Shown here one piece after another: positions 1 to 64,000 of a stretch of DNA of 64,000 nt. Position numbers and translations under genes: made by a program. This DNA is from Synechococcus sp. MIT S9220. Its GTDB lineage: Bacteria > Cyanobacteriota > Cyanobacteriia > PCC-6307 > Cyanobiaceae. The notes beneath the pieces were generated by a model. That model had not been told where the DNA came from. It did no database searches and worked only from the letters and a program-made list of their open reading frames with translations. The stretch is taken from NCBI RefSeq assembly GCF_014304815.1, contig NZ_CP047958.1, positions 1,984,001-2,048,000 on the forward strand, written 5' to 3'. Each line of letters opens with the position of its first letter. Position 1 is the stretch's first letter.

Positions 1-2
1 AA

Positions 3-686
3 TGGGAGGCCGCAGAGAAACCTGGACAGCCATCAAAGGCATCACTCAGAGACGAGAGCGAAGACGAACTCAAGCCATCAGCAGCTGATCCAGCGCCTGA
101 TCCCCAAACTGATCCTGCTGAAACCGATGCTGATGAGGTCCTCGTGGAGGACTTGCCTGAAACGAACAACGAGGATCAAGAGGTCATCTCAGCAGACGAT
201 CAAGACGCGGATGACGCAGTGGCCTCTATTGACGTCGAAGCCATCGACGTTGAACAAGAGCTCCTCAAAGAGCCCGACGACGACAATCAGAATGGCGAGG
301 GCACTGCAGACAGCGATGTCGCCGGCAGTAATGCTGAAACTGATCAGCAATCAACTCAGCAACCAGCTCTCGATTCAGAACCGAGCTCCCAACCAGAATC
401 CGCAGAGACGGCAGCCAATTCAAACTTACCTGAAAAGAGCTCGGAAAAGAGCAAAATCAGCTCTGCAGAAAACGACGATGAAACAGCTTCAGCCGTCGCC
501 CCGATCGCGATCGAACCAGAGCAATCCCCCGAAGAGGACCACAGCCCCGACCTGAATGGCCAGGTCAGTCCCGACATCACTGGTGCCAGCACTGATGCTG
601 AAGCTCATCACGAAGAGGCCGAGACCTCCGGAAGCGAACAAGGCGATCCAGAGCAACCGTCGCAGCCCACGCCAGGGGGTGCGTGA
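3..686 (+). CDS. acidic low-complexity protein, C-terminal part (5' truncated by window edge)
   Basis: The frame is open from the first bases of the window to TGA at 684-686, giving 227 visible residues. The sequence is very rich in Asp, Glu, Ser, Ala, Pro and Gln, with no hydrophobic stretch, and looks like an intrinsically disordered tail. Nothing in the visible part identifies the family; the functional domain would lie upstream of the window. The last 198 bases run exactly antisense, codon on codon, to the DUF3493 gene on the other strand. The acidic composition from 489 onward could therefore be a reflection of that hydrophobic protein. The part before 489 is not explained this way and is probably truly coding. 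Confidence 0.55.
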   Translation, partial: WEAAEKPGQPSKASLRDESEDELKPSAADPAPDPQTDPAETDADEVLVEDLPETNNEDQEVISADDQDADDAVASIDVEAIDVEQELLKEPDDDNQNGEGTADSDVAGSNAETDQQSTQQPALDSEPSSQPESAETAANSNLPEKSSEKSKISSAENDDETASAVAPIAIEPEQSPEEDHSPDLNGQVSPDITGASTDAEAHHEEAETSGSEQGDPEQPSQPTPGGA

Positions 687-752
687 TTCACGCAGCAGCC
701 GTTCCCGCATGGCCGGGTCCAACCCCTGATCTCCCTCGGGTTCAGCGCTCAA
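489..752 (-). CDS. DUF3493 family small membrane protein
   Basis: An 87-residue protein from a TTG start at 752. The N-terminal third is charged and leads into the motif RTPWRGLRR, which I recognise from the DUF3493 family of cyanobacteria and plastids (related to the C-terminal region of the PSII assembly factor LPA1/Rep27). Two hydrophobic segments follow, roughly residues 33-50 and 64-79, and the protein ends LLWFDRDRGDG. Length and ending fit the family. An internal ATG at residue 15 would drop part of the charged head, so TTG is preferred. The 3' 198 bases overlap an acidic ORF on the plus strand. A role in photosystem II biogenesis is inferred from the family only. Confidence 0.75.
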   Translation of the reverse strand: MSAEPEGDQGLDPAMRERLLRESRTPWRGLRRLLWIALFASGGLGLFVMSFSISAGTSDVGTDLAIQVGAVVLFGGLLWFDRDRGDG

Positions 753-792
753 AAGCTGTTTGCGTGAACCTGAATGTTAATTTCCTAAGGTC

Positions 793-865
793 GCCGATGT
801 AGCTCAGCCGGTAGAGCAACGCTTTCGTAAAGCGTGGGTCGCCTGTTCAAGTCAGGTCATCGGCT
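793..865 (+). tRNA. tRNA-Thr (CGT)
   Basis: A 73-nt cloverleaf. The acceptor stem GCCGATG pairs with CATCGGC, the D arm begins GCTCAGCCGGTAGAGC, the anticodon stem ACGCT/AGCGT encloses loop TTCGTAA with anticodon CGT, and the T arm contains GTTCAAGTC. The CCA is not encoded; the discriminator base is T. Confidence 0.95.
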
Positions 866-877
866 TCGGTGTTGAAC

Positions 878-917
878 CCTGTTGCAGTCGAAGATTTCGG
901 CTGGAACAGGTTTTTTT
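878..917 (+). terminator. Rho-independent terminator after tRNA-Thr
   Basis: The outer stem CCTGTT/AACAGG with an imperfect inner stem is followed directly by seven T residues at 911-917. It lies 12 nt past the tRNA. Confidence 0.75.
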
Positions 918-1027
918 GACGCCCAACCAAAACAGCTCAGCCCGCAGCCTCTCCTGAAATTTCAGCGCAAAGGTTGGTAGCTCCGGATTATTCCTTCTGA
1001 AACGTATTTAGATCTGTCAAGCAACAC

Positions 1028-1047
1028 CACAAACCAGCTGGTTTGTG
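1028..1047. repeat. 20-bp perfect palindrome
   Basis: CACAAACCAG is followed directly by its own reverse complement CTGGTTTGTG, with no spacer. It lies in the 918-1177 intergenic stretch, where I see no convincing gene. It could be an operator for a dimeric regulator; no T tract follows, so it is not an intrinsic terminator. Confidence 0.6.
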
Positions 1048-1177
1048 ACGCCTATGTCATGAACCTGTGCAACGCAAGCAGGCGGGAGCGCTAAAACGGC
1101 AACCTTTCGAAATGCTGGGGCTTTAGATTTCCTTTAGATTTGGCCCAACGTTGTTTCTGGGCCCCGCCCTTCGACTC

Positions 1178-1273
1178 ATGGCCAAGAGTAAAAAAGAATT
1201 GGCGTTTCTTGGTGGCACGTTCCTGTTCGGACTTGGAGCCCTGGAAGTGTGCCTTCGATTCGGAGGGTTCTAA
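1178..1273 (+). CDS. candidate 31-aa membrane peptide
   Basis: A short ATG-started ORF with a Lys-rich N-terminus (MAKSKKEL), then a hydrophobic, glycine-rich stretch (residues 8-26), ending FGGF. Positive-inside topology with a single membrane helix is plausible. There is no clear Shine-Dalgarno sequence, and I recognise no family. Chance ORFs of this size are common, so this rests only on its membrane-peptide-like composition. Confidence 0.3.
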   Translation: MAKSKKELAFLGGTFLFGLGALEVCLRFGGF

Positions 1274-1345
1274 ACGAACACAATCAAGACACCCACTCAG
1301 ATATCGTCTGTCGGCAATGAGCACGAAGCAAGTTTGCTCGCATCC

Positions 1346-1368
1346 AAAAAGCCCCGCATTGGCGGGGC
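1346..1368 (-). terminator. intrinsic terminator of the 48-aa gene
   Basis: GCCCCGC and GCGGGGC flank the loop ATTG. On the minus strand the hairpin is followed by five T residues (plus-strand A's at 1346-1350). It lies about 30 nt downstream of the small gene ending at 1397. Confidence 0.8.
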
Positions 1369-1396
1369 AAGGATTCACGAAATCCGATCACTGAAA

Positions 1397-1543
1397 TCAG
1401 ATTGTGCAATCCACCAGCTTGGTGGGTGACATGTGTGCCGACGTGACATCACAACCCTCAGACGAAGCAGCAAAAGAATGCTGTGCGTCATGAAGACGAC
1501 GAGCTTTGAGCTCTTTTTCTTTGATCATTGCGAGGGTGTTCAT
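1397..1543 (-). CDS. small hypothetical protein, 48 aa
   Basis: Starts with ATG at 1541-1543, preceded by a perfect AGGAGG (minus strand of 1549-1554) five bases upstream, unusually strong for this genome. The protein begins MNTLAMIKEKELKARR and is helical and basic at first. The C-terminal half is polar, with two Cys (CDVTS and VDCTI). A strong intrinsic terminator follows. Ribosome-binding site plus terminator make a real monocistronic gene likely, although it is below the size cut-off of ordinary gene callers. Family not recognised. Confidence 0.65.
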   Translation of the reverse strand: MNTLAMIKEKELKARRLHDAQHSFAASSEGCDVTSAHMSPTKLVDCTI

Positions 1544-1949
1544 TAGAACCTCCTACAGCGCCTCAAACCCCGTTGCCTGTTTGAGATCGAACTGCGCCCT
1601 TCTTAGGGCCAACGTGTTCCAACCTTAATCGATCCAGTGGGACATGTAGAGGTGAATGCCGAACAACTTGTCCCGGGAAGACCGCACTGCCCACAAGAGC
1701 ACGATTCAAGCCCCATAAGTGCCATAGGTCATGGCTCCAAGCATTGGAGAGCCTGCTGGAGAGCAACGCCAAGCGCGATGCACACACCTCCTGGAAGCGT
1801 CGGCGGACAAAGACCACACAAGGGCACCAACTGAATCCAGACAATGGACAGCAGCGCCATCAAGGCAACGCGTCCTCACTGGCTGGGAATCATGGATTGC
1901 GGATGATGGCCTGTTCAGACGGTTTCCCGTTATGGTCACCGCTGCAGGA

Positions 1950-2087
1950 ATGGATTCAATGGGCGACTACACCGTTGCAATTTGGGCCACCATCGGGCTT
2001 GTTGTGGTGTTCACGGTGCCAGTCGTCTGGCAATTCATGCAACCCAACGACGATGACTTCGGTGATCTGACCAAGCGTCGCAAATAA
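1950..2087 (+). CDS. small single-helix membrane protein, about 45 aa
   Basis: The frame is open from 1731, but the protein-like part starts near the ATG at 1950 (alternatives 1932 and 1959). A short N-terminus (MDSMGDY) leads to one hydrophobic helix with VAIWATIGLVVVF, then a polar tail with QPNDDDFGDLTKRRK. A single helix with a charged tail is typical of thylakoid-associated small proteins, but I cannot name it. The weak hairpin CCTGTGACTTCACAGG at 2094-2109 follows without a T tract. Confidence 0.55.
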   Translation: MDSMGDYTVAIWATIGLVVVFTVPVVWQFMQPNDDDFGDLTKRRK

Positions 2088-2407
2088 ACGTTGCCTGTGA
2101 CTTCACAGGACAGCTGATCCCCATAGAGACAACGGAAGCAATCGTTGAGAATTTAAGTAGCAACCTCAATGAGCTCAAAGCTCAAGCAAACTTCAAGCAT
2201 TCCCATGTACTGCGCTGATCTGCACATAGATTTCGATTAAGGCCAGACATTAAACAAGTCACTCTCCTGACAGCCAAAACAATGCACTCAAGGAGCGAGC
2301 CAATAAAAAGAAAATGATGCTAATTTATATCAATTTACTACTTTATCGTCTTTCTGAATTCAATCAAGAAAACACTCATTATTGTTTAAAATTTGACCGC
2401 TGCCGAA
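2088..2407. other. intergenic stretch without a recognised gene
   Basis: Increasingly AT-rich towards 2300. Apart from the weak hairpin at 2094-2109, I see no conserved element, and the ORFs here have no protein-like composition. Confidence 0.4.
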
Positions 2408-2590
2408 TTAGTTTTCAAGCTGAGACTTCCTGCCTTTGGAATGGCTGTGCTTTGAAGACAGCTGCAACAAACTCGATGCTTTTTCCTGTTCTTCAACTTT
2501 CGCCAAACGATTCACAAGATCCCAGGTGTCTTGAGCAGACATTTCACCATCTGCTTCCCACTCCAAAGAAGACAAGTCAGAGGGAGACAT
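2408..2590 (-). CDS. hypothetical protein, 60 aa
   Basis: An acidic, helical N-terminal half with EWEADGEMSAQDTWDLV and NRLAKVEEQE, and a Ser/Lys-rich C-terminus. It lies 16 bases after the other small minus-strand ORF (2607-2870), so the two could be cotranscribed. There is no recognisable ribosome-binding site or family. The amphipathic composition is more protein-like than the opposite frame at 2314-2715. Confidence 0.4.
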   Translation of the reverse strand: MSPSDLSSLEWEADGEMSAQDTWDLVNRLAKVEEQEKASSLLQLSSKHSHSKGRKSQLEN

Positions 2591-2606
2591 CGCGCGGAAG
2601 ACGGCT

Positions 2607-2870
2607 TCACAACTTAATGGAAGGACTGCTGGAATCCAGCATTACAACAGCAATCAAATCTTTAATGATTTGGAAGTTGGTACTGGCGAATACGATCACG
2701 CTTGATTTTGGCTGAATGAACTCTCCCCAGCGCTCGTTGCCAAAAGCTGTGGCAAAAGCACGACCTTCCGACAATCCAGAAAAACTCATCAAACGATTTA
2801 GAGCAGTGACGTCATTGCATTCGTTGAGTCGTTGGCTCAGCTTGTGATGCACAGAGCAGCAGACAACCAA
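2607..2870 (-). CDS. hypothetical protein, up to 87 aa
   Basis: Contains MSFSGLSEGRAFATAF followed by GNERWGEF, which reads like a genuine folded segment, and a hydrophobic C-terminal stretch. The start is uncertain; an internal ATG at residue 28 may be the true one. Upstream of the 60-aa ORF on the same strand. Not recognised; tentative. Confidence 0.35.
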   Translation of the reverse strand: MVVCCSVHHKLSQRLNECNDVTALNRLMSFSGLSEGRAFATAFGNERWGEFIQPKSSVIVFASTNFQIIKDLIAVVMLDSSSPSIKL

Positions 2871-2940
2871 CCGTTGAAAAGCTCAGAACAATTCGTGAAT
2901 CCTTAGATCGGAAATCTTTGCGTCACTCGAACCTGAACAG

Positions 2941-4134
2941 GTGAGCGCCAACAATCAGACTGCGCTCACCATTGACGAGTTCATGGAGTCGGGCAGCTTG
3001 TCCAGCCGCAAAATCAGTCAACTACGTCGCAGTCACATGCGCGATGCCACCTTGGATGAGGTGTTCATTGTGCTCAGTATTGGAGCAAGCCTGATCTCGA
3101 CCCTGGGCCTGCTTGCTAACAGCTCTGCAGTGGTCATCGGCGGCATGGTGGTGGCGCCATGGATCATGCCTCTCAGGGCGGCAGCCTTCGCCATCCTGCT
3201 GGGGGAAGTAAGGCTGCTGGGTCGATCTCTGCGCACTCTGCTGGTGGGGGTTTTGAGCACCACGCTGCTCTCCTTTCTGCTCGGTTCAGTCACTGGCTTG
3301 CCACAGTTCGGCACTGAGGTTCTGGCCAGGACCTCGCCCAATTTGCTTGATCTGGGAATCGCACTCGTGGCAGGAGGTCTAGCGACCTATGCGAAGTTGC
3401 GAAGCGATGCCGTGAGTTCGCTGGCGGGAACGGCAATCGCCGTGGCTCTAGTGCCTCCTGTCTGCGTGATGGGACTGTTGCTGTCTCACCAGAGCTGGAG
3501 TGATGCCCGCGGAGCTGGATTGCTTTTCGCCACCAATCTTCTGGGAATTCTCACGGGCGGGTTGGTCCTGATGGCCTGGAAAGACCCCGAATTCCGCCAT
3601 GAACTGATCCGAAGTCGACTCAGTGTGGCCAGCTTCACACTCACAGGCCTGTTGCTGATTCCACTGGGAGGCAGCTTCATCGGATTACTGACTCAAGCCA
3701 ATCGAGAAAATAGGCAATCCATGGTGGAACAAACGGTTCGTAAATTTCTTGTCAATGAAACTCTGACCTTCAGCGATTCGGAATTAGTTGATGTGGAGCA
3801 TGTTGACATTGACTGGAAAACAACCAAAACAGGTAAGAATAAAGAAGAAGGAATTATTCGGATCATTGTTCGTGTGACGGATCCCGACCTTCCGAGCTAC
3901 AAACAGGTCACCTTGGTACAAGAGGAGATCAACAAACTCTTACAGAGTAATTACCAGCTTGTCGTCCAACGCACCGCTGTTGATGTGGTTGGGCCGAAAA
4001 AAGTGATTCCTGCTGCTCAGGAATTCGAGCAGCCTGAGATCGAACGACCCTCACCAATCAAACAGGCTGAGACTGGCCAGCCCGAAAACAATCCGCTGTC
4101 ACAACATTCCGGCAATGCGTTCGATGCCCCATGA
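2941..4134 (+). CDS. DUF389 family integral membrane protein
   Basis: 397 residues from a GTG start. A cytoplasmic N-terminus is followed by the family core: LDEVFIVLSIGASLISTLG, then NSSAVVIGGMVVAPWIMP with its polar-Gly-Pro signature, and several more helices to about residue 250. The soluble C-terminal domain (about 255-397) has a Pro/Glu-rich end. The family is conserved in bacteria, its transported substrate is unknown, and it probably sits in the plasma membrane. No upstream Shine-Dalgarno sequence is obvious. It is followed after 123 bp by the metallophosphoesterase on the same strand. Confidence 0.85.
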   Translation: MSANNQTALTIDEFMESGSLSSRKISQLRRSHMRDATLDEVFIVLSIGASLISTLGLLANSSAVVIGGMVVAPWIMPLRAAAFAILLGEVRLLGRSLRTLLVGVLSTTLLSFLLGSVTGLPQFGTEVLARTSPNLLDLGIALVAGGLATYAKLRSDAVSSLAGTAIAVALVPPVCVMGLLLSHQSWSDARGAGLLFATNLLGILTGGLVLMAWKDPEFRHELIRSRLSVASFTLTGLLLIPLGGSFIGLLTQANRENRQSMVEQTVRKFLVNETLTFSDSELVDVEHVDIDWKTTKTGKNKEEGIIRIIVRVTDPDLPSYKQVTLVQEEINKLLQSNYQLVVQRTAVDVVGPKKVIPAAQEFEQPEIERPSPIKQAETGQPENNPLSQHSGNAFDAP

Positions 4135-4257
4135 CAGTCTTTCTGAGTGGACACCATCTTCTTGCCAGTTGTTGAAGGGATTACAGGACGCAACCTTCAG
4201 CAAATCATCCGGAATCTGATGCCATCCATGCATTGATTCCGGCCATAAACTCGGCAG

Positions 4258-5325
4258 ATGAACCCGACCGGACGCCGAACTTTTCTAAGGCTGATCGCTG
4301 GCGCAGCTCTTTCAGGCGGCATCCTGGATGGCCTGTCGCGAAAGACCGGATCACAACAGCTGGGCTCAGTCTCCACTCAGACCCTTGGCGGGTTGAAACT
4401 GGGCTTGATCAGCGACCTCAACGGTTCCTACGGAAGCACGAGTTACAGCAGGGCCGTTGAGCGTGGAGTGGCGTTGCTGTTGCGGCAACAACCCGACCTC
4501 GTGCTTTGTGCTGGAGACATGGTGGCTGGCCAAAAAAGATCGCTAACCAACAGCCAGCTCAAGGAGATGTGGGCTGGTCTTGAACAAACGGTTCGAGCAC
4601 CGCTTCAACAAGCAGGGATTCCTTTGCTCCCCGCCATTGGCAATCACGATGGATCGAGTCAACAAGATCAAGGAGGCTGGATCTACGGGCGTGAGCGCCA
4701 GCAGGCTGGTCTGTTCTGGCACGGGAATCGCGGAGATCTGCAATCCGGGTTCATTCAAAGCGAGCGATTTCCCTTTCAGTACGTATGGAGACGTCCTGGA
4801 CTGTTTTTGGTCGTAATCGATGCCTCTTCAGCCAACGTTGATTTTTCACAACGACGATGGATCGAGGCAGCATTGATCTCCACCCATCGCCAACCTGACG
4901 ATCTCTGCCTGGTGATGGGCCATCTGCCGCTCACTGCCTTCAGCGAAGGACGGGCGCGCTCTGGAGAATGCATCGCCAATCCTCAGGAGCTAGCCGGTTT
5001 GATGCGAAGGGGAAGGGTTGATCTGGTGATCTCGGGTCACCACCACGCCTGGTACCCCTCTGAATCACTGGGTTTACGGCTGCTAAGCCTGGGAGCAATG
5101 GGCAGCGGACCACGCCGGATCATAGGCAGCAGTGTGACTTCACCACCATCTCTGACGCTTCTTGAGTGGTCTCGACCCTCGAAGCTGATTCGGGAAACGA
5201 CCATTGATCTCAACACCATGCAGCCCATGGACAGTGATGGTCTCCCTGCCCAGGTGAGTGTTTCTGGTTTTCCCGTGGCTCGCCGCAGAAGCCTGCTATG
5301 GCAAAGCGGATCACTGAATGACTGA
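4258..5325 (+). CDS. Tat-exported metallophosphoesterase
   Basis: 355 residues. The N-terminus GRRTFLRLIAGAAL is a twin-arginine signal. Calcineurin-like motifs follow in order: LGLISDLNG, VLCAGDMVAG, LPAIGNHDGS, VMGHLPL and ISGHHHAWYP. These supply the expected Asp, Asn and His ligands for a two-metal centre. The first motif has SDLN where DxH is typical, so the first His ligand is replaced by Asn. It probably acts on phosphoesters in the periplasm; the substrate cannot be deduced. It converges on psbA and shares the terminator at 5359-5386. Confidence 0.85.
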   Translation: MNPTGRRTFLRLIAGAALSGGILDGLSRKTGSQQLGSVSTQTLGGLKLGLISDLNGSYGSTSYSRAVERGVALLLRQQPDLVLCAGDMVAGQKRSLTNSQLKEMWAGLEQTVRAPLQQAGIPLLPAIGNHDGSSQQDQGGWIYGRERQQAGLFWHGNRGDLQSGFIQSERFPFQYVWRRPGLFLVVIDASSANVDFSQRRWIEAALISTHRQPDDLCLVMGHLPLTAFSEGRARSGECIANPQELAGLMRRGRVDLVISGHHHAWYPSESLGLRLLSLGAMGSGPRRIIGSSVTSPPSLTLLEWSRPSKLIRETTIDLNTMQPMDSDGLPAQVSVSGFPVARRRSLLWQSGSLND

Positions 5326-5358
5326 TCTGAGAGCTCACTGACCGACCAGGCAGCCAGC

Positions 5359-5386
5359 AAAAAGCCCCCTCGTGAGAGGGGGCTTT
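5359..5386. terminator. bidirectional terminator between metallophosphoesterase and psbA
   Basis: GCCCCCTC, loop GTGA, GAGGGGGC, with A's on the left (T's for the psbA strand) and three T's on the right. It serves psbA, which ends at 5424, and probably also the converging gene. Confidence 0.85.
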
Positions 5387-5423
5387 CCGATTCAGTTGAC
5401 CTGAATCGTTTGTTGATTCCAGA

Positions 5424-6503
5424 TCAACCGATGGCGGGAGCTTGCAGAGCCACAGGAGTGGACTCAGCAGCAGCCAGGTCGAGGGGGAAGTTGTGAGCGT
5501 TGCGCTCGTGCATGACTTCCATGCCGAGGTTGGCGCGGTTCAGCACATCAGCCCAGGTGTTCAGGACGCGGCCCTGACCATCAAGGATGGACTGGTTGAA
5601 GTTGAAACCGTTCAGGTTGAAGGCCATGGTTGACACGCCAAGGGCGGTGAACCAGATGCCGACAACGGGCCAGGCAGCCAGGAAGAAGTGCAGGCTACGG
5701 CTGTTGTTGAACGACGCGTATTGGAAGATCAGGCGACCGAAGTAACCGTGGGCAGCCACGATGTTGTAGGTCTCTTCCTCTTGGCCGAACTTGTAGCCGT
5801 AGTTCTGGGACTCGCTCTCGGTTGTTTCACGAACCAAGGAGGAGGTCACCAGTGAACCGTGCATGGCGGAGAACAGTGAACCACCGAAGACGCCAGCCAC
5901 ACCAAGCATGTGGAAGGGGTGCATCAGGATGTTGTGCTCGGCCTGGAACACCAACATGAAGTTGAAGGTGCCGGAGATGCCCAGGGGCATGCCGTCAGAG
6001 AAGGAACCCTGACCGAAGGGGTAAACCAGGAACACGGCGGAGGCAGCAGCCACAGGTGCGCTGTAAGCAACGCAGATCCAGGGGCGCATGCCGAGGCGGT
6101 AGGAGAGTTCCCACTCGCGACCCATGTAGCAGAAGATGCCGATCAGGAAGTGAAAGACAACCAGCTGGTAAGGACCGCCGTTGTACAGCCACTCGTCGAG
6201 AGAAGCAGCTTCCCAGATGGGATAGAAGTGAAGGCCGATGGCATTCGAGGAGGGAACAACAGCACCAGAGATGATGTTGTTGCCATAGATCAGGGAGCCA
6301 GCAACGGGCTCACGGATGCCGTCGATGTCGACGGGGGGTGCTGCGATGAACGCAACGATGAAACAGGTGGTGGCAGCCAGCAGGGTGGGGATCATCAGCA
6401 CACCGAACCAGCCCACATAGAGGCGGTTGTTGGTGGAGGTGACCCACTCGCAGAACTGCTGCCAGCCATTAGCGCCGGAGCGCTGCTGAATGGTGGTGGT
6501 CAT
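5424..6503 (-). CDS. psbA: photosystem II D1 protein, E130 (D1:2-type) isoform
   Basis: 359 residues, the full cyanobacterial length. The ligands of the oxygen-evolving cluster are present: D170, E189, H332, E333, H337, D342 and A344. The iron/chlorophyll ligands H198, H215 and H272 fall within the conserved sequence. Residue 130 is Glu ([10 protein letters not shown]), the mark of the high-light, stress-type D1. The C-terminal extension after NFPLDLA is to be removed by CtpA. Its 5' leader contains two hairpins. The gene stands alone between its promoter and terminator. Other psbA copies are expected elsewhere in the genome. Confidence 0.98.
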
Positions 6504-6567
6504 GAGAACGGGAAAGAATGTCTCCGAGGAGACGGTTACGGAAGGGCAGGAAGCCCTGCCAAGCGTG

Positions 6568-6597
6568 ATTGTAAAGCAACATTGCGCAAGATGTCGC
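6568..6597 (-). promoter_or_regulatory. candidate psbA promoter
   Basis: On the minus strand, GCGACA (6592-6597) and TACAAT (6568-6573) are separated by 18 bases. The resulting leader of about 60 nt holds the hairpins GGCAGG-AAGC-CCTGCC (6544-6559) and GTCTC-CGAG-GAGAC (6519-6532). The start codon follows at 6503. Confidence 0.5.
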
Positions 6598-6696
6598 TTG
6601 CTTTATGAAGCCGACGTGAAGAACCATTGAGACCTCGCTCAGGCGCGACCCGCCCAAAGCCAAAGCCCCTAAAGGATCACTTAAGGTTCTCAGGTT

Positions 6697-6855
6697 GTGT
6701 CTCAGGAGACGCCTGTGGTCCTCATTCGTTGGTTGATCGCAGGACAGCGTCTTGAGGAAACCGTTCCCACCAAGGCAGCGCGCCACAGGCGTCATGAACT
6801 GGAATCTCAGGGCGCAGTCGTTTACTGGAGTGAACGACTGGTCGAAACTGGCTGA
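6697..6855 (+). CDS. small conserved-looking protein, 52 aa
   Basis: GTG start at 6697; the frame opens at 6685 after a TAA. The protein reads with ETPVVLIRWLIAGQRLEE, a basic stretch AARHRRHELE and an ending with VYWSERLVETG. The balanced composition and the amphipathic segment with a Trp look genuine. It lies 35 bp before the next gene on the same strand and divergently from psbA. Function unknown. Confidence 0.5.
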   Translation: MSQETPVVLIRWLIAGQRLEETVPTKAARHRRHELESQGAVVYWSERLVETG

Positions 6856-6890
6856 ACACCCACACTGAATCAATCCATAACGCCGCGGCC

Positions 6891-7244
6891 ATGCATCCGT
6901 CTTCAGCCCCCGCCGTTCGATCGCTGGCCATGGCTCTGACCGCCGTCATGACAGCGGCTCTGACCAGTGCCTGCCAGAAACGGGCTGACACTCAACCATC
7001 AACAAACATCAGTCGCGACGCGCAAATCAGCGAGCTGCAAAACCGTGTCGACCAGCTTGAACGACGAGTCAGCAAAAACATGCCTGGTAGTGACGACAGG
7101 GGAGAGCGTGTCCCACCCGGGCCGATCAAATCCATCACCTTCCGCAGCGGCACCGCCGACGATCGGCTGAGGATCTATTGGGAAAATGGCAAGGTCAGCA
7201 GCTTGCCCTGCACGCTCGAGCAGGGCACATGGGCCTGTGGATAA
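6891..7244 (+). CDS. putative lipoprotein, 117 aa
   Basis: The N-terminal hydrophobic segment ends in the lipobox-like LTSAC at about residues 24-28. A short heptad-like stretch (ISELQNRVDQLERRV) suggests a coiled coil. The C-terminal part is predicted beta-rich, with ITFRSG, LRIYWENG and two Cys (LPCTLEQGTWACG) that may form a disulphide. It probably has a periplasmic or membrane-anchored role; family not recognised. Confidence 0.7.
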   Translation: MHPSSAPAVRSLAMALTAVMTAALTSACQKRADTQPSTNISRDAQISELQNRVDQLERRVSKNMPGSDDRGERVPPGPIKSITFRSGTADDRLRIYWENGKVSSLPCTLEQGTWACG

Positions 7245-7358
7245 GCATCTCTAGGGAGTGAATCGGATCCCCAGTCACAGCGAGACATGCCTTCCCACTC
7301 CCGAGAAACACCATTGACGAACCATGGGCATCAGGCTGTGAGCGCAGACAGGAAAACC

Positions 7359-7718
7359 ATGAACCGACTGCTGACAGCCGCCACCGGGCTTGCGCTCTGC
7401 CTGGGAGGCATCGGTGCTGTGCAAGCTGCACCCTCTTTGCCAGTCGCCCAGCCGAAGGCAGCGAACCTCGCAAGGATGCGAGCGGAGTCTTTGAACGGTG
7501 GGCTCGCGTCTTACCGCGCCGCAGCATGCATGTATGAGACAGGGGCAAGCTCATGCCTGATCTCCAAATCGGATCAGGGTTTTCTGTTCGGTTTCCTCGG
7601 CGGCCCACCAGGCTGGCAGCAGCAATCACCCCCGCGTCCCACTTTGGAAACGAGAGTGCTCGTCTCACAAGACGGAGAGCGAATCCTGGCTGTTCCTTAC
7701 AACGGTCCGATCCCCTAA
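7359..7718 (+). CDS. secreted small protein, first of a tandem pair
   Basis: 119 residues from ATG at 7359. The open frame reaches back to 7287, but the signal peptide begins here (MNRLLTAATGLALCLGG, cleaved near VQAAP). The mature part contains LASYRAAACMYE, SSCLIS, FGFLGGPPGW and the ending PYNGPIP. These landmarks recur in the next gene. Two Cys are conserved between the copies, suggesting a disulphide in the periplasm. Function unknown. Confidence 0.75.
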   Translation: MNRLLTAATGLALCLGGIGAVQAAPSLPVAQPKAANLARMRAESLNGGLASYRAAACMYETGASSCLISKSDQGFLFGFLGGPPGWQQQSPPRPTLETRVLVSQDGERILAVPYNGPIP

Positions 7719-7797
7719 TCCCCGGTCAACAGACCACAACGGATTAGTTGACAGACGCTGTTGCTCTGTCTCCGATAGAAGGGTCTTAACCAAGGTC

Positions 7798-8166
7798 ATG
7801 AACCTCTCTTCAGTAACCGCCCTGGCTGTGATCGCTGGGACAGGCGCTTTTACAGGCGCCCCAGTCATGGCACAGGCACCAGTGCCAGCATCCCAGGTGC
7901 GTGCCTTAAATCTGGCGCGCAACACAGCTGTGACCGAGAACGGTGGGCTCAGCGTCTACCGCCCCCAGCCCTGCATGTTCAAGACCAGCTCGGGCGGCGG
8001 AGATTGTCTTGTCGATGACTCTCCCAGTGGTTACACCTACAGCTTCCTTGGTGGAGATCCGGGCTGGCCTGAGGACGGCAGCGATGCCACCACGGAAACC
8101 GAAATTCAGATTGCTCCAGACGGTCGCAGTGTCCTCAGCATCATTTACAACGGGTCGCCGCGCTGA
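7798..8166 (+). CDS. secreted small protein, second of a tandem pair
   Basis: 122 residues with a signal peptide ending near VMAQAP. It shares the landmarks of the upstream gene: [17 protein letters not shown], a second Cys, [10 protein letters not shown] and IIYNGSPR. This indicates tandem duplication followed by strong divergence. It lies 79 bp after its paralogue, and its last 22 bp overlap the convergent aspartoacylase-like gene. Function unknown. Confidence 0.75.
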
Positions 8167-9092
8167 TTCCCGTTCAGCAAAAGAGCAAGGGCCTCTGTCC
8201 AGCTCTGGGACAGGGGCCATTCCTCACGGCTCGTGAGGCTGAGGGCAATGGCCTTTTCCGCGTAAGCCGCTTCATTGATGAAGACAGGGATGGATCCGTC
8301 CGGCCCCTCATAGGTAATGGTTGTTCCCTGAGCTGAAACAAACAGCGGATCACCGCAGCGAAGGGGGATCCAATCGCGGTCCTGAAGCTGCGGGTGAATC
8401 AGTGCAGCCGCCTCACCTGAAGCATCTCGCGGCAGATCAAGGCTTTTGAGGTGACGGTGGAGCACCAGCTTCTTTGGGTAACAGGCTTGGCCTGAGACGA
8501 CTTTCGCAATGGCCTCAAACACCGCCTGAAGCGCCAGCTGCGTCTGTTGAACGATGTCATGCCTACGAACACTTTGAGGCACTGGCCCCACTTCAATCAC
8601 AAGTCCGCAAGGCCAACGCTCCACCATGAAGCCCTGTTGCGCGACATCGGCTTCATGCAGATAGACCTGTAGCCCCAGCGATGACTGGACCAGCGCAGCT
8701 AGGGCCAGGTCAGCTGGCCTGCGGCCGTACACCACCAGGCAGTTACCCATCGCAGCTGTGGTGCTGTGCAGGTCAACCACCAGGTCACAGGGTGTTTGGC
8801 CCTCAGGCCCGAACATGCGCTGCAGTTCCAGGGCTCTCAGCATTTCACGATCGCACTGCTCGGGGTTGGTCGCGCTTTGCTGCAGGAGATCGGGACGGAA
8901 GGAACGATTGAGATCGCGATCGCAATAACGACGACCCACGGCGCGGGCCTCCGGATTACCAATCACTGTTTGAACGACACATCCACACGCGTCAATTAGC
9001 TCCTTCTGAACAGCCCATTGCTCCAGAAGCCAGGGAGCATTGACTTCATTGCCGTGGGTACCAGCCACCACCAGCACTCGGGGGCTTGCCAT
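8145..9092 (-). CDS. aspartoacylase / succinylglutamate desuccinylase family hydrolase
   Basis: 315 residues from ATG at 9092. The frame reaches to 9248, but the family fold starts at [16 protein letters not shown]. The zinc site is visible as GTHGNE (HxxE) and VVDLHST (His). RDLNRSF and VIEVGPVPQ supply substrate-binding and catalytic Arg/Glu residues. It is a zinc-dependent amidohydrolase releasing a carboxylate from an N-acyl amino acid; the in vivo substrate in cyanobacteria is not established. Divergent from the GST gene. Confidence 0.85.
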
Positions 9093-9147
9093 CAGGTCGC
9101 TGCACTCATCCACAGCCTGAAGGACAATGCCTTGAAACGGAACCGTG

Positions 9148-10137
9148 ATGTCGATTCCTCCACTGATCGTTCGCAGTGTGCGAAAGGGCTGGCAGTGGCA
9201 GTGGCAACGCCTGATGACAGGGCTAGGGCCCGCGGATGACCAGGGCAACTACCAAAGGCCAGACAGCGCTCCGATGCAAACGTCGGTCCCGGAGGCAGAG
9301 GATCTGCAGGAGCGAGCCCCAAACCGACGACCTCGGCTGCTGATCGGACGCAGCTGTCCGTGGGCACACCGCACCTGGCTGATGGTGAAGCTGCGAGGTC
9401 TTGAAAGCAGTCTTGAGGTGATCACCGCCAAGGCTGACCACGAGGAGGGACGATGGCGACTGGATCCCAGCTGGCTGGGCTGCACCAGCCTGTTGGAGCT
9501 GTATCGCCGCTGTGGGGCGGAACCCAGTCTGCGAGCGACGGTGCCGGTGCTGGTGGATCCTGGCCGCAACGAACAACAGCAGCCACGGCTTCTCGGCAAC
9601 GACAGCACGCCACTCACCTTGGCTCTGAATCGCTGGCCTACAGCACCTGAAGCCCCCGACCTGGCTCCTGTCAGCCTGCAGGAACGGATTGAAAGCTGGC
9701 AGGAGCTTCTACAGCCAGCGGTGAACGACGGGGTTTACCGCTGCGGCTTTGCCCGGAATCAGTCGGCCTATGACCAGGCAAGTGCCGCCATGGCTGATGC
9801 TCTTGAGGAGATTGAACGAAGTCTTAGCAAGGAGGGGCCATGGCTTTGCGGTACAACCCTGACCCTTGCCGACGTCCGCCTGTTCCCAAGCCTGATTCGC
9901 TGGGAGGCTGTCTACGCCCCCCTGTTCGGATGCAGCGCAAAACCCCTTTGGATGCTGCCTGAACTGTGGAAATGGCGACAACGGTTCATGGCTTTGCCTG
10001 GAGTGGAGGCCACCTGCGACGCTGCAGCCTGGCGCCATGACTACTTCGGCGCCCTCTTTCCTCTGAATCCCGGCGGAATCGTTCCGCAAGGCCCGAAGCT
10101 GAGCACACTGGTGAACAGCACCATTCCCCAGCCATGA
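9148..10137 (+). CDS. glutathione S-transferase family protein (glutathionyl-hydroquinone-reductase-like)
   Basis: About 329 residues. Starts at one of two adjacent ATGs (9145/9148), because the N-terminal IPPLIVRS and GWQWQW stretch is part of the family. The thioredoxin fold carries SCPWAHRTW with a catalytic Cys, as in the ECM4/YqjG group. The C-terminal helical domain includes [15 protein letters not shown]. It probably reduces glutathionyl-quinones or detoxifies electrophiles in the cytosol. Its stop overlaps the next start by 4 bp. Confidence 0.85.
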
Positions 10138-10772
10138 CAACCGCCGATCCCCAGTTCGACGGAATGTATGGACCTTTCACCATTACGTCGACGGATAGAG
10201 AGGAGGTTCAGCGTTACAGGATCTGTCTGCTGGTCAGCGGCATCTCGCTGAGCGCCGGGCTGCTGCAGTGGTGGCTGGTGGGGGGGCATTGGGCCTGGCT
10301 TTGGCTTCTGCCTCTAGGCGTCAGCCTCGGGCTGGCCCTGCAGTGGATTCATATTTATCTGCGACCGCTGCATCAAGCGCTGCAGCTGTTTTGGCTGCTT
10401 GGCTGTCTGGGGTGGCTGGTGCTGATGCTTCAAACATCAGCCCATGAAGCCCTCGACACGCTGGCGATCCAACCCCGATGGCTCCTGGCCATTGGACCGA
10501 TGTTTGCAGCTCTTACCGGGATCGGCTTCAAGGAATTCTTCTGCTTTCGTCGTCCGGAGGCCGTGGGCCTCACATTGCTCCTTCCCATAGCTCTTCTGGG
10601 ACGGCTGCTGGGGCTGATTGGCAACGGCGCCTGCGGAATGTTGGTGCTGGTCGCCGGGCTGCTGCTGGTCGTGCTCGCCGTGCGGAAATTCGGCATGGAG
10701 GCAGCAGCTGATGTTGGAGACAAGAGCGTGTTTGCTTATCTAGACGCCCAGCGCGAGGAAGCAGGCTCGTGA
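10134..10772 (+). CDS. DUF2301 family integral membrane protein
   Basis: 212 residues with about six hydrophobic helices. Recognisable elements are WIHIYLRPLHQALQ, IGFKEFFCFRRPEA and a short charged C-terminus. ATGA overlaps at both ends couple it to the GST gene and to the ABC-F gene, so the three form one operon. Function unknown; cytoplasmic membrane location inferred. Confidence 0.8.
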   Translation: MTTADPQFDGMYGPFTITSTDREEVQRYRICLLVSGISLSAGLLQWWLVGGHWAWLWLLPLGVSLGLALQWIHIYLRPLHQALQLFWLLGCLGWLVLMLQTSAHEALDTLAIQPRWLLAIGPMFAALTGIGFKEFFCFRRPEAVGLTLLLPIALLGRLLGLIGNGACGMLVLVAGLLLVVLAVRKFGMEAAADVGDKSVFAYLDAQREEAGS

Positions 10773-12679
10773 GTCTGATCAGCCTGGTTGGTGCTTCCAA
10801 AGATTTCGGCATCCGAACCCTGTTCGAGGACCTCACGCTGCATATCCGTGAAGGGGACAGGGTTGGATTGATCGGACCGAATGGAGCCGGTAAATCCACT
10901 CTTCTGCGGGTTCTGTCAGGAAAGGAACCACTTGGAGGCGGAGAGCGGCGCTGTTCCTCCCGTCTGAGAATTGAGCTGGTTGGTCAGGACAGCACGGTGG
11001 AGCCTGGGCTCACCGTGCTGGAACAGGTGCTGGCCGGCTGTGGAGAAAAGCGGGAGCTCCTGCTGCGCTTCAGCGCCGTCTCTGAGGCGGTGGCCCAGTC
11101 TCCTGACGACACAACGCTGATGCGAGAACTCGGTGCTCTGAGCGAACGCATGGACGAGGAGGGAGCCTGGGGGCTTGAGCAACAGTGCCAGGAAGTGCTG
11201 CAGCGCCTGGGAATCAGCGATCTACACCGCCCGGTGGAGGATTTATCCGGGGGCTATCGCAAGCGAGTGGGCCTGGCCTCGGCACTGGTTGCCGGCCCAG
11301 ATGTGCTTCTCCTGGACGAACCGACAAACCATCTGGATGCAGCGGCTGTGGAATGGCTGCAGAGCTGGTTGGATCGGTACCCAGGAGCTGTGGTGCTCGT
11401 CACCCACGACCGTTATGTGCTCGACCGTGTGACACGCCGAATTGTGGAAGTGGAGAGGGGACAGGCCTCCAGCATTGATGGCAATTACAGCGCTTATCTG
11501 CAGCGCAAAGCTGACCAGGAGGTCTCAGAAGCCGCTGAAGCTGCCCGATTCAAGAGCGTGATGCGACGGGAACTGGCCTGGCTGCGTCAGGGCCCCAAGG
11601 CGCGGAGCACCAAGCAGAAAGCTCGCATTCAGCGAATCGAGGAGATGCGGGCAGCACCCCCGAAAACCAATCGCAGCCAACTGGAGATGAGCAGCGTCAG
11701 CCGTCGGATCGGCAAGCTCGCGATCGAAGCTGAGCAACTGACGGTCACCGCTGATGGCCAGGTCGACGGCCCGGTCCTTCTGAAGGATTTCACCTACAGC
11801 TTCAGTCCCGAGGATCGGGTCGGCATCATCGGACCCAATGGCAGCGGCAAATCCACCCTGCTGGACCTGATCGCCGGACGGCGGCAAGCCACTGCTGGCA
11901 GTCTCCGCCTTGGAGAAACAGTGCATCTCGGCTATCTCGATCAGCACACCGATGCACTCACAGAAGGGCGTGGACTCGAGCGCAAGGTGATCGAATTCGT
12001 CGAAGAGGCCGCATCTCGAATTGATTTAGGAGGAGAGCAACTGAGTGCCTCCCAGCTGTTGGAGCGATTTCTATTCCCGCCCGCTCAGCAGCACAGTCCG
12101 CTCAGCAAGTTGTCAGGAGGGGAGCGACGACGGCTGAGTCTGTGTCGAATGCTGATTCAGGCTCCCAACGTTTTGCTGCTGGATGAACCCACCAACGATC
12201 TCGATGTTCAAACGCTGAGCGTTCTGGAAGATCTGCTCGAAGACTTTCGCGGCTGTGTGGTGGTGGTTTCTCACGACCGCTACTTTCTGGATCGAACCGT
12301 CGATCGTCTGTTCTGCTTCGAGCAAGGACGTCTGCAGCGTTTTGAAGGCAACTACAGCGCCTTTCTTGACCATCGCCGGAACCAAGAAAAGAGTGCCGCG
12401 GCTGAAGGCAACCGCAATCGCTCCAATGAGGAGCAAACCAGCAAAGAGCTGGCTTCGAAGAACCAGGGTCCACGTCGACGCAGTTTCAAGGAATCACGAG
12501 AACTGGAATCACTGGAACATGAACTACCTCAGATGGAGCAGCGCAAAGCAGACCTCGAGCAAGCCATCTCCAGCGGCCAAGGCGATCTCACCAGCCTGAG
12601 CCACGATTTGGCCAGCCTGCTGGAAGCGCTCGAAACCAGTGAAGAACGCTGGCTGGAACTCAGTGAACTGGTTCCCTGA
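10769..12679 (+). CDS. ABC-F family ATPase (Uup-like)
   Basis: 636 residues from GTG overlapping the previous stop. There are two nucleotide-binding domains without membrane segments. The first has Walker A GPNGAGKST (about 36-44), signature LSGGYRKRV and Walker B VLLLDEPTNHLD. The second has GPNGSGKST, LSGGERRRL and LLLDEPTNDLD. A linker of about 80 residues lies between them, and the basic, coiled-coil C-terminus resembles Uup. It probably acts on ribosomes or nucleic acid in the cytosol. Its 3' end overlaps the convergent gene by 20 bp. Confidence 0.9.
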   Translation: MSLISLVGASKDFGIRTLFEDLTLHIREGDRVGLIGPNGAGKSTLLRVLSGKEPLGGGERRCSSRLRIELVGQDSTVEPGLTVLEQVLAGCGEKRELLLRFSAVSEAVAQSPDDTTLMRELGALSERMDEEGAWGLEQQCQEVLQRLGISDLHRPVEDLSGGYRKRVGLASALVAGPDVLLLDEPTNHLDAAAVEWLQSWLDRYPGAVVLVTHDRYVLDRVTRRIVEVERGQASSIDGNYSAYLQRKADQEVSEAAEAARFKSVMRRELAWLRQGPKARSTKQKARIQRIEEMRAAPPKTNRSQLEMSSVSRRIGKLAIEAEQLTVTADGQVDGPVLLKDFTYSFSPEDRVGIIGPNGSGKSTLLDLIAGRRQATAGSLRLGETVHLGYLDQHTDALTEGRGLERKVIEFVEEAASRIDLGGEQLSASQLLERFLFPPAQQHSPLSKLSGGERRRLSLCRMLIQAPNVLLLDEPTNDLDVQTLSVLEDLLEDFRGCVVVVSHDRYFLDRTVDRLFCFEQGRLQRFEGNYSAFLDHRRNQEKSAAAEGNRNRSNEEQTSKELASKNQGPRRRSFKESRELESLEHELPQMEQRKADLEQAISSGQGDLTSLSHDLASLLEALETSEERWLELSELVP

Positions 12680-13163
12680 GAGAACGGCGACGACGACGAG
12701 GATGCGTCAGTTCTCCGCCAGGGTCACCAACCAGACCCACGTTGGAGTTCATTAAGGGAACAGGACAACTCAATGGCGTGGAGGGGCGACCACTCCACGG
12801 CGCTGGTCTCACTGCTTGACCAGAGGCTTCGGCCAGTTTCATCACGGTGGGGCGGTAATCGTCCGCTGAGCGATGCAAGGCCATCTGGTCACCCATGCGA
12901 CGCAGGTAAAGATCATGCGACCAAAAAATCTGGTTGTGCTCGAAGGCCTCGCAGGCGGCCTGTAGTGAGCTGAAGCGCTGACTCACCAGCCCTGAAGGAG
13001 CACATTGCTTCCACTCAAGAACCTCCTGAAAGCTCAGACCGCAACGCCATTGACGCTGTTCTGAGAGATAGCAGAAGTTCTCCGGACCATTGATCCAGAA
13101 CATGCGGCCCTCTTCATCCATGAAGTGGCGCCCCTGTCGTTGCCTGATTCGCACCATGACCAC
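12660..13163 (-). CDS. hypothetical protein, 167 aa
   Basis: Starts at ATG 13163, or at the second ATG two codons later. The first 110 residues look folded, with GRMFWINGPENFCYLS, a Trp/Cys-rich region and WSHDLYLRRMGDQMALH. The last 50 are Pro/Arg-rich and probably disordered, ending RRRRRSLREPVH. No family recognised. It converges with the ABC-F gene and diverges from CP12. Confidence 0.65.
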   Translation of the reverse strand: MVMVRIRQRQGRHFMDEEGRMFWINGPENFCYLSEQRQWRCGLSFQEVLEWKQCAPSGLVSQRFSSLQAACEAFEHNQIFWSHDLYLRRMGDQMALHRSADDYRPTVMKLAEASGQAVRPAPWSGRPSTPLSCPVPLMNSNVGLVGDPGGELTHPRRRRRSLREPVH

Positions 13164-13314
13164 GAACCCTTTCTTCTTTGCTGGTAGCCGAGGTCACCCG
13201 ACCAAGTCATGAGTGTTGATACGGAAACGAGGTCTGATGTCTGGCAGCTGGCAGCACGGCGCAACGGCCGTATGGTGTGGGCGTCGACATTGGTTGGGAC
13301 ACGCCAACGACTCC

Positions 13315-13533
13315 ATGAAATCCATCGACGAACACATCAAGAAGGACCAGAGCGAGCTCGAAGCTGCCAAGGCAGAGGGCAACGATGCCAAGGTTCGCCA
13401 CTTCAGCGAAGAGCTTGAGTCCCTGCAGGACTACAAGAAGGAGCATCCCGGCGACAGCCACGATCCCACTCCCATTGAGCTCTATTGCGAAAACAACCCG
13501 GAAGCTGATGAGTGCCGCGTTTATGACGACTGA
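13315..13533 (+). CDS. CP12 Calvin-cycle regulator, form lacking the N-terminal Cys pair
   Basis: 72 residues from ATG at 13315; upstream in-frame codons are not protein-like. The helical, highly charged N-terminal part (EHIKKDQSELEAAKAEG) has no cysteine. The C-terminus LYCENNPEADECRVYDD is the diagnostic CP12 motif with the Cys pair that binds GAPDH. CP12 forms a redox-controlled complex with GAPDH and PRK. Only the C-terminal disulphide is possible here. It is followed by a strong terminator. Confidence 0.85.
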   Translation: MKSIDEHIKKDQSELEAAKAEGNDAKVRHFSEELESLQDYKKEHPGDSHDPTPIELYCENNPEADECRVYDD

Positions 13534-13559
13534 ATCGTGCGCTGCGCAATCAACTCAAC

Positions 13560-13589
13560 AAAAAAGCGGGGATCAAACCCCGCTTTTTT
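13560..13589 (+). terminator. intrinsic terminator after CP12 gene
   Basis: A6-GCGGGG, loop ATCAAA, CCCCGC-T6, symmetrical and so probably working in both directions; the minus-strand gene ending at 13640 may also use it. Confidence 0.9.
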
Positions 13590-13639
13590 GTTGAGCAGCC
13601 ACGATCAAGAGCTCGGCATGGTGAACCATGCCGCGTGGG

Positions 13640-13837
13640 TCACTGATCTTCGTTGAAATCGGCAGGGCTGCCTGTGAGGCTGCACACCACGGCTTCCTCT
13701 GGCTTCATGGCATGCACTCCAGCAATTGGACGACCGCGACGGCGCAGGGCCTCGATTTGCTGGGGCGTTTGACAGCGAGCGATCAACTGGCCCTGGGTGT
13801 CGAAACAGGTGAAGAAGGTCATCGGACGTTCTCTCAT
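13640..13837 (-). CDS. hypothetical protein, 65 aa
   Basis: Start ATG at 13837 with GGGAACA upstream. The sequence contains RPMTFFTCFDTQGQLIARC and QTPQQIEALRRRGRPIAGV, then an acidic tail. An amphipathic helix and two Cys near the N-terminus suggest a compact small domain. It has the look of a picocyanobacterial conserved protein, but no function can be assigned. Downstream of obg on the same strand is the CP12 terminator. Confidence 0.6.
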   Translation of the reverse strand: MRERPMTFFTCFDTQGQLIARCQTPQQIEALRRRGRPIAGVHAMKPEEAVVCSLTGSPADFNEDQ

Positions 13838-13938
13838 TGTTCCCGTTATCGCCATCCAACGCTGAACGCACAAGTCTTCGTGGGAGCCCGAACACGCTTC
13901 TCGACAAATGGATGAAGTCAATGGATGAAACAAATGGC

Positions 13939-14928
13939 TCAGACGCCCAGTTCGATCCAGACCTGATTCAACAGATCTTTCAGTCCTTGACCCATCACAG
14001 CTGAAATCAACAGTGGCCTCCGACCACTTTCTTGTTCCAGAGCCTCCACTAATGCGTCGCGACCCGACTCATCCAGAAGCTCAAGCTTGTTCACCACGAG
14101 CAAGCGCTGACGATCCACCAGGCCATGGCCATAAGCCTCTAACTCCTTCTCCACCACCTTTAGATCACCCAGTGGATCATCCGCCCCTCCATCCACGACG
14201 TGAATCAGCAGGCGGGTGCGCTCGATGTGGCGAAGAAAATCATGCCCGAGTCCGGCACCCTGGGCGGCACCGGCAATCAGGCCAGGAATATCGGCAAAGA
14301 CCGTGCCATCTCCGGTCGGACGGCGCACCACACCGAGATTGGGCACCAAGGTTGTGAAGGGGTAATCGGCGATCTTGGGACGGGCTGCAGACAAGACGCT
14401 GATCAACGTGCTTTTGCCGGCATTGGGCAAACCGATGATTCCGACCTCGGCCAGCAGCTTCAATTCAAGCTGGAGAGGCCACTCCTCTCCGTCGCGACCT
14501 TCAGTGCACTTTTCGGGCGCACGGTTGCGGTTGCTCAGATAGTGGGCATTTCCCAGACCGCCGCGGCCTCCGAACGCCACCATGAGCTGCTCTCCAGGCG
14601 CGGTCAGATCACCCATGAGGATGCCGGTGGTGAGATGTCGCACCTCCGTTCCGCAGGGAACATGAATGACCAGAGGCTGGCCAGACGCACCGGTGCAGCG
14701 ATTGGGGCCGCCCCGACGACCATCAGTGCCTGCAAACAGTCGCTTGTACTTGAAATCCAGCAGCGTCTGAAGATTCGAGTCAGCCTCGAGGACCACGTGG
14801 GATCCATGCCCCCCATCCCCACCTGAGGGACCACCGGCTGGAACGTACTTCTCACGACGGAAGGCCACGATGCCATCACCGCCACGGCCGCCACGGACGG
14901 TGATGCGCGCCTGGTCGATGAACTGCAC
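13939..14928 (-). CDS. obgE: GTPase Obg/CgtA
   Basis: 329 residues from the GTG at 14928, which gives the standard N-terminus (MQFIDQARI). The frame continues to 14976, but the extra residues are not part of the family. The Gly-rich Obg domain ([24 protein letters not shown]) is followed by the G domain with [15 protein letters not shown] and NKLEL. The variable C-terminal domain is absent. It is essential for late 50S assembly and stress signalling. It diverges from the ABC ATPase gene, separated by 54 bp. Confidence 0.95.
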
Positions 14929-14982
14929 GAAAAGCTTCGATCGGGACCAGTCACCAACCCTAGGATCGCGAGGCACGGGAGA

Positions 14983-16221
14983 TTGAGCTTGGCCGGCGTT
15001 CGCTTCGAGGCGCTCAGCAAGAGCTATCCAGGTCGTGGTGGGGGGGGGCCCGTCGAGGTGATTCGTGACCTCTCACTGTCGATTGAAGATGGTGAATTTC
15101 TGGTTCTGGTCGGTCCTTCCGGCTGCGGTAAGAGCACCTTGCTCAGGCTGATGGCAGGCCTTGAGACACCCAGTGCAGGTGAAATCCTGGTGGGGCAGCA
15201 AGCTGTAACCAAGCTGAGGCCTGCCAAGCGCAATGTGGCGATGGTGTTCCAGAGCTATGCGCTGTATCCGCATCTCAGCGTTCGCGACAACCTCGGGTTC
15301 GGACTGCGTCGCAGCCGCCGCCGCCGTGCCATCGAGCAGCTCCATGACCAATTGCATCGCAGCACACGCGAGCTGCCGCGCCTGCTTCAAGTCCGATCTG
15401 AACGGGAAGCGAAGGTGGAACATCGGGTGCTGGAGGTGGCCCGGGCTCTCGAATTAGATCAGCTGCTGGATCGACGGCCCAAGGAGTTATCCGGTGGTCA
15501 GAAACAACGGGTGGCGCTCGGGAGAGCCATGGCGCGTCAGCCGGATGTCTTTCTGATGGACGAACCGCTGAGCAATCTCGATGCCAAGCTGCGCGGCAGC
15601 ACCCGTACTCGCATCGTGGACCTCCAGCGTCAGCTGGGGACCACCACTCTTTACGTGACCCACGACCAGGTGGAGGCCATGACCATGGGTCACCGGATCG
15701 CCGTGCTCAATCACGGGCGGCTTCAGCAACTGGGCACACCGATGGAGCTCTACCGCTGGCCATCAAACCTGTTTGTGGCCCAGTTCATCGGCAGCCCTCC
15801 CATGAATGTGCTGCCAGTCCAGGTGGGTCGCAGCCAGACACTCCACCTGGGCGAACGCCGGGTGAGTGTGGAGGGTCCCCTCAGTGCTGCACTGGCAGGT
15901 TTCGAGGGCCAACGGCTCCATGGAGGCATTCGTCCCGAAAATCTCAAGGTGGCACCTGCCACCAACCGAAACCTGCAAGCAGACGTCAGTCACAGTGAAG
16001 TGCTGGGCAACGAACAGCTGATCACTTGCAGGCTGCTCGATGGGGAGCACTTGGTACAGGTCAGGGCAGATCCAGGTCTCAGAGCAATACCAGGCAGTCG
16101 CATTCATCTCGATGCTGATCCCCATGGATGGCGCCTATTTGACGACCAGGGGGACGCCATTCCGATGCCGACACCCCCATCAGAACGAGACGACACACCG
16201 GTGCTTCCCGATCTGACCTGA
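14983..16221 (+). CDS. carbohydrate-type ABC transporter ATP-binding protein (UgpC/MalK class)
   Basis: 412 residues from a TTG start. Walker [10 protein letters not shown] (about 45-53), Q-loop [11 protein letters not shown], signature LSGGQKQRV, Walker [13 protein letters not shown], and a C-terminal OB-type regulatory region with GIRPENL. An unusual insertion of about 30 residues, rich in Arg ([12 protein letters not shown]), sits between the Q-loop and the signature. The cognate permeases are not adjacent. In marine Synechococcus such an ATPase may serve osmolyte (glucosylglycerol) or glycerol-phosphate uptake; this is inference. Confidence 0.85.
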
Positions 16222-16234
16222 AGCGAAGCCCTCT

Positions 16235-18610
16235 TCAGCGCACCCAGATGACACTGCATCCAGCGCCACCATCACCCTGCTCAGCATCCAGCACACGCTC
16301 CACGTAGTCCAGTGAAGCCAACCAGTCGCGCAAGCCACGTTTGAGGCGACCGGTGCCGATGCCATGGATCACCCAGACAGGGCCATTTGCCCCTCGCAGA
16401 ACATCGTCAACAGCAGCCTCAGCTTCATGCACACGCATGCCCCGCACATCAATTGTGTTGCGTGAGGTCCGCACCTCAGCAGCGCCACTGCCTCGGCGCG
16501 CCTTGATCTGAACCACGGGTGCTGGAGGTTCAGGTTTGCGTCCATCAAGACTCTCCACAGCTGAAAGCTCAACGGTGCTTCGCATCACCCCACAGCGCAC
16601 ATTCAGCTGCAAGCCATCGTCGGAAACAGCCAGTACCTCAGCAGCTTTGCCGAGTGCCAGCACACGGATGCGATCACCCACCTGAGGGCGCCAACCCAGA
16701 TGCTGTCGTCGCTCTGGCTCAGGTCGATGACGGTCTTCGAGCTTGCGCAGACGCTGACCGGCTTTCCGTGCCGTTTCACCATCGGCCTGATCGTCACGGA
16801 GACGACGGATGAGTTGCCGTACTTCCTTCTGCCCTGAGCGAATCGAGGTCTCGAGGCGCTGCCTGCCCCGTTCCTGCCGTTCAGCGGAATGTTGTTTCTG
16901 TGTCTCCCAACGCTTCAGCAGTTCTTCATGCAGCAGTTCAGTTCGGGCCAAGAGGGCAGCTGCATCCTCGGCAGCAGCCTGCTGACGCTGACGTTGTTCC
17001 TCTAGTCCACGGATCACAGTGTTGGCCTCCCCATCCCCGCGTGGTGAGAGAAGGCTGCGAGCTTGATCAATCACCCCGGCATCTAGACCGAGCCGCGTGG
17101 CGATGGCGAGAGCATTGCTTCGACCAGGAATTCCCCAGAGCAAGTGGTACGTCGGAGAGAGGCTTTCACTATCGAAAGCAACCGACGCATTCTCAAAACG
17201 GGGATCGTTGTACTTGAGAGCCTTGAGCTCACCGAAATGGGTCGTGGCCACGGTGAGCCTTGCACGATCGGCCAGCTCACGTAACAAAGCCGTGGCCAGA
17301 GCACTGCCTTCGCTGGGATCCGTACCGGCTCCCACTTCATCAAGCAGCACCAGAGCAGGAGCTGGGCCCGAGCCGATCGACTCCAGGATGCGACTGATGC
17401 GCTTGATATGGCCACTAAAGGTGGACAAGCTCTGCTGCAGTGATTGCTCATCGCCGATATCAGCAAGAACCTGGGCACACCAAGGCAGGGTTGGGCTGCC
17501 AGTGCAGGGGAGCCAGAGCCCTGCACGTGCCATCAGTGCAGCAAGCCCAAGACTTTTGAGCGTGACGGTCTTGCCACCGGTGTTTGGCCCCGTGATCGCA
17601 ACCACCCTCAGAGAAGCCGAGACATCAACGCTGACGGGAACGACCGATGGCCCCTGCTCTTTGCGCTCCTGCCACACCAGCAGAGGATGACGCAGATTCT
17701 GCAGTGTGAACGGAGCATCACTTGCGGCCTCGAGCCGAGGGGGAACAGCACCCAGCCACTGCCCGTAACGACCTCGTGCCAGAGCCACGTCTAGCTCCAA
17801 TAGCACCGCCATCAGTGCGAGCAAACCATCGACCTGCTCAGCAACAGCAGCACTGAGTTCGGCGAGAACACGCTGCTCCTCCTCACGGATCCTGCCGTCG
17901 AGATCCGCCAACCGATTCCCCAGATCGACAACCGACTTGGGCTCCACGAACACTGTGCTGCCCGAGGCGGAACTGTCATGAACCATGCCCGGGCACTGGC
18001 CACCAGCTCCAGCTTTCACAGCGAGCACAGGTCGTCCATGCCGCTGAGCGATCACCGTGTCCTGAAGATGTGCTGCCCAGCGCCGGATCACATCCTGCAA
18101 TTTGTCGCGCCTGCGTGACCGCAGCTCTTGCCATTGCCGACGGAGTCCCTCCAGCGAGGCACTGGCGCGATCGGCGACGCGACCTCCTTCTTCAATGGCG
18201 AACTTCAGGCGTTGTTCCAGCTCCGGCAAGGTGGCCACATCCGAGAGCAGAGCAGTGCACACCGGCCTGAGCTCAGGATCATCGATCTGTCGGCGCAGAC
18301 GACGCGCTGCAGCCAGGGTGTCGGCAACTGCGAGCAGCTCCTCACCGGAGGCAACACCTCCCTTGCTGCAACGCAGCAGAATCAGATCAAGATCAGCCAC
18401 CCCTTGGAAGCTGAGGCCTCCATCTAAAAGGCCGTCCAGGCTTGCCATCTCCTGCGTTTTCGCCTGAAGGATGAGGCTTTCAGGAAGAGATTCCGGCAGT
18501 AAACCTTGGCAGCAGTGACGTCGCCCCTGGAGCGTGCTGGTGAAGCTGGAGAGATGCTGGCAGAGGCGCGGCCACTCGAGCAGCTCCAGCGTTTCTACAA
18601 GAGCGGACAT
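16235..18610 (-). CDS. mutS2: endonuclease MutS2
   Basis: 791 residues from the ATG at 18610. N-terminal clamp and core helices are followed by the ATPase domain with Walker A GPNTGGKT and Walker B ALVLLDEVGAGTDP. A long coiled coil (about 515-630), a KOW-like region and a C-terminal Smr domain (IDVRGMRVHEAE, WVIHGIGTGRL) complete the canonical MutS2 architecture. It acts on recombination intermediates or collided ribosomes. The start overlaps the stop of the VOC gene (TGATG). It converges with the ABC ATPase, 13 bp apart. Confidence 0.95.
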   Translation of the reverse strand: MSALVETLELLEWPRLCQHLSSFTSTLQGRRHCCQGLLPESLPESLILQAKTQEMASLDGLLDGGLSFQGVADLDLILLRCSKGGVASGEELLAVADTLAAARRLRRQIDDPELRPVCTALLSDVATLPELEQRLKFAIEEGGRVADRASASLEGLRRQWQELRSRRRDKLQDVIRRWAAHLQDTVIAQRHGRPVLAVKAGAGGQCPGMVHDSSASGSTVFVEPKSVVDLGNRLADLDGRIREEEQRVLAELSAAVAEQVDGLLALMAVLLELDVALARGRYGQWLGAVPPRLEAASDAPFTLQNLRHPLLVWQERKEQGPSVVPVSVDVSASLRVVAITGPNTGGKTVTLKSLGLAALMARAGLWLPCTGSPTLPWCAQVLADIGDEQSLQQSLSTFSGHIKRISRILESIGSGPAPALVLLDEVGAGTDPSEGSALATALLRELADRARLTVATTHFGELKALKYNDPRFENASVAFDSESLSPTYHLLWGIPGRSNALAIATRLGLDAGVIDQARSLLSPRGDGEANTVIRGLEEQRQRQQAAAEDAAALLARTELLHEELLKRWETQKQHSAERQERGRQRLETSIRSGQKEVRQLIRRLRDDQADGETARKAGQRLRKLEDRHRPEPERRQHLGWRPQVGDRIRVLALGKAAEVLAVSDDGLQLNVRCGVMRSTVELSAVESLDGRKPEPPAPVVQIKARRGSGAAEVRTSRNTIDVRGMRVHEAEAAVDDVLRGANGPVWVIHGIGTGRLKRGLRDWLASLDYVERVLDAEQGDGGAGCSVIWVR

Positions 18611-19008
18611 CAATCGGGCTGAGCGACTCCAGGTTGATTGGTGGGGATTCCCCCTGGAGGCTCATAGAGCATCTCCAACCAGTTGCCTTCGGGATCGCGT
18701 AGGTAAAAGGATGCCGTGCCGTCGCGATGGTCATGAACACCACCCACCGCGACACCTGAAGCCTTCAAGCGGTCATGAACCACATCCACATCTGCGCGAT
18801 CGCGGAAATGGAAGGCGAAATGGGGACCTGCAGCCTTGTATTTAGGCCCCAGCAAAGCCAGACCATCGCGGGAATCACCAGCTTCGAGGTAGCACCAGTC
18901 GTTGGCCTCCCAAACCATGCGCATGCCAAGGCCGGTGTAAAAACTCACAGCTCGTTCCATGTCGCTGACGCGGATGGCGACATGACCAAGGCGCTGCACG
19001 GCAGACAT
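18610..19008 (-). CDS. VOC-family (glyoxalase-like) metalloprotein
   Basis: 132 residues from ATG at 19008 (an upstream ATG at 19020 is possible). The start MSAVQRLGHVAIRVSDMER and the ending LRDPEGNWLEMLYEP are typical of glyoxalase I/VOC proteins; His and Glu metal ligands are visible. Full-length single-domain proteins act as dimers. The exact reaction (glyoxalase I or another) cannot be decided. Translationally coupled to mutS2. Confidence 0.8.
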   Translation of the reverse strand: MSAVQRLGHVAIRVSDMERAVSFYTGLGMRMVWEANDWCYLEAGDSRDGLALLGPKYKAAGPHFAFHFRDRADVDVVHDRLKASGVAVGGVHDHRDGTASFYLRDPEGNWLEMLYEPPGGIPTNQPGVAQPD

Positions 19009-19169
19009 GAACGATCTCATTCAGCCCACATATTCTGTAGGTCGCAGACCCCGGAGCGGTGGCCTGACTGTGAATTCAATCCAGGAACGGATCGAAAGCC
19101 CTCAGAAACGAACGAGTGCTCAGGCAACCCACACCAGAGACAGCCAATCTCAGCTCCTGGTCAACAAGA

Positions 19170-20171
19170 TCATCCCTGCTTTAACCATTCAGCGGCATCG
19201 CAAGCGTGATAAGTGAGGATCAGATCAGCTCCAGCCCTTTTAAAGCTGAGCAGCGTCTCGAGAACCACGGCTCGCTCATCAATCCATCCCTTCTCGGCCG
19301 CTGCCTTGACCATCGAATATTCACCACTGACGTTGTAGGCAGCGATGGGCAGCTCCGACTCCAAACGGAGACGATGAATGATGTCGAGGTAAGCAAGACC
19401 TGGCTTCACCATCATGATGTCGGCCCCTTCCTGTTCATCGAGCTGGGCCTCGGTGATGGCTTCCCTGGCATTGGCAGGATCCATCTGATAGGTGTCCTTG
19501 TTTTTAGGAATCGGCTTGCTAGCCGTCGCGCGCGGGGCTGAATCCAGTGCTTCGCGAAAGGGGCCGTAATAAGCGGATGAATATTTAGCCGTATAGCTGA
19601 TCACACCGACGTGCTCAAAGCCTTCATCGTCAAGGGCTTCGCGGATGGCACCGACTCGACCATCCATCATGTCGCTGGGCCCGATGAGATCAGCACCTGC
19701 ACGGGCCTGCATCACAGCCTGTTTGCAAAGCTGCTCAATGGTTTCATCGTTGAGCACAACGCCTTGCTCACTCACGATGCCGTCATGGCCATCGCAGGAA
19801 TAAGGATCCAGGGCGACATCCGTCATGATCGCCATCTCAGGGATCTCCTGCTTCAGCTGGCGGATTGCACGAGGGATCAGACCATTTTCGTTAAAGCACT
19901 CAGCCCCGTCCTCGGTTTTAAGTCCTTCAGCCACCTTGGGGAAAAGCACCACGCAACGGATGCCCAGATCCCAGGCACGTTTCACCTCACCAGTGAGTTG
20001 ATCAAGGCTCCAGCGACTGGCGCCCGGCATGGCGCCAATCGGCTCCACTCCAGCACCTTCATGCACAAACAACGGATAAATGAAATCTGCTGGGGAAAGA
20101 CTGTTTTCACGGACCATGGCTCGCAACGCCGGCGAGCGGCGCAGGCGACGCGGGCGGTAAGTGAGGTCCAT
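19170..20171 (-). CDS. hemB: porphobilinogen synthase (delta-aminolevulinate dehydratase)
   Basis: 333 residues from ATG at 20171, starting MDLTYRPRRLRRSPALRAM. It condenses two 5-aminolevulinate molecules to porphobilinogen for chlorophyll, haem and bilins. Active-site lysines lie in YTAKYSSAYYGPF and MMVKPGLAYLD. The metal loop reads DVALDPYSCDGHDG: it has Asp instead of the triple-Cys zinc site, as in Mg-dependent plant and cyanobacterial enzymes, though one Cys is present. It lies 52 bp downstream of the J-protein gene on the same strand. Confidence 0.95.
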   Translation of the reverse strand: MDLTYRPRRLRRSPALRAMVRENSLSPADFIYPLFVHEGAGVEPIGAMPGASRWSLDQLTGEVKRAWDLGIRCVVLFPKVAEGLKTEDGAECFNENGLIPRAIRQLKQEIPEMAIMTDVALDPYSCDGHDGIVSEQGVVLNDETIEQLCKQAVMQARAGADLIGPSDMMDGRVGAIREALDDEGFEHVGVISYTAKYSSAYYGPFREALDSAPRATASKPIPKNKDTYQMDPANAREAITEAQLDEQEGADIMMVKPGLAYLDIIHRLRLESELPIAAYNVSGEYSMVKAAAEKGWIDERAVVLETLLSFKRAGADLILTYHACDAAEWLKQG

Positions 20172-20223
20172 CAGCAGCCTTGATCGGTGCAGGAGATCGT
20201 AAGCGTCAACAGCCGTCAGGGTC

Positions 20224-21231
20224 TCAAAGACGAGCGCTCTGTAGCCAGTCGCTACGGGGATCGTCGGTTCGGGCTTCTCTGAGCTGCTCCAGCAGATTGC
20301 GCTGCTGATCCGACCATTGGCTGGGCCACTGCACGCTGAGATTGAGGAGCAGATCACCACGTCCGGCTTTCAAGGGCCAACCTTTCCCTTTCAGACGCAG
20401 GCTCCTGCCAGGCGATGTACCGGCGGGAATCGAAACCTCAGCCTCACCGTCAGGTGTCATGACCTTCACCAGGCCACCGAGAGCAAGCTCATCAATGGAG
20501 ACGGGCAGGTCCGCACGTAGCTGATCACCATCGAGACGCCAGACCGGGTGCGTTTGCACCTCGAGATTGAGATAGAGATCTCCGCGGCGTCCGGTTCCCG
20601 GCTGCAAATTCCCCTTGCCTTTGAGCCGAAGCTTGGATCCTGTTTTGACCCCGGCAGGGATCCTGACTTGAACCCTCTCATCATTCACAGAGAGAGTTCG
20701 CTCAGCACCGCGGAAAGCCTCGGCGAAGGTCACTTTCACACTGGCTTCAGCATCGAGATTCAAAGGAGTCCTCGAGGCCCCTCGGGGGAAACCACCACCG
20801 CCGGCGAAACCTCCCCCAGGAAAGCCACCACCAGGGAAACCACCGCCGGCGAATCCGCCTGGAGCGCCTCCAAAGCCTGCATTACCAGGGCCACCGAAAC
20901 GACCCAGCAGGTCATTGATGAAATCGTCGAAGTTGCCGTAGCGGCCAAAATCAACATCAAACCCTCCGGCACCCGCTCCAGCACCAGGAGCTCCGGCCTG
21001 ATTCCAGTACTGACCAAACTGTTCATATCTGCGGCGCTTATCCGGATCGGAAAGCACCTCATAGGCTTCGCTCACCTCCTTGAATTTGGCCTCAGCATTG
21101 GCATCACCGGGATTCACATCGGGGTGATATTGACGCGCCAACTTGCGAAAAGCCCGCTTGATCGCATCGGCATCAGCACTGCGCTCTACCCCGAGCACCT
21201 TGAAGTAATCGCGGTATCCACTGCCGGCCAT
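20224..21231 (-). CDS. DnaJ-type co-chaperone without zinc finger (CbpA class)
   Basis: 335 residues from ATG at 21231. The J domain ([20 protein letters not shown], with HPD in [10 protein letters not shown]) is followed by a Gly/Phe region with repeated GGGFPGGG units (about 130-175), then two C-terminal beta domains. The CxxCxGxG zinc motifs are absent, making it a class B J-protein. It stimulates DnaK in protein folding. It diverges from the thioredoxin-like gene, with an inverted repeat in between. Confidence 0.9.
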
Positions 21232-21319
21232 GGTGATCGCTGCGCTCCAAGAGCTCCGATTGGTCTCAGTGTCCCAGTTCCGTCCGGGGTTCGGCACCGA
21301 TGAAGGAGGCCGGATGCCC

Positions 21320-21339
21320 GTACGTGGGAACGCACGTAC
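21320..21339. promoter_or_regulatory. inverted repeat between dnaJ-like gene and thioredoxin-like gene
   Basis: GTACGTG-GGAACG-CACGTAC, a 7-bp perfect dyad with a 6-bp spacer, located 9 bp before the start at 21349. Could be an operator or a leader hairpin. No known regulator is assigned. Confidence 0.4.
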
Positions 21340-21348
21340 ATTTCGCAA

Positions 21349-21717
21349 ATGCTCAAAGTTCTTCTGCTTGGCGCACTCAGCAGCCTCAACATCGCCTTCA
21401 TTGGCAGTGGCACAGCCAAAGCAGGTCCCGATCCCGGCGCTCTGGCTGACTTTCTGAGCCGAACCAAGGTCATTTATTACGGATCCTGGCGCTGCCCGGC
21501 ATGTCAGTACCAAGCACGACTATTCGGCGATGCGGCAATCCGTCTTCCCTACGTGGAATGCGGGAAACCCGAGGAACTACCGATCCAAGCGGCTGCCTGC
21601 AAACAAGAGGAAATCCGGGCTTATCCCACCTGGATCCTGCCCAACGGTGAGCGACGGGAAGGTGTGCAATCCCTGGAGGGCCTAAGGATCTGGTCTGGAA
21701 TGCCCGAGACCCCCTAA
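21349..21717 (+). CDS. exported thioredoxin-like protein (VKOR-Trx-domain type)
   Basis: 122 residues with a signal peptide ([19 protein letters not shown], cleavage near AKAG). The redox motif is C49-P-A-C52 in [12 protein letters not shown], with two more Cys (VECG, AAACK) and the cis-Pro in [10 protein letters not shown]. The pattern matches the thioredoxin domain that in cyanobacteria is fused to VKOR, here as a free protein. It probably oxidises or isomerises disulphides in the periplasm or thylakoid lumen. Four bases before the SulP gene, hence likely cotranscribed. Confidence 0.8.
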
Positions 21718-21721
21718 CACG

Positions 21722-23371
21722 ATGACCGCGAGCAGGCGTTCCCTGATCAACGGCTTTCAATGGCGACACTGGCGGGGAGATCTCACAGGTGGTGTCACTG
21801 CTGCAGTCGTGGCACTGCCACTGGCCCTGGCGTTCGGCAATGCAGCGCTAGGCCCGGGAGGGGCGATTTACGGTCTCTACGGAGCGATTATCACAGGCTT
21901 TTTTGCAGCACTGTTTGGCGGAACACCGGCCCAAGTGAGCGGACCGACAGGCCCGATGAGTGTCACGGTGGCAGGTGTGGTCAGCAGTCTCGCGGCAGTC
22001 GGAGCGAGCCGGGAGCTCAGCCAGGGAGACATGCTTGCCATGGTGATGGCCGCGGTGGTTCTTGGAGGATTACTGCAGATCCTGATGGGGGTGCTTCGCC
22101 TCGGGCGATACATCACTCTGGTTCCCTATTCCGTGGTCTCCGGGTTCATGTCGGGGATCGGCGTGATCATTCTGTGCCTCCAGATTGGCCCTCTGTTGGG
22201 GATCAGTAGCCAGGGAGGAGTGGTGTCCTCGCTGCAAATGGTGAGCAGCAATTTCACGCCCAACCCCGCTGCAGTGGCGGTGGGCATCGCGACACTGGTG
22301 GTGGTGTTCGCCGCACCACGACGGGTGACCAAAGTGATCCCCTCACCATTGTTGGGGCTTCTGCTGATCACGCCACTCGCGCTGTGGCTATTTCCAGAAG
22401 ACCTACCACGCATCGGTTCGATCCCTGAAGGAGGACTGAGCTTCAGCGCTCCGAACTGGAGCAACCACCTCCCGCTCTTGCTCAAAGCGGGGTTGGTGCT
22501 TGCTGTGCTCGGAGCGATTGACTCGTTACTCACATCGCTAGTGGCTGACAACATCAGCCAAACCCGCCATCGATCAGACCGGGAACTGGTGGGTCAAGGC
22601 ATTGCCAACAGCATCTCAGGACTGTTCAGCGGGCTCCCAGGTGCAGGGGCAACGATGAGAACGGTGATCAACATCCGATCAGGCGGACGAACACCCCTTT
22701 CAGGCATGACGCACTCCGTGGTGCTGCTTGTCTTGTTGTTAGGAGCCGGACCTCTTGCCGAAGGCATCCCAACAGCACTGCTGGCGGGAATCCTGATCAA
22801 GGTCGGGCTGGACATCATCGACTGGGGCTTCCTGCTTCGAGCACACAGGCTGTCGTTCAAAACGGCACTGGTGATGTGGGGAGTTCTCTTGATGACAGTG
22901 TTTTGGGATCTCATCGGGGCCGTTCTTGTAGGAATGTTCGTGGCCAATTTGCTAACGATTGAATCGCTGACGAATCATCAGCTCGGCAACATGAACACCG
23001 GAACGGGACATCTGACGACCCAAGAGCAGGGTTTAATGAAACGCTGTGGTGATGATCTGATTCTGTTCCGAATGCAAGGCCCGCTAAGTTTCGGCGCAGC
23101 GAAGGGAATCAGTGAACGAATGATGCTGGTAAGGAAATACAAAGTGCTACTTCTTGACATCACAGATGTGCCACATCTAGGCGTCACAGCAAGCCTTGCC
23201 ATCGAGAGAATGGTTAAAGAGGCTGAACGACAGCAGCGCAGAGTACTGGTGACGGGGGCAAGCGGAAAAGTCAAACAAAGGCTGGCGCAATTTGGGATCA
23301 AACATCTCATCGACGAAAGACTTGAAGCTTTAGGTCAAGCAGCGGACTGGATCAACAAGACAAACAACTGA
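21722..23371 (+). CDS. SulP-family anion transporter with STAS domain, BicA-like
   Basis: 549 residues. The membrane domain opens with RGDLTGGVTAAVVALPLAL, then FFAALFGGTP, SGPTGPMSV and FMSGIGVII, and later PGAGATMRTVINIRSGG. About 12-14 helices run to residue 410, followed by a cytoplasmic STAS domain (GVTASLALERM). These landmarks are those of the Na+-dependent bicarbonate transporter BicA, so HCO3- uptake for carbon concentration is the best guess. Other SulP substrates such as sulphate cannot be excluded. Confidence 0.8.
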   Translation: MTASRRSLINGFQWRHWRGDLTGGVTAAVVALPLALAFGNAALGPGGAIYGLYGAIITGFFAALFGGTPAQVSGPTGPMSVTVAGVVSSLAAVGASRELSQGDMLAMVMAAVVLGGLLQILMGVLRLGRYITLVPYSVVSGFMSGIGVIILCLQIGPLLGISSQGGVVSSLQMVSSNFTPNPAAVAVGIATLVVVFAAPRRVTKVIPSPLLGLLLITPLALWLFPEDLPRIGSIPEGGLSFSAPNWSNHLPLLLKAGLVLAVLGAIDSLLTSLVADNISQTRHRSDRELVGQGIANSISGLFSGLPGAGATMRTVINIRSGGRTPLSGMTHSVVLLVLLLGAGPLAEGIPTALLAGILIKVGLDIIDWGFLLRAHRLSFKTALVMWGVLLMTVFWDLIGAVLVGMFVANLLTIESLTNHQLGNMNTGTGHLTTQEQGLMKRCGDDLILFRMQGPLSFGAAKGISERMMLVRKYKVLLLDITDVPHLGVTASLAIERMVKEAERQQRRVLVTGASGKVKQRLAQFGIKHLIDERLEALGQAADWINKTNN

Positions 23372-23648
23372 CTCGAGAAAACGAATAAAACTCCTTTTAA
23401 GACAGGACAAACAATCAAGAACAGAAGAGATACTGGAAACTCATCAATGCAGAACAATGAAAATCCATAGAGAGAAAATAATAACAATTTGAGACGAAAA
23501 TGCAAAGATCAGGAATAAAGTCTTCCGGCCAATTACGACTGCCTAAACCACAAATCAAACCAATAACAATCGATACACCGTCACGTAAAAACGTCGCAGG
23601 CGATAAGGCAAGAGAAGGATAAAGTTTTTGCCAGAGAAGAAGGCAACC

Positions 23649-23816
23649 ATGGCCTTGGCAGGTAAGCAAACCCTGGAAGCATTTATCGACTACATCGAAT
23701 CCGATTCACTGAATCGCAAGAAATGGCTGCAGCGCGTCAGAGAGGCTGGATTCGATCAGGCATTGTCGGAATACCGTGAAATGGCATCGCCAAAAGGGAT
23801 GCCGTTGCAGATGTGA
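23649..23816 (+). CDS. small hypothetical protein, 55 aa
   Basis: Start ATG at 23649 in a GAAGGCAACCATG context. The protein is mostly helical: ALAGKQTLEAFIDYIESDSL, then RKKWLQRVREAGFDQALSEY. No family recognised. It lies 154 bp upstream of the flavodoxin gene on the same strand, after about 280 bp of AT-rich sequence without genes (23372-23648). Confidence 0.6.
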   Translation: MALAGKQTLEAFIDYIESDSLNRKKWLQRVREAGFDQALSEYREMASPKGMPLQM

Positions 23817-23970
23817 CGAGAGCCGTGCTAAAAACAGCAAGGTCAACACAAAATGTCACAAGCTTGTAGCAAAATTACAGGCAAGCGTGTCACATACAAC
23901 CAAGAAGCGCGTCAAAAGCGGGAACAACCTTGGCCGGAAGCAAGGATGATGATCCAGTTATCCAATTCCT

Positions 23971-24477
23971 ATGGCTTTCACGATTTTCTTTGCAACATCA
24001 ACGGGCAAAACGGAAGATATTGCCGATCGCCTGAAGGAACTTCTGGGGACTGATGCCAAAGATGTAGACAGCATCAGCGGTGTCGACGAATTGGCTTCTG
24101 CAGAAGCTCTCGTCTGCTGCATTCCAACTTGGAACACAGGTGCCGATGAAGCACGTTCAGGTACAGCCTGGGACGACCTGATTACTGAAATTCCTGGTCA
24201 AGATTTCGCTGGTAAGCCCGTTGCGATTCTTGGATTGGGCGACTCCTCAGGTTACGGCGACTATTTCTGTGACGCCATGGAAGAGCTGTATAGCGCATTC
24301 CAAAAATCTGGCGCAAAACTGATCGGTCAAGTATCTCCTGAAGGTTATACCTTTGATGAGTCAAAGAGTGTGATCGACGGTAAGTTCTGTGGACTGCCTA
24401 TTGACGAAGACAACGAGTCTGAACTCACCGACCAACGCCTGTCTTCTTGGGTTGCGCAAATCAATTCAGAAGCCTGA
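23971..24477 (+). CDS. isiB: flavodoxin
   Basis: 168 residues, a long-chain flavodoxin. The FMN phosphate loop is FFATSTGKTEDIA; the ring-stacking loops are PTWNTGADE and GLGDSSGYGDYFCDA. It replaces ferredoxin as electron carrier from photosystem I under iron limitation. It is followed by an intrinsic terminator and faces a thioredoxin-reductase-like flavoprotein on the other strand, with isiA 2.4 kb away. I see no unambiguous Fur box upstream. Confidence 0.95.
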   Translation: MAFTIFFATSTGKTEDIADRLKELLGTDAKDVDSISGVDELASAEALVCCIPTWNTGADEARSGTAWDDLITEIPGQDFAGKPVAILGLGDSSGYGDYFCDAMEELYSAFQKSGAKLIGQVSPEGYTFDESKSVIDGKFCGLPIDEDNESELTDQRLSSWVAQINSEA

Positions 24478-24497
24478 TCATCGATCAGAAAATAAAT

Positions 24498-24523
24498 AAA
24501 AAGCGCCTTCGGGCGCTTTTTTT
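24498..24523. terminator. terminator between flavodoxin and flavoprotein genes
   Basis: A-rich left arm, GCGCC-TTCG-GGCGC, then seven T's on the plus strand. The symmetry allows use by both converging genes. Confidence 0.9.
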
Positions 24524-24531
24524 ATTGCTTA

Positions 24532-25491
24532 TTAGCGGTGTACCCAATCGACTCTGATTTCTTTACGCTGATTTAGGAATTTATCGATCGACATTGCCGC
24601 AATGCAACCATCCGAGCAAGCAACAACGGCCTGCTTAAAAGGGGTATTGCGAATATCGCCAATCGCCCAAACACCATCCAATCCAGTCATCATGTCATCG
24701 TTGACTTGAACACCACCTTCTTCAGTCAGAGGAATCTGACCATGCAAGTAATCGGTAATTGGCAAACTACCAGATGAATAAACAAAGACACCATTCACAT
24801 CTAATTGAGTATCTTCGTCATTACCTGATTCTTGGAGCTTAACAGCAGTTACCCCAGAATCGTCACCATCCACAGAAGTCAACCGTGTTCGCTTCCAGTG
24901 CTTCACGTTTGGCGCAGATTGAAGCTGAGAGAGACCAGTACAATTTGTATTTGGCTTACTGTTCGTGATCCAATGAACAGTCGAAGCAAATTTGGTTAAA
25001 ACAAGAGCCTCATCAATGGCCTCCTGATTGGACCCGTAAACTGCAACTTGCTGATTTTTATAAAATGCACCATCACACGTGGCGCAGTAACTGACACCTC
25101 GACCAAGAAACTGATCTTCACCGGGAAGTGTTGATGTGCGTCCCATTGCTCCAGTTGCTAGAACAAGAGTTTTCCCTTTAAAGGTTCCTTCAGGGGTATA
25201 AACTGTTTTTTCAGAGCCGGATAAGTCAATTCCATAGACTTGAACCTGCTGATAATTTGCACCATAACTAATTGCCTGATCTCTCATTGTTTTGAGCAAA
25301 TCAGCACCAGAAGTATCTGCTGGAACGCCAGGATAATTTGCAATTTTATGGGTAATTGCAAGGGCACCAACGGCTGGATTTTTATCTAAAATATAAGTCT
25401 TCAATGAAGAGCGCGCTGTGTAGAGGGCACAGGCGCAACCAGCTGGACCACCGCCAACAATGATGACATCAGCTTCGAAAATATCCGACAT
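24532..25491 (-). CDS. thioredoxin-reductase-like FAD disulphide oxidoreductase
   Basis: 319 residues. FAD-binding GGGPAG (13-18), redox motif C136-A-T-C139 in SYCATCDGAF, and the C-terminal FAD motif with WAIGDIRNTPFKQAVVAC. The second Rossmann domain has VAVYGSNQEAIDEA where NADPH enzymes have GGGxSA, and ITNSKPN where they have HRRxxFR. The enzyme therefore probably does not use NADPH; a flavodoxin/ferredoxin-dependent or DTR/DDOR-like mechanism is a reasonable inference. Two bases after the hydrolase gene, so an operon. Confidence 0.85.
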   Translation of the reverse strand: MSDIFEADVIIVGGGPAGCACALYTARSSLKTYILDKNPAVGALAITHKIANYPGVPADTSGADLLKTMRDQAISYGANYQQVQVYGIDLSGSEKTVYTPEGTFKGKTLVLATGAMGRTSTLPGEDQFLGRGVSYCATCDGAFYKNQQVAVYGSNQEAIDEALVLTKFASTVHWITNSKPNTNCTGLSQLQSAPNVKHWKRTRLTSVDGDDSGVTAVKLQESGNDEDTQLDVNGVFVYSSGSLPITDYLHGQIPLTEEGGVQVNDDMMTGLDGVWAIGDIRNTPFKQAVVACSDGCIAAMSIDKFLNQRKEIRVDWVHR

Positions 25492-25493
25492 AA

Positions 25494-26303
25494 TTAACTC
25501 CGAGCGAGAGAAGTAAAGTCATTGGAACTAAGCTCACGGTCAATCCATGGACCAGGAACCATTTGAATGAATGCTGTAATCAATTGGGCTACATGTTGAG
25601 ATTGGTCAAACTGAAAGAAATGGCGACCTTTTTCCATGCAAACAAATCGATCTCCAGATTTTAGCGATTTAGACCATCGGTCGCGTGAATTAGTGTCAAC
25701 GACAAAATCGCTTTCACCATTCAAAACAAATGTTGGGACCTCTTTAGGTGTATTTAAATCTGGAATATGCTGCTGATTAACAATAGAACCTTGAGTAAAT
25801 TCATTGTCTAAACATTTTGCCAAAAGGCAAGGAAGCACCTCAACAGCACGAGGATTTTGATGGGAGAAGAGCAAAGACGACAAATGTCTCAAAATGGCTT
25901 GCCTTGAAGATGGCAATTGACTCCGCATGTCCAAGTAGTGAGAGGACCAGTGGTTGGCTGAGAGGGTATCAACAGAAAGCAGTGTAAGGGATTTTACCAG
26001 GTCAGGGTACTTTTCTGCGAAAAGACAAGCAACCGTGCCACTGATACCGTGGCCAACCAGGTGCATCGGCTCAGGAGACGCCACAAGCGTCTGACGAAGC
26101 AGGTCATGCACCGTGGCAACAGAGCAAGACTCATCAAGATCATGCTGGAAGGACCAACGCTGTACAGAGAAGGTCCGACTTAATAATTGAGCAACACGCT
26201 TATTGAGGCAATGCAAGGTCGGCTGCAGATCAATCCAAAGGACCTTGTCTTGAGGCATATGTTGCACCATTTCATTTAGTTTGAAAGAGTGCAGCACTGG
26301 CAT
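25494..26303 (-). CDS. alpha/beta-hydrolase-fold protein without nucleophile serine (IsiC-like position)
   Basis: 269 residues. The fold is evident from HLVGHGISGTVA (nucleophile elbow), the acid loop LNGESDFVVD (D199) and the His loop KGRHFFQF (H228). At the elbow, residue 86 is Gly where Ser is expected, so classical catalysis is doubtful. S88, two residues on, is the only nearby Ser. Known isiA operons of other cyanobacteria carry a hydrolase-like isiC; this may be the counterpart. It lies between isiA and the flavoprotein gene. Confidence 0.75.
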   Translation of the reverse strand: MPVLHSFKLNEMVQHMPQDKVLWIDLQPTLHCLNKRVAQLLSRTFSVQRWSFQHDLDESCSVATVHDLLRQTLVASPEPMHLVGHGISGTVACLFAEKYPDLVKSLTLLSVDTLSANHWSSHYLDMRSQLPSSRQAILRHLSSLLFSHQNPRAVEVLPCLLAKCLDNEFTQGSIVNQQHIPDLNTPKEVPTFVLNGESDFVVDTNSRDRWSKSLKSGDRFVCMEKGRHFFQFDQSQHVAQLITAFIQMVPGPWIDRELSSNDFTSLARS

Positions 26304-26361
26304 GCAGGCACAACTAACAAGCCGTCGTATAAAATGGAATCACGCTAAGTAGACAATACGA

Positions 26362-26589
26362 CTATGCCAAGGGGGTTGCCATAGAAATCGAACCTTGGGA
26401 AATCCTCTGTTTCAGGTGTTTGATGAGCTTCTGATCAATCTTGTCGGCAGATTGCTCAAGACAGATCAGAGATTGATAAGCACTGTCAGAGATGAATCCA
26501 GCACATGTTGTCTCAAGGTATAAATCAACCACCTTGGAATGAGTGGCGAGCAATTCAGATTGACTACTAGACAAGAGAGCAACACGCAA
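26362..26589 (-). CDS. hypothetical protein, about 75 aa
   Basis: ORF between isiA and the hydrolase gene on the same strand, read from TTG at 26589 (an AAGGA abuts the TTG, so the start is unsure). The sequence is helical, with SELLATHSKVVDLYLET and SADKIDQKLIKHLKQ. It lies after the isiA terminator. No family recognised; an opposite-strand 64-aa ORF overlaps its start and looks less protein-like. Confidence 0.35.
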   Translation of the reverse strand: MRVALLSSSQSELLATHSKVVDLYLETTCAGFISDSAYQSLICLEQSADKIDQKLIKHLKQRISQGSISMATPLA

Positions 26590-26868
26590 TCCTTAAGCAA
26601 ACCTAAACGCATAGAGGCTAGCTTTCGGGTATCAGATGAATCACGCGGAGGGGTCTTATCAAGCAGGTCGCCAATTGGCCATACGATGACACCAGACGCA
26701 CCGAACGCAGCAGAAGGGATCGAAACATCTTGAAGCTCAGGCTACGCAAGGATCAAGCAAGCATCAAAAGGGCTCTAGTTGTACATCTATGGTGTACAAC
26801 AACTCGTTGCGTCAACATTCAATGATTCAAGACAACAAGTCTCAATCAAGGGTAAGGAAAAAATAGAC

Positions 26869-26897
26869 AAAAAAAAGCCCCTTAAACAGGGGCCTTT
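26869..26897 (-). terminator. intrinsic terminator of isiA
   Basis: On the minus strand, GCCCC-TGTTTAA-GGGGC followed by eight T's, 26 bp past the isiA stop. Confidence 0.85.
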
Positions 26898-26922
26898 GCA
26901 GTGAACTGACCGTAAGAAAGAA

Positions 26923-27975
26923 TCAGTTGATTTTTGCCTTATCCATGGATTCAAAAGCATTCACAACGCTCTTGAAGTTGAAACCCATGCCCCTGAGAGC
27001 ATGCCAGAGATGTCCCTGAAGGAAGAAGAAGGCAAGATAGAAGTGAGTGTTCGCCAACCACGCACGAGCCGTGTGTGCATCTCCCGAAAGAGTGGACGTG
27101 TCGGTGAAGTAAGGGGAGAAAGCGAAATTCAGTTTCAAAGGAGCGCCATACAATTCGACGGGATAAATCGTCGTATTTTGAGCGCACCAGATCGCTGTCA
27201 CAAAACCCATCAGTGCGATGCCCGCGAGTGAGTAAGAAAGGATCGACTCACCGTTGTAAATCAGGACTTTTTTGAAAGGACCGAAGGGGGAACTGATGAT
27301 ATGCCAAACGCCACCGATCGTGAGAATGAACGCAAGAACAGCATGACCACCCATCACATCTTCCAAACTACTGATCGTCAGGAAGTTGGTCTGATAGCCC
27401 CAGACCATGCCGAGATCAATATTGGGCTCAACAGTACGAACTGCTCCAAGTGAGGCATCGTAAATGCCGTGGACTCGAGCCCATTCAACGAAGGCGATGA
27501 CACCCAAACCAAGGAAAATCAGGTGATGACCAAGGATAAAAGTGAGCTTCTTGGGATCATCCCAGCTGAAATCGAACTTTTTGGCGCGTCCAGTTGCTTC
27601 GGAAAGATCCTTAGGAGCACGAAGAGTATGCCAAATACCAGCAGCACCCAGAACTGCGGAGGAAACAAGGTGCGTAGCAGCCACCACAATCAGGGGCTGT
27701 GAGTCGACGATGACTCCACCATCCCCAACACCGAGCCCCAAACCAGCCAGGTGAGGAATCAAAATCAAACCCTGCTCACCCATCGGCAGGGAGCCGTCGT
27801 ATCGAGCGAGTTCAAAAAGCGTGAATGCTCCGGCCCAGAACATGATGAGACCGGCATGTGCAGCATGCGCAGCGATGAAAGAGCCGGAGCGCTTCGCTAC
27901 TCCAGAATTTCCCGCCCACCAGTCATAAGAGACTGATGAATTTCCATACGATTGCATTGGGAAAATGAAAGGCAT
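26923..27975 (-). CDS. isiA: iron-stress chlorophyll-binding protein IsiA (CP43')
   Basis: 350 residues, the size of IsiA and lacking the large lumenal loop E of CP43. Six membrane helices carry chlorophyll-ligand histidines, e.g. SFIAAHAAHAGLIMFWAGA, VVAATHLVSSAVLGAAGIWH, ILGHHLIFLGLG, GGHAVLAFILTIGGVWH and NTHFYLAFFFLQGHLWHALR. It forms antenna rings around photosystem I under iron shortage. The related Pcb antenna of Prochlorococcus is the alternative name; proximity to flavodoxin favours IsiA. A dedicated terminator follows. Confidence 0.92.
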   Translation of the reverse strand: MPFIFPMQSYGNSSVSYDWWAGNSGVAKRSGSFIAAHAAHAGLIMFWAGAFTLFELARYDGSLPMGEQGLILIPHLAGLGLGVGDGGVIVDSQPLIVVAATHLVSSAVLGAAGIWHTLRAPKDLSEATGRAKKFDFSWDDPKKLTFILGHHLIFLGLGVIAFVEWARVHGIYDASLGAVRTVEPNIDLGMVWGYQTNFLTISSLEDVMGGHAVLAFILTIGGVWHIISSPFGPFKKVLIYNGESILSYSLAGIALMGFVTAIWCAQNTTIYPVELYGAPLKLNFAFSPYFTDTSTLSGDAHTARAWLANTHFYLAFFFLQGHLWHALRGMGFNFKSVVNAFESMDKAKIN

Positions 27976-28579
27976 TCACAACCTAATAACCGATCAATTT
28001 GCTCTAATCGTCCGTTAACAATAGTTTTCAAGCTAAAAATTTATGAGACAGGCTTTAAATCCTTTTTTAACCCGAGCTCGTAGCGTATGACAGCCGCGCT
28101 AACGGAACGTCACGAAAAAAAGCGAAAGCTTGTGAAAAGTAAATATTGCTAGGTGGAATGACTTCAGTGCTGTAGGAACGAGAGACGCCATACCTTAAGA
28201 GCAGCAAAACATGACCTAGAGCCAGGACGAGGGAATGATCATGAGGCTAGAAAAATACTGTCGGCAGTCACAAATGATCAAGAATTTAAACAGCTTCAAT
28301 GACAATGAGAAGCAAAAGAATTGATGTGAACCAAATCTGAATGATGGCCATTGGAGCCCAAGCCGCAAAGACCAGGATTGGCAAAATACACACGCCAAGT
28401 TAAAACAAATAAGACAAGAAAGATGTATGAAATATAAAAAATAGATCAAAAAACAGCGTCAACTTTGCAAGCAAGCAACTAGGTAGAAATACAGGATTCA
28501 AAATCTACCGTGGGAACAATCATTACTAACACAGAAAGATCGATTAAAAGCCGATAATCGAACATCTGATAATCCACAA
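27976..28579. other. AT-rich intergenic region upstream of isiA
   Basis: Must contain the divergent isiA promoter. TTGAAA (minus strand of 28026-28031) is a possible -35, but no convincing -10 or Fur box (GATAATGATAATCATTATC-like) stands out. A 21-codon ORF (28087-28152) and a 77-codon minus frame (28216-28449) have no support. Confidence 0.4.
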
Positions 28580-28786
28580 ATGTCAGTGAGTTCATCGAAT
28601 CAAATATCTCGACGACTAGGGCCAAGTGGGGGTTGGCGAAGTAAACGTGTGAGAATTGCTATGGCACTAAGGCAACAGGGATGGTCTTACAAAACAATCT
28701 CAGAACATCTATTTGTGTCACCAAAATCGATCATGCGCGATATTAAATGCTTTGTCATTAATCCAAGAAATTTACCTCGACCTTGA
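28580..28786 (+). CDS. small helix-turn-helix protein, 68 aa
   Basis: The core reads KRVRIAMALRQQGWSYKTIS, then EHLFVSPKSIMRDI: a helix-turn-helix with a recognition helix of the resolvase/sigma-like type. The N-terminus is Ser-rich, and the C-terminus is short and basic. The size suggests a stand-alone DNA-binding adaptor. It lies at the start of the AT-rich accessory segment; its target is unknown. No sigma or transposase domain is attached. Confidence 0.6.
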   Translation: MSVSSSNQISRRLGPSGGWRSKRVRIAMALRQQGWSYKTISEHLFVSPKSIMRDIKCFVINPRNLPRP

Positions 28787-28881
28787 AAGGCCGAGTCTAT
28801 GGATTAAAAACAAAAAAAGTTGGAATTGATTGATTAACAATCAAAACCATGAAGCCAAACATCTTGGAGGAAGTCAAGAAC

Positions 28882-28918
28882 GGATTGAGGAGTTGTCAGC
28901 CCGACAACTCCTTAATCC
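28882..28918. repeat. 16-bp stem hairpin
   Basis: GGATTGAGGAGTTGTC, loop AGCCC, GACAACTCCTTAATCC, with one G-T wobble. There is no T tract on either side. It stands in a stretch (28787-29350) where I find no convincing gene, so it may belong to an untranslated RNA or processing site. Confidence 0.7.
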
Positions 28919-29350
28919 AGATGCCGGTGCCCACCTGCATCATACTCAAAACAGCCATAAAGACTGATAGAGCAGCGATTATCCAAGTCGCAAACTAATT
29001 GTGAACGAGAAGCAAGCGAAGATCTCAACATTTTTAACAGAGCTGAGAATCATCAAGTTCAAGCGAAGGGGTTAGATGCTACAAAAACTAAAAATAAGTC
29101 GGCAGTGGCACCGATCGATCTGGTTTCAGCCGCTGATAAAACTCACTAAGTCTCATGCGGGCAAAGACTAAAACCAAACAGACAGGCATATTGAAGAATG
29201 GTCGACAACAAGTCTGTCATCACTCACACATTGAGTCGATGCATCACAACACGACAAATAAGATAGTCGAAAAAGAATATGCAAGAAGCAGGCTAGAAGA
29301 TAGGAATATCGACAAATTATGTAACTAGATCCTTCAAACAGAGCATTTAG

Positions 29351-29389
29351 AAAACACAATGCTCCTCTCTATTCAAGTGAAGCATTGTG
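29351..29389 (-). terminator. terminator-like hairpin after the DUF3303 gene
   Basis: On the minus strand, CACAATGCT and AGCATTGTG (9-bp stem, 17-nt loop) are followed by TTTTC, about 15 bp after the stop. Confidence 0.55.
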
Positions 29390-29403
29390 CAGAAAATCTA
29401 GGA

Positions 29404-29676
29404 TTAGCTGTATGCCTTAGCAATCAGAGGACCAGCCTGATCATCAGTCAGAACAGGAGTCACTTCCCAATCAAGATATTCTGCCCATTCAGCAGCATGT
29501 TCATAACATGCATCAGCATTATCTGCCTCGACTAAGATCCAACCTTCGACGGAACCTGGGGCATGAAAGCGCTTCCAAGATTGACAGGCTGGGAAAGGCG
29601 CTCCTGTTGATAAAAACTTCTTAGCTGCAATCTCATGATATCCAGTCTTAAAAGACCAATGCATCAAAAAAGTCAT
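29404..29676 (-). CDS. DUF3303 family protein
   Basis: 90 residues from ATG at 29676. The pattern is MTFLMHWSFKTG, then FHAPGSVEGWILVEADNADA and EWAEYLDWEVTPVLT, which matches the small dimeric alpha+beta-barrel DUF3303 proteins of cyanobacteria. Ligand or reaction unknown. The following interval on the plus-strand side (29677-30129) holds no gene that I can support. Confidence 0.75.
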   Translation of the reverse strand: MTFLMHWSFKTGYHEIAAKKFLSTGAPFPACQSWKRFHAPGSVEGWILVEADNADACYEHAAEWAEYLDWEVTPVLTDDQAGPLIAKAYS

Positions 29677-30129
29677 AAGAAAAAAAATTGACATGAACAG
29701 GATCGCACAAAATCAGCAAAAAAGATAGTTGTGAACGGATCTGAATTGTCACTATCAATACAACCCACGCAAGTCACAAGGGCATACAAGCCAATGAATC
29801 AATCGAGGTCACTCAAACAATGACAACACAAACAAGCCAACCCCAAAAGCAAGGAATAGTCCAAGCGCAACAAACACGTTATTGATGCAACCCGATCACT
29901 CTAAGTAGAAACACTTATCTAGCGCGAGGCACTAAGCCAAGGTTTGATACCTGCAAGTTCACCATATGCAAACATTTGCAATCAAGAAACAGCAGAGGAG
30001 CTGTGCTGTAGGCACACAAAAAATCAGAAACCCAAGAATTTAAGGTTCAACGCTGGAAAACCATCCAGCGGTCTGACCTAATTTAAACAAACAGAGATAG
30101 GATTGATTGACAAAGATCAATCTTCGGGA

Positions 30130-30597
30130 TTAGCCTTCGATACTACGTTCAAGAGGTAGAATATCCTCATCAGAAGAATCCTTGGATATTGTTGGAACTG
30201 GTATTGCGACTTTAGCCTTTGCTTTTTTAATCGTAAATGGAGGAACTGCAAATGATGGAATTGGCACACGCACAGAGAATTGGCTAGTTCCTACAGGCAC
30301 ATTATTAATAGAACCTATTCTAGGACGATTAGGCAGCACTTCTTCGCCAGAAGCATCATAGATAAACGCAAAAACATCAACATCCTTGATCAAACTTTTA
30401 GCAGTACTTTTAATCTCACCATCCAATATATAGCACCCTGAACGATAGCCTTTTGGCTGTTTAGAGGCAGGATCAGCAGTATCACATTTCACGAGGTCAA
30501 GCTGGCTTAATTCAAGATCGAGCGATTCGGCAGAAGGAACAACAGCAAAAAAAGACAAGCAAAAGATAAAAATAATTGACAGAATAGTGTTTTTCAT
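30130..30597 (-). CDS. secreted hypothetical protein, about 155 aa
   Basis: Start ATG at 30597 (30606 also possible). A classic signal peptide, MKNTILSIIFIFCLSFFAVV, is cleaved near PSAES. The mature protein has a Cys pair (VKCDT and SGCYIL), beta-rich segments and a motif with VPVGTSQFSVRVPIPSFAVP. The tail is acidic. It probably lies in the periplasm or on the cell surface. No family recognised. Strong AT bias matches the surrounding island. Confidence 0.65.
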   Translation of the reverse strand: MKNTILSIIFIFCLSFFAVVPSAESLDLELSQLDLVKCDTADPASKQPKGYRSGCYILDGEIKSTAKSLIKDVDVFAFIYDASGEEVLPNRPRIGSINNVPVGTSQFSVRVPIPSFAVPPFTIKKAKAKVAIPVPTISKDSSDEDILPLERSIEG

Positions 30598-30916
30598 AAA
30601 CATCATGATAAATACAATCTCTTGTGCACAATGCTGCATATCAAGGAAAATAGCAAACGCAAATTAGCAAAGACATGTATCGATTGTATCACTGAGATCG
30701 CAATACGACAAGAAGAGCAGCACGTAAAATCTAATCACTTGATTAAAATCAATCCAGTAAGATCATTACGTTTGCATGCATAGATCTAGAATGATCAGAA
30801 TGTTCAGAACAAGCTGTCAAACTCTGATTGAATCATTGAACAAAAATAACGTAGGCAATCTCACAAGAAGGAAAATTCTAGATGTCAACAAAACAAGTAT
30901 TCAAAGAGAGATTCGA

Positions 30917-31210
30917 TTATTGTTTTGAATAGAAGCCACGCCGCTCAACACATCTCTTGAATCGCTTGGATTCATATAACCAAAACTTTTCTTTATCGAG
31001 AACAAAGCCCTCGGCCAAGGCAATCGCAACGACATGATCTTCATTATTCGCCTGAGCGATTTTTTGCTGAAGAGTCGCATCATCCTTGAGCCTAGAAAGG
31101 AAAGCACAAAGATCTTGTTCTGACTGCTGACACTGCTGAAATCTCCCCATATAAAAGGGCATTGTCTCGCGAGAGTTCATAAACAGATCGAAAGGAATCT
31201 CAAGATACAA
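30917..31210 (-). CDS. Nif11-like small protein
   Basis: Up to 97 residues; internal ATGs at residues 17 and 21 are alternative starts. The middle, AFLSRLKDDATLQQKIAQ followed by AIALAEGFVLD, has the Nif11 pattern. Nif11 domains serve as nitrogen-fixation-associated proteins or as RiPP leader peptides. Here the C-terminus is basic with one Cys (KRFKRCVERRGF), there is no GG cleavage site, and no modification enzyme is nearby, so a peptide natural product is not indicated. Confidence 0.6.
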   Translation of the reverse strand: MYLEIPFDLFMNSRETMPFYMGRFQQCQQSEQDLCAFLSRLKDDATLQQKIAQANNEDHVVAIALAEGFVLDKEKFWLYESKRFKRCVERRGFYSKQ

Positions 31211-31424
31211 GCAATTGACAAGCCAATTACAAACAAATAACTATCTTAAATTAAGATAGTTACATCAACTGTTTAGCTTTATTGAATAAGTTAAATTTAA
31301 AACTCAGCGACAGCGGTGGGAACAGACGCAACCAAGAGCAAGCTATTTTTAAGCTTTAAGCAAAAACAAGACAGACTGACTTAGGTCTTACAAACGAAAC
31401 AATCAGAAATTTCAGCGTATATCT

Positions 31425-31658
31425 TCATTTGACAAGATTAATAGTCCATCGACGACCACCCATTCGATCGTCTTCAGAATAACAATTAGCCAGTAAAACT
31501 CCACTAGCACTACGCACTATACATTCAAGACCATCTTTAGTTGTAACAAAGCTAGAAGCATTGGGGCAGACAAGATGCTTCGAACCACTACTCATAGCTT
31601 TAACAATATGCGTCCAAATAAGATCAATATTTTCGTCAGTAGGGGTAGCAAAATGCAT
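31425..31658 (-). CDS. hypothetical protein, 77 aa
   Basis: ATG at 31658. The sequence includes TPTDENIDLIWTHIVKAMSS, two Cys (HLVCPN, LECIVR) and the ending GGRRWTINLVK. The composition is protein-like, but no family is recognised. Isolated among AT-rich spacers. Confidence 0.5.
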   Translation of the reverse strand: MHFATPTDENIDLIWTHIVKAMSSGSKHLVCPNASSFVTTKDGLECIVRSASGVLLANCYSEDDRMGGRRWTINLVK

Positions 31659-31836
31659 CAAGACATTTATAAACTAAGTTTATACTAGACAAACTAACGA
31701 CTCACGCAATGTACTGATGGTCACAACAGGTGGGGCTTATGAACGAACCTGCACTAAAAACATCGTTCAAGCCTTAGTTAATACAAACAAGTCAATTAAA
31801 TTCTGCGAAATGACTGCTTTAAAGTCATGACACTAT

Positions 31837-32031
31837 TTATTTTTTAATCCGCGAGGCAATATCCATATAATCAAAACCGTCTAAATCATCAATGTCCTGT
31901 GGTGCAAAGCCCTGTGGTTGAACAGTTTTGGCCATACTCAAGAACTCACTGATGTAACCGCGTCGGAGGGTACGCGCAGGAATGCGCTTAGGAGAAAGGT
32001 CGCTAATGGTTGAAAGCTCAAGTGCAGTCAT
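31837..32031 (-). CDS. hypothetical protein, 64 aa
   Basis: ATG at 32031. A basic first half (SPKRIPARTLRRGYISEFL) and an acidic second half (QDIDDLDGFDYMDIASRIKK) suggest a small adaptor-like protein. No family recognised. Confidence 0.5.
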   Translation of the reverse strand: MTALELSTISDLSPKRIPARTLRRGYISEFLSMAKTVQPQGFAPQDIDDLDGFDYMDIASRIKK

Positions 32032-32263
32032 TATAGAACTTCATGAATTCATACGAAGAAGGCTTTTCCGCGCATCGGACTTAGAGCGGAAACTGGAGCA
32101 CAACAAAGTCCACGACGACAGCGGGCTCAAGAGCTGAGGGCAAAATCAAGGCGCTCTAAACAGCTGATCGTCGCGCCAATAAAATCTCAAATTACCGCAA
32201 GAGTGAGGTCAACTCGTAATCATTTTAGACGCGGAGACTTACAATAAAATCAGGATTAGCTGA

Positions 32264-32566
32264 TTAGACAACATCACTAAGGGCATATCGCAAAAACTTG
32301 AAGACAGAAATCGGACTCAACGTCATCCAAATTTCATACAACGTCAGGCGATCTGATGACACAAAGCACTGGGATTCATAGATCCGATTAAATCTATCGT
32401 GACGAATCGATTGATCTCGTCGCTGCTCAAGTTGCCTTTGCTGATGCGCAAAGTCTTCCTGAGCAGCAACGGCCTCATCAATGACCAGGAACCAGCTTTC
32501 ACCACCTTTCAGAGCTTTAGAGAGCCACTGAAACAAACTACTGATCAGAGAAAGTAATTTTTGCAT
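32264..32566 (-). CDS. hypothetical protein, 100 aa
   Basis: ATG at 32566. An amphipathic N-terminal helix (MQKLLSLISSLFQWLSKALK), a Glu/Gln-rich helical middle (HQQRQLEQRRDQ) and a hydrophobic C-terminus. The N-terminal helix could bind membranes. Not recognised. Confidence 0.5.
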   Translation of the reverse strand: MQKLLSLISSLFQWLSKALKGGESWFLVIDEAVAAQEDFAHQQRQLEQRRDQSIRHDRFNRIYESQCFVSSDRLTLYEIWMTLSPISVFKFLRYALSDVV

Positions 32567-32681
32567 CTAACCAAAAAGACATCTGATCATAAGACCCGTT
32601 CTTCGCTCTCCTTAGTGCTCAGCAACACATGGGTGGAGAATTGACCGTTGCTATTGATGACTTCGGTTCGAGAATCGTCGG

Positions 32682-32771
32682 GTGAACACGCGAATCATGC
32701 TGATCTACGCTGGCATTTTTATTGCAGGCTTTCTATTCGTCTCAACAGGACTGGCTTACGACACATTCTGA
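32682..32771 (+). CDS. candidate 29-aa single-helix membrane peptide
   Basis: GTG at 32682, or ATG at 32697 giving 24 residues. The sequence MLIYAGIFIAGFLFVSTGLA forms one complete membrane helix, ending YDTF. No ribosome-binding site or terminator is obvious. It resembles small thylakoid subunits only in general design. Confidence 0.35.
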   Translation: MNTRIMLIYAGIFIAGFLFVSTGLAYDTF

Positions 32772-32954
32772 GCAATGGTCAAAAACCGAATTTAGTGCTG
32801 ATAGCAATCCATGCAATGTGTCGTCAAACAGTGAAGACTATTCTATATAATCTGTGAATTTTGAGATGACGACACATCCAATAGCAACGCTACTAATAAC
32901 AAGTGACTACTATTTAGAAAGAAAGTGCTACCCGCAACGAATAGGAATCAACAC

Positions 32955-33122
32955 ATGGATCGTTCAAAGCAACATAACTATCCAAGAACTGTCTATGACA
33001 ATGCCTGGGAAGATCTAAGTGTGATGTACGAAAGCTGGAAAACAGTCCACGGAATCGATCGACAGTTCTGCATCGATATGCTCCACAAATTTGCCAACTA
33101 TCTTGAACATGAAAAACACTAG
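32955..33122 (+). CDS. hypothetical protein, 55 aa
   Basis: ATG at 32955. Helical with many aromatic residues: TVYDNAWEDLSVMYESWKTV, then GIDRQFCIDMLHKFANYLE. The pattern suggests a compact helical domain. Unknown family; reads like a real protein in an otherwise poor region. Confidence 0.5.
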   Translation: MDRSKQHNYPRTVYDNAWEDLSVMYESWKTVHGIDRQFCIDMLHKFANYLEHEKH

Positions 33123-33241
33123 AATTAACGCAAATACAAAATTTTAATTATCAATAAAACGAAGGTTTTGTCATCAATTTGATAACATTTAAGTGCAAGA
33201 TTGATTACAAGATCAGAGAACTCAAATAATCAAAAAGTTCC

Positions 33242-33694
33242 TCAAGTTGAAATTAAGGCTGACAAACAGACACCGTAAAGAAAGCCACTGCAAAGCAGAC
33301 CAAAAGCCCAGCATACGGACCTGAGGAGTGAGATATTTACAAGATAAGAAACAAGATAAATAGCTCGAAGGATTGGATGCGCAAATGCAACAACAACCGC
33401 AAAAGCTGGAAGCAGAAGACCATTCAAGACGACAAGAATAGCCAGGATAGTTGCCGGAGCATGCAGAGAGAATGATTCAAAACTATTTTGCTGAGCCCAG
33501 CTGGCTCTTTTCCCCCAGGCGGGATAACGATCAAACATTGCGCGTAGAGACGAAAGATCACTCATCTCAAACTGAGCTTTAAAGCGAGCCACATAAAGCG
33601 GCGCAATACTCAAAATCACCATTCCAAATGACAGAACAAGCGACCACACGTAAGGCGCCACTTCAGCGTGAGGGGAAAACTGTGCCAAGAACAT
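33242..33694 (-). CDS. MAPEG family membrane protein
   Basis: 150 residues with four hydrophobic helices. The middle RYPAWGKRASWAQQNSFESF is the typical first-loop motif of MAPEG (membrane-associated glutathione/eicosanoid) proteins. Possible glutathione-dependent detoxification in the membrane. The 300 bp downstream to 33996 contain no recognisable gene. Confidence 0.75.
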   Translation of the reverse strand: MFLAQFSPHAEVAPYVWSLVLSFGMVILSIAPLYVARFKAQFEMSDLSSLRAMFDRYPAWGKRASWAQQNSFESFSLHAPATILAILVVLNGLLLPAFAVVVAFAHPILRAIYLVSYLVNISLLRSVCWAFGLLCSGFLYGVCLSALIST

Positions 33695-33996
33695 TGATTA
33701 AAAATTTAAATTGATGTATTCCAATCCATCATCCTAATGAGCATCGTTCGTTAAAACAAGTTGTTGTATTAGCGCCTATGCAGTAATACTGAAGCTGATG
33801 CTGGTCAACGCGAGAACCTCTATTGCCTCTTGACGCATCATTGATTCTCGGTTGTTCAACACAAGTCACCAAAATCGGGAATGCTCCCGTATTGAGCCTT
33901 AGAGATCATCACATGAGATGTTCAGGCTGTGTGAGGCCACAATGAATTGCATTCAAGCCACGAACTCACTAGCCTGATCAAAAAGATGTCCAGCGC

Positions 33997-34701
33997 GTGC
34001 TCATCAACCCGAACGAACTTCCGCTTAAGCAAGCAGCTGACCGATGCCAAGCGCTGTTAAGCAGCAAAAAAGTTTTGGTTTGTAGTAAGAACAGATTAAC
34101 ACTGACTGCTTTATGTCTTTGCACGCCTATTCTACAATCACTGATTGGTGGGGCAACCACTGAAGAGGAAGGACTAGACTTACAGCTAAAATTCAACCCT
34201 GATCTTTTGATTACAAGTGAAGACCTTGAGAAGGGATATGGTATTCGTCTTGTAGAAAGAGTCAAAACCCACAGTCCCAAAATTACTGCCCTGATTTTTC
34301 TAGGGCGAGAAACAACTGATGTTGTCCATGAAGCGATGGATGCTGGAGCAGATGGAGTTATGTTCATGTCATCGGTGGGATCAGGGCATGGAGACTTCAT
34401 TAATGCACTGACCACGACAAACAATGGTGGTGTCTATTATCCGAAATCAGTTCGTACAGCCGCTACAGCAACGATCAAACAACCTCCTGAGCTCATCGAT
34501 CCATTGTCTGAGCGCGAGCGTGAGGTTCTGCGCTGCATTATCCAAGGGATGAAAAATTCTGAAATCGCAGAATCGTTATTCTTGTCTTCAGAAACAATCA
34601 AAAGTCATGTCAGTACTACAATCCAGAAGCTAGGAGTTAGAGATCGAACTCAAGCTGCTGTTTTTGCTCTCACTCATGGTTTGGTCGAAGTCGATATTTA
34701 A
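33997..34701 (+). CDS. LuxR/NarL-type response regulator with degenerate receiver
   Basis: 234 residues from GTG. The receiver-like domain (about 20-150) ends in a linker, and the C-terminal HTH is typical (LSEREREVLRCIIQGMKNSE, then SETIKSHVSTTIQKLGVRDR). In the receiver, the phospho-acceptor region reads PDLLITSEDLEKGYG, so Ser stands where Asp is expected. The conserved Thr/Lys positions are also altered (LIFLGRE, GVMFMSS). DNA binding should be intact, but activation by phosphotransfer is doubtful. The target is unknown; no histidine kinase is nearby. Confidence 0.85.
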   Translation: MLINPNELPLKQAADRCQALLSSKKVLVCSKNRLTLTALCLCTPILQSLIGGATTEEEGLDLQLKFNPDLLITSEDLEKGYGIRLVERVKTHSPKITALIFLGRETTDVVHEAMDAGADGVMFMSSVGSGHGDFINALTTTNNGGVYYPKSVRTAATATIKQPPELIDPLSEREREVLRCIIQGMKNSEIAESLFLSSETIKSHVSTTIQKLGVRDRTQAAVFALTHGLVEVDI

Positions 34702-34859
34702 GTTCTGACCAACCTGATATCACTCAGTAAGGGCAACGACTCTCTTGAGGGCATGAATCAATCTTGAACAGTCTTGCGATGACGTCTGCCATTCGAGCAA
34801 CCAAGCCACTCGCAACAGACGCATTGAACTCTTAGAGTATTTGTACTTAGTTCAACTCT

Positions 34860-34952
34860 ATGACGAGCTCAAATCTGCTTGTTCTATTCGTCAGCTTTTC
34901 GACAGCCTGCCTCGTTCTGAGCATTTACAAAATCAACCAGACAGCTCAGTGA
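34860..34952 (+). CDS. 30-aa membrane peptide, copy 1
   Basis: ATG at 34860. One hydrophobic helix from LLVLFVSF to LVLSIY with a short polar tail, and one Cys in the helix. It shares LLVL-x-VSF-x-x-AC-x-x-LS-x-YK with the peptide at 35144, which strongly argues that both are translated. No known photosystem subunit fits. The ribosome-binding site is weak. Confidence 0.55.
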   Translation: MTSSNLLVLFVSFSTACLVLSIYKINQTAQ

Positions 34953-35143
34953 GTTGTCGCAAATGATTCTCCGGACAAAGTTCTGGCTGTGAAAGCCAGG
35001 CTTGTCTCAAAGCCAGCCCTCATCGGTCACTCCAAAAGATCAAGCGAAGTCGCCCAGCGCGATCACCAGATTGACGGTCGCGCCCCAGAGGTCTTTACAT
35101 TTCGCAATAGCTTGCGTAAACTTCTGTAAATGACTCGACCACC

Positions 35144-35239
35144 ATGTTTGGAACAACTGATCTCCTGGTTCTTGTAGTGAGTTTTGGGGCAGCCTGCTTC
35201 ACGCTCAGTCTCTACAAAAGCGCTAAAGCAACGTCCTGA
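35144..35239 (+). CDS. 31-aa membrane peptide, copy 2
   Basis: ATG at 35144. DLLVLVVSFGAACFTLSLYK is followed by SAKATS. It is a paralogue of the peptide at 34860, with the same helix, Cys and YK positions. It lies in a 0.3-kb spacer otherwise without genes. Single-pass membrane location is inferred. Confidence 0.55.
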   Translation: MFGTTDLLVLVVSFGAACFTLSLYKSAKATS

Positions 35240-35311
35240 GAATTCAAAGCAATCTGCGTAGCAGTGAACCACTGTTGCAGCTCTTCACCCTGGCTAACGA
35301 TGGCTATATTA

Positions 35312-35333
35312 AAGATAATTACAGAATTATCTT
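35312..35333. repeat. AT-rich 9-bp inverted repeat
   Basis: AAGATAATT-ACAG-AATTATCTT. The GATAAT/ATTATC arms recall Fur-type operators, but the site lies downstream of flanking genes, so a transcript-end hairpin is equally possible. Nothing else is seen in 35240-35569. Confidence 0.5.
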
Positions 35334-35569
35334 AAAAACCTGCTAAATAATTACTTACGGTTTGCGACCGAGAATTAATCAACCTCATCGTCAATATCGC
35401 AAATTAAGGGATTATAGTTTTACAATTCCGTAAACATATGATCTGGGTGATTACAGTGGTTACTTGAAATCAGTCAATACCAAACTAAAGATTCAAAAAT
35501 TGCATCATCAATCAGCTAGGCAGGTGTGATTCTGCCTAAACGAGCAAAAACCACCGTTTCGCCAGAGAT

Positions 35570-35851
35570 CTAATCAGCAAGCCAACGCGTGATCAGCGTC
35601 CCTTCATAAATATGGCCAGAAGCCTCAACAATTGGCTTGGTCTGCGGATTCATGAAAATGTCATACAGAACATTTTCCGGCCCTTGAAATATGACGGTTG
35701 CCCTTTTTGGGTTTTCCTGAGAAACACCGAGATAGAAAATCTTGACACCCATTTCTGAGAACATGACCTGCTGCTCAGGCGCTTCCATATAGGCTTTGTA
35801 TTCTTGGAAGGTATTGCTGAGCTCGAAATCGAGAACAGTGGTTTCGATCAT
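35570..35851 (-). CDS. DUF3764-like protein
   Basis: 93 residues from ATG at 35851. It begins MIETTVLDFELSNTFQEYKA and continues with GVKIFYLGVSQENPKRATV, a pattern I associate with the small DUF3764 proteins of marine cyanobacteria. A dimeric alpha+beta barrel is likely. Function unknown. Confidence 0.55.
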   Translation of the reverse strand: MIETTVLDFELSNTFQEYKAYMEAPEQQVMFSEMGVKIFYLGVSQENPKRATVIFQGPENVLYDIFMNPQTKPIVEASGHIYEGTLITRWLAD

Positions 35852-35903
35852 TGCTAATTAGACCAAAAGTTGATTCAGCCAAGGATATGCAGTGAGAGCT
35901 GTG

Positions 35904-36086
35904 ATGGCATCGAACCAGTCAGATCAGCAGTCATCGCGTCGTCCAAGAAGGCTGCACTCGCCAACGCTATCAAGTGGAAGCAGCTCTGGAACCAATCCCA
36001 GCAAGCATCTGCGTGTGAAGCAGAGGCTGACCAAAGCTGAATGCCCTGTGCTTGAACTATTGAGCAACCAGGTTGCTGCGGCATGA
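35904..36086 (+). CDS. hypothetical Ser-rich basic protein, 60 aa
   Basis: ATG at 35904 with AGAG upstream. Ser/Arg-rich N-terminal half (SDQQSSRRPRRLHSPTLSSG) and a helical C-terminal end with TKAECPVLELLSNQVAA. Probably disordered. The opposite strand is also open, so the call is uncertain. Confidence 0.35.
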   Translation: MASNQSDQQSSRRPRRLHSPTLSSGSSSGTNPSKHLRVKQRLTKAECPVLELLSNQVAAA

Positions 36087-36155
36087 GGAGAAATTGTTAT
36101 CCCACCTTGACTGTTCCCGAGGCAACTCTAGAACTCTGGAAGAGGCACGATTCGA

Positions 36156-36296
36156 ATGGAAATCCACACTGCCCATGCCGAACCAATTGGTGAATTTATC
36201 CATGAGGGAGATCACAAGCCATTTCGCGCTTTAGCATGTCCAATTGGCCCCAGCTGCAGACTTACAAGTCAAACAGCACCAATCCAAAAAGAGTAA
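36156..36296 (+). CDS. candidate small protein, 46 aa
   Basis: ATG at 36156 with AAGAGG ten bases upstream. MEIHTAHAEPIGEFIHEG, then two Cys (LACPIGPSCRL). No family recognised. Downstream, 36297-36839 contains no other gene that I can support. Confidence 0.3.
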   Translation: MEIHTAHAEPIGEFIHEGDHKPFRALACPIGPSCRLTSQTAPIQKE

Positions 36297-36839
36297 AGCC
36301 GAGCGACACAAAACGCTGGCATGTCATTGTCGAGTCATCAGTCAAATCTGAGATTTCGCAGTGGCGAAAGAAAGAGTCTCCAGTCAAAAAGAAGTGTCAA
36401 CAGGTGTGGTGATCTCAATTCAGATGCATCCATAAGCTCTGTAGCAAATTTCAAGTGAGGTCACAAAAACTGAGAGCATTTCAGCCTTGATTTTGCTTTT
36501 GATACATCGGAATGCATTCATTTTTATTGAACAACCCAAACTAATTTTCAAGCTAAAGAGACAGGATTGGGAACAATGAAGTCAGCAATACCTTGATCAT
36601 TAAATTTTGGCAAAAATCACCGAGGTCTTCCTCTTAAGCGCTGCACCAGGCAATTCCCCTCATCGAGCAAGCTGGCGTTGGTTGGTCGAGAAACCAAGAA
36701 AAGGACACCTCTCGATCCTTTTGGATTCGTTGCAAACTGCCACCTCAACCGTTCGAAGATCAAAACCGTATTGAGAAGCTTCAGATACGAGGGCAACAGC
36801 AGGGAAAGGCGATGATCGAACGGCACTCGGCATCGATTG

Positions 36840-37181
36840 ATGGCATCTAAGTTCTTCCATGTTCACCATGAGTTTCGGGCCGGGAAAGCCCAGCAATGGT
36901 GGGAGACAGCTCAGAAAGCCATGGCTCCAGGAGGAGGCTGGGATGAGGCAGTCGCGAATAATTTGAAGGATGGTTTCTATAACCATTGCTTCTGCCCGGT
37001 TGGTCCAGAAGGACCTGCGTTCTGCATCTGGGAAGTGCGTGAGGACATCACTGCGCAGCAGTTCCAGGATTTCATCGACGGTCCAAACGGTGTGAACTTT
37101 GGACTTGGAGCATGGATGAATATCTGCAAAGAGATCAACGTCGAACTGGCTGGGAATCCCCCTTATCCGCGCAAGTTCTGA
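36840..37181 (+). CDS. hypothetical protein, 113 aa
   Basis: ATG at 36840. MASKFFHVHHEFRAGKAQQW, then NHCFCPVGPEGPAFCIWEVR and a C-terminus with NPPYPRKF. The single alpha+beta domain with a leading beta-strand HHEF resembles the dimeric alpha/beta-barrel group, like the nearby DUF3303 and DUF3764-like proteins. Three Cys in one strand pair (CFC...C) are notable. Function unknown. Confidence 0.65.
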   Translation: MASKFFHVHHEFRAGKAQQWWETAQKAMAPGGGWDEAVANNLKDGFYNHCFCPVGPEGPAFCIWEVREDITAQQFQDFIDGPNGVNFGLGAWMNICKEINVELAGNPPYPRKF

Positions 37182-37303
37182 GCAACATCAGGACTATGGC
37201 CTGGATCTGTTCCATCTAGGCCTTCACAAGGCTTCTTGGTCGATCAGACATCCGATCTCTTCTGCTCGCTCTGAGCTGCGAAGACGAAACGTGAGCTCAG
37301 GCT

Positions 37304-37432
37304 CTAGCGAACCGAATCAAAGGTGATTCCCATCACTCTGGTCAGCACGAGATAGCCGCCCCAAGCGATCACGTTCAGACCGATCGCCCAGAACCAGACC
37401 GTTTTGGTTGTTTGGCTGGTGTCCTCATCCAT
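37304..37432 (-). CDS. small membrane protein, 42 aa
   Basis: ATG at 37432. MDEDTSQTTK is followed by a single helix, VWFWAIGLNVIAWGGYLVL, and a short tail. Acidic N-terminus and one helix; composition and clean boundaries suggest a real gene. The 0.1-kb space to the next gene on its right fits its own promoter. Family unknown. Confidence 0.5.
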   Translation of the reverse strand: MDEDTSQTTKTVWFWAIGLNVIAWGGYLVLTRVMGITFDSVR

Positions 37433-37484
37433 GAGTCATTAGCTCGTCATCCCATGAGCACAACACCATGCTCAACATCACGGC

Positions 37485-37709
37485 TCAGGCTGCAGCCTGC
37501 TCTGTTGTGTTGCGAAGAACTTTCTCTTGTAGTTGCTGAACAGCGCAAAGGGCCTCGTGGGCAGGCCACCCATGCTTGTTCATCAGCTCCTCCACCAGAT
37601 AGTCGGGAGAGTTGGAGATTCGAGCGTTGAGATCAGCCACAGCCCTGTCGTCACGGGCTAGTGCATCGAGTCGGAGTGATCGAAGTTTTTGAAGACTTGG
37701 CTGATTCAT
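37485..37709 (-). CDS. hypothetical helical protein, 74 aa
   Basis: ATG at 37709 (37715 possible). Helical with RSLRLDALARDDRAVADLN, NSPDYLVEELMNKHGWPAHE and AVQQLQEKVL. No cysteine-based or membrane features beyond one Cys. Resembles small cyanobacterial proteins of unknown role. Confidence 0.6.
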   Translation of the reverse strand: MNQPSLQKLRSLRLDALARDDRAVADLNARISNSPDYLVEELMNKHGWPAHEALCAVQQLQEKVLRNTTEQAAA

Positions 37710-37815
37710 CCCCACACTTTGCCTGTTGGTGGTTCCTGACCACCATCAAATGACTGTGGAACACAGCTCAAGTGGCCGCTCCATAGTGTGATGATCTCTG
37801 CCCAGACACTCTGAT

Positions 37816-38100
37816 GGGGGCCTTCCAGCCCCCGCGAGTCAATTGGGTGATAAGGCTGACTTCACCCCATCTCCCTTAAGGGTCAGGCAGCAACAGGGGC
37901 TGCTTGACGGGAGAAACGAACGATGTTGTTCGCAGTTACGGGTTTGCTCTTACCGAGCAGGCTTCAGTCACCCTCCTTATGCCCCGTCGAAACCATTGCA
38001 GCCCCGAGAAGGGGGAATGGAGCTGAGCGGAATCGAACCGCTGTCCGAAACACTGGTGTGGATCACCTAGTCCGGTCGAGACCGGACGTTGTCATTCTGA
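37816..38100 (-). ncRNA. ssrA: tmRNA, permuted two-piece form
   Basis: On the minus strand the acceptor piece comes first (about 38100 to 38018). It contains the T arm GCGGTTCGATTCCGC and ends CAGCTCCA. After a 12-nt spacer the coding piece starts at 38005 with GGGGCTGCAATGGTTTCGAC. GGGGCTG pairs with CAGCTCC to form the tRNA-like acceptor stem. This order is the circularly permuted arrangement known in some cyanobacteria, processed into two RNAs. The hairpin GGGGGC-TGGAAG-GCCCCC at 37816-37833 marks the far end. It rescues stalled ribosomes with SmpB. Confidence 0.93.
37883..37933 (-). other. ssrA: tmRNA proteolysis-tag reading frame
   Basis: Resume codon GCG at 37933. The frame encodes ANNIVRFSRQAAPVAA and stops with TGA at 37883-37885. 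The C-terminal APVAA is the Clp-type degradation signal expected for cyanobacteria. Confidence 0.93.
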
Positions 38101-38128
38101 CAGCAGTGGTGAAGCGGAGCAGGAAGTC

Positions 38129-39322
38129 TTGGGGAGTGGGTACCGACATGCGCCGCAGTTGATTCATGGCGTCGCCGTGTTGCCCCAAGGTCTCGAGGAG
38201 ATCGGCAGCCAGGAATTGCAGACACTCGGCGCCAAAGAGGTCACACCATTACGTCGTGCCGCAGCATTTCAAGCCGACATGGCCTGCTTCTACAGGCTTC
38301 ACCTGCAATGCCGGCTGCCCTTCAGGTTGTTGCGGGAGATGGCACGCTTCCGCTGCGACGGTCGCGATTCGCTTTACGACGGAGTTCAGCAGGCCCTCGA
38401 CTGGGAACGCTGGCTGCATCCGTCGATGAGCTTTCGGGTGGATGTGACCGGAACTGCTCCCGGGCTGAACCACAGCCACTTCACGGCGCTCCAAGTGAAA
38501 AATGCCTTGATTGATCGCCAGCGTGATCTATGGGGGGAGCGGTCGTCGATCGATCTGGACGAACCCGATCTCTGCCTGCATGTTCACCTGCATCGTGGTG
38601 ATGCGAGCCTGAGCCTGGATGGCAGCGGCGGCAGCCTGCACCGCAGGGGATACCGAGCCGCCGTGGGGGTGGCTCCACTGAAAGAGAACCTTGCCGCAGG
38701 GCTGATCAGACTGACTGGCTGGGACGGAAGCACCCCACTCATCGATCCCTGCTGCGGTTCAGGAACGCTGCTGATTGAAGCTGCCGCGACGGCACTGCAG
38801 CGATTCCCTGCTCTGCATCGCAACTTCCTCCTGGAGTCATGGGCGGATTTCGATCCAGATCTGTGGCAGGCAGAACAACACAGAGCCCAGAAACGGCAGC
38901 AGCCCGTCAACAATCCACCACGAATCCTGGGCTATGAGCAGGACTCAAAGATTGCCCAACAGGCACGCGACAACATCAGCGCAGCGGGTCTGGAGGACGT
39001 GATCGAAATCGTTGAAGCCGATTTCAGGGATGCACCGGCTCCGGAGGCAGACCACGGCGTGGTGGTCTGCAATCCGCCCTATGGGGTGCGACTGGGCCAC
39101 ACCACTGAGCTCCAAGAGCTCTACAGAGAGCTCGGAGCAGTGTTGAAAAAAGATTACGGCGGCTGGGATCTGTGGCTGCTCAGCGGCAATCGAGAATTAA
39201 CCGGAGCTCTGCGCCTCAAAGCAAAGCGCAGAATCCCCGTGAACAACGGTGGATTGGATTGCCGCTGGCTGCACTACGAGCTGAACAGGCGCTCATCGGA
39301 TCCAGTCCTTCAGGGGAACTGA
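38129..39322 (+). CDS. class I SAM-dependent RNA methyltransferase with THUMP domain (RlmL-like)
   Basis: Up to 397 residues; TTG at 38129 or 38159 or GTG at 38177 may be the start, since conservation begins at VAVLPQGLEE. N-terminal THUMP-like region, then SAM motif DPCCGSGTLLIEAAA and catalytic NPPYGVRLG, as in N2-guanine methyltransferases of 23S rRNA. It acts on RNA in the cytosol. Divergent from ssrA, sharing its promoter region. Confidence 0.85.
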   Translation: MGSGYRHAPQLIHGVAVLPQGLEEIGSQELQTLGAKEVTPLRRAAAFQADMACFYRLHLQCRLPFRLLREMARFRCDGRDSLYDGVQQALDWERWLHPSMSFRVDVTGTAPGLNHSHFTALQVKNALIDRQRDLWGERSSIDLDEPDLCLHVHLHRGDASLSLDGSGGSLHRRGYRAAVGVAPLKENLAAGLIRLTGWDGSTPLIDPCCGSGTLLIEAAATALQRFPALHRNFLLESWADFDPDLWQAEQHRAQKRQQPVNNPPRILGYEQDSKIAQQARDNISAAGLEDVIEIVEADFRDAPAPEADHGVVVCNPPYGVRLGHTTELQELYRELGAVLKKDYGGWDLWLLSGNRELTGALRLKAKRRIPVNNGGLDCRWLHYELNRRSSDPVLQGN

Positions 39323-39333
39323 ACACAGACGAT

Positions 39334-39732
39334 TCATTTACCGAGAACAGCCCTCGTGGTTCGCATCAGACCTTCCAGTGTCTGAGGCAGATACGGCCCT
39401 TTGGCGAGCTGACCGCCAATCCGCAGGCTGAATCCGGCTACCACCACATTGAGGATCGCCATCGCCAGCAGCGCTTGGATCAACGACCAACCCCAGGATT
39501 CCAGCATCCACACCAGTAGGGCGGCTTCAACAGCCACAAGGGCGAGCAGCATCAGCGTGCCCCCCATGGCAAGAAACACACCGCCACTGATCAGGCGCCG
39601 TTTCTCGCGATCCACCTCCTGCAAAGCAATACGGACATGCAGATCCATGACTGAGCCTGCGAGTGCTGTGACCCGGGCGGCAGCGCCAAGTCCTCTGGAG
39701 CGCGATTGCTCCGAACGGGGCAGTTCACTCAT
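39334..39732 (-). CDS. phage-holin-superfamily (YqjE-like) membrane protein
   Basis: 132 residues. Hydrophilic N-terminus, two helices (GGVFLAMGGTLMLLALVAVE and the following LIQALLAMAILNVVVAG) and a basic tail. The form is that of the holin 3_6 / YqjE proteins, which are membrane-stress factors rather than phage genes. Overlaps the upstream DUF883-like gene by 4 bp. Confidence 0.7.
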   Translation of the reverse strand: MSELPRSEQSRSRGLGAAARVTALAGSVMDLHVRIALQEVDREKRRLISGGVFLAMGGTLMLLALVAVEAALLVWMLESWGWSLIQALLAMAILNVVVAGFSLRIGGQLAKGPYLPQTLEGLMRTTRAVLGK

Positions 39733-40169
39733 GAGGATCTCCGTCCACCGGTCAGTAGGGCACCCACCAGAATCCCTACACCAGCAGCAACCGCCAGTGA
39801 CATCAGGGGTCTGTCGCGCACCGGTTTCTCAAGCTTCGGCCTAAGAGTGCGGTTGAGCTCATCGAGCAGATGCTCAAGCTGCTCCTCCAGCGGATCAAGG
39901 TTGTCAGCGAAGTTGCGGGTGCGATCTCCGGCCTGATGGAGCAACTCCTCAAGCTGAACAGTGACAAGGCTCGCTGCCCGGTCGCTCTGGGCAGAAATCA
40001 GATGAACCACCTCATCGAAACTGCCGCGGGTGGCTTCAAGTGCTTGATGGGTGACTTCAGGCCAGCGCTTTTGGATCTCTGGCAAGAGACTCTCAAAGCG
40101 ATCCCGAAAGCGGTAGGCCAGATCCTGGGTGTCCGCAGGCGCATCGGCTGATGAGGGTGCTGAATCCAT
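39729..40169 (-). CDS. DUF883-like (YqjD/ElaB type) membrane-anchored helical protein
   Basis: 146 residues. Long amphipathic helices (RFRDRFESLLPEIQKRWPE, EEQLEHLLDELNRTL), then one C-terminal helix with RDRPLMSLAVAAGVGILVGA, the form of ribosome-associated YqjD/ElaB proteins. Coupled by ATGA to the YqjE-like gene, reproducing the YqjD-YqjE pairing. Confidence 0.7.
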   Translation of the reverse strand: MDSAPSSADAPADTQDLAYRFRDRFESLLPEIQKRWPEVTHQALEATRGSFDEVVHLISAQSDRAASLVTVQLEELLHQAGDRTRNFADNLDPLEEQLEHLLDELNRTLRPKLEKPVRDRPLMSLAVAAGVGILVGALLTGGRRSS

Positions 40170-40233
40170 GGCGATCCTGACGGCCTACCGCAGGGTAGGG
40201 GTGGTAACTCTGAGATGACACCCATTGGCATTG

Positions 40234-40617
40234 ATGGGCCATCAGTTGCGCTACGCCCTGTTGGAGCATTTAGGGGCCCCGGATGACCCGGGCGGCTGCC
40301 ACCTCGATCTGTTGCTCGAGGACGGAGACAGCTGCCGCAGCTGGCGCTTGGAGGCAATTCCGCAATTGGACGGTCCTGCGGTGCAAGCCACACCGTTGCC
40401 CCCGCACAGACTGGTATGGCTCGATCGGGAGGCAGCTTCCGTATCCGGCAACAGGGGTTGGGCACGTCGCGTCGTGGCAGGCGCAATGCAAAGCGCCTTG
40501 CCCGCTGATCCCAATCAACCCATCCAGGTGGCGCTTGAAGGAATGGATGTGATTGGCCTGAGCGAACCGGTTGTTCTGGAAATCACAGCAGAGCGATGCC
40601 GCATGCGCACGCCATAG
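40234..40617 (+). CDS. hypothetical protein, 127 aa
   Basis: ATG at 40234 (TTG at 40225 also in frame). MGHQLRYALLEHLGAPDD, then LDLLLEDGDSCRSWRLEAIP, RLVWLDREAASVSGNRG and a beta-rich C-terminus. Full-length compact single domain; no family recognised. It precedes smc by 68 bp on the same strand. Confidence 0.7.
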   Translation: MGHQLRYALLEHLGAPDDPGGCHLDLLLEDGDSCRSWRLEAIPQLDGPAVQATPLPPHRLVWLDREAASVSGNRGWARRVVAGAMQSALPADPNQPIQVALEGMDVIGLSEPVVLEITAERCRMRTP

Positions 40618-40685
40618 GACAGCTGCACTGCAAACAGCACTTGAGCTTTTTCAAGGCTCCGCTAATTTCAGACGGCTGACAGCCG

Positions 40686-43600
40686 TTGCCCCTGTTGGTC
40701 CACATCAATCAGGTCGGGCTGACACAGTTCAAGTCCTTCGGGGGAGCGATGAGCATCCCCCTGGAACCCGGTTTCACGGTGGTGACCGGGCCGAACGGTT
40801 CTGGCAAGAGCAACATCCTCGATGGAGTGCTGTTCTGTCTTGGCCTGGCCAACAGCAAAGGGATGCGTGCCGATCGCCTGCCTGATCTGGTCAATAGCAA
40901 TGTGCTGAAGGCCGGCAAATCAGCAGAAACGACAGTGAGTGTTCGTTTCGACCTTTCTGAATGGCAGCCTGACGCCGCCGAGGAAGGACTGGAACCCCCT
41001 GAGGAGGGTCCTTGGATCCGTTCAGATCAGACGGAATGGACCGTCACGCGCAAGTTGCGGGTGATGCCAGGAGGCTCCTACAGCAGTAGCTACAGCGCGG
41101 ACGGGGTCCCGTGCAACCTCCAGCAATTGCAAACCCAGCTGCGCCGACTGCGCATCGACCCTGAGGGCAGCAATGTGGTGATGCAGGGGGACGTGACCCG
41201 CATCGTTTCGATGAGCAACCGCGATCGGCGTGGCCTGATCGATGAGCTGGCCGGTGTGGCGCTGTTCGACACCCGCATTGAACAGACCCGGCGCAAGCTC
41301 GATGAGGTGCAGGAGCGCCAGGAGCGTTGCCGCATCGTTGAGCAGGAACTGCTGACGGCCCGACAGCGGCTTGAAAAAGACTGCGCCAAAGCCAGGGCTT
41401 ATCAGGAACTCAAGGACCAGCTCCAACAGGGCCGCAGGCAGGAGCTGGTGTTGGCCTTCGAAGCGGCTCAGGCTGAGCGCCGACGCCTTCAGCAGCGCCA
41501 AGAACAGCTCAGCGCCAAGGAGGAGAGCGATGCCCGCTCGATCGAGCAACGCGATCTCAGCCTTCAGGATGCGGCGGGACGACTGCAGACCCTGCAGGAG
41601 AGCGTCAAAGCCCTCGGCGAAGACCAGCTGCTGAGTGTGCAGGCAGAGCTGGCGGGGCTGGATCCACAGAGCCGCGAACTGGAACGACAGGCAAGCCAGC
41701 ATCAGCAGGAGGGAGAACGCCTGCAGGGACTGCGCCATCAGCTGCAAGCTCGCCGCGGCCAGCTGCAGGCTGAAACAGAAGACCTGCGCCTCAACACCAA
41801 CAACGGCTTGCTGGAGAAAGCCGAGCAGGACTGCAGAGATGCCGAAGCAGCCGTGGAGCTCTCCCGGCGGCGGCTGGGAGAAGTGGCAGGCCGATCAGGC
41901 ACCTGGCTTGAAGAGCAAAAGCAGCGCTCCGGCCAACGCCAGGAGCTTCAAGGTCGCGTCACACCGCTTCAGGAGGAACGCCAACAGCTGCTGGAACGGC
42001 TCCGGCAGGACGAAGAGCGACAACTGGAGCTGGAACAGGACAGAGATCAGGACGGGGCGGAAGATCAGCGGGTCCAGACCCTGCTGGAGCAGCTCGAGCA
42101 GGAGTGGCAGACGCTGCTGGAGTCGATTCGCAGCGGCAGAGAGCAACTTCAGCAACTGCTGGAGTCGGTCGCGATCCAGCAACGCACCCGTTCCAGACTC
42201 GAGCAGGAACAGACACGGCTCGAGCGCGACATTGCCCGCCACGACAGCCGTCGGGAAGCCCTTCAGGAAAGCAGGGGCACTGGCGCACTGAGGCTGCTGC
42301 TCGAATCGGGCCTGGAAGGAATTCATGGCCATGTTGCGCAGCTTGGTGAAGTTGATGAACGCCATCGCCTGGCCCTTGAAGTGGCTGCCGGCGCAAGGAT
42401 GGCTCAGGTGGTGGTGGACGATGACCGCATTGCGGCTCGCGCGATTGATCTGCTGAAAAGTCGCCGCGCCGGTCGACTCACCTTCCTGCCGCTCAACAAG
42501 ATCCGAGCTCCTGGCGCGGGAGCGATGGCTGCCACGGCTCGTGGACGCCGTCCCCAGGCGGATGAAGGGAGTGGCCTGATGGGACGCGCTGTCGACCTGA
42601 TTCGCTACGAAGCGATTTATGCAGACGTGTTCGCCTACGTCTTCGGTGACACTCAGGTGTTCAGCGATCTGAACAGTGCCAGACAATTCCTGGGCCGTTC
42701 ACGGGCCGTCACCCTCGAGGGTGAATTGCTTGAAAAAAGTGGGGCGATGACCGGCGGAAGCTTCTCGCAGCGCGGAGGCGGGCTGAGCTTCGGTGCCAGC
42801 AGTGATGGCGATGAAGCGGCCCCCCTGCGTCAGCGACTGCTGGAGCTGGGAGAGAGCCTGGCCGCCTGTCGACGGGAAGAACAGAGGCTGGTGGAGGCCG
42901 TGGATCAGCAGCGACCCACATTGCGGCAGCTGGAACAGCGCCAGGCCGCTCTGGAAGCAGAACGACAGGCTGCCAAGCGTTCCCATGGACCACTGCTTGA
43001 ACGCGTGCAGCAGCGTCAGCGCAAACTCAGCGAGCTGCAGCAAGCCCAGCAGAAACACCGCCTCAGGCTGGATCAGCTCGAAACGAGCCTGAACCCGCTG
43101 CAAACGCAACTCAATCAGCTCAATTCCCAGGAATCCAGCCTCGAAGCCAGTGGTGATGCTGAAGGCTGGCAAGCTCTGCAGCAGGACCTAGAGCGGGTGG
43201 ATTCTGGTCTTGAGGCCGCACGGCAGCAACGCGATGCACTGCTGCAGAAAGAACGCGACCGACAGCTCTCACAACAGAGGCTCGGAGATCAGCAGCAGGC
43301 GATTGAGCGGGAGGAAACATCGCTTCAGCAGGCGGTTCAGGCTCTCTCGGAAGCGCATGGCCGGTGGCGTGAGCAGCAACAGGCGTTGAAGACCCGCAGG
43401 GATGCACTGGAAACTCAGCAGCAGGAACTGCAAACCCGATTCGGGGAAGAACGACGCGCCAGAGATGAAGCCGAGGCTGCCGTCGCTGAACAGCGGCAAG
43501 CACTGCAGCAGGCCCGCTGGGAACTGGAGCGCCTTCGCGAGGAGCGCAGCTCACTCGAGGAGCAGCTGCGCAACGGCGGGCTGCGCTTAGAAGAGCTGCG

Positions 43601-44300
43601 GGCAACGCTGCCTGATCCCCTGCCGGAGATCACCGACGAGCTGCGTGAAAGTGGTCTGGAGAGCCTTCAGGAACGCCTGCAGCAATTGCAGTTGCGGATG
43701 GAAGCCCTGGAACCGGTCAACATGCTGGCCCTGGAAGAACTAGAAGAACTTGAACAACGTCTGGGAGACCTGGGCGAACGGCTGGATGTACTCAGCCAAG
43801 AGCGGGAAGAGCTGCTGCTGAGGATTGAAACCGTGGCCACGCTGCGTCAGGAAGCCTTCATGGAAGCCTTTGAGGCGGTCGACAGCCATTTCCGCGAAAT
43901 CTTCGCCAGCCTTTCTGATGGCGATGGCAAGCTTCAACTCGACAATCCAGACGATCCGCTCGAGGGTGGCCTCACACTCGTGGCCCATCCCAAGGGCAAA
44001 GCCGTCAGACGCTTGGCGGCAATGTCTGGTGGAGAGAAGTCGCTCACCGCACTCAGCTTTCTATTCGCTCTGCAGCGCTTCCGCCCATCGCCGTTCTATG
44101 CGCTCGATGAGGTGGACAGCTTCCTAGATGGCGTCAATGTGGAACGTCTGGCGGCCCTGATTGCCCGCCAGGCTGAACAGGCTCAGTTCCTGGTGGTGAG
44201 CCACCGCCGCCCCATGATCGGAGCTTCCACTCGCACCATTGGCGTGACCCAGGCCCGCGGTGCCCACACTCAGGTGGTGGGACTTCCCGATGCAGCCTGA
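40686..44300 (+). CDS. smc: chromosome segregation protein SMC
   Basis: 1204 residues from TTG (40686, or 40695). N-terminal head with Walker A GPNGSGKSNI, long coiled coils rich in Gln/Glu/Arg, a hinge around residues 520-660 (with RFLGRSRAVTLEGEL after it), a second coiled coil, and a C-terminal head with signature LSGGEKSLTALSFLFA and Walker B YALDEVDSFLD. It condenses chromosomes as a dimer with ScpA/ScpB. The Q-rich coil gives long repetitive-looking sequence, but all frames other than this are shadows. Confidence 0.97.
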   Translation: MPLLVHINQVGLTQFKSFGGAMSIPLEPGFTVVTGPNGSGKSNILDGVLFCLGLANSKGMRADRLPDLVNSNVLKAGKSAETTVSVRFDLSEWQPDAAEEGLEPPEEGPWIRSDQTEWTVTRKLRVMPGGSYSSSYSADGVPCNLQQLQTQLRRLRIDPEGSNVVMQGDVTRIVSMSNRDRRGLIDELAGVALFDTRIEQTRRKLDEVQERQERCRIVEQELLTARQRLEKDCAKARAYQELKDQLQQGRRQELVLAFEAAQAERRRLQQRQEQLSAKEESDARSIEQRDLSLQDAAGRLQTLQESVKALGEDQLLSVQAELAGLDPQSRELERQASQHQQEGERLQGLRHQLQARRGQLQAETEDLRLNTNNGLLEKAEQDCRDAEAAVELSRRRLGEVAGRSGTWLEEQKQRSGQRQELQGRVTPLQEERQQLLERLRQDEERQLELEQDRDQDGAEDQRVQTLLEQLEQEWQTLLESIRSGREQLQQLLESVAIQQRTRSRLEQEQTRLERDIARHDSRREALQESRGTGALRLLLESGLEGIHGHVAQLGEVDERHRLALEVAAGARMAQVVVDDDRIAARAIDLLKSRRAGRLTFLPLNKIRAPGAGAMAATARGRRPQADEGSGLMGRAVDLIRYEAIYADVFAYVFGDTQVFSDLNSARQFLGRSRAVTLEGELLEKSGAMTGGSFSQRGGGLSFGASSDGDEAAPLRQRLLELGESLAACRREEQRLVEAVDQQRPTLRQLEQRQAALEAERQAAKRSHGPLLERVQQRQRKLSELQQAQQKHRLRLDQLETSLNPLQTQLNQLNSQESSLEASGDAEGWQALQQDLERVDSGLEAARQQRDALLQKERDRQLSQQRLGDQQQAIEREETSLQQAVQALSEAHGRWREQQQALKTRRDALETQQQELQTRFGEERRARDEAEAAVAEQRQALQQARWELERLREERSSLEEQLRNGGLRLEELRATLPDPLPEITDELRESGLESLQERLQQLQLRMEALEPVNMLALEELEELEQRLGDLGERLDVLSQEREELLLRIETVATLRQEAFMEAFEAVDSHFREIFASLSDGDGKLQLDNPDDPLEGGLTLVAHPKGKAVRRLAAMSGGEKSLTALSFLFALQRFRPSPFYALDEVDSFLDGVNVERLAALIARQAEQAQFLVVSHRRPMIGASTRTIGVTQARGAHTQVVGLPDAA

Positions 44301-44360
44301 ACAGCCAGCGCGGGGTCCTTGCGCCAAAATGTCACGCATCCCTCCGGCTGAGGCCCGCGG

Positions 44361-45536
44361 TTGAGCTTGTCGTCAACTCCGAATGACCCCCTGGCGAACG
44401 TGCCCAGTGACCGCCTCTGGTTGAGGTCGGAACTGATGGGTACGCAGGTCATCACCCGCGACAGCGGACGTCGCCTGGGCGTTGTGGGAGAAGTGGTCGT
44501 AGATATTGACCGCCGTGAAGTGGTGGCCCTGGGATTGCGCGACAACCCGCTCACCAGGTTCCTGCCTGGCCTACCGCGCTGGATGCCCCTCGACCGCATC
44601 CGCCAGGTGGGGGATGTGATCCTTGTCGACTCAGCCGACTCCCTGAGCGAAGGCTTTTCCGCTGATCGTTACAGCCGCATCATCAATTGCCAGGTCATCA
44701 CGGAATCAGGGCAGCAACTCGGCCGAGTCCTGGGCTTCTCGTTCGACATCGAAACCGGTGAACTAACCACCCTGGTGATGGGGGCTTTGGGTGTGCCACT
44801 GCTGGGTGAAGGGGTACTGAGCACCTGGGAGATTCCGGTCGACGAGATCGTCAGCAGCGGTGCTGACCGGATCATCGTTTACGAGGGCGCCGAAGACAAA
44901 CTCAAACAGCTCAATAGTGGATTCCTGGAAAAGCTGGGAGTGGGAGGTGCCAGCTGGGAGGAGCAGGAGAGGGAGCGCTACCGCCTCAATGTTGTGCCCG
45001 TCGAGAACCAACTGAGCTCTGGTCAGCCAGCTGAAACGGCACCACGCCAACTTGAGGCCTCTCAGAGCGAACGATTTGAGGCCGAACAGCCGGAACTGGA
45101 ATATGTGGAGCTGGAACAGCCACGGGGACAGGAGATGCGCCGGCGCCGCTACCTGGATGAACTCTCCATCGATGAACCCGAGCCCTACAGGGAGCCAGAG
45201 CGCTATTCCAGGCGCGAGCCGGAGCTTGACGATCGTCGTTACCGGACTCAAGACCAGGACGAACGGGCTTATCGAGAGCCCGAGCCCTCCCGCTATGCAA
45301 ACCCCATCAGCGAACGCGATCCATCCGGCTATGGAGAACGTCCTCGCTATGACGAGCGTCCCCGTCCGGCGTCCCGACGCCCTGTGGAACGCCCCGGAGC
45401 GCCACTGGATGTGGAACCGATGGAGATGCAATCCATTGAGCGCCAACCCCTAGACCTGGAGCCGAAAGCACGCGAACCATGGAATAACGAGCCACCCGAG
45501 CAGGCTTCCGGCGAGCCTGTTGAAGATCCCTGGTGA
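44361..45536 (+). CDS. PRC-barrel protein with long charged tail
   Basis: 391 residues from TTG. Two PRC-barrel-like repeats, about 26-110 (GTQVITRDSGRRLGVVGEV) and 110-190 (CQVITESGQQLGRVLGFSF), are followed by about 200 residues rich in Glu, Arg, Pro and Tyr (REPERYSRREPELDD). The tail is probably disordered. Probably an assembly or partitioning scaffold; true function unknown. It lies 60 bp after smc. Confidence 0.8.
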   Translation: MSLSSTPNDPLANVPSDRLWLRSELMGTQVITRDSGRRLGVVGEVVVDIDRREVVALGLRDNPLTRFLPGLPRWMPLDRIRQVGDVILVDSADSLSEGFSADRYSRIINCQVITESGQQLGRVLGFSFDIETGELTTLVMGALGVPLLGEGVLSTWEIPVDEIVSSGADRIIVYEGAEDKLKQLNSGFLEKLGVGGASWEEQERERYRLNVVPVENQLSSGQPAETAPRQLEASQSERFEAEQPELEYVELEQPRGQEMRRRRYLDELSIDEPEPYREPERYSRREPELDDRRYRTQDQDERAYREPEPSRYANPISERDPSGYGERPRYDERPRPASRRPVERPGAPLDVEPMEMQSIERQPLDLEPKAREPWNNEPPEQASGEPVEDPW

Positions 45537-45577
45537 ATCAATCAGGGCAGCGCAAGAGTCTGATCAGAACAATCCGT

Positions 45578-46003
45578 TCAGGAATGAGCACCATCCTTGA
45601 ACTGCAGTGACGCGCTGTTGACGCAGTAGCGCTGTCCCGTGGGTGCTGGTCCATCGCTGAAGACGTGTCCCAGATGCGAATCACAGCGTGCACAGAGGAT
45701 TTCTCTGCGCACCATTCCATGGCTGAAATCTTCCTTGGTGACGATGGCCCCGGAACTGACTCCCTGCCAGAAACTGGGCCAACCGGTACCGGATTCAAAT
45801 TTGGTGCTGGAACTGAACAAAGGGGTATCGCAACAGATGCAGTGGTAGACGCCGTCGCCCTTGTGATTCCAGTAAGCACCGGTGAAGGCCCGTTCAGTGC
45901 CTCCGCGGCGAGCCACCTGGAATTGCTCAGGAGTCAGCTGCTGCTTCCACTCCTCAGGGGAGCGTTCAATGCGATCGCTACCGGATGTTGATGGAGTGGT
46001 CAT
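45578..46003 (-). CDS. msrB: peptide-methionine (R)-S-oxide reductase
   Basis: 141 residues from ATG at 46003. Zn-binding pairs CICC and CARC; core [11 protein letters not shown] and [10 protein letters not shown]; the catalytic Cys is in [10 protein letters not shown]. It repairs the R epimer of methionine sulphoxide, using thioredoxin. It lies just downstream of the LpxB-related gene on the same strand. Confidence 0.95.
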
Positions 46004-46030
46004 GCACTGATCAGAGCTGCGTATCAAAAG

Positions 46031-47317
46031 CTAGTCGGAAAGAGCCTTTGGCAGCAGGCTCCTCACCTCTTCAGCTAAAGCCGCCACCGCTCCCGGCTGT
46101 CCCCGCAGCGCCCTGAGATCCTCGCGCTGACCCTGCAGCCGCTCAGGTTGCTGCAACCAGCCCAATGCCTCGGCTGCGATCTGCTCGGGTGTGATGGCGC
46201 CAACCCGCTCAGGAACCACCATCCGGCCTGCGGAAATATTCGGCCAGGCCAGCAGACCATGGTTTCTCATCCTCCAGGCGCTGAGCAGAAGGCCGATCAG
46301 TCGCCGTAGTCCAGGCAAGCGAGCCAACAGGCCCATCCAACCGTCCCAGGCCTGCATCACACCCAGATGCTGGGTGGGCACCAGCACAATCATGGGCACT
46401 CCCAAAGCTCCCAGTTCAGCCGTGTTGGCACCCACCGTGGTGAGTGCCAGTGAGCATTGACTCAGCACTCCGTGGGCAGGCGGGTCCTCCTGCAGATGGA
46501 TGAGTGTGCCGGCCTCGGTCAGCAGGCGCCTCCAGGGCCAGCCATCCCCGGGGGGGAGCACCTCGCTGACACCGGCCGTATACCCCTCCGCGATGCGATT
46601 GGCAGGGCCTAAGTAACGGAGCAGGTCCTCAGCACTGGTAGTGGGTGCAACGGGCAAAAGAAATCGACAGCCTGGGCGTTTCGCCCTCAATCGATCGGCG
46701 GTTTCAAACAGAAAAGGAACACCCACGCTGAGTTTGGCTGGCTTGGATCCCGGCAGCAGCGCAACCCATTCCCCTTCAGGCAAAGGATCGCTTGCTCTGG
46801 CATGGCTGGACAGGTCGGCCATCAGATCGCCCACAACCCTGCAACGCGAACGAAAGCGCTTCGGCAACTGCTGCTGCACCTCCGGAGCCATCGCCGCAAT
46901 GCGGTCATTCCAACGAGGCCAACGGGCCACCCATTCGGCGTAGGTGATGTGTCGATAACCCAGTCGTGCGGAGAGCAACACACTCCAGAACTGATCGCCA
47001 CCGAGAAAGACCACCACTCCTTGAGCGGGCCAATGACCGAACCGAGCCGGATGAAGCAACAGAGACCAGAACTGAGCCGCAGGAATAATGCGATCAAACT
47101 GCTGCCAGCGGCCGGCAGCCTCAGCTTCCATACCTGTGGCGTTGGGGCATGGCACCAGCACCAACCTCAGGCCGAGAGGCGAATGCATGGCTCTGGGTCT
47201 GAGCAGCAATTGTTGGTGCAGCTGTTCCGCCAACGGGCGAACCCAGGTGCTCAGCTCGCCGGGTCCGTTGGACACGAACACCACAGAGAGCGTTGGATCC
47301 GTGGATCGGAACGTCAA
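46031..47317 (-). CDS. lipid-A-disaccharide-synthase-related protein
   Basis: 428 residues. FVSNGPGELSTWVRPLAE at the N-terminus, then WVALLPGSKPAKLSVGVPF in the middle, and LALTTVGANTAELGALGVP and MIVLVPTQ in the C-terminal half. The two-domain glycosyltransferase fold is that of LpxB relatives found in cyanobacteria. Whether it makes lipid A disaccharide or another glycolipid is not clear. It lies 29 bp after tRNA-Leu. Confidence 0.75.
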   Translation of the reverse strand: MTFRSTDPTLSVVFVSNGPGELSTWVRPLAEQLHQQLLLRPRAMHSPLGLRLVLVPCPNATGMEAEAAGRWQQFDRIIPAAQFWSLLLHPARFGHWPAQGVVVFLGGDQFWSVLLSARLGYRHITYAEWVARWPRWNDRIAAMAPEVQQQLPKRFRSRCRVVGDLMADLSSHARASDPLPEGEWVALLPGSKPAKLSVGVPFLFETADRLRAKRPGCRFLLPVAPTTSAEDLLRYLGPANRIAEGYTAGVSEVLPPGDGWPWRRLLTEAGTLIHLQEDPPAHGVLSQCSLALTTVGANTAELGALGVPMIVLVPTQHLGVMQAWDGWMGLLARLPGLRRLIGLLLSAWRMRNHGLLAWPNISAGRMVVPERVGAITPEQIAAEALGWLQQPERLQGQREDLRALRGQPGAVAALAEEVRSLLPKALSD

Positions 47318-47346
47318 GCGAAGCGGATCAGCTTTTGGAAGAGAAA

Positions 47347-47428
47347 TGCGGATGGCGAGACTTGAACTCGCAAGGCCGAAGCCACACGCCCCTCAAACGT
47401 GCGTGTCTACCAATTCCACCACATCCGC
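47347..47428 (-). tRNA. tRNA-Leu (GAG)
   Basis: 82 nt. Acceptor GCGGATG/CATCCGC, D arm with GGTAGACACG, anticodon loop TTGAGGG (anticodon GAG) on stem CACGT/GCGTG, a long variable arm (GTGGCTTCGGCCTTGC), and T arm with GTTCAAGTC. CCA is not encoded. Confidence 0.93.
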
Positions 47429-47576
47429 GTGGTCGATTCAGCCCCTCGGGCTTCATCGGGGATCGATCATACCGGCTGGGGTGCCCGTTAATGCTCTCCC
47501 GGCTGACCCCTCAGGGAAGGGATGAACGCCCACGCACGGACACTGATACGATCCGCCCTGGCTTGGTAACTGCGGG

Positions 47577-48923
47577 ATGCCCATCGGCAAGGTGCTGATC
47601 GCCAACCGCGGCGAAATTGCTCTCAGAATTCTGAGGAGCTGCCGGGAGATGGGGATCGCCACGGTTGCGGTTTACAGCACCGTTGATCGCAACGCTCTCC
47701 ACGTTCAACTGGCAGATGAGGCGGTTTGTGTTGGCGAAGGCCCCAGCAACCGCAGCTATCTGAACGTTCCCAACATTCTTGCGGCAGCTACCTCCAGGGG
47801 CGTTGACGCCATCCATCCCGGCTACGGGTTTCTGGCCGAAAACGACAAGTTCGCGGAAATGTGCCGCGACCACGGCCTCATCTTTGTGGGACCTTCACCC
47901 CACGCGATCCGCTCGATGGGCGATAAGTCCACCGCCAAAACCACCATGCAATCGGTGGGTGTTCCCACCGTTCCCGGCAGCGAAGGTTTGCTTTCAGGAA
48001 CCAAGGAAGCGGCTGAACTCGCAGCCAGCATGGGTTACCCCGTGATGATCAAGGCCACGGCCGGTGGCGGAGGCCGTGGCATGCGCCTCGTCCAGAGTCC
48101 TGATCAGCTCGACACGCTCTTCAAGGCAGCACAGGGGGAGGCAGAAGCAGCCTTCGGGAACCCTGGGCTGTACATGGAGAAATTCATCGACCGCCCGCGT
48201 CACGTTGAAGTGCAGGTGTTGGCCGATCGCCACGGCAACGTCGTTCATCTCGGCGAACGTGACTGCTCGATTCAGCGCCGCCACCAGAAACTGCTGGAAG
48301 AGGCGCCCAGCCCTGCCCTTGACCCTGAGCTGCGTCGACGCATGGGCGAAGCGGCTGTGGCTGCAGCACGCAGCATTGACTATGAGGGCGCCGGAACCGT
48401 CGAGTTCCTGCTGGACCGCAGCGGTGGGTTCTATTTCATGGAAATGAACACCCGCATCCAGGTGGAGCACCCTGTCACTGAGATGGTCACAGGCGTTGAC
48501 CTCATCACTGAGCAACTGCGCATCGCCGGAGGCGAGCCGATCAGCGTTCTTCAAAAAGACATTCAGTTGCGTGGTCACGCGATCGAGTGCCGCATCAATG
48601 CAGAGGATGCACGCCACAACTTCCGCCCCGCACCGGGACGGATCACCGGTTGGTTACCCCCTGGAGGTCCTGGAGTGCGCGTCGACAGTCACGTGTACAC
48701 CGGTTACGACATCCCACCCTTTTACGACTCTCTGATCGGCAAGCTGATCGTTTGGGGAACTGATCGCACCCATGCGTTGTCACGCATGAAGCGAGCCCTC
48801 AATGAATGCGCCGTCACGGGGATCCCCACAACGGTCGACTTCCACCTGGAGATGATCGAACGACCGGAATTCATCAACGGCGACGTCCACACCAAATTCG
48901 TTGAACAGGAAATGCTCCCCTGA
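47577..48923 (+). CDS. accC: acetyl-CoA carboxylase, biotin carboxylase subunit
   Basis: 448 residues, full length. [21 protein letters not shown]-grasp [14 protein letters not shown]; catalytic part with [28 protein letters not shown] and [16 protein letters not shown]-type ([18 protein letters not shown]). It carboxylates biotin on AccB as the first step of fatty-acid synthesis in the cytosol. Confidence 0.97.
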
Positions 48924-48945
48924 CCTTGACCTGAACAAGGGCCGA

Positions 48946-49308
48946 TCAAGCGATGGCTTGGGAACGCATCAGCATCTGTGAAAGCACACCCTGCTGACCC
49001 ACCAACAGCTCACGCATGAGGCTGACCAAGCCGAGCCAGATGACCGGTGTTACATCCACACCGCCGATCGGTGCCACAACACGGCGTGTGAGGGCCAGCA
49101 CAGGCTCTGTCAGCCAGATCACCACAGCCCAGACCCCCGACTTGGAGTCGGCCTTGGGATACCAGGTGAGCACGATCCGCATCAGAAACATCAAGCTCCA
49201 TGCGGCCAGCAGCAGACCCAGGATCAGATGCACTGTCGGCAGAACCTGAAGCAGGGTCGGCGTCACAAAGCTCAAAGCAACGGGATCAGCATCGTAGAAA
49301 GTCGCCAA
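48946..49308 (-). CDS. YggT family membrane protein
   Basis: 120 residues with two hydrophobic regions: VHLILGLLLAAWSLMFLMRI and, after LTWYPKADSKSG, VWAVVIWLTEPVLALTRRVV. A YggT/Ycf19-like signature follows (APIGGVDVTPVIWLG). Family role in membrane or photosystem assembly is not settled. Divergent from psbX with 56 bp between. Confidence 0.85.
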   Translation of the reverse strand: MATFYDADPVALSFVTPTLLQVLPTVHLILGLLLAAWSLMFLMRIVLTWYPKADSKSGVWAVVIWLTEPVLALTRRVVAPIGGVDVTPVIWLGLVSLMRELLVGQQGVLSQMLMRSQAIA

Positions 49309-49364
49309 CGATCCCTAAGATCGCTCTTGCCTTGAATCCAGGGTTTGGTTCCGGCCCGATCGCT

Positions 49365-49487
49365 ATGACTCCCTCCCTCACCAATTTCCTTCTCAGCCTG
49401 GTCGCGGGTGCCGTGATCGTGGTGGTGCCTGCTTCCATCGCACTGTTCCTGTTCAGCCAAACCGACCAGGTGGACCGAAAGCTCTGA
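49365..49487 (+). CDS. psbX: photosystem II protein PsbX
   Basis: 40 residues from ATG at 49365; the longer open frame upstream is not protein-like. MTPSLTNFLLSLVAGAVIVV, one membrane helix, then FLFSQTDQVDRKL. It sits at the PSII periphery near cytochrome b559 and affects quinone turnover. The start MTPSL and the tail are characteristic. Confidence 0.93.
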   Translation: MTPSLTNFLLSLVAGAVIVVVPASIALFLFSQTDQVDRKL

Positions 49488-49568
49488 AGGGACTGGCGCG
49501 CTTCGTAAACTTGAATCAACAGTTCCCGGTTTCGAAGAATCCGGTGAACGCTTTTCGAGGTCCTAATC

Positions 49569-50546
49569 GTGGTTAACGCCAGTCTTAATTGGGCCAGCAT
49601 CGTTGGCATCGTGCTGGCCGTTGGCGGCGCAATGCTGTATTTCATGCGCAGCTTCAAGCCTGCGCTCGCCCGCGATTACGACGTTTTTTTTGCAGCCATC
49701 GGCCTGCTCTGCGGCGGAATTCTCTTCTTCCAGGGCTGGAGACTTGACCCGATTCTCCAGTTCGGACAGTTTTTGTTGGCCGGCACAACGGTTTTCTTCG
49801 CCTACGAGAGCGTTCGTTTGCGAGGAATCTCAGCAGAGCAAGCACGCCGCTCGGCCTACTTCGATGACGAACCGCCCGCCAGGGGGCAAGCCCCGGGAAT
49901 GCGCGGCGGTTACGACGACTCCTACGACAGCTTCGACGAACCTCAGCCACTGAGACGCCGCTTCGCAGGCCAGGAATTTGACCGCAATGAAGGCCAGGAG
50001 GACGACTTCTACCGCCCACGCCGAAATTCCAGAGCAGCGATTCCTGAGCAAGCCGCAAGTCGACGACGTGGCAGGCCTGAAGAACCCTCCAGCTGGAGGC
50101 AGGACAGCGAGCAGGATCGCCGCATGGCCCGCTTCGGCAATCGAGACGACGACCGCCCATCCACGGGCCCCAGCTTCGGTGATCGCCGTAATCAGCGGGA
50201 GGATCAGCGACGCGGCAGCAGGCCCAGCGCGGCTTCTACCCGCGAAGGAGGACCTTCAACCGCCTCGCCTCGTGCATCTTCCGCTCGCACAGCCTCCCCT
50301 CGCCCAACCGAGGAGTCACAGGCATCAGTGTCCCGTTCGCCTTTTATCAATCGCTCAGCAGCGACAACACCGCCTGGAGTTCCGCAGGGGACACCGTTCC
50401 GTCAAGCTGCTGAAGATGCGGCCTACAGCCCAAGTAGACGTCAGCCTGGCCAGGGGACCCCGCCCGACACGCGTCCCCAGGATTCAGGACGAACGCCTCC
50501 CCGCAGTTCGCGTCCACGGGACAACAGCTCCCGCTTCGACGACTGA
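49569..50546 (+). CDS. ycf66: Ycf66 family protein
   Basis: 325 residues from GTG. Three N-terminal helices (residues 8-90: WASIVGIVLAVGGAMLYFMR, FFAAIGLLCGGILFFQGW, FLLAGTTVFFAYESVRLRG) are followed by about 230 residues rich in Arg, Ser, Asp, Pro and Gly, probably disordered. A conserved protein of cyanobacteria and some plastids, function unknown. Its TGA overlaps a CTG that appears to start the next gene. Confidence 0.88.
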   Translation: MVNASLNWASIVGIVLAVGGAMLYFMRSFKPALARDYDVFFAAIGLLCGGILFFQGWRLDPILQFGQFLLAGTTVFFAYESVRLRGISAEQARRSAYFDDEPPARGQAPGMRGGYDDSYDSFDEPQPLRRRFAGQEFDRNEGQEDDFYRPRRNSRAAIPEQAASRRRGRPEEPSSWRQDSEQDRRMARFGNRDDDRPSTGPSFGDRRNQREDQRRGSRPSAASTREGGPSTASPRASSARTASPRPTEESQASVSRSPFINRSAATTPPGVPQGTPFRQAAEDAAYSPSRRQPGQGTPPDTRPQDSGRTPPRSSRPRDNSSRFDD

Positions 50547-51076
50547 TCCGCTCCCCTGCGCTGCTGCTGCTGCTGATTGGTCTGCTGATGGCCGGGTGTA
50601 GCGGCAGAACTCAGCGGGCACCAAGTTCCCTTCTGCCTGAACAGCAGCAGCAGCCGGCCCTCAGTGGAGACGGCAGCAAGCTGGCAGTGATTGTTGACCA
50701 GCGCGGCAGACCGACCGTGCAGTTAAAGAACCTTCGTGGCGGCGGTCGTCTGCAGCTGCGCCATCTCAACGGGCAACAGCCCCACAGCTCTCCTTCCCTG
50801 AGTTGGAACGGTCGCTATCTGGCGGTGATCATTCAGCGCGGCAACCGACGGCTTGTTTTGATCGAAGACCGACTCAGTGGCCGAGCCCATCCGCTTCGCC
50901 TCCCCTCAGGTCGCACTCCCGTGCGACTGAGCCTCTCGCCCGATGGACGTCAGCTAGCGGTGCAAACCGCCGATCGAGGACGTTGGCAGGTGGAACTGCT
51001 TGATCTCAGCGGACTGCTCGAACCGGATCGACGCGGTGGGCTACGCCGCTCAAATCCGGCAGAGCTTCAGCCATGA
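50543..51076 (+). CDS. TolB-like beta-propeller lipoprotein, probable CTG start
   Basis: 177 residues if initiated at CTG 50543. From there the sequence is IRSPALLLLLIGLLMAGC, a perfect lipoprotein signal with lipobox LMAGC. Starting at the first ATG (50588) would leave only three residues before the Cys. No ATG, GTG or TTG lies between. CTG overlaps the ycf66 stop as CTGA, like the ATGA couplings elsewhere. The mature part holds PD40-like repeats: LSGDGSKLAVIVDQRGRP and LSLSPDGRQLAVQTADRGRW. Downstream ATGA couples it to a paralogue. Confidence 0.75.
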   Translation: MIRSPALLLLLIGLLMAGCSGRTQRAPSSLLPEQQQQPALSGDGSKLAVIVDQRGRPTVQLKNLRGGGRLQLRHLNGQQPHSSPSLSWNGRYLAVIIQRGNRRLVLIEDRLSGRAHPLRLPSGRTPVRLSLSPDGRQLAVQTADRGRWQVELLDLSGLLEPDRRGGLRRSNPAELQP

Positions 51077-51561
51077 GAGCTCAATGGCCGCGATTGATGG
51101 CACTGCTGCTTGGGCTTTGCCTGATGGGCTGTGGTCCATCCGGTCTACGCCCCGAGCGTGGCATCAGCAGTGCCCTGCAGCGCAGTTCAGACAGCCGGCG
51201 ATGGCCCTCCATGGGCAACCGCTGGTTGGCGTCCATCGCCAGTCGCAACGGTCGGGAACGCGTCGAGCTTGTGGATCTACGCAACGGTCAGCCGGTGCCG
51301 CTGCCTGGCCTCAATCAGGCGGATGCACAGCCGATCAGTGTCAGCGTCAGCGCTGATGGCAATCGCATTGCCCTGATCCGCAGCCGAGATGGACGCACAG
51401 AACTGATGCTCTACCGCCGTGGTGTGGGAATCCTGCAACGCTTACCCGTTGAACCCGCAGGAGTTCCCAGAGAGGTCAGCCTGGATGGGTCAGGACGTCT
51501 CCTTGCTGTGCAGGTGAGCCGCCAGGGGCGATGGGATGTGGATCTGATCCGTTTACCTTGA
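51073..51561 (+). CDS. TolB-like beta-propeller lipoprotein, paralogue
   Basis: 162 residues from ATG at 51073. Lipoprotein signal with WPRLMALLLGLCLMGCG; PD40-like strands VSVSADGNRIALIRSRDGR and VSLDGSGRLLAVQVSRQGRW. Same repeat pattern as the gene before it, so a tandem duplication. Three genes (ycf66 and both lipoproteins) form a coupled operon. Probably faces the periplasm. The partial propeller suggests homo-oligomerisation or pairing of the two proteins. Confidence 0.8.
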   Translation: MRAQWPRLMALLLGLCLMGCGPSGLRPERGISSALQRSSDSRRWPSMGNRWLASIASRNGRERVELVDLRNGQPVPLPGLNQADAQPISVSVSADGNRIALIRSRDGRTELMLYRRGVGILQRLPVEPAGVPREVSLDGSGRLLAVQVSRQGRWDVDLIRLP

Positions 51562-51575
51562 CCAACGATTGACGC

Positions 51576-51785
51576 TCAGGGAACCAGACCAGACCAATGC
51601 AGGAAGGTGTCGTGGCTCAGCGCTTCCACAAGCAGCACTGAAAGAAAGCCGATCATGGCGAAACGGCCATTGACACGCTCTGCATAGCCGCTCCAGCCGA
51701 ATGCAGGAACATCACTTGTGGTTGCTGAGGGTGTCTGGTCGGCAGGAGCCTCAGGCGGCTTCGCTGAGTCGGTCTCGGAAGTCAT
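51576..51785 (-). CDS. high-light-inducible protein (Hli/SCP family)
   Basis: 69 residues. A Pro/Ala/Asp-rich head, then GWSGYAERVNGRFAMIGF, the one-helix chlorophyll-binding motif with E-x-x-N-x-R, and helix residues LSVLLVEAL. It binds chlorophyll and carotenoid and protects photosystems under high light or stress. It lies 6 bp after the ABC exporter gene and is probably cotranscribed with it. Confidence 0.93.
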   Translation of the reverse strand: MTSETDSAKPPEAPADQTPSATTSDVPAFGWSGYAERVNGRFAMIGFLSVLLVEALSHDTFLHWSGLVP

Positions 51786-51791
51786 CGGGGA

Positions 51792-53798
51792 TCAAACGCG
51801 GCCAAATTCATAGCCTGCCGCGGGAAGCAGACGCCATCCTCCCTTGCCATCGAGTTCAAGAACCGTGTCATGGAACTCTCGAAGAGTTGGCCTGTGGCCA
51901 ACACTGATGAATGAAATTTCACGTCGGCAAAGCAGTTCATAAAGATGCCGTTCCGTAGCGACGTCCAGAGCGCTGGTTGCTTCATCAAGCACCACCATGT
52001 GCGGAGCATTGAGCAGCAACCGGGCAAAGGCGAGACGCTGCTGCTCGCCAAGAGACAACAGGCGCGGCCAGTCCTGCTTCACATCCAGATCGGGATAGCG
52101 GTTAACCAGATCAGGCAGCCGCACTTCCTGGAGAACGGAGCGGAACTGATCAGCATCAAAGCGATCGGGCTGGAGTGGATAGGCCAGCTGTTCACGCAGG
52201 GAACCCAGCAGCATGTAGGGCTTCTGGGGGATAAAGAGCATGTCGCCGGCAGGAGGACGTTCCAGATGACCGTCACCACTGACCGGCCAGAGTCCACTCG
52301 CCAACCGCAGGAATGATGTCTTGCCGCAACCTGAAGGACCCACCACCAGCAGCCGCTGGCGGGCCTCCATGCTGAGGCTGAGGTCTTTGATCAGAACCCG
52401 GTCGCTCTGAGGAGGCACCAGATCAACATGACTGAGCAGTAGCCGACTGGCCTCGACCTCCTTGGCGTCATGAAGAGTGCCGAGTTGATCGTCTTCACTG
52501 CGGTGCGTGATCTCATCAACCCTTCCCTGGAATCCCTCCAGTCGGGAAATGCTGGCTGAAAAGGCTGCCAGACGATCAATGTTGTTGACGATATAGCTGA
52601 CTGAAAAAAGCACCTGAGAGAAGGCGATGCTGGCCTGTCCGAAAACACCAAAATCAACCTCTTTAGCGAAGTAAATGGGTGCGATAACCAGCCAAGGGAG
52701 AAAGCGAGAAAAGTAATCGTAAGAACGCTGAATCACACTGATCAGCGCCTCCCAGATAATCAGTCGGTTGTAGTTGCTGATAGCGCCGTCCAGTCGGCGG
52801 TTGGCCTCCTTCCCCTCTTGCTTTTCGCCGCCATAAAAGGCAATCGACTCGGCGTTATCGCGGATATGGACGAGCCCATAACGGAAGTCGGCTTCCAGCT
52901 TGAGCTGCTGATAATTCAAGGCCACCAGCTTGCGACTGGCATAAACAATGAGAGTGGTTCCAACGACGGAGTAAACGATCAGCAGCTGGGCAAGACGACC
53001 ATTAATTCCCCACAGCACAAGGATGAAACTGAAGAAGGTGAGCAGAGCCGTGATCACCTCCACAACAACACTCAAGCTGGTGATCGTGAAACTGCGGGTA
53101 TCGTCAGCAATCCGTTGATCAGGGTTATCGATATCAGAAGCGTTCTCATCGTTGGGATTGAGAACGTAGTAAGCACGATTGGAGAGATAGCGACCCAGTA
53201 GACGCGAGCTGAGCCAGCGCCTCCACATCAAACCCACCTTGGGGATCAGATAGCTCTGCACCGCGCGAATCGGCAGCGCAAGCACCAGGCAGAACGCATA
53301 GATGGCGACGATGTTCCAGAAACTTGAAACGTCGTAGGCAACCAGTGCATTCTCGATATTGCGGGCGATATAGCTGATGCCGACGTTGATGCCGTTGATC
53401 ACCAGAATCAGCAGAGCGATCACACCAAGCAGCAACCAGGGAAGCCAACGGCCTTGCCGGAGTTTGCTGCGGAACGCAATGAAGAAACCGGCTCCTGCCA
53501 GCGAGCAAGCGAGCACGACCGGACCAATCCAGCCTGACCAGATCGATCGAACGATCTCATCGACTCCGGGGAGAAAGCGATCCTGCAGTGTCGGGATCAA
53601 TTGATCCGTCAGGGCCACAACGAGCGTGAGCAACCCGAGCGTGACTCCGATCACCACAAGCAGCAGTGAGAGCACCAGCAATAAGAACTGCCAGGTGCGA
53701 GTTTCCTCCACAGGGAGGAAATAGGGCTGGGCCAGGCGCTGCAGCTTGCCCAGCTGCGCACCCAGTCCCTGGGCAGGACGCCGAGGGGTGGTTGTCAT
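51792..53798 (-). CDS. ABC transporter, fused permease-ATPase (ABCD/SbmA-related class)
   Basis: 668 residues. Membrane domain of about six to eight helices to residue 440, with the EAA-like region DNAESIAFYGGEKQE, typical of the ABCD (peroxisomal, BacA-related) family. The nucleotide-binding domain has GPSGCGKTSF, LSLGEQQRLAFA and VVLDEATSALD. It may carry vitamin B12, fatty acids or peptides; none can be selected here. It lies 24 bp downstream of the HIT gene and just before the Hli gene, forming an operon. Confidence 0.85.
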   Translation of the reverse strand: MTTTPRRPAQGLGAQLGKLQRLAQPYFLPVEETRTWQFLLLVLSLLLVVIGVTLGLLTLVVALTDQLIPTLQDRFLPGVDEIVRSIWSGWIGPVVLACSLAGAGFFIAFRSKLRQGRWLPWLLLGVIALLILVINGINVGISYIARNIENALVAYDVSSFWNIVAIYAFCLVLALPIRAVQSYLIPKVGLMWRRWLSSRLLGRYLSNRAYYVLNPNDENASDIDNPDQRIADDTRSFTITSLSVVVEVITALLTFFSFILVLWGINGRLAQLLIVYSVVGTTLIVYASRKLVALNYQQLKLEADFRYGLVHIRDNAESIAFYGGEKQEGKEANRRLDGAISNYNRLIIWEALISVIQRSYDYFSRFLPWLVIAPIYFAKEVDFGVFGQASIAFSQVLFSVSYIVNNIDRLAAFSASISRLEGFQGRVDEITHRSEDDQLGTLHDAKEVEASRLLLSHVDLVPPQSDRVLIKDLSLSMEARQRLLVVGPSGCGKTSFLRLASGLWPVSGDGHLERPPAGDMLFIPQKPYMLLGSLREQLAYPLQPDRFDADQFRSVLQEVRLPDLVNRYPDLDVKQDWPRLLSLGEQQRLAFARLLLNAPHMVVLDEATSALDVATERHLYELLCRREISFISVGHRPTLREFHDTVLELDGKGGWRLLPAAGYEFGRV

Positions 53799-53822
53799 GG
53801 AGTCATTCTCACTGAATCTGGA

Positions 53823-54164
53823 TCAACCGGGGGGCCAATCCAGTGCGCGACCTCCGATCACGTGCACATGCAGATGAAACACGGTCTGACCGGCGGCGGC
53901 ACCGCTATTGATCACCGTTCGCCAATCCTTGAGCCCCTCCTGCTTGGCCACTCGGGCCGCAACAAGCAGTAGATGTCCAAGCAGAGCAGCGTGCTCTTCG
54001 CCGACATCCTGGAGACCCACAAGCGGTTCACGTGGGATCACGAGTACGTGAACGGGAGCCTGGGGAGCGATGTCGCGAAAGGCGAGGCAATGCTCATCGC
54101 TATAGACCTCATCGCAGGGAATCTCACCCCGCAGGATGCGAGAAAAGATCGTGTCCTCGGCCAT
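53823..54164 (-). CDS. HIT family nucleotide-binding hydrolase (HINT type)
   Basis: 113 residues from ATG at 54164. MAEDTIFSRILRGEIPCDEV is the HINT start; the active site is QTVFHLHVHVIGGR, with the His triad. Acts as a purine nucleoside phosphoramidase in the cytosol. Divergent from comM, with 72 bp between. Confidence 0.92.
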   Translation of the reverse strand: MAEDTIFSRILRGEIPCDEVYSDEHCLAFRDIAPQAPVHVLVIPREPLVGLQDVGEEHAALLGHLLLVAARVAKQEGLKDWRTVINSGAAAGQTVFHLHVHVIGGRALDWPPG

Positions 54165-54236
54165 GGCAAAGGGGCTGGGGGGGGGCAGGTAATGGGACAG
54201 GCAGGGCATCAGATCCATGCACCGCTCATCAGTTCA

Positions 54237-55787
54237 ATGCTGGCACGCTGCCTCAGTGCGTCACTGCTCGGTTTCGACGCCATTCCTGTGACCGTCGAGG
54301 TGGATCTGGCTCCAGGGTTACCAGGGCTGCAGCTGGTGGGCTTGCCCGATACCGCCATTCAGGAGTCAAGGGAGCGTGTGAGGGCCGCTTTGCGCAACAG
54401 CGGATTTCGCGGCCCTCTCGTGAGAGTGGTGGTGAACCTGGCACCTGCAGATCTGCGCAAGGAAGGTCCCGCATTCGACCTCCCCATCGCGTTGGCTTTG
54501 CTTGTGGCGAGTGGACAGCTCGATGCACCTGTACTCAATGGGCTTTGGTGTGCCGGAGAGCTGGGGCTCGATGGCAGCATCAGGCCCTGCCGCGGGATCC
54601 TGGCCATCGCCTGCCAGGCGGCTGAGCAAGACGCCCGCGCCCTTGCCGTCTCGGCAGGTGATGCGGCCGAGGCCTCCCTGGTAACCGGCCTGCTGATCCG
54701 CAGCGCATCCACACTTCAAGAGCTCGTGGACCTTCTTCGCAGTGGCCCAACTGGAGCGCATCAACGCGGCAGACAGTCCGCACAACCAGCCATTCAGCAA
54801 TCCGCTCCAGCCTCTGAATCAACCGAGCAACTGCTGCACCTTCCCGGACAAGATCTCGCTCGTCAGGGACTCGCCATCGCTGCTGCCGGCGGTCATCATC
54901 TGTTGTTGGTGGGTCCGCCTGGATGCGGCAAAACAGTTCTGGCCCATCAGTTGCCCTCTCTGCTTCCTCCTCTGGAAAGGGAAGAAGCCCTGGAAATCAC
55001 CCGCCTGCATTCGATTGCCGGACTCATCCGCGGAAAAGGGCAGCTGATCCAGCAACGACCCTTTCGAAGCCCACACCACAGCGCAACAGCTGCCGCATTG
55101 CTTGGAGGGGGTGCCCATCCCCGACCAGGAGAACTCAGCCTTGCCCACGGTGGAGTGTTGTTCCTGGATGAACTGACCGAATTCCCTCGATCAGTGCTCG
55201 ACCAGCTGCGCCAGCCCCTCGAGGAGGGCGTGATCTGGTTGAGCAGAGCAAGGCTCAGCTGCCGCTTCCCCAGCCGGGTGACCCTGGTCGCTGCCGCCAA
55301 TCCCTGTCCTTGTGGATGGTCAGGCGATCGCCGCTGCATCTGCAGTGAGCTGAAACGTCGTCGCTACTGGGGGCGGCTATCAGGACCACTGCTCGACCGG
55401 ATGGATCTACAGTTGAAACTCGAACCAGCAGAGCCCGACAGTTTGCGGCGAAGCATGACTGAGGAGACTCCTGCGCAGGATCCGACATTCAACGCGGCCT
55501 CTATTCATCGCGCCAGGGTGCGAATGCGTGAGCGCAATCCTGATGGTCTGACCAACCGGGAACTGAATGCCGAGGGCCTGCAGCGTCATGGACGGTTCAG
55601 GCCAGACACCATCGGCCACTGGGAGGAGGTGATCCGGGCACGACGTTTGAGCATGCGCAGCGGACTACGTCTGCTTCGGGTTGCCAGGACAGTGGCTGAC
55701 CTCCGTGCCAGTGACCAGGTGTCCATTGAGAATCTGGCCTCTGCCCTTCGTTTCAGGAGTTTCGATGTTGCTGAGCCATGGAGCTGA
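54237..55787 (+). CDS. comM: YifB/ComM family AAA+ Mg-chelatase-like ATPase
   Basis: 516 residues from ATG at 54237; an open frame runs further upstream, but conservation starts at MLARCLSASLLGFDA. N-terminal ChlI-like domain with VDLAPGLPGLQLVGLPD, then Walker A VGPPGCGKTVLAHQL and Walker B VLFLDELTEFPRSVLDQLRQ (19-20 residues), sensor region and zinc-like Cys motif (NPCPCGW, CICS). In other bacteria it promotes branch migration during transformation. Confidence 0.9.
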   Translation: MLARCLSASLLGFDAIPVTVEVDLAPGLPGLQLVGLPDTAIQESRERVRAALRNSGFRGPLVRVVVNLAPADLRKEGPAFDLPIALALLVASGQLDAPVLNGLWCAGELGLDGSIRPCRGILAIACQAAEQDARALAVSAGDAAEASLVTGLLIRSASTLQELVDLLRSGPTGAHQRGRQSAQPAIQQSAPASESTEQLLHLPGQDLARQGLAIAAAGGHHLLLVGPPGCGKTVLAHQLPSLLPPLEREEALEITRLHSIAGLIRGKGQLIQQRPFRSPHHSATAAALLGGGAHPRPGELSLAHGGVLFLDELTEFPRSVLDQLRQPLEEGVIWLSRARLSCRFPSRVTLVAAANPCPCGWSGDRRCICSELKRRRYWGRLSGPLLDRMDLQLKLEPAEPDSLRRSMTEETPAQDPTFNAASIHRARVRMRERNPDGLTNRELNAEGLQRHGRFRPDTIGHWEEVIRARRLSMRSGLRLLRVARTVADLRASDQVSIENLASALRFRSFDVAEPWS

Positions 55788-55818
55788 CCAGGGCCCAGAC
55801 AACACCAGGCTCAACTGG

Positions 55819-55962
55819 TCATCGAGCTGACCTGGGATCATCCCGATAAGGCTGAGGTCCGATGGCCGGAGGAACGGTCATCTTCTCCTCTCTGGGATTT
55901 CCCATGGCATGGGAAAGGGTTTCAGCCATCCAGGAGCGGAATGCATTGATTGAGCGACCCAT
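55819..55962 (-). CDS. small hypothetical protein, 47 aa
   Basis: ATG at 55962 with GAGGAA nine bases upstream. MGRSINAFRSWMAETLSHAM, then REEKMTVPPAIGPQPYRDD. Helical head and Pro-rich tail; looks like a conserved picocyanobacterial small protein. It lies between the convergent comM gene and rpsU. Below common size cut-offs. Confidence 0.6.
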   Translation of the reverse strand: MGRSINAFRSWMAETLSHAMGNPREEKMTVPPAIGPQPYRDDPRSAR

Positions 55963-56073
55963 GGTGTTGATTCCTCATCTCTTCCTTCAGTCTCGACAGG
56001 ACAGAGGAGGAAGCCAACAGGCCGAAATACGGGTTTTTGGCCCTTGTTCAAAAACTAAAACTGCACCACCAAC

Positions 56074-56100
56074 CCGCTGAGACGTTGATCGACTCAGCGG
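56074..56100 (-). terminator. hairpin after rpsU
   Basis: CCGCTGAG, an 11-nt loop, then CTCAGCGG. On the minus strand, a T-rich stretch (TTTTAGTTTTT) follows about 20 bases later. Probably the rpsU transcript end. Confidence 0.5.
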
Positions 56101-56111
56101 CCGAATCGGAT

Positions 56112-56282
56112 TCAGCGACGGCGGCGACGCTGCTGAGCTTTGCGCTTGTACTTCTCGATCGGTGTTTCGTGGTGACGCAGACGCTTGAGGTCAGCGAAGA
56201 TTCCAGCCTTGGAGACCTGACGCTTGAAGCGACGCAACGCCGATTCGATGCCTTCGTTTTCGCCGACCGTGACCTGAGTCAT
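56112..56282 (-). CDS. rpsU: 30S ribosomal protein S21
   Basis: 56 residues from ATG at 56282. [20 protein letters not shown], then [20 protein letters not shown] and the poly-basic end [10 protein letters not shown]. This is the canonical S21 sequence and length. A small RNA-binding subunit near the 16S 3' end, important for translation initiation. Preceded by the DUF3747 gene on the same strand. Confidence 0.97.
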
Positions 56283-56335
56283 TCAACAAGCAAGAGATTT
56301 CCAGCGCACTAACCTAGCAAGTGACCTCAAGGGGT

Positions 56336-56944
56336 CTATTCGGTTTGTTCAGGGACAGCTGTCTCAGCCGCACTTTCTGAATCCGACTGAACGCCGTCGC
56401 GATACACATAGAGATGTCCGAGGGTGCGCTTACCGTATTGACGGCGCATCAGCCGCCAACCGGGCTCGAGCTTCAGTTGAACGAAATTGTTGCCGAAGCC
56501 GCCTGCCCGAGCCACCAAAAAAGTGGGTTCCGATGGATTACGCGTTGGCACAGCCATCAACTGAACGTCATTCGCCGACTTGATCACCGTTAGGCGATAG
56601 CTGGTGCCCAGGTCGTCAGCGCCGATGCGCAGCGAATAACCGTTGCCGTCGATATAGCGATTGCAGATACCCGTGAAATCAAAGGTTGCCAGCAACGGAT
56701 CCACCACTCCTGGAGCCACTCCACTCACCGAGTAGCAGGGGCGAGCACTCGTGCGTTGCTCGTAGATATTCAGCTGGGATCGTTCACCGGAACCGATCGG
56801 AGCCGAGACCAAAACAAATTTGGTTTCATCGACCTCAGCGGTTGTGAACAGGGAGCCCTGAGCACGCACCGAGGAGATCAGTCCTGTGGCGACAGTGGCA
56901 CCGAATACCGAGAGAGCGGCAGCGGCGATCCGTAAACGGGCCAT
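56336..56944 (-). CDS. DUF3747 family exported protein
   Basis: 202 residues. Signal peptide (MARLRIAAAALSVFGATVAT, cleavage near VRAQ) followed by the DUF3747 pattern: LFTTAEVDETKFVLVSAPIG, ICNRYIDGNGYSLRIGADDL and a Gly/Phe-rich region. The two Cys (RPCYS, GICN) may pair. Cyanobacteria-specific periplasmic protein of unknown function. Confidence 0.85.
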   Translation of the reverse strand: MARLRIAAAALSVFGATVATGLISSVRAQGSLFTTAEVDETKFVLVSAPIGSGERSQLNIYEQRTSARPCYSVSGVAPGVVDPLLATFDFTGICNRYIDGNGYSLRIGADDLGTSYRLTVIKSANDVQLMAVPTRNPSEPTFLVARAGGFGNNFVQLKLEPGWRLMRRQYGKRTLGHLYVYRDGVQSDSESAAETAVPEQTE

Positions 56945-57001
56945 CGAAGCAAAAGAATGTGCCTGGATCGTAAAAGTGCCGAGGCTCTTCGGCTGCCTCG
57001 A

Positions 57002-57199
57002 TCAGGCCGGTTTGTTGAGTCGAATCGCAACCAGAAGTGACCCAACCGTGGCCGGGAGTGTCAGCCCGAGGATCCATCGGGTGAGCGTGACACCCAGATC
57101 GGGATCGCCATAGGCGAGTTCAAACACACTTCCTGTGGCAGCGATGCCGAGCACACAGGCCAGGGCCAGGAACAGCCCTGCAAGGGGTTTCATCGGCAT
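57002..57199 (-). CDS. small two-helix membrane protein, 65 aa
   Basis: ATG at 57199 (57193 possible). MPMKPLAGLFLALACVLGIA forms helix one; VTLTRWILGLTLPATVGSLL forms helix two; the ending is AIRLNKPA. It lies 4 bp after def on the same strand, so coupled. Unknown family. Confidence 0.6.
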   Translation of the reverse strand: MPMKPLAGLFLALACVLGIAATGSVFELAYGDPDLGVTLTRWILGLTLPATVGSLLVAIRLNKPA

Positions 57200-57203
57200 G
57201 GAA

Positions 57204-57809
57204 TCAGGGGATGGAACGCACGTCAGACGACTGAAAGCCATGGTCCTTCAGCTCTTTGCTGAGCTCACTGGCGTCGGTCACCCGATCGACGAACAACACA
57301 CCAGTGAGGTGATCCATTTCATGCTGAATGCAGCGAGCCATCAGGCCATCAGCCTTCATCGTGCGCGGGCGACCCATCTCATCGCGGAAGCCCACCTGCA
57401 CTGCACTGGGTCTCACCACATTGAGATACACGCCGGGAATGCTGAGGCATCCCTCCTCGTAGGTGTCGAGGCTTGCACTGGCCGACACGACCTCAGGATT
57501 GATCAACACCAGTGGCGGAGTCGTGGAATTCTCCGGATCGAGATCGATCACCAGCAACTGCTGGTGAATCCCAACTTGAGGAGCAGCTAGGCCGATCCCC
57601 CGAGCGGTGTACATGCTGCGCAGCATGTCCCGAACCAGATCCCTCACCGACTCATCAACCTTGCCGATCCGACGGGCATCAACCCTCAGCGCCTCATCAC
57701 CCATGGTGTGGATCTGAAGCGGAGGCGTGTCTAAGACCTTCTTGGGCACTGCCACCGAGGAGCTGGTCTTCTCCGCAGAACGTGCCAACTGGGCGAAGCT
57801 CCTGGCCAA
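57204..57809 (-). CDS. def: peptide deformylase
   Basis: 201 residues. Motif 1 GIGLAAPQVG, motif 2 EEGCLSIPG (Cys metal ligand), motif 3 QHEMDHLTGVLF (two His ligands and catalytic Glu). The N-terminal extension of about 30 residues is common in cyanobacterial forms. It removes formyl from nascent proteins. Divergent from the S9 peptidase. Confidence 0.95.
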   Translation of the reverse strand: MARSFAQLARSAEKTSSSVAVPKKVLDTPPLQIHTMGDEALRVDARRIGKVDESVRDLVRDMLRSMYTARGIGLAAPQVGIHQQLLVIDLDPENSTTPPLVLINPEVVSASASLDTYEEGCLSIPGVYLNVVRPSAVQVGFRDEMGRPRTMKADGLMARCIQHEMDHLTGVLFVDRVTDASELSKELKDHGFQSSDVRSIP

Positions 57810-57874
57810 GGTCTCAAACTCCGTCCGATCTGTGCTGATCTTAGGCAGTCTCCTCTGAGCATCGGATTGCAGTC

Positions 57875-59788
57875 ATGAGCCGTCCCCAGCCCCTGTCCGC
57901 AAGGACTGCCCTCGGACGCCTACCGGTTTTGAAATCACCACGGATCGTGGGCAACTGGGTGCTCTGGCTGGAGCAGAGACCTCATGAAAAAGGACGGACC
58001 ACAGCCATGATCCGCCCCTGGCTCCAGACCGATGCAACAGCGAAGGAACTGACGGCAGCACCCGCCAACCTGCGCTGCCGAATTCATGAATACGGCGGTG
58101 GGGCCATGGCCGTGGCCCTGATGGGAGACGAACTACTACTGACCTGGATCGACGACGGCGACGGCTGTCTATGGCAGCAGACCTGGCATGGATTGGGCAG
58201 TGAGGATTGCTCAGCCCTCAAAGCGGAGGCACAACCGATTCGCATCAGCGCACCTGGCGCATGGGCCCTGGGAGGAGGCCTGATTGATCAAACACGGCTG
58301 CGCTGGTTGGGAGTGATGGAGTGCAACGGCCGTGACCAGCTGGTGAGCGTTGCCCTGAGTCAGAGCGATCAACATCCCCAGGTGCTTCACACAGCCGATG
58401 ATTTCGTCGGCTATCCAGCGCTCAGCGCGGATGGAAGCCAGCTGGCCTGGGTGGAATGGCGACAGCCCGCCATGCCCTGGGATGCGAGCGAGCTTCGTTG
58501 CGCCTGCCTCTCGCCAGAGGGGCAGCTGATGCGGGTGCAGACGCTGGCCGGGAGCCGACCGGAAGCTGAGCAGGCCATCTCCGTGTTTCAACCCCTGTGG
58601 CAACCCGACGGCAGCCTGATCGTTGCCGAAGACAGCAGTGGTTGGTGGAACCTGATGCGGCTTGCCGATCCCGCCAGCGGAAAGCGCCACTGGGAGCGTC
58701 CATGGCCCATGCAGGCGGAAACCGCCATGCCCCAGTGGGTGTTTGGCATGAGCACCAGTGCCTGGGATGGCGAGCAGCTACTGGCAGCGATTTGCTCTGA
58801 AGGACGCTGGGAGCTGAAGCAGCTGAGAAGCGACGGCACGGTCCTCAATCTGGATCAGCCCTTCGATGATCTGGCCGATCTCCATGCCGACGCAGGACGG
58901 GCCGTGGTGATCGCCAGCAGCTCCCAGATCGGCCAGGGTCTGCTGGAGCTGGAGTTGAGCACCGGTGATTGGCAGCACACTCCAGCCGGCGAGGCCGCAC
59001 TACCGATCGAAGCCATCAGCAGCGCCGAACCGTTGTGGTTTGAAGGCGCCGGCAACCTACGCACTCATGCCTGGTACTACCCGCCCCTGGGTGGAGCCAG
59101 CAGCGAAACGCCCTTACTCGTAAAAAGCCATAGCGGACCAACCGCCATGGCTGGCCGCGGCCTCAACCTTGGCATCCAGTTCTGGACAACCCGAGGCTGG
59201 GGAGTCGTGGATGTCAATTACGGAGGGTCCACCGGATTCGGGCGGGCTTACCGGGAGAGACTGAACAGCGCCTGGGGGGTCGTGGACGTGCAGGACTGCG
59301 CCTCCGCTGCAATGGCTCTAGTGGAGGCAGGCCAGGCCCATCCGCACAAGATCGCCATCGAAGGAGGTAGCGCCGGTGGATTCACCACCCTGGCCTGCCT
59401 CTGCTTCACCGATGTGTTCCGGGCAGGAGCATGCCGCTACGCCGTCAGCGACCTCACCTCTCTGGCTTCGGAGACACACCGCTTTGAGGCCCGCTATCTC
59501 GACTCGCTTGTGGGGGCCTGGCCTGAGGAGCGGGCCCGCTATGAGCAGCGCTCACCGCTCCAGCATGCGCAATCCATTCGCTGCCCAGTGATCTTTTTCC
59601 AGGGTCTGCAGGACAAGGTGGTGGTGCCGGAACAAACGGAACGCATGGCCGCCGCTCTAAGCAGCAATGGGCTTCCTGTCGAGGTGCAGACCTTTGCAGA
59701 GGAAGGTCATGGCTTCCGCGACAGTGCCGTGAAGGTGCAGGTTCTGGAGGCAACGGAGCGTTTCTTCCGTCGTCAGCTCGGGCTCTGA
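57875..59788 (+). CDS. S9-family prolyl-oligopeptidase-like serine peptidase
   Basis: 637 residues from ATG. Beta-propeller domain (about 30-370) and hydrolase domain with GGSAGGFTTL (nucleophile Ser), Asp in GLQDKVVVPEQ and His in EEGHGFRDS. LVKSHSGPTAMAGRGLNLG and the GGSTGFGRAYR loop match acylaminoacyl/dipeptidyl peptidases. No signal peptide, so cytosolic peptide turnover is likely. Its 3' end overlaps the aldolase gene by 16 bp. Confidence 0.9.
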   Translation: MSRPQPLSARTALGRLPVLKSPRIVGNWVLWLEQRPHEKGRTTAMIRPWLQTDATAKELTAAPANLRCRIHEYGGGAMAVALMGDELLLTWIDDGDGCLWQQTWHGLGSEDCSALKAEAQPIRISAPGAWALGGGLIDQTRLRWLGVMECNGRDQLVSVALSQSDQHPQVLHTADDFVGYPALSADGSQLAWVEWRQPAMPWDASELRCACLSPEGQLMRVQTLAGSRPEAEQAISVFQPLWQPDGSLIVAEDSSGWWNLMRLADPASGKRHWERPWPMQAETAMPQWVFGMSTSAWDGEQLLAAICSEGRWELKQLRSDGTVLNLDQPFDDLADLHADAGRAVVIASSSQIGQGLLELELSTGDWQHTPAGEAALPIEAISSAEPLWFEGAGNLRTHAWYYPPLGGASSETPLLVKSHSGPTAMAGRGLNLGIQFWTTRGWGVVDVNYGGSTGFGRAYRERLNSAWGVVDVQDCASAAMALVEAGQAHPHKIAIEGGSAGGFTTLACLCFTDVFRAGACRYAVSDLTSLASETHRFEARYLDSLVGAWPEERARYEQRSPLQHAQSIRCPVIFFQGLQDKVVVPEQTERMAAALSSNGLPVEVQTFAEEGHGFRDSAVKVQVLEATERFFRRQLGL

Positions 59789-60453
59789 TCCGCCTGACCG
59801 TAGTGAAGGCCGCGGAACTGGGCATGCACCGCTTGCATCTGCTGCGTGGACAGCAGCGGGGGCTCCCCCAACTGCAGAGCCTGCAGATACATCCGCGCCA
59901 GGGTCTCCACCTCAACCGCCACTCGTAATGCGGACTCCAGATCTTTCCCCAGCGTCACCATTCCGTGCCTGGCCAGCAGACAAGCATTGCGTTGGGCCAG
60001 AGCATTCACCACGTTGTCGGAGAGTTCCTTCGTCCCGAAAGTGGCGTAGGGAGCACAACGAATCTCATCACCACCAGCTACGGCAACCATGTAGTGAAAT
60101 GCAGGAATGCCGCGGTCATGGCAGGCCAATGCCGTGGCATGAATCGGGTGGCAATGAAGCACCGCCATGGCTTCGGGGCGGCAGCTGAGCACATCCGCAT
60201 GAAGACGCCATTCCGACGACGGTCGCCGCTGCTTCTCTTTCAGGGGTTGTCCAGACAGATCCAGTGCCACCAGATCACCAACCTCCATCTGTTCATAAGG
60301 AAGGGAACTGGGAGTGACCAAAATCCCCTCCTCAATCCGAACCGAGAGGTTGCCGGAAGTGCCCTGATTGAGGCCTGTGCCATTCATGCGGCGCGCCACA
60401 GTCACCAGCTGCTGACGCAGCGCCTGATCATCGAAGCGATCAGCCACAGCCAT
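59773..60453 (-). CDS. class II aldolase/adducin family protein
   Basis: 226 residues. GTSGNLSVR (phosphate/substrate binding), LHCHPIHATAL (two Zn His ligands), ARHGMVTLG (third His). The closest named types are fuculose-1-phosphate aldolase, MtnB and Ald2 of the 5-deoxyribose shunt. Its start overlaps the mtnA stop by 14 bp, so they are cotranscribed. The mtnA partner suggests cleavage of 5-(methylthio)ribulose-1-phosphate or 5-deoxyribulose-1-phosphate rather than fuculose-1-phosphate. Confidence 0.88.
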   Translation of the reverse strand: MAVADRFDDQALRQQLVTVARRMNGTGLNQGTSGNLSVRIEEGILVTPSSLPYEQMEVGDLVALDLSGQPLKEKQRRPSSEWRLHADVLSCRPEAMAVLHCHPIHATALACHDRGIPAFHYMVAVAGGDEIRCAPYATFGTKELSDNVVNALAQRNACLLARHGMVTLGKDLESALRVAVEVETLARMYLQALQLGEPPLLSTQQMQAVHAQFRGLHYGQADQSPS

Positions 60454-61552
60454 ACAGACTCTTCAGCCCCTCCTCACTGGCATCCGCCACACCCCGATCG
60501 GTAATCAGCGCAGTGACAAGCCGGGCAGGCGTCACATCAAAGGCAGGGTTGAAGCCATCACTGCCATTGGGTGTGAGCTGCACCTGAGCCAGAGTGCCTG
60601 CCGCTGGTCCATCGAGCAGACGGCCCTGAATTGCCGTGACCTCCTGGGGGGAGCGGGCTTCGATCGGGATCTCCGCCACCCCGTCATCCAGGCTCCAGTC
60701 GATGGTTGATGCGGGGAGCGCCACATAGAACGGCACCGCGTTGTCATAAGCCGCCAGGGCCTTCAGATAGGTCCCGATCTTGTTGCAGACATCTCCACGG
60801 CGGGTGGTGCGATCCGTTCCCACAATCACCGCATCCACTTCACCGTTCTGCATCAGGTGACCTCCAGCGTTGTCCACGATCACGGTGTGGGGAACTCCTT
60901 CTCTGCCGAGCTCGTAGGCCGTGAGCGATGCACCCTGGTTGCGGGGTCGGGTCTCATCCACCCAGACATGAAGATCAAGACCGGCGCGTCGGGCCTTGTA
61001 GATCGGGGCTAATGCCGTACCCCAGTCAACCGTGGCAAGCCAGCCAGCATTGCAGTGGGTCAACACCTGAAAAGGCTTGTTCTTGCGGACTTCTGGCCTG
61101 GCCGCCGCGAGCCGCTGAATGATCTCGAGGCCGTGGTCACCGATGGCGGAGCACATGGCCACATCCTCATCAGCGATCAAACCGGCCTCCTCCCGAGCGG
61201 CAACTGCCCTTTTCGCCGGAGGCAACGCCAACACACGATCACGCACACGCTCCAGCGCCCAGCGCAGATTCACAGCTGTGGGGCGCGTGGCATTGAGTTG
61301 GTCAAATGCCGCCGCCAGGGCTGCATCACTGGCGTCATTCTGCAAAGCCAGCATCAGGCCATAGGCACCGGTCACCCCGATCAACGGAGCGCCACGAACC
61401 ACCATGGTGCTGATGGCCGCAGCCGCCTGCTCACAGCTGCTGAGGGAGCGGGTGCCGAAGCGATGGGGCAACTGGGTCTGATCAATCACCCAGACCGAGC
61501 GACCGTCCGGTTCCAGTCCGATGGTGCGCCAGGCCTGGCCATCAATATTCAT
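60440..61552 (-). CDS. mtnA: methylthioribose-1-phosphate isomerase
   Basis: 370 residues. STMVVRGAPLIGVTGAYGL is the substrate-binding region, HCNAGWLATVDWGTALAP carries the catalytic Cys, and VIVGTDRTTRRGDVCNKIGT the catalytic Asp. It converts the aldose phosphate from methylthioadenosine salvage (or 5-deoxyribose-1-phosphate) to the ketose. It is followed directly by the class II aldolase gene. Confidence 0.93.
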   Translation of the reverse strand: MNIDGQAWRTIGLEPDGRSVWVIDQTQLPHRFGTRSLSSCEQAAAAISTMVVRGAPLIGVTGAYGLMLALQNDASDAALAAAFDQLNATRPTAVNLRWALERVRDRVLALPPAKRAVAAREEAGLIADEDVAMCSAIGDHGLEIIQRLAAARPEVRKNKPFQVLTHCNAGWLATVDWGTALAPIYKARRAGLDLHVWVDETRPRNQGASLTAYELGREGVPHTVIVDNAGGHLMQNGEVDAVIVGTDRTTRRGDVCNKIGTYLKALAAYDNAVPFYVALPASTIDWSLDDGVAEIPIEARSPQEVTAIQGRLLDGPAAGTLAQVQLTPNGSDGFNPAFDVTPARLVTALITDRGVADASEEGLKSLYGCG

Positions 61553-61662
61553 CCGGATCGCGTCGATAGACCTGGGCCAATCTGCCTGTCCGCTTCACAG
61601 CATCCCCACGAAGCACGCAACCCGTGATGGCAGCGACTCATGGCCAAGGCCATGCTCATGGC

Positions 61663-62931
61663 TCAGGAATTGTCACGGAAAAATGTGATCACGCCCTGCA
61701 GCTCATCGGCGAAGCGATCGATCTCCGCCATCGTCGTGATGAAGCTGAGACTGGCGCGGGCTGAACCGGTGACTTGATAGTGGCGGTGCAGTGGCTGACA
61801 GCAGTGATGTCCGCTGCGAATGCAGATCCCAGCAAGATCGAGCATGGCGGCGATGTCGTTCGCATGAACACCATCCACAAGAAAGGTGGCGAGAGCACCA
61901 CGACCAGGCTGTTGCTGAGGCGTCGGGCCAAGAATGCGCAGACCGTCAATCGCCTGCAGACGATTGAACAGATGCAGCGTGAGTTGCGCTTCCCAAGCTG
62001 CGATGTTCTCAAGACCGATCTGCTCGAGATAGTTGAGCGCAGCGCCCATCCCCACGGCCTCACCAATGGCGGGCGTGCCGGCCTCGAACTTGTACGGAAG
62101 ATCGGCCCAGGTGCTGTGATCCAGATACACGTCCTGAATCATTTCTCCACCGCCAAGGAAAGGCGGCATCGACTCCAGCAGGGCTTCTTTCGCCCAGAGG
62201 AAACCCATCCCGGTGGGTCCACAGAGCTTGTGCGATGAACCCACCAGGAAATCAGCTCCCAAAGCCGACACCGAGGTGCGTTGATGAGCAAGGCTCTGAC
62301 AGGCATCCACCAGCACCAATGCACCGGCTGCATGTGCTGCCGGAATCACCAGCTCCAGAGGGTTACAACAACCCAGGGTGTTGCTGATGTGCACAAGGCT
62401 GACCAGTCGTGTGCGATCGCTGAGTTTGGAACGGAAATCGTCAAGATCCAGTTCACCTGTTTCGGTGACCCCGGCATGGCGCAGGACACAGCCCGTTCGC
62501 TGAGCCAGGAGTTGCCAGGGCACCAGGTTGCTGTGGTGCTCCATCAATGTGAGCAGAATCTCATCCCCTTCACGCAGATTGGCGTTACCCCAGCTGCGGG
62601 CTACGAGGTTGATGGCCTCCGTGGCATTGCGGGTGAACACAATCTCCTGAGGACCAGCTGCTCCGACAAAGGCGGCGGTGGTGGTGCGTGCCGCCTCAAA
62701 ATCCTCGGTAGCCCTGGCACTGAGCTGGTGTGCACCTCGATGCACATTGGCGTTATCACAGGCGTAGTAGGCCTGCAGCGCTTCGAGAACCACCCGGGGT
62801 TTCTGGCTCGTGGCGGCGTGATCGAGATAGATCAGAGGGTCGCCCTGAGACGATCGCTGATCAAGAATCGGGAAATCAGAACGAGTCCGTTCCGCTAGAG
62901 AGACGCCGGTATCACGAGACAGTGTGGTCAT
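61663..62931 (-). CDS. sufS: cysteine desulfurase SufS
   Basis: 422 residues. YLDHAATSQKP start, PLP-lysine in GSSHKLCGPTG, and the persulphide Cys in IRSGHHCCQPLH. It supplies sulphur for Fe-S cluster assembly. Overlaps sufD by 4 bp (ATGA). Confidence 0.95.
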   Translation of the reverse strand: MTTLSRDTGVSLAERTRSDFPILDQRSSQGDPLIYLDHAATSQKPRVVLEALQAYYACDNANVHRGAHQLSARATEDFEAARTTTAAFVGAAGPQEIVFTRNATEAINLVARSWGNANLREGDEILLTLMEHHSNLVPWQLLAQRTGCVLRHAGVTETGELDLDDFRSKLSDRTRLVSLVHISNTLGCCNPLELVIPAAHAAGALVLVDACQSLAHQRTSVSALGADFLVGSSHKLCGPTGMGFLWAKEALLESMPPFLGGGEMIQDVYLDHSTWADLPYKFEAGTPAIGEAVGMGAALNYLEQIGLENIAAWEAQLTLHLFNRLQAIDGLRILGPTPQQQPGRGALATFLVDGVHANDIAAMLDLAGICIRSGHHCCQPLHRHYQVTGSARASLSFITTMAEIDRFADELQGVITFFRDNS

Positions 62932-64000
62932 AGGGGTCGAGAGGGGTCAGCGATCGCTCCGGAAGCCATCCAGGCCTTGGCAGCTCCTGGCAGGCGATCG
63001 ACCACTTCGCAACAGAAACCTCTGAGTAGCAGTGCAGCTGCTTCGTCGCCGTCAACTCCTCGACTCCGAAGGTAGAAAAGTTCCTCCTGCTGCAGCTGGC
63101 TGATCGTGGCGCCATGTGCGCACTTCACATCGTCGGCAATGATTTCAAGCTCAGGCTTGGCGTCAACACGCGCACGCCGCGACAGCAGCAGACTGCGACT
63201 GAGTTGGGCTGCATCCGTCCGCTGTGCCGCTCTGGGCACCTGAATAGCACCGTTGAAAATGCTGTGGGAACGATCAGCCGCAACAGCTTTCTGCAACTGA
63301 TCAAGCTCACCCTCAGGACCACCGAAACGCATGCTGCTGTGCGTCGCGAATTGTTCGTCAGCTGTTGTCAACGAGAGGCCATGGATGCCTGTGGTGGCCT
63401 GCCCCTCTAGTTGCAGCACACGCGGTTCGAGGCGCCCGAATCTCCAGCCTCGACAAACGCTGGTCAACGCATAGTGGCTGCGAGGCTCCTGTTCGATAGC
63501 AAGGTGCGCCATCAGCGACGCGTCACCGTTGCCACTAGCAAGAACACCGTGATTCAACCGCGCGTCTTGCCCCAGATGCACCTCCAGCACATGGCTATGA
63601 GCGCATTGCCCATCAGATGATGAGGATCCTGATGGGAAGACCTCCAGAAGCTCCAGCTCCGCATTCGACTCCAGCAGCAACAACACCCGGGTGGCAGTCA
63701 GACCAGCCCCGGTGGCAAGCACAAGTTCCAGAGCGGAGACCTTGCCGCAAACCCGCAGAGCGAGAACGTGCTGGCTGTGAGCATGATTGAGCTCAACGGG
63801 CCAGGCCTCGGCACAGCCGCAGTGATCCAGGGTCTGACCGAGGTGACGATTCAGCTCAGCATCAGTGAGCGGGGTCACGCCCTCCGGAAGCGAAACACCG
63901 TCCAGAGGATCCATCTGTCCTCCGAGCACAAGCCGCGTCACACCGTCTGACACCTCAGGCATCAAGGGGTTGGAGGTCTCGCTGACCTCGGGAAGTGTGG
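62928..64000 (-). CDS. sufD: Fe-S assembly scaffold protein SufD (5' end outside window)
   Basis: 357 visible residues; the frame stays open through position 64000, so the N-terminal part is missing. The C-terminal core is SufD-like: DVKCAHGATISQLQQEELFY, RSRGVDGDEAAALLLRGFC, and ATTGIHGLSLTTADEQ earlier. The His in CAHGA (with Cys) is the expected site for Fe-S cluster formation with SufB. Coupled to sufS. SufB and SufC are expected beyond the edge. Confidence 0.92.
   Translation of the reverse strand, partial: TLPEVSETSNPLMPEVSDGVTRLVLGGQMDPLDGVSLPEGVTPLTDAELNRHLGQTLDHCGCAEAWPVELNHAHSQHVLALRVCGKVSALELVLATGAGLTATRVLLLLESNAELELLEVFPSGSSSSDGQCAHSHVLEVHLGQDARLNHGVLASGNGDASLMAHLAIEQEPRSHYALTSVCRGWRFGRLEPRVLQLEGQATTGIHGLSLTTADEQFATHSSMRFGGPEGELDQLQKAVAADRSHSIFNGAIQVPRAAQRTDAAQLSRSLLLSRRARVDAKPELEIIADDVKCAHGATISQLQQEELFYLRSRGVDGDEAAALLLRGFCCEVVDRLPGAAKAWMASGAIADPSRPL

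Follow-up and report, generated by a model that had tools for sequence, protein, structure and literature searches.

Introduction

The Hlips (SCPs; Pfam Chloroa_b-bind), small one-helix membrane proteins, bind chlorophyll through an ExxNxR-type motif. A second precedent for very small proteins of this kind is SliP4 (HliR1) of Synechocystis 6803, which the accessible parts of two reports describe as a 37-residue, one-helix, RpaB-controlled protein that is strongly induced by high light (PMC12850537, PMC5126843) and that helps NDH-1 to associate with the photosystems (PMC12850537); the available portion of one of these texts reports that homologues are absent outside Synechocystis (PMC5126843). 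Where HLR1 lies in the core promoter, RpaB represses high-light-induced genes in low light, with examples at -42 and -50 from the start codon in the part of the source that is accessible (PMC6331805).

Marine Synechococcus are major primary producers whose light-stress machinery has been read mostly from annotated genes. We describe here a large unannotated family of micropeptides from Synechococcus and related genera, of which two accessory members stand side by side in the window, that is, in the whole stretch of 64,000 nucleotides that was analysed. On comparative grounds both ORFs are genuine protein-coding genes of marine Synechococcus, each specifying a membrane peptide of about 30 residues with a single predicted helix. 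Our main reading, to which we give a probability of roughly 0.6, is that the family, accessory and core members together, consists of stress-controlled single-helix thylakoid peptides that work with Hlips.

SliP4, likewise a single-helix small protein, is the closest working model; going by its available descriptions rather than by sequence, it is set apart by its position upstream of sodB, the micropeptides being multi-copy and linked to hli genes and to a second micropeptide gene, pepX. The Hlips share with the family a small size, a single membrane helix, putative HLR1-type control and gene linkage, but the micropeptides lack the chlorophyll-binding motif and, with no Pfam family at E values up to 10 for either window copy, do not fall within Chloroa_b-bind. 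PepX resembles the family in its single helix, HLR1-type upstream sites, hli linkage and common operons, but the sequences are unrelated (43 aa for pepX; hhalign probability 3%). We regard the micropeptides as a new family that may work like the SliP4/Hlip kind of high-light peptides, and claim membership in neither.

The two ORFs and their products

The preliminary description had reported two ATG-started ORFs of 30 and 31 codons separated by 191 bp, sharing a helix with a conserved Cys and a terminal YK, and both points hold. The features of the locus are as follows; genomes and loci are cited below by our own handles (G and L numbers).

33997 to 34701, + strand: gene for a regulator of the LuxR/NarL type whose receiver domain is degenerate, 158 bp ahead of copy 1 (start codon uncertain)
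34836 to 34849, + strand: private element AGTATTTGTACTTA, a palindrome AGTA-N4-TACT, beginning 24 nt before the ATG of copy 1
34860 to 34952, + strand: copy 1, a group A micropeptide of 30 aa, MTSSNLLVLFVSFSTACLVLSIYKINQTAQ, starting with ATG, one predicted helix (residues 2-29)
35018 to 35096, - strand: remnant of the 3' end of a gene for a 330-aa membrane protein, placed by alignment with L004 and L005 (its right edge marks the deletion junction, and its left edge is accurate to within a few bases)
35094 to 35111, + strand: HLR1-like site, positioned at -50 relative to copy 2, with a perfect first repeat TTTACATT (8/8) and a weak second one, full score 11/16
35144 to 35239, + strand: copy 2, a group B micropeptide of 31 aa, MFGTTDLLVLVVSFGAACFTLSLYKSAKATS, starting with ATG, one hydrophobic stretch

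The two products align with 47% identity and 14 invariant columns, which include LLVL-x-VSF-x-x-AC-x-x-LS-x-YK. Each has one helix-length hydrophobic stretch, with a 19-residue mean hydropathy of 2.03 for copy 1 and 1.92 for copy 2. The helix of copy 1 is predicted by AlphaFold2 with a mean pLDDT of 88.3, in a model that consists of this helix only and is silent on partners. The source genome, 2.42 Mb in a single contig, holds a third copy away from the pair and a fourth, core member of the family at G000:C1:1537457. The likeness of the two copies exceeds chance, since the chromosome contains that third copy, relatives occur in 19 of the 31 genomes of the genus, and the differences are concentrated at third codon positions.

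Searches of Pfam and NCBIfam at E values up to 10 gave no match for either window copy, and the Pfam matches of core members all fell below threshold, Hol_Tox at E 0.15 (12.4 bits, cut-off 23.3) being one of them. Among solved structures there was no credible relative, the one match (E 1.4) being meaningless. The peptides had been said to match no known small subunit of a photosystem, cytochrome b6f or NDH, and this was borne out: no solved subunit of photosystems, b6f or NDH-1 and no Pfam or NCBIfam model of such a subunit was matched. Open PMC papers, searched by topic and by peptide string, yielded no description of the family.

Distribution and ancestry of the family

The count of 19 of 31 genus genomes comes from a single-sequence search (E up to 0.1), with up to seven matches per genome. 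Profile A2 (E up to 0.01) matched 56 of the 400 genomes of the taxonomic family, of which 19 belong to the window's genus and 25 to genus g5 (one of these weak), the other 12 being weak matches elsewhere. Among the weak places inspected, g35, g48 and G172 proved to hold genuine small ORFs of the family type, and G213 did not. In a sample of the phylum the same profile at E up to 0.001 matched 15 of 386 genomes, confined to the window's genus and g5. When distant members were added (profile A4, E up to 0.001), 169 of the 400 family genomes were matched, in 18 of 59 genera; this is an upper figure that includes false matches, for example L177 and L178, which lie inside frames of about 340 aa. 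The two window copies score E 9e-17 and 1.7e-14 against A4, both having been rows of its alignment. Both match A2 as well, and both have the family's frame of about 30-35 codons with M-x-T-x-x-L-L...SF-x-x-A-C...L-x-x-Y/W-K. The profile search proposed in the preliminary description has found the family in the genus and beyond, in counts that are not independent across strains, the strains being related.

A core subfamily, detected with profile A5, is present in 26 of the 31 genus genomes with one match in each. Comparisons by hhalign among the accessory, intermediate and core groups scored 47.3 and 35.4; the best of 100 column shuffles per comparison reached 17.1 and 16.6, and the unrelated pepX profile scored 12.9. 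This profile comparison supports homology of the core and accessory groups.

Seven of eight named relatives are Synechococcus single-cell contigs, from which a marine Synechococcus is the likely source of the window. A contig labelled as a Crocinitomicaceae MAG (L011) encodes a group-C member together with pepX, and is probably a mis-binned Synechococcus contig.

Coding evidence and selection

Pooled dN/dS values (NG86, codons 2-27) range from 0.04 to 0.23 across seven sets: 0.06 for six copy-1 orthologs and again for nine group-B genes, 0.04 for thirteen group-C genes, and 0.10 and 0.12 for the two members of coupled pairs; two g5-type sets give 0.14 and 0.23. The altered L004 copy is left out of the group-B set, L078 and L071 (which belongs to the same gene sequence family as L070) out of the group-C set, and L099, L101, L102 and L107 out of the g5 sets. 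In shifted frames the same sets give pN/pS values of 0.97 to 6.13, and in the copy-1 orthologs and group-B genes the changes cluster at third codon positions. At five loci seen base by base (L009, L010, L084, L090 and L091) two members are joined by an ATGA overlap, the start of one on the stop of the other; match coordinates suggest a sixth overlap of this type in G013.

That the ORFs are not translated, the element acting as an RNA or the frames being open by chance, is extremely unlikely. The peptides are known here from sequence alone, which leaves some room for such a reading, but it has to contend with frame-specific constraint in all seven sets, with the ATGA-overlapping frames and with the outcome of the Rfam scan. 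Over positions 30000-40000 this returned only the tmRNA and two sub-threshold, chance-like microRNA matches, and a structural RNA was rejected as a candidate. As far as such comparisons can tell, both ORFs are under purifying selection; the translation and selection proposed in the preliminary description have comparative support, which includes the comparison of synonymous and nonsynonymous rates suggested there.

Broken frames in related strains had been named there as the observation that would count against the proposal. They occur in part for copy 2, the counterpart of which contains TAA in G008 and TAG plus TAA in G028, and looks degenerate in G013, with K in the helix and Y changed to C. 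Copy 1 is open in all six orthologs compared, and outside these six the G028 copy is open too, with an Arg within the helix. Copies are gained and lost among strains, some of them with damaged frames, a pattern that suits accessory roles better than essential ones.

HLR1-type sites and copy 2

A full HLR1 consists of two repeats with 16 informative bases, and the score of 11 before copy 2 is reached by 14% of random windows. The TTTACA of this site can also be read as a -35 box, with TAAACT at 35117-35122. The group-B and g5 relatives outscore copy 2. A perfect repeat is present in all 10 distinct group-B upstream regions, against 0.54% of random 70-nt windows; in nine it lies exactly at -50, and in L089 a 7/8 repeat lies at -50 and a perfect one at -40. 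Over the family, 16 of 59 distinct upstream regions have a full score of at least 13, compared with 0.57% of random windows, the 59 including L101 and L102, whose starts are mis-set and whose low scores are therefore uninformative. The high scorers are mostly g5-type members, with the site at about -35, together with L080, L081, L082, L089 and L092. Hlip genes, taken as positive controls, reach 13 in four of nine cases. These comparisons, made over related strains whose counts are not independent, establish an enrichment of HLR1-type sequences upstream of the relatives of the window copies.

The promoters bear on the possibility that the peptides have no stress role and serve constitutively as small subunits of NDH-1, cytochrome b6f or a photosystem. 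Their size, single helix and acidic-to-basic ends would suit such subunits, as would the occurrence of the core member in most genus genomes. Against this reading stand the HLR1-type promoters, the multi-copy and patchy occurrence and the lack of similarity to any solved chain, and we consider it unlikely, though worth keeping in mind.

Copy 1, its palindrome and the neighbouring regulator gene

Copy 1 has no HLR1 site that we could find. None of the group A or group D upstream regions reaches a score of 12, and copy 1 therefore carries no sign of RpaB control. It has instead the private element, which is present at the same spacing before nine of ten group-A copies; the tenth (L006) has one mismatch with the spacing unchanged. 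The 14-mer AGTATTTRTACTYA occurs six times in three whole genomes, five times directly before family members, whereas the reversed 14-mer, as a control, occurs in none of them. In the 31 genomes, AGTAWWWRTACTYA followed by ATGA within 30 nt is found at 11 sites. Nine of these belong to group-A copies, and in every one the element begins 24 nt ahead of the ATG; the other two have different spacings and are at no known member. In G013 both arms of the element are kept and the centre differs, as would fit a palindromic protein site. AGTA-N4-TACT was also compared with the LexA and NtcA consensus sequences as possible readings. The sole non-family occurrence of AGTATTTRTACTYA in the three genomes (L136, G008:C1:800921, - strand) precedes a small hydrophobic ORF starting MTPQRSSCNEPLQ.

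The gene before copy 1 had been called an atypical LuxR regulator, rightly so: its product scores 74 bits for the GerE HTH and 26.3 bits, below the cut-off of 30.2, for the receiver domain. It is a candidate regulator of group A, and the private element would then belong to a compact regulator-and-target pair to be identified.

Could copy 1 be mainly a partner or target of this adjacent protein, in a local module unrelated to light stress? The LuxR-type gene adjoins copy 1 in L004, L005, L086, L089 and the window, and homologues of at least 82% identity are found in exactly the seven genus genomes that have group A. Those seven are related strains, however, and five other genus genomes have LuxR homologues of 69-74% identity and no group A. 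In G017, moreover, the LuxR-type gene carries a TGA while copy 1 is intact, and the element also precedes group-A copies that are not beside a LuxR-type gene. A purely local module is in our judgement distinctly unlikely.

Linkage to Hlip genes and pepX

At the core member loci a same-strand Hlip gene lies downstream in all 23 that were parsed, out of 26 (three were left unparsed), although they all descend from a single ancestral locus, so that the linkage amounts to roughly one independent event. The distance from the stop of the core member to the first in-frame ATG of the Hlip gene is 29 nt in G003 and G018 and 481-530 nt elsewhere; in the window's genome an opposite-strand ORF lies between the two. 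The Hlips tested match Pfam Chloroa_b-bind. There are not many direct hli-member operons: in L008 (also G322) the order is hli, pepX, member, with an HLR1 score of 14 before hli, and in L099 (G279) the Hlip gene ends 3 nt before the member.

Fifteen distinct places have pepX directly before a family member. Where the distance was measured in group-C loci, the member begins 31-36 nt past the pepX stop, and in L008 the two overlap by 4 nt. The gene pepX is found in 28 of the 31 genus genomes and 82 of the 400 family genomes, with two copies in the genome of the window. Among 30 distinct regions upstream of pepX, 24 have an HLR1 score of at least 13, a level that 1.0% of random 130-nt windows reach, and of the remaining six, four are directly behind hli genes; in L126, L128 and L129 the start codon of pepX overlaps the Hlip stop codon. 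These gene orders establish that the family is linked to Hlip genes and to pepX.

PepX is itself a second unannotated micropeptide, of about 39-43 aa (L120, L121, L126, L128, L129, L008), with no Pfam or NCBIfam match at cut-offs. Upstream of group-B copies in L009 (897-1892), and also in L010 and L092, is a same-strand ORF of 331 aa in which histidine boxes resembling those of a fatty acid desaturase can be seen by eye.

The operons argue against a family of type I toxins of the Ldr/Ibs/TisB kind, short hydrophobic peptides that act by depolarising the membrane and whose expression antisense RNAs keep in check. Such toxins would match the family in size, in having one helix, in dispersed and tandem copies and in patchy presence; one core member has the sub-threshold Hol_Tox match, and antisense to copy 1, at 34993-34966, is a 9/12 promoter-like match. 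Promoter-like matches number 2, however, against 1.4 +/- 1.3 in shuffles, which is no excess; the Rfam scan places no RNA at these loci; 26 of 31 genomes have just one copy of the core member; and members lie in hli/pepX operons and behind HLR1 sites. We regard a toxin function as very unlikely.

Proposed function

The micropeptides probably act as small stress peptides in the photosynthetic membrane, because many relatives are beside Hlip genes or behind control sites of the light-stress type. The preliminary description had proposed new thylakoid subunits or stress peptides; the stress part gains indirect support from the HLR1-type sites and from the Hlip linkage of relatives, and what it said of thylakoid location and a subunit role keeps the standing of an informed conjecture.

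We infer the following scheme for regulation by RpaB, thylakoid location, topology and partnership with Hlips, photosystems or NDH-1. In low light, RpaB would hold down the HLR1 promoters, and high light or redox stress would release them, the route that copy 2 may take. Copy 1, having no HLR1 site, would be run by another factor binding AGTA-N4-TACT, possibly the adjacent LuxR-type protein. The peptides would insert in the thylakoid membrane with the YK end cytoplasmic, and there bind Hlip, photosystem or NDH-1 assemblies, stabilising or rearranging them during stress.

A more far-reaching version can be offered only tentatively. An old Hlip-linked micropeptide, an unrecognised partner of Hlips, may have been duplicated and dispersed in marine Synechococcus, the copy groups becoming wired to different stress inputs (HLR1/RpaB for some, a private palindrome and its dedicated regulator for others), which would let strains tune their photoprotection complexes with interchangeable 30-residue helices. 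With an Hlip-linked family that has no significant Pfam, NCBIfam or PHROGs match, photoprotection would gain components that have yet to be studied, and the partnership can be put to a direct test through the operons shared with Hlips and pepX.

How the pair came together

Why do members of two different subfamilies, groups A and B, adjoin in this genome? In the close strains L004 and L005 the order is LuxR-type gene, copy 1, opposite-strand genes, then copy 2 at about 1.45 kb from copy 1; the intervening genes encode the 330-aa protein, which has no Pfam match, and a small ORF. When the window is aligned with these strains, similarity on the left extends to 35096 and that on the right sets in at 35093, and about 1.26 kb is missing from the window. 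The junction lies where the HLR1-like site of copy 2 begins. We conclude that the copies adjoin because of this deletion. A local tandem duplication is ruled out by the genes that separate the copies in close strains and by the deletion in the window. The earlier term "paralogous pair" accordingly stands for the sequences and fails for a local duplication.

For phage origin, which was also considered and rejected, there were 14 pattern matches in viral contigs, none of them confirmed; one group-C member and pepX gave no phage match, and a PHROGs scan of three family members reached a best E of only 0.31.

The accessory segment carrying the pair is bordered by a permuted cyanobacterial tmRNA gene (37817-38103, - strand); tmRNA genes are common insertion sites. 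Adjoining it, at 37304-37432 on the - strand, is a hydrophobic ORF of 42 aa with no Pfam match. Elsewhere in the window, at 26923-27975 on the - strand, is a gene for a CP43-like chlorophyll protein (Pfam PSII, 187 bits), presumably of the IsiA/Pcb type, and at 23971-24477 on the + strand an ORF that we take to be flavodoxin-like; the two suggest an iron-stress neighbourhood.
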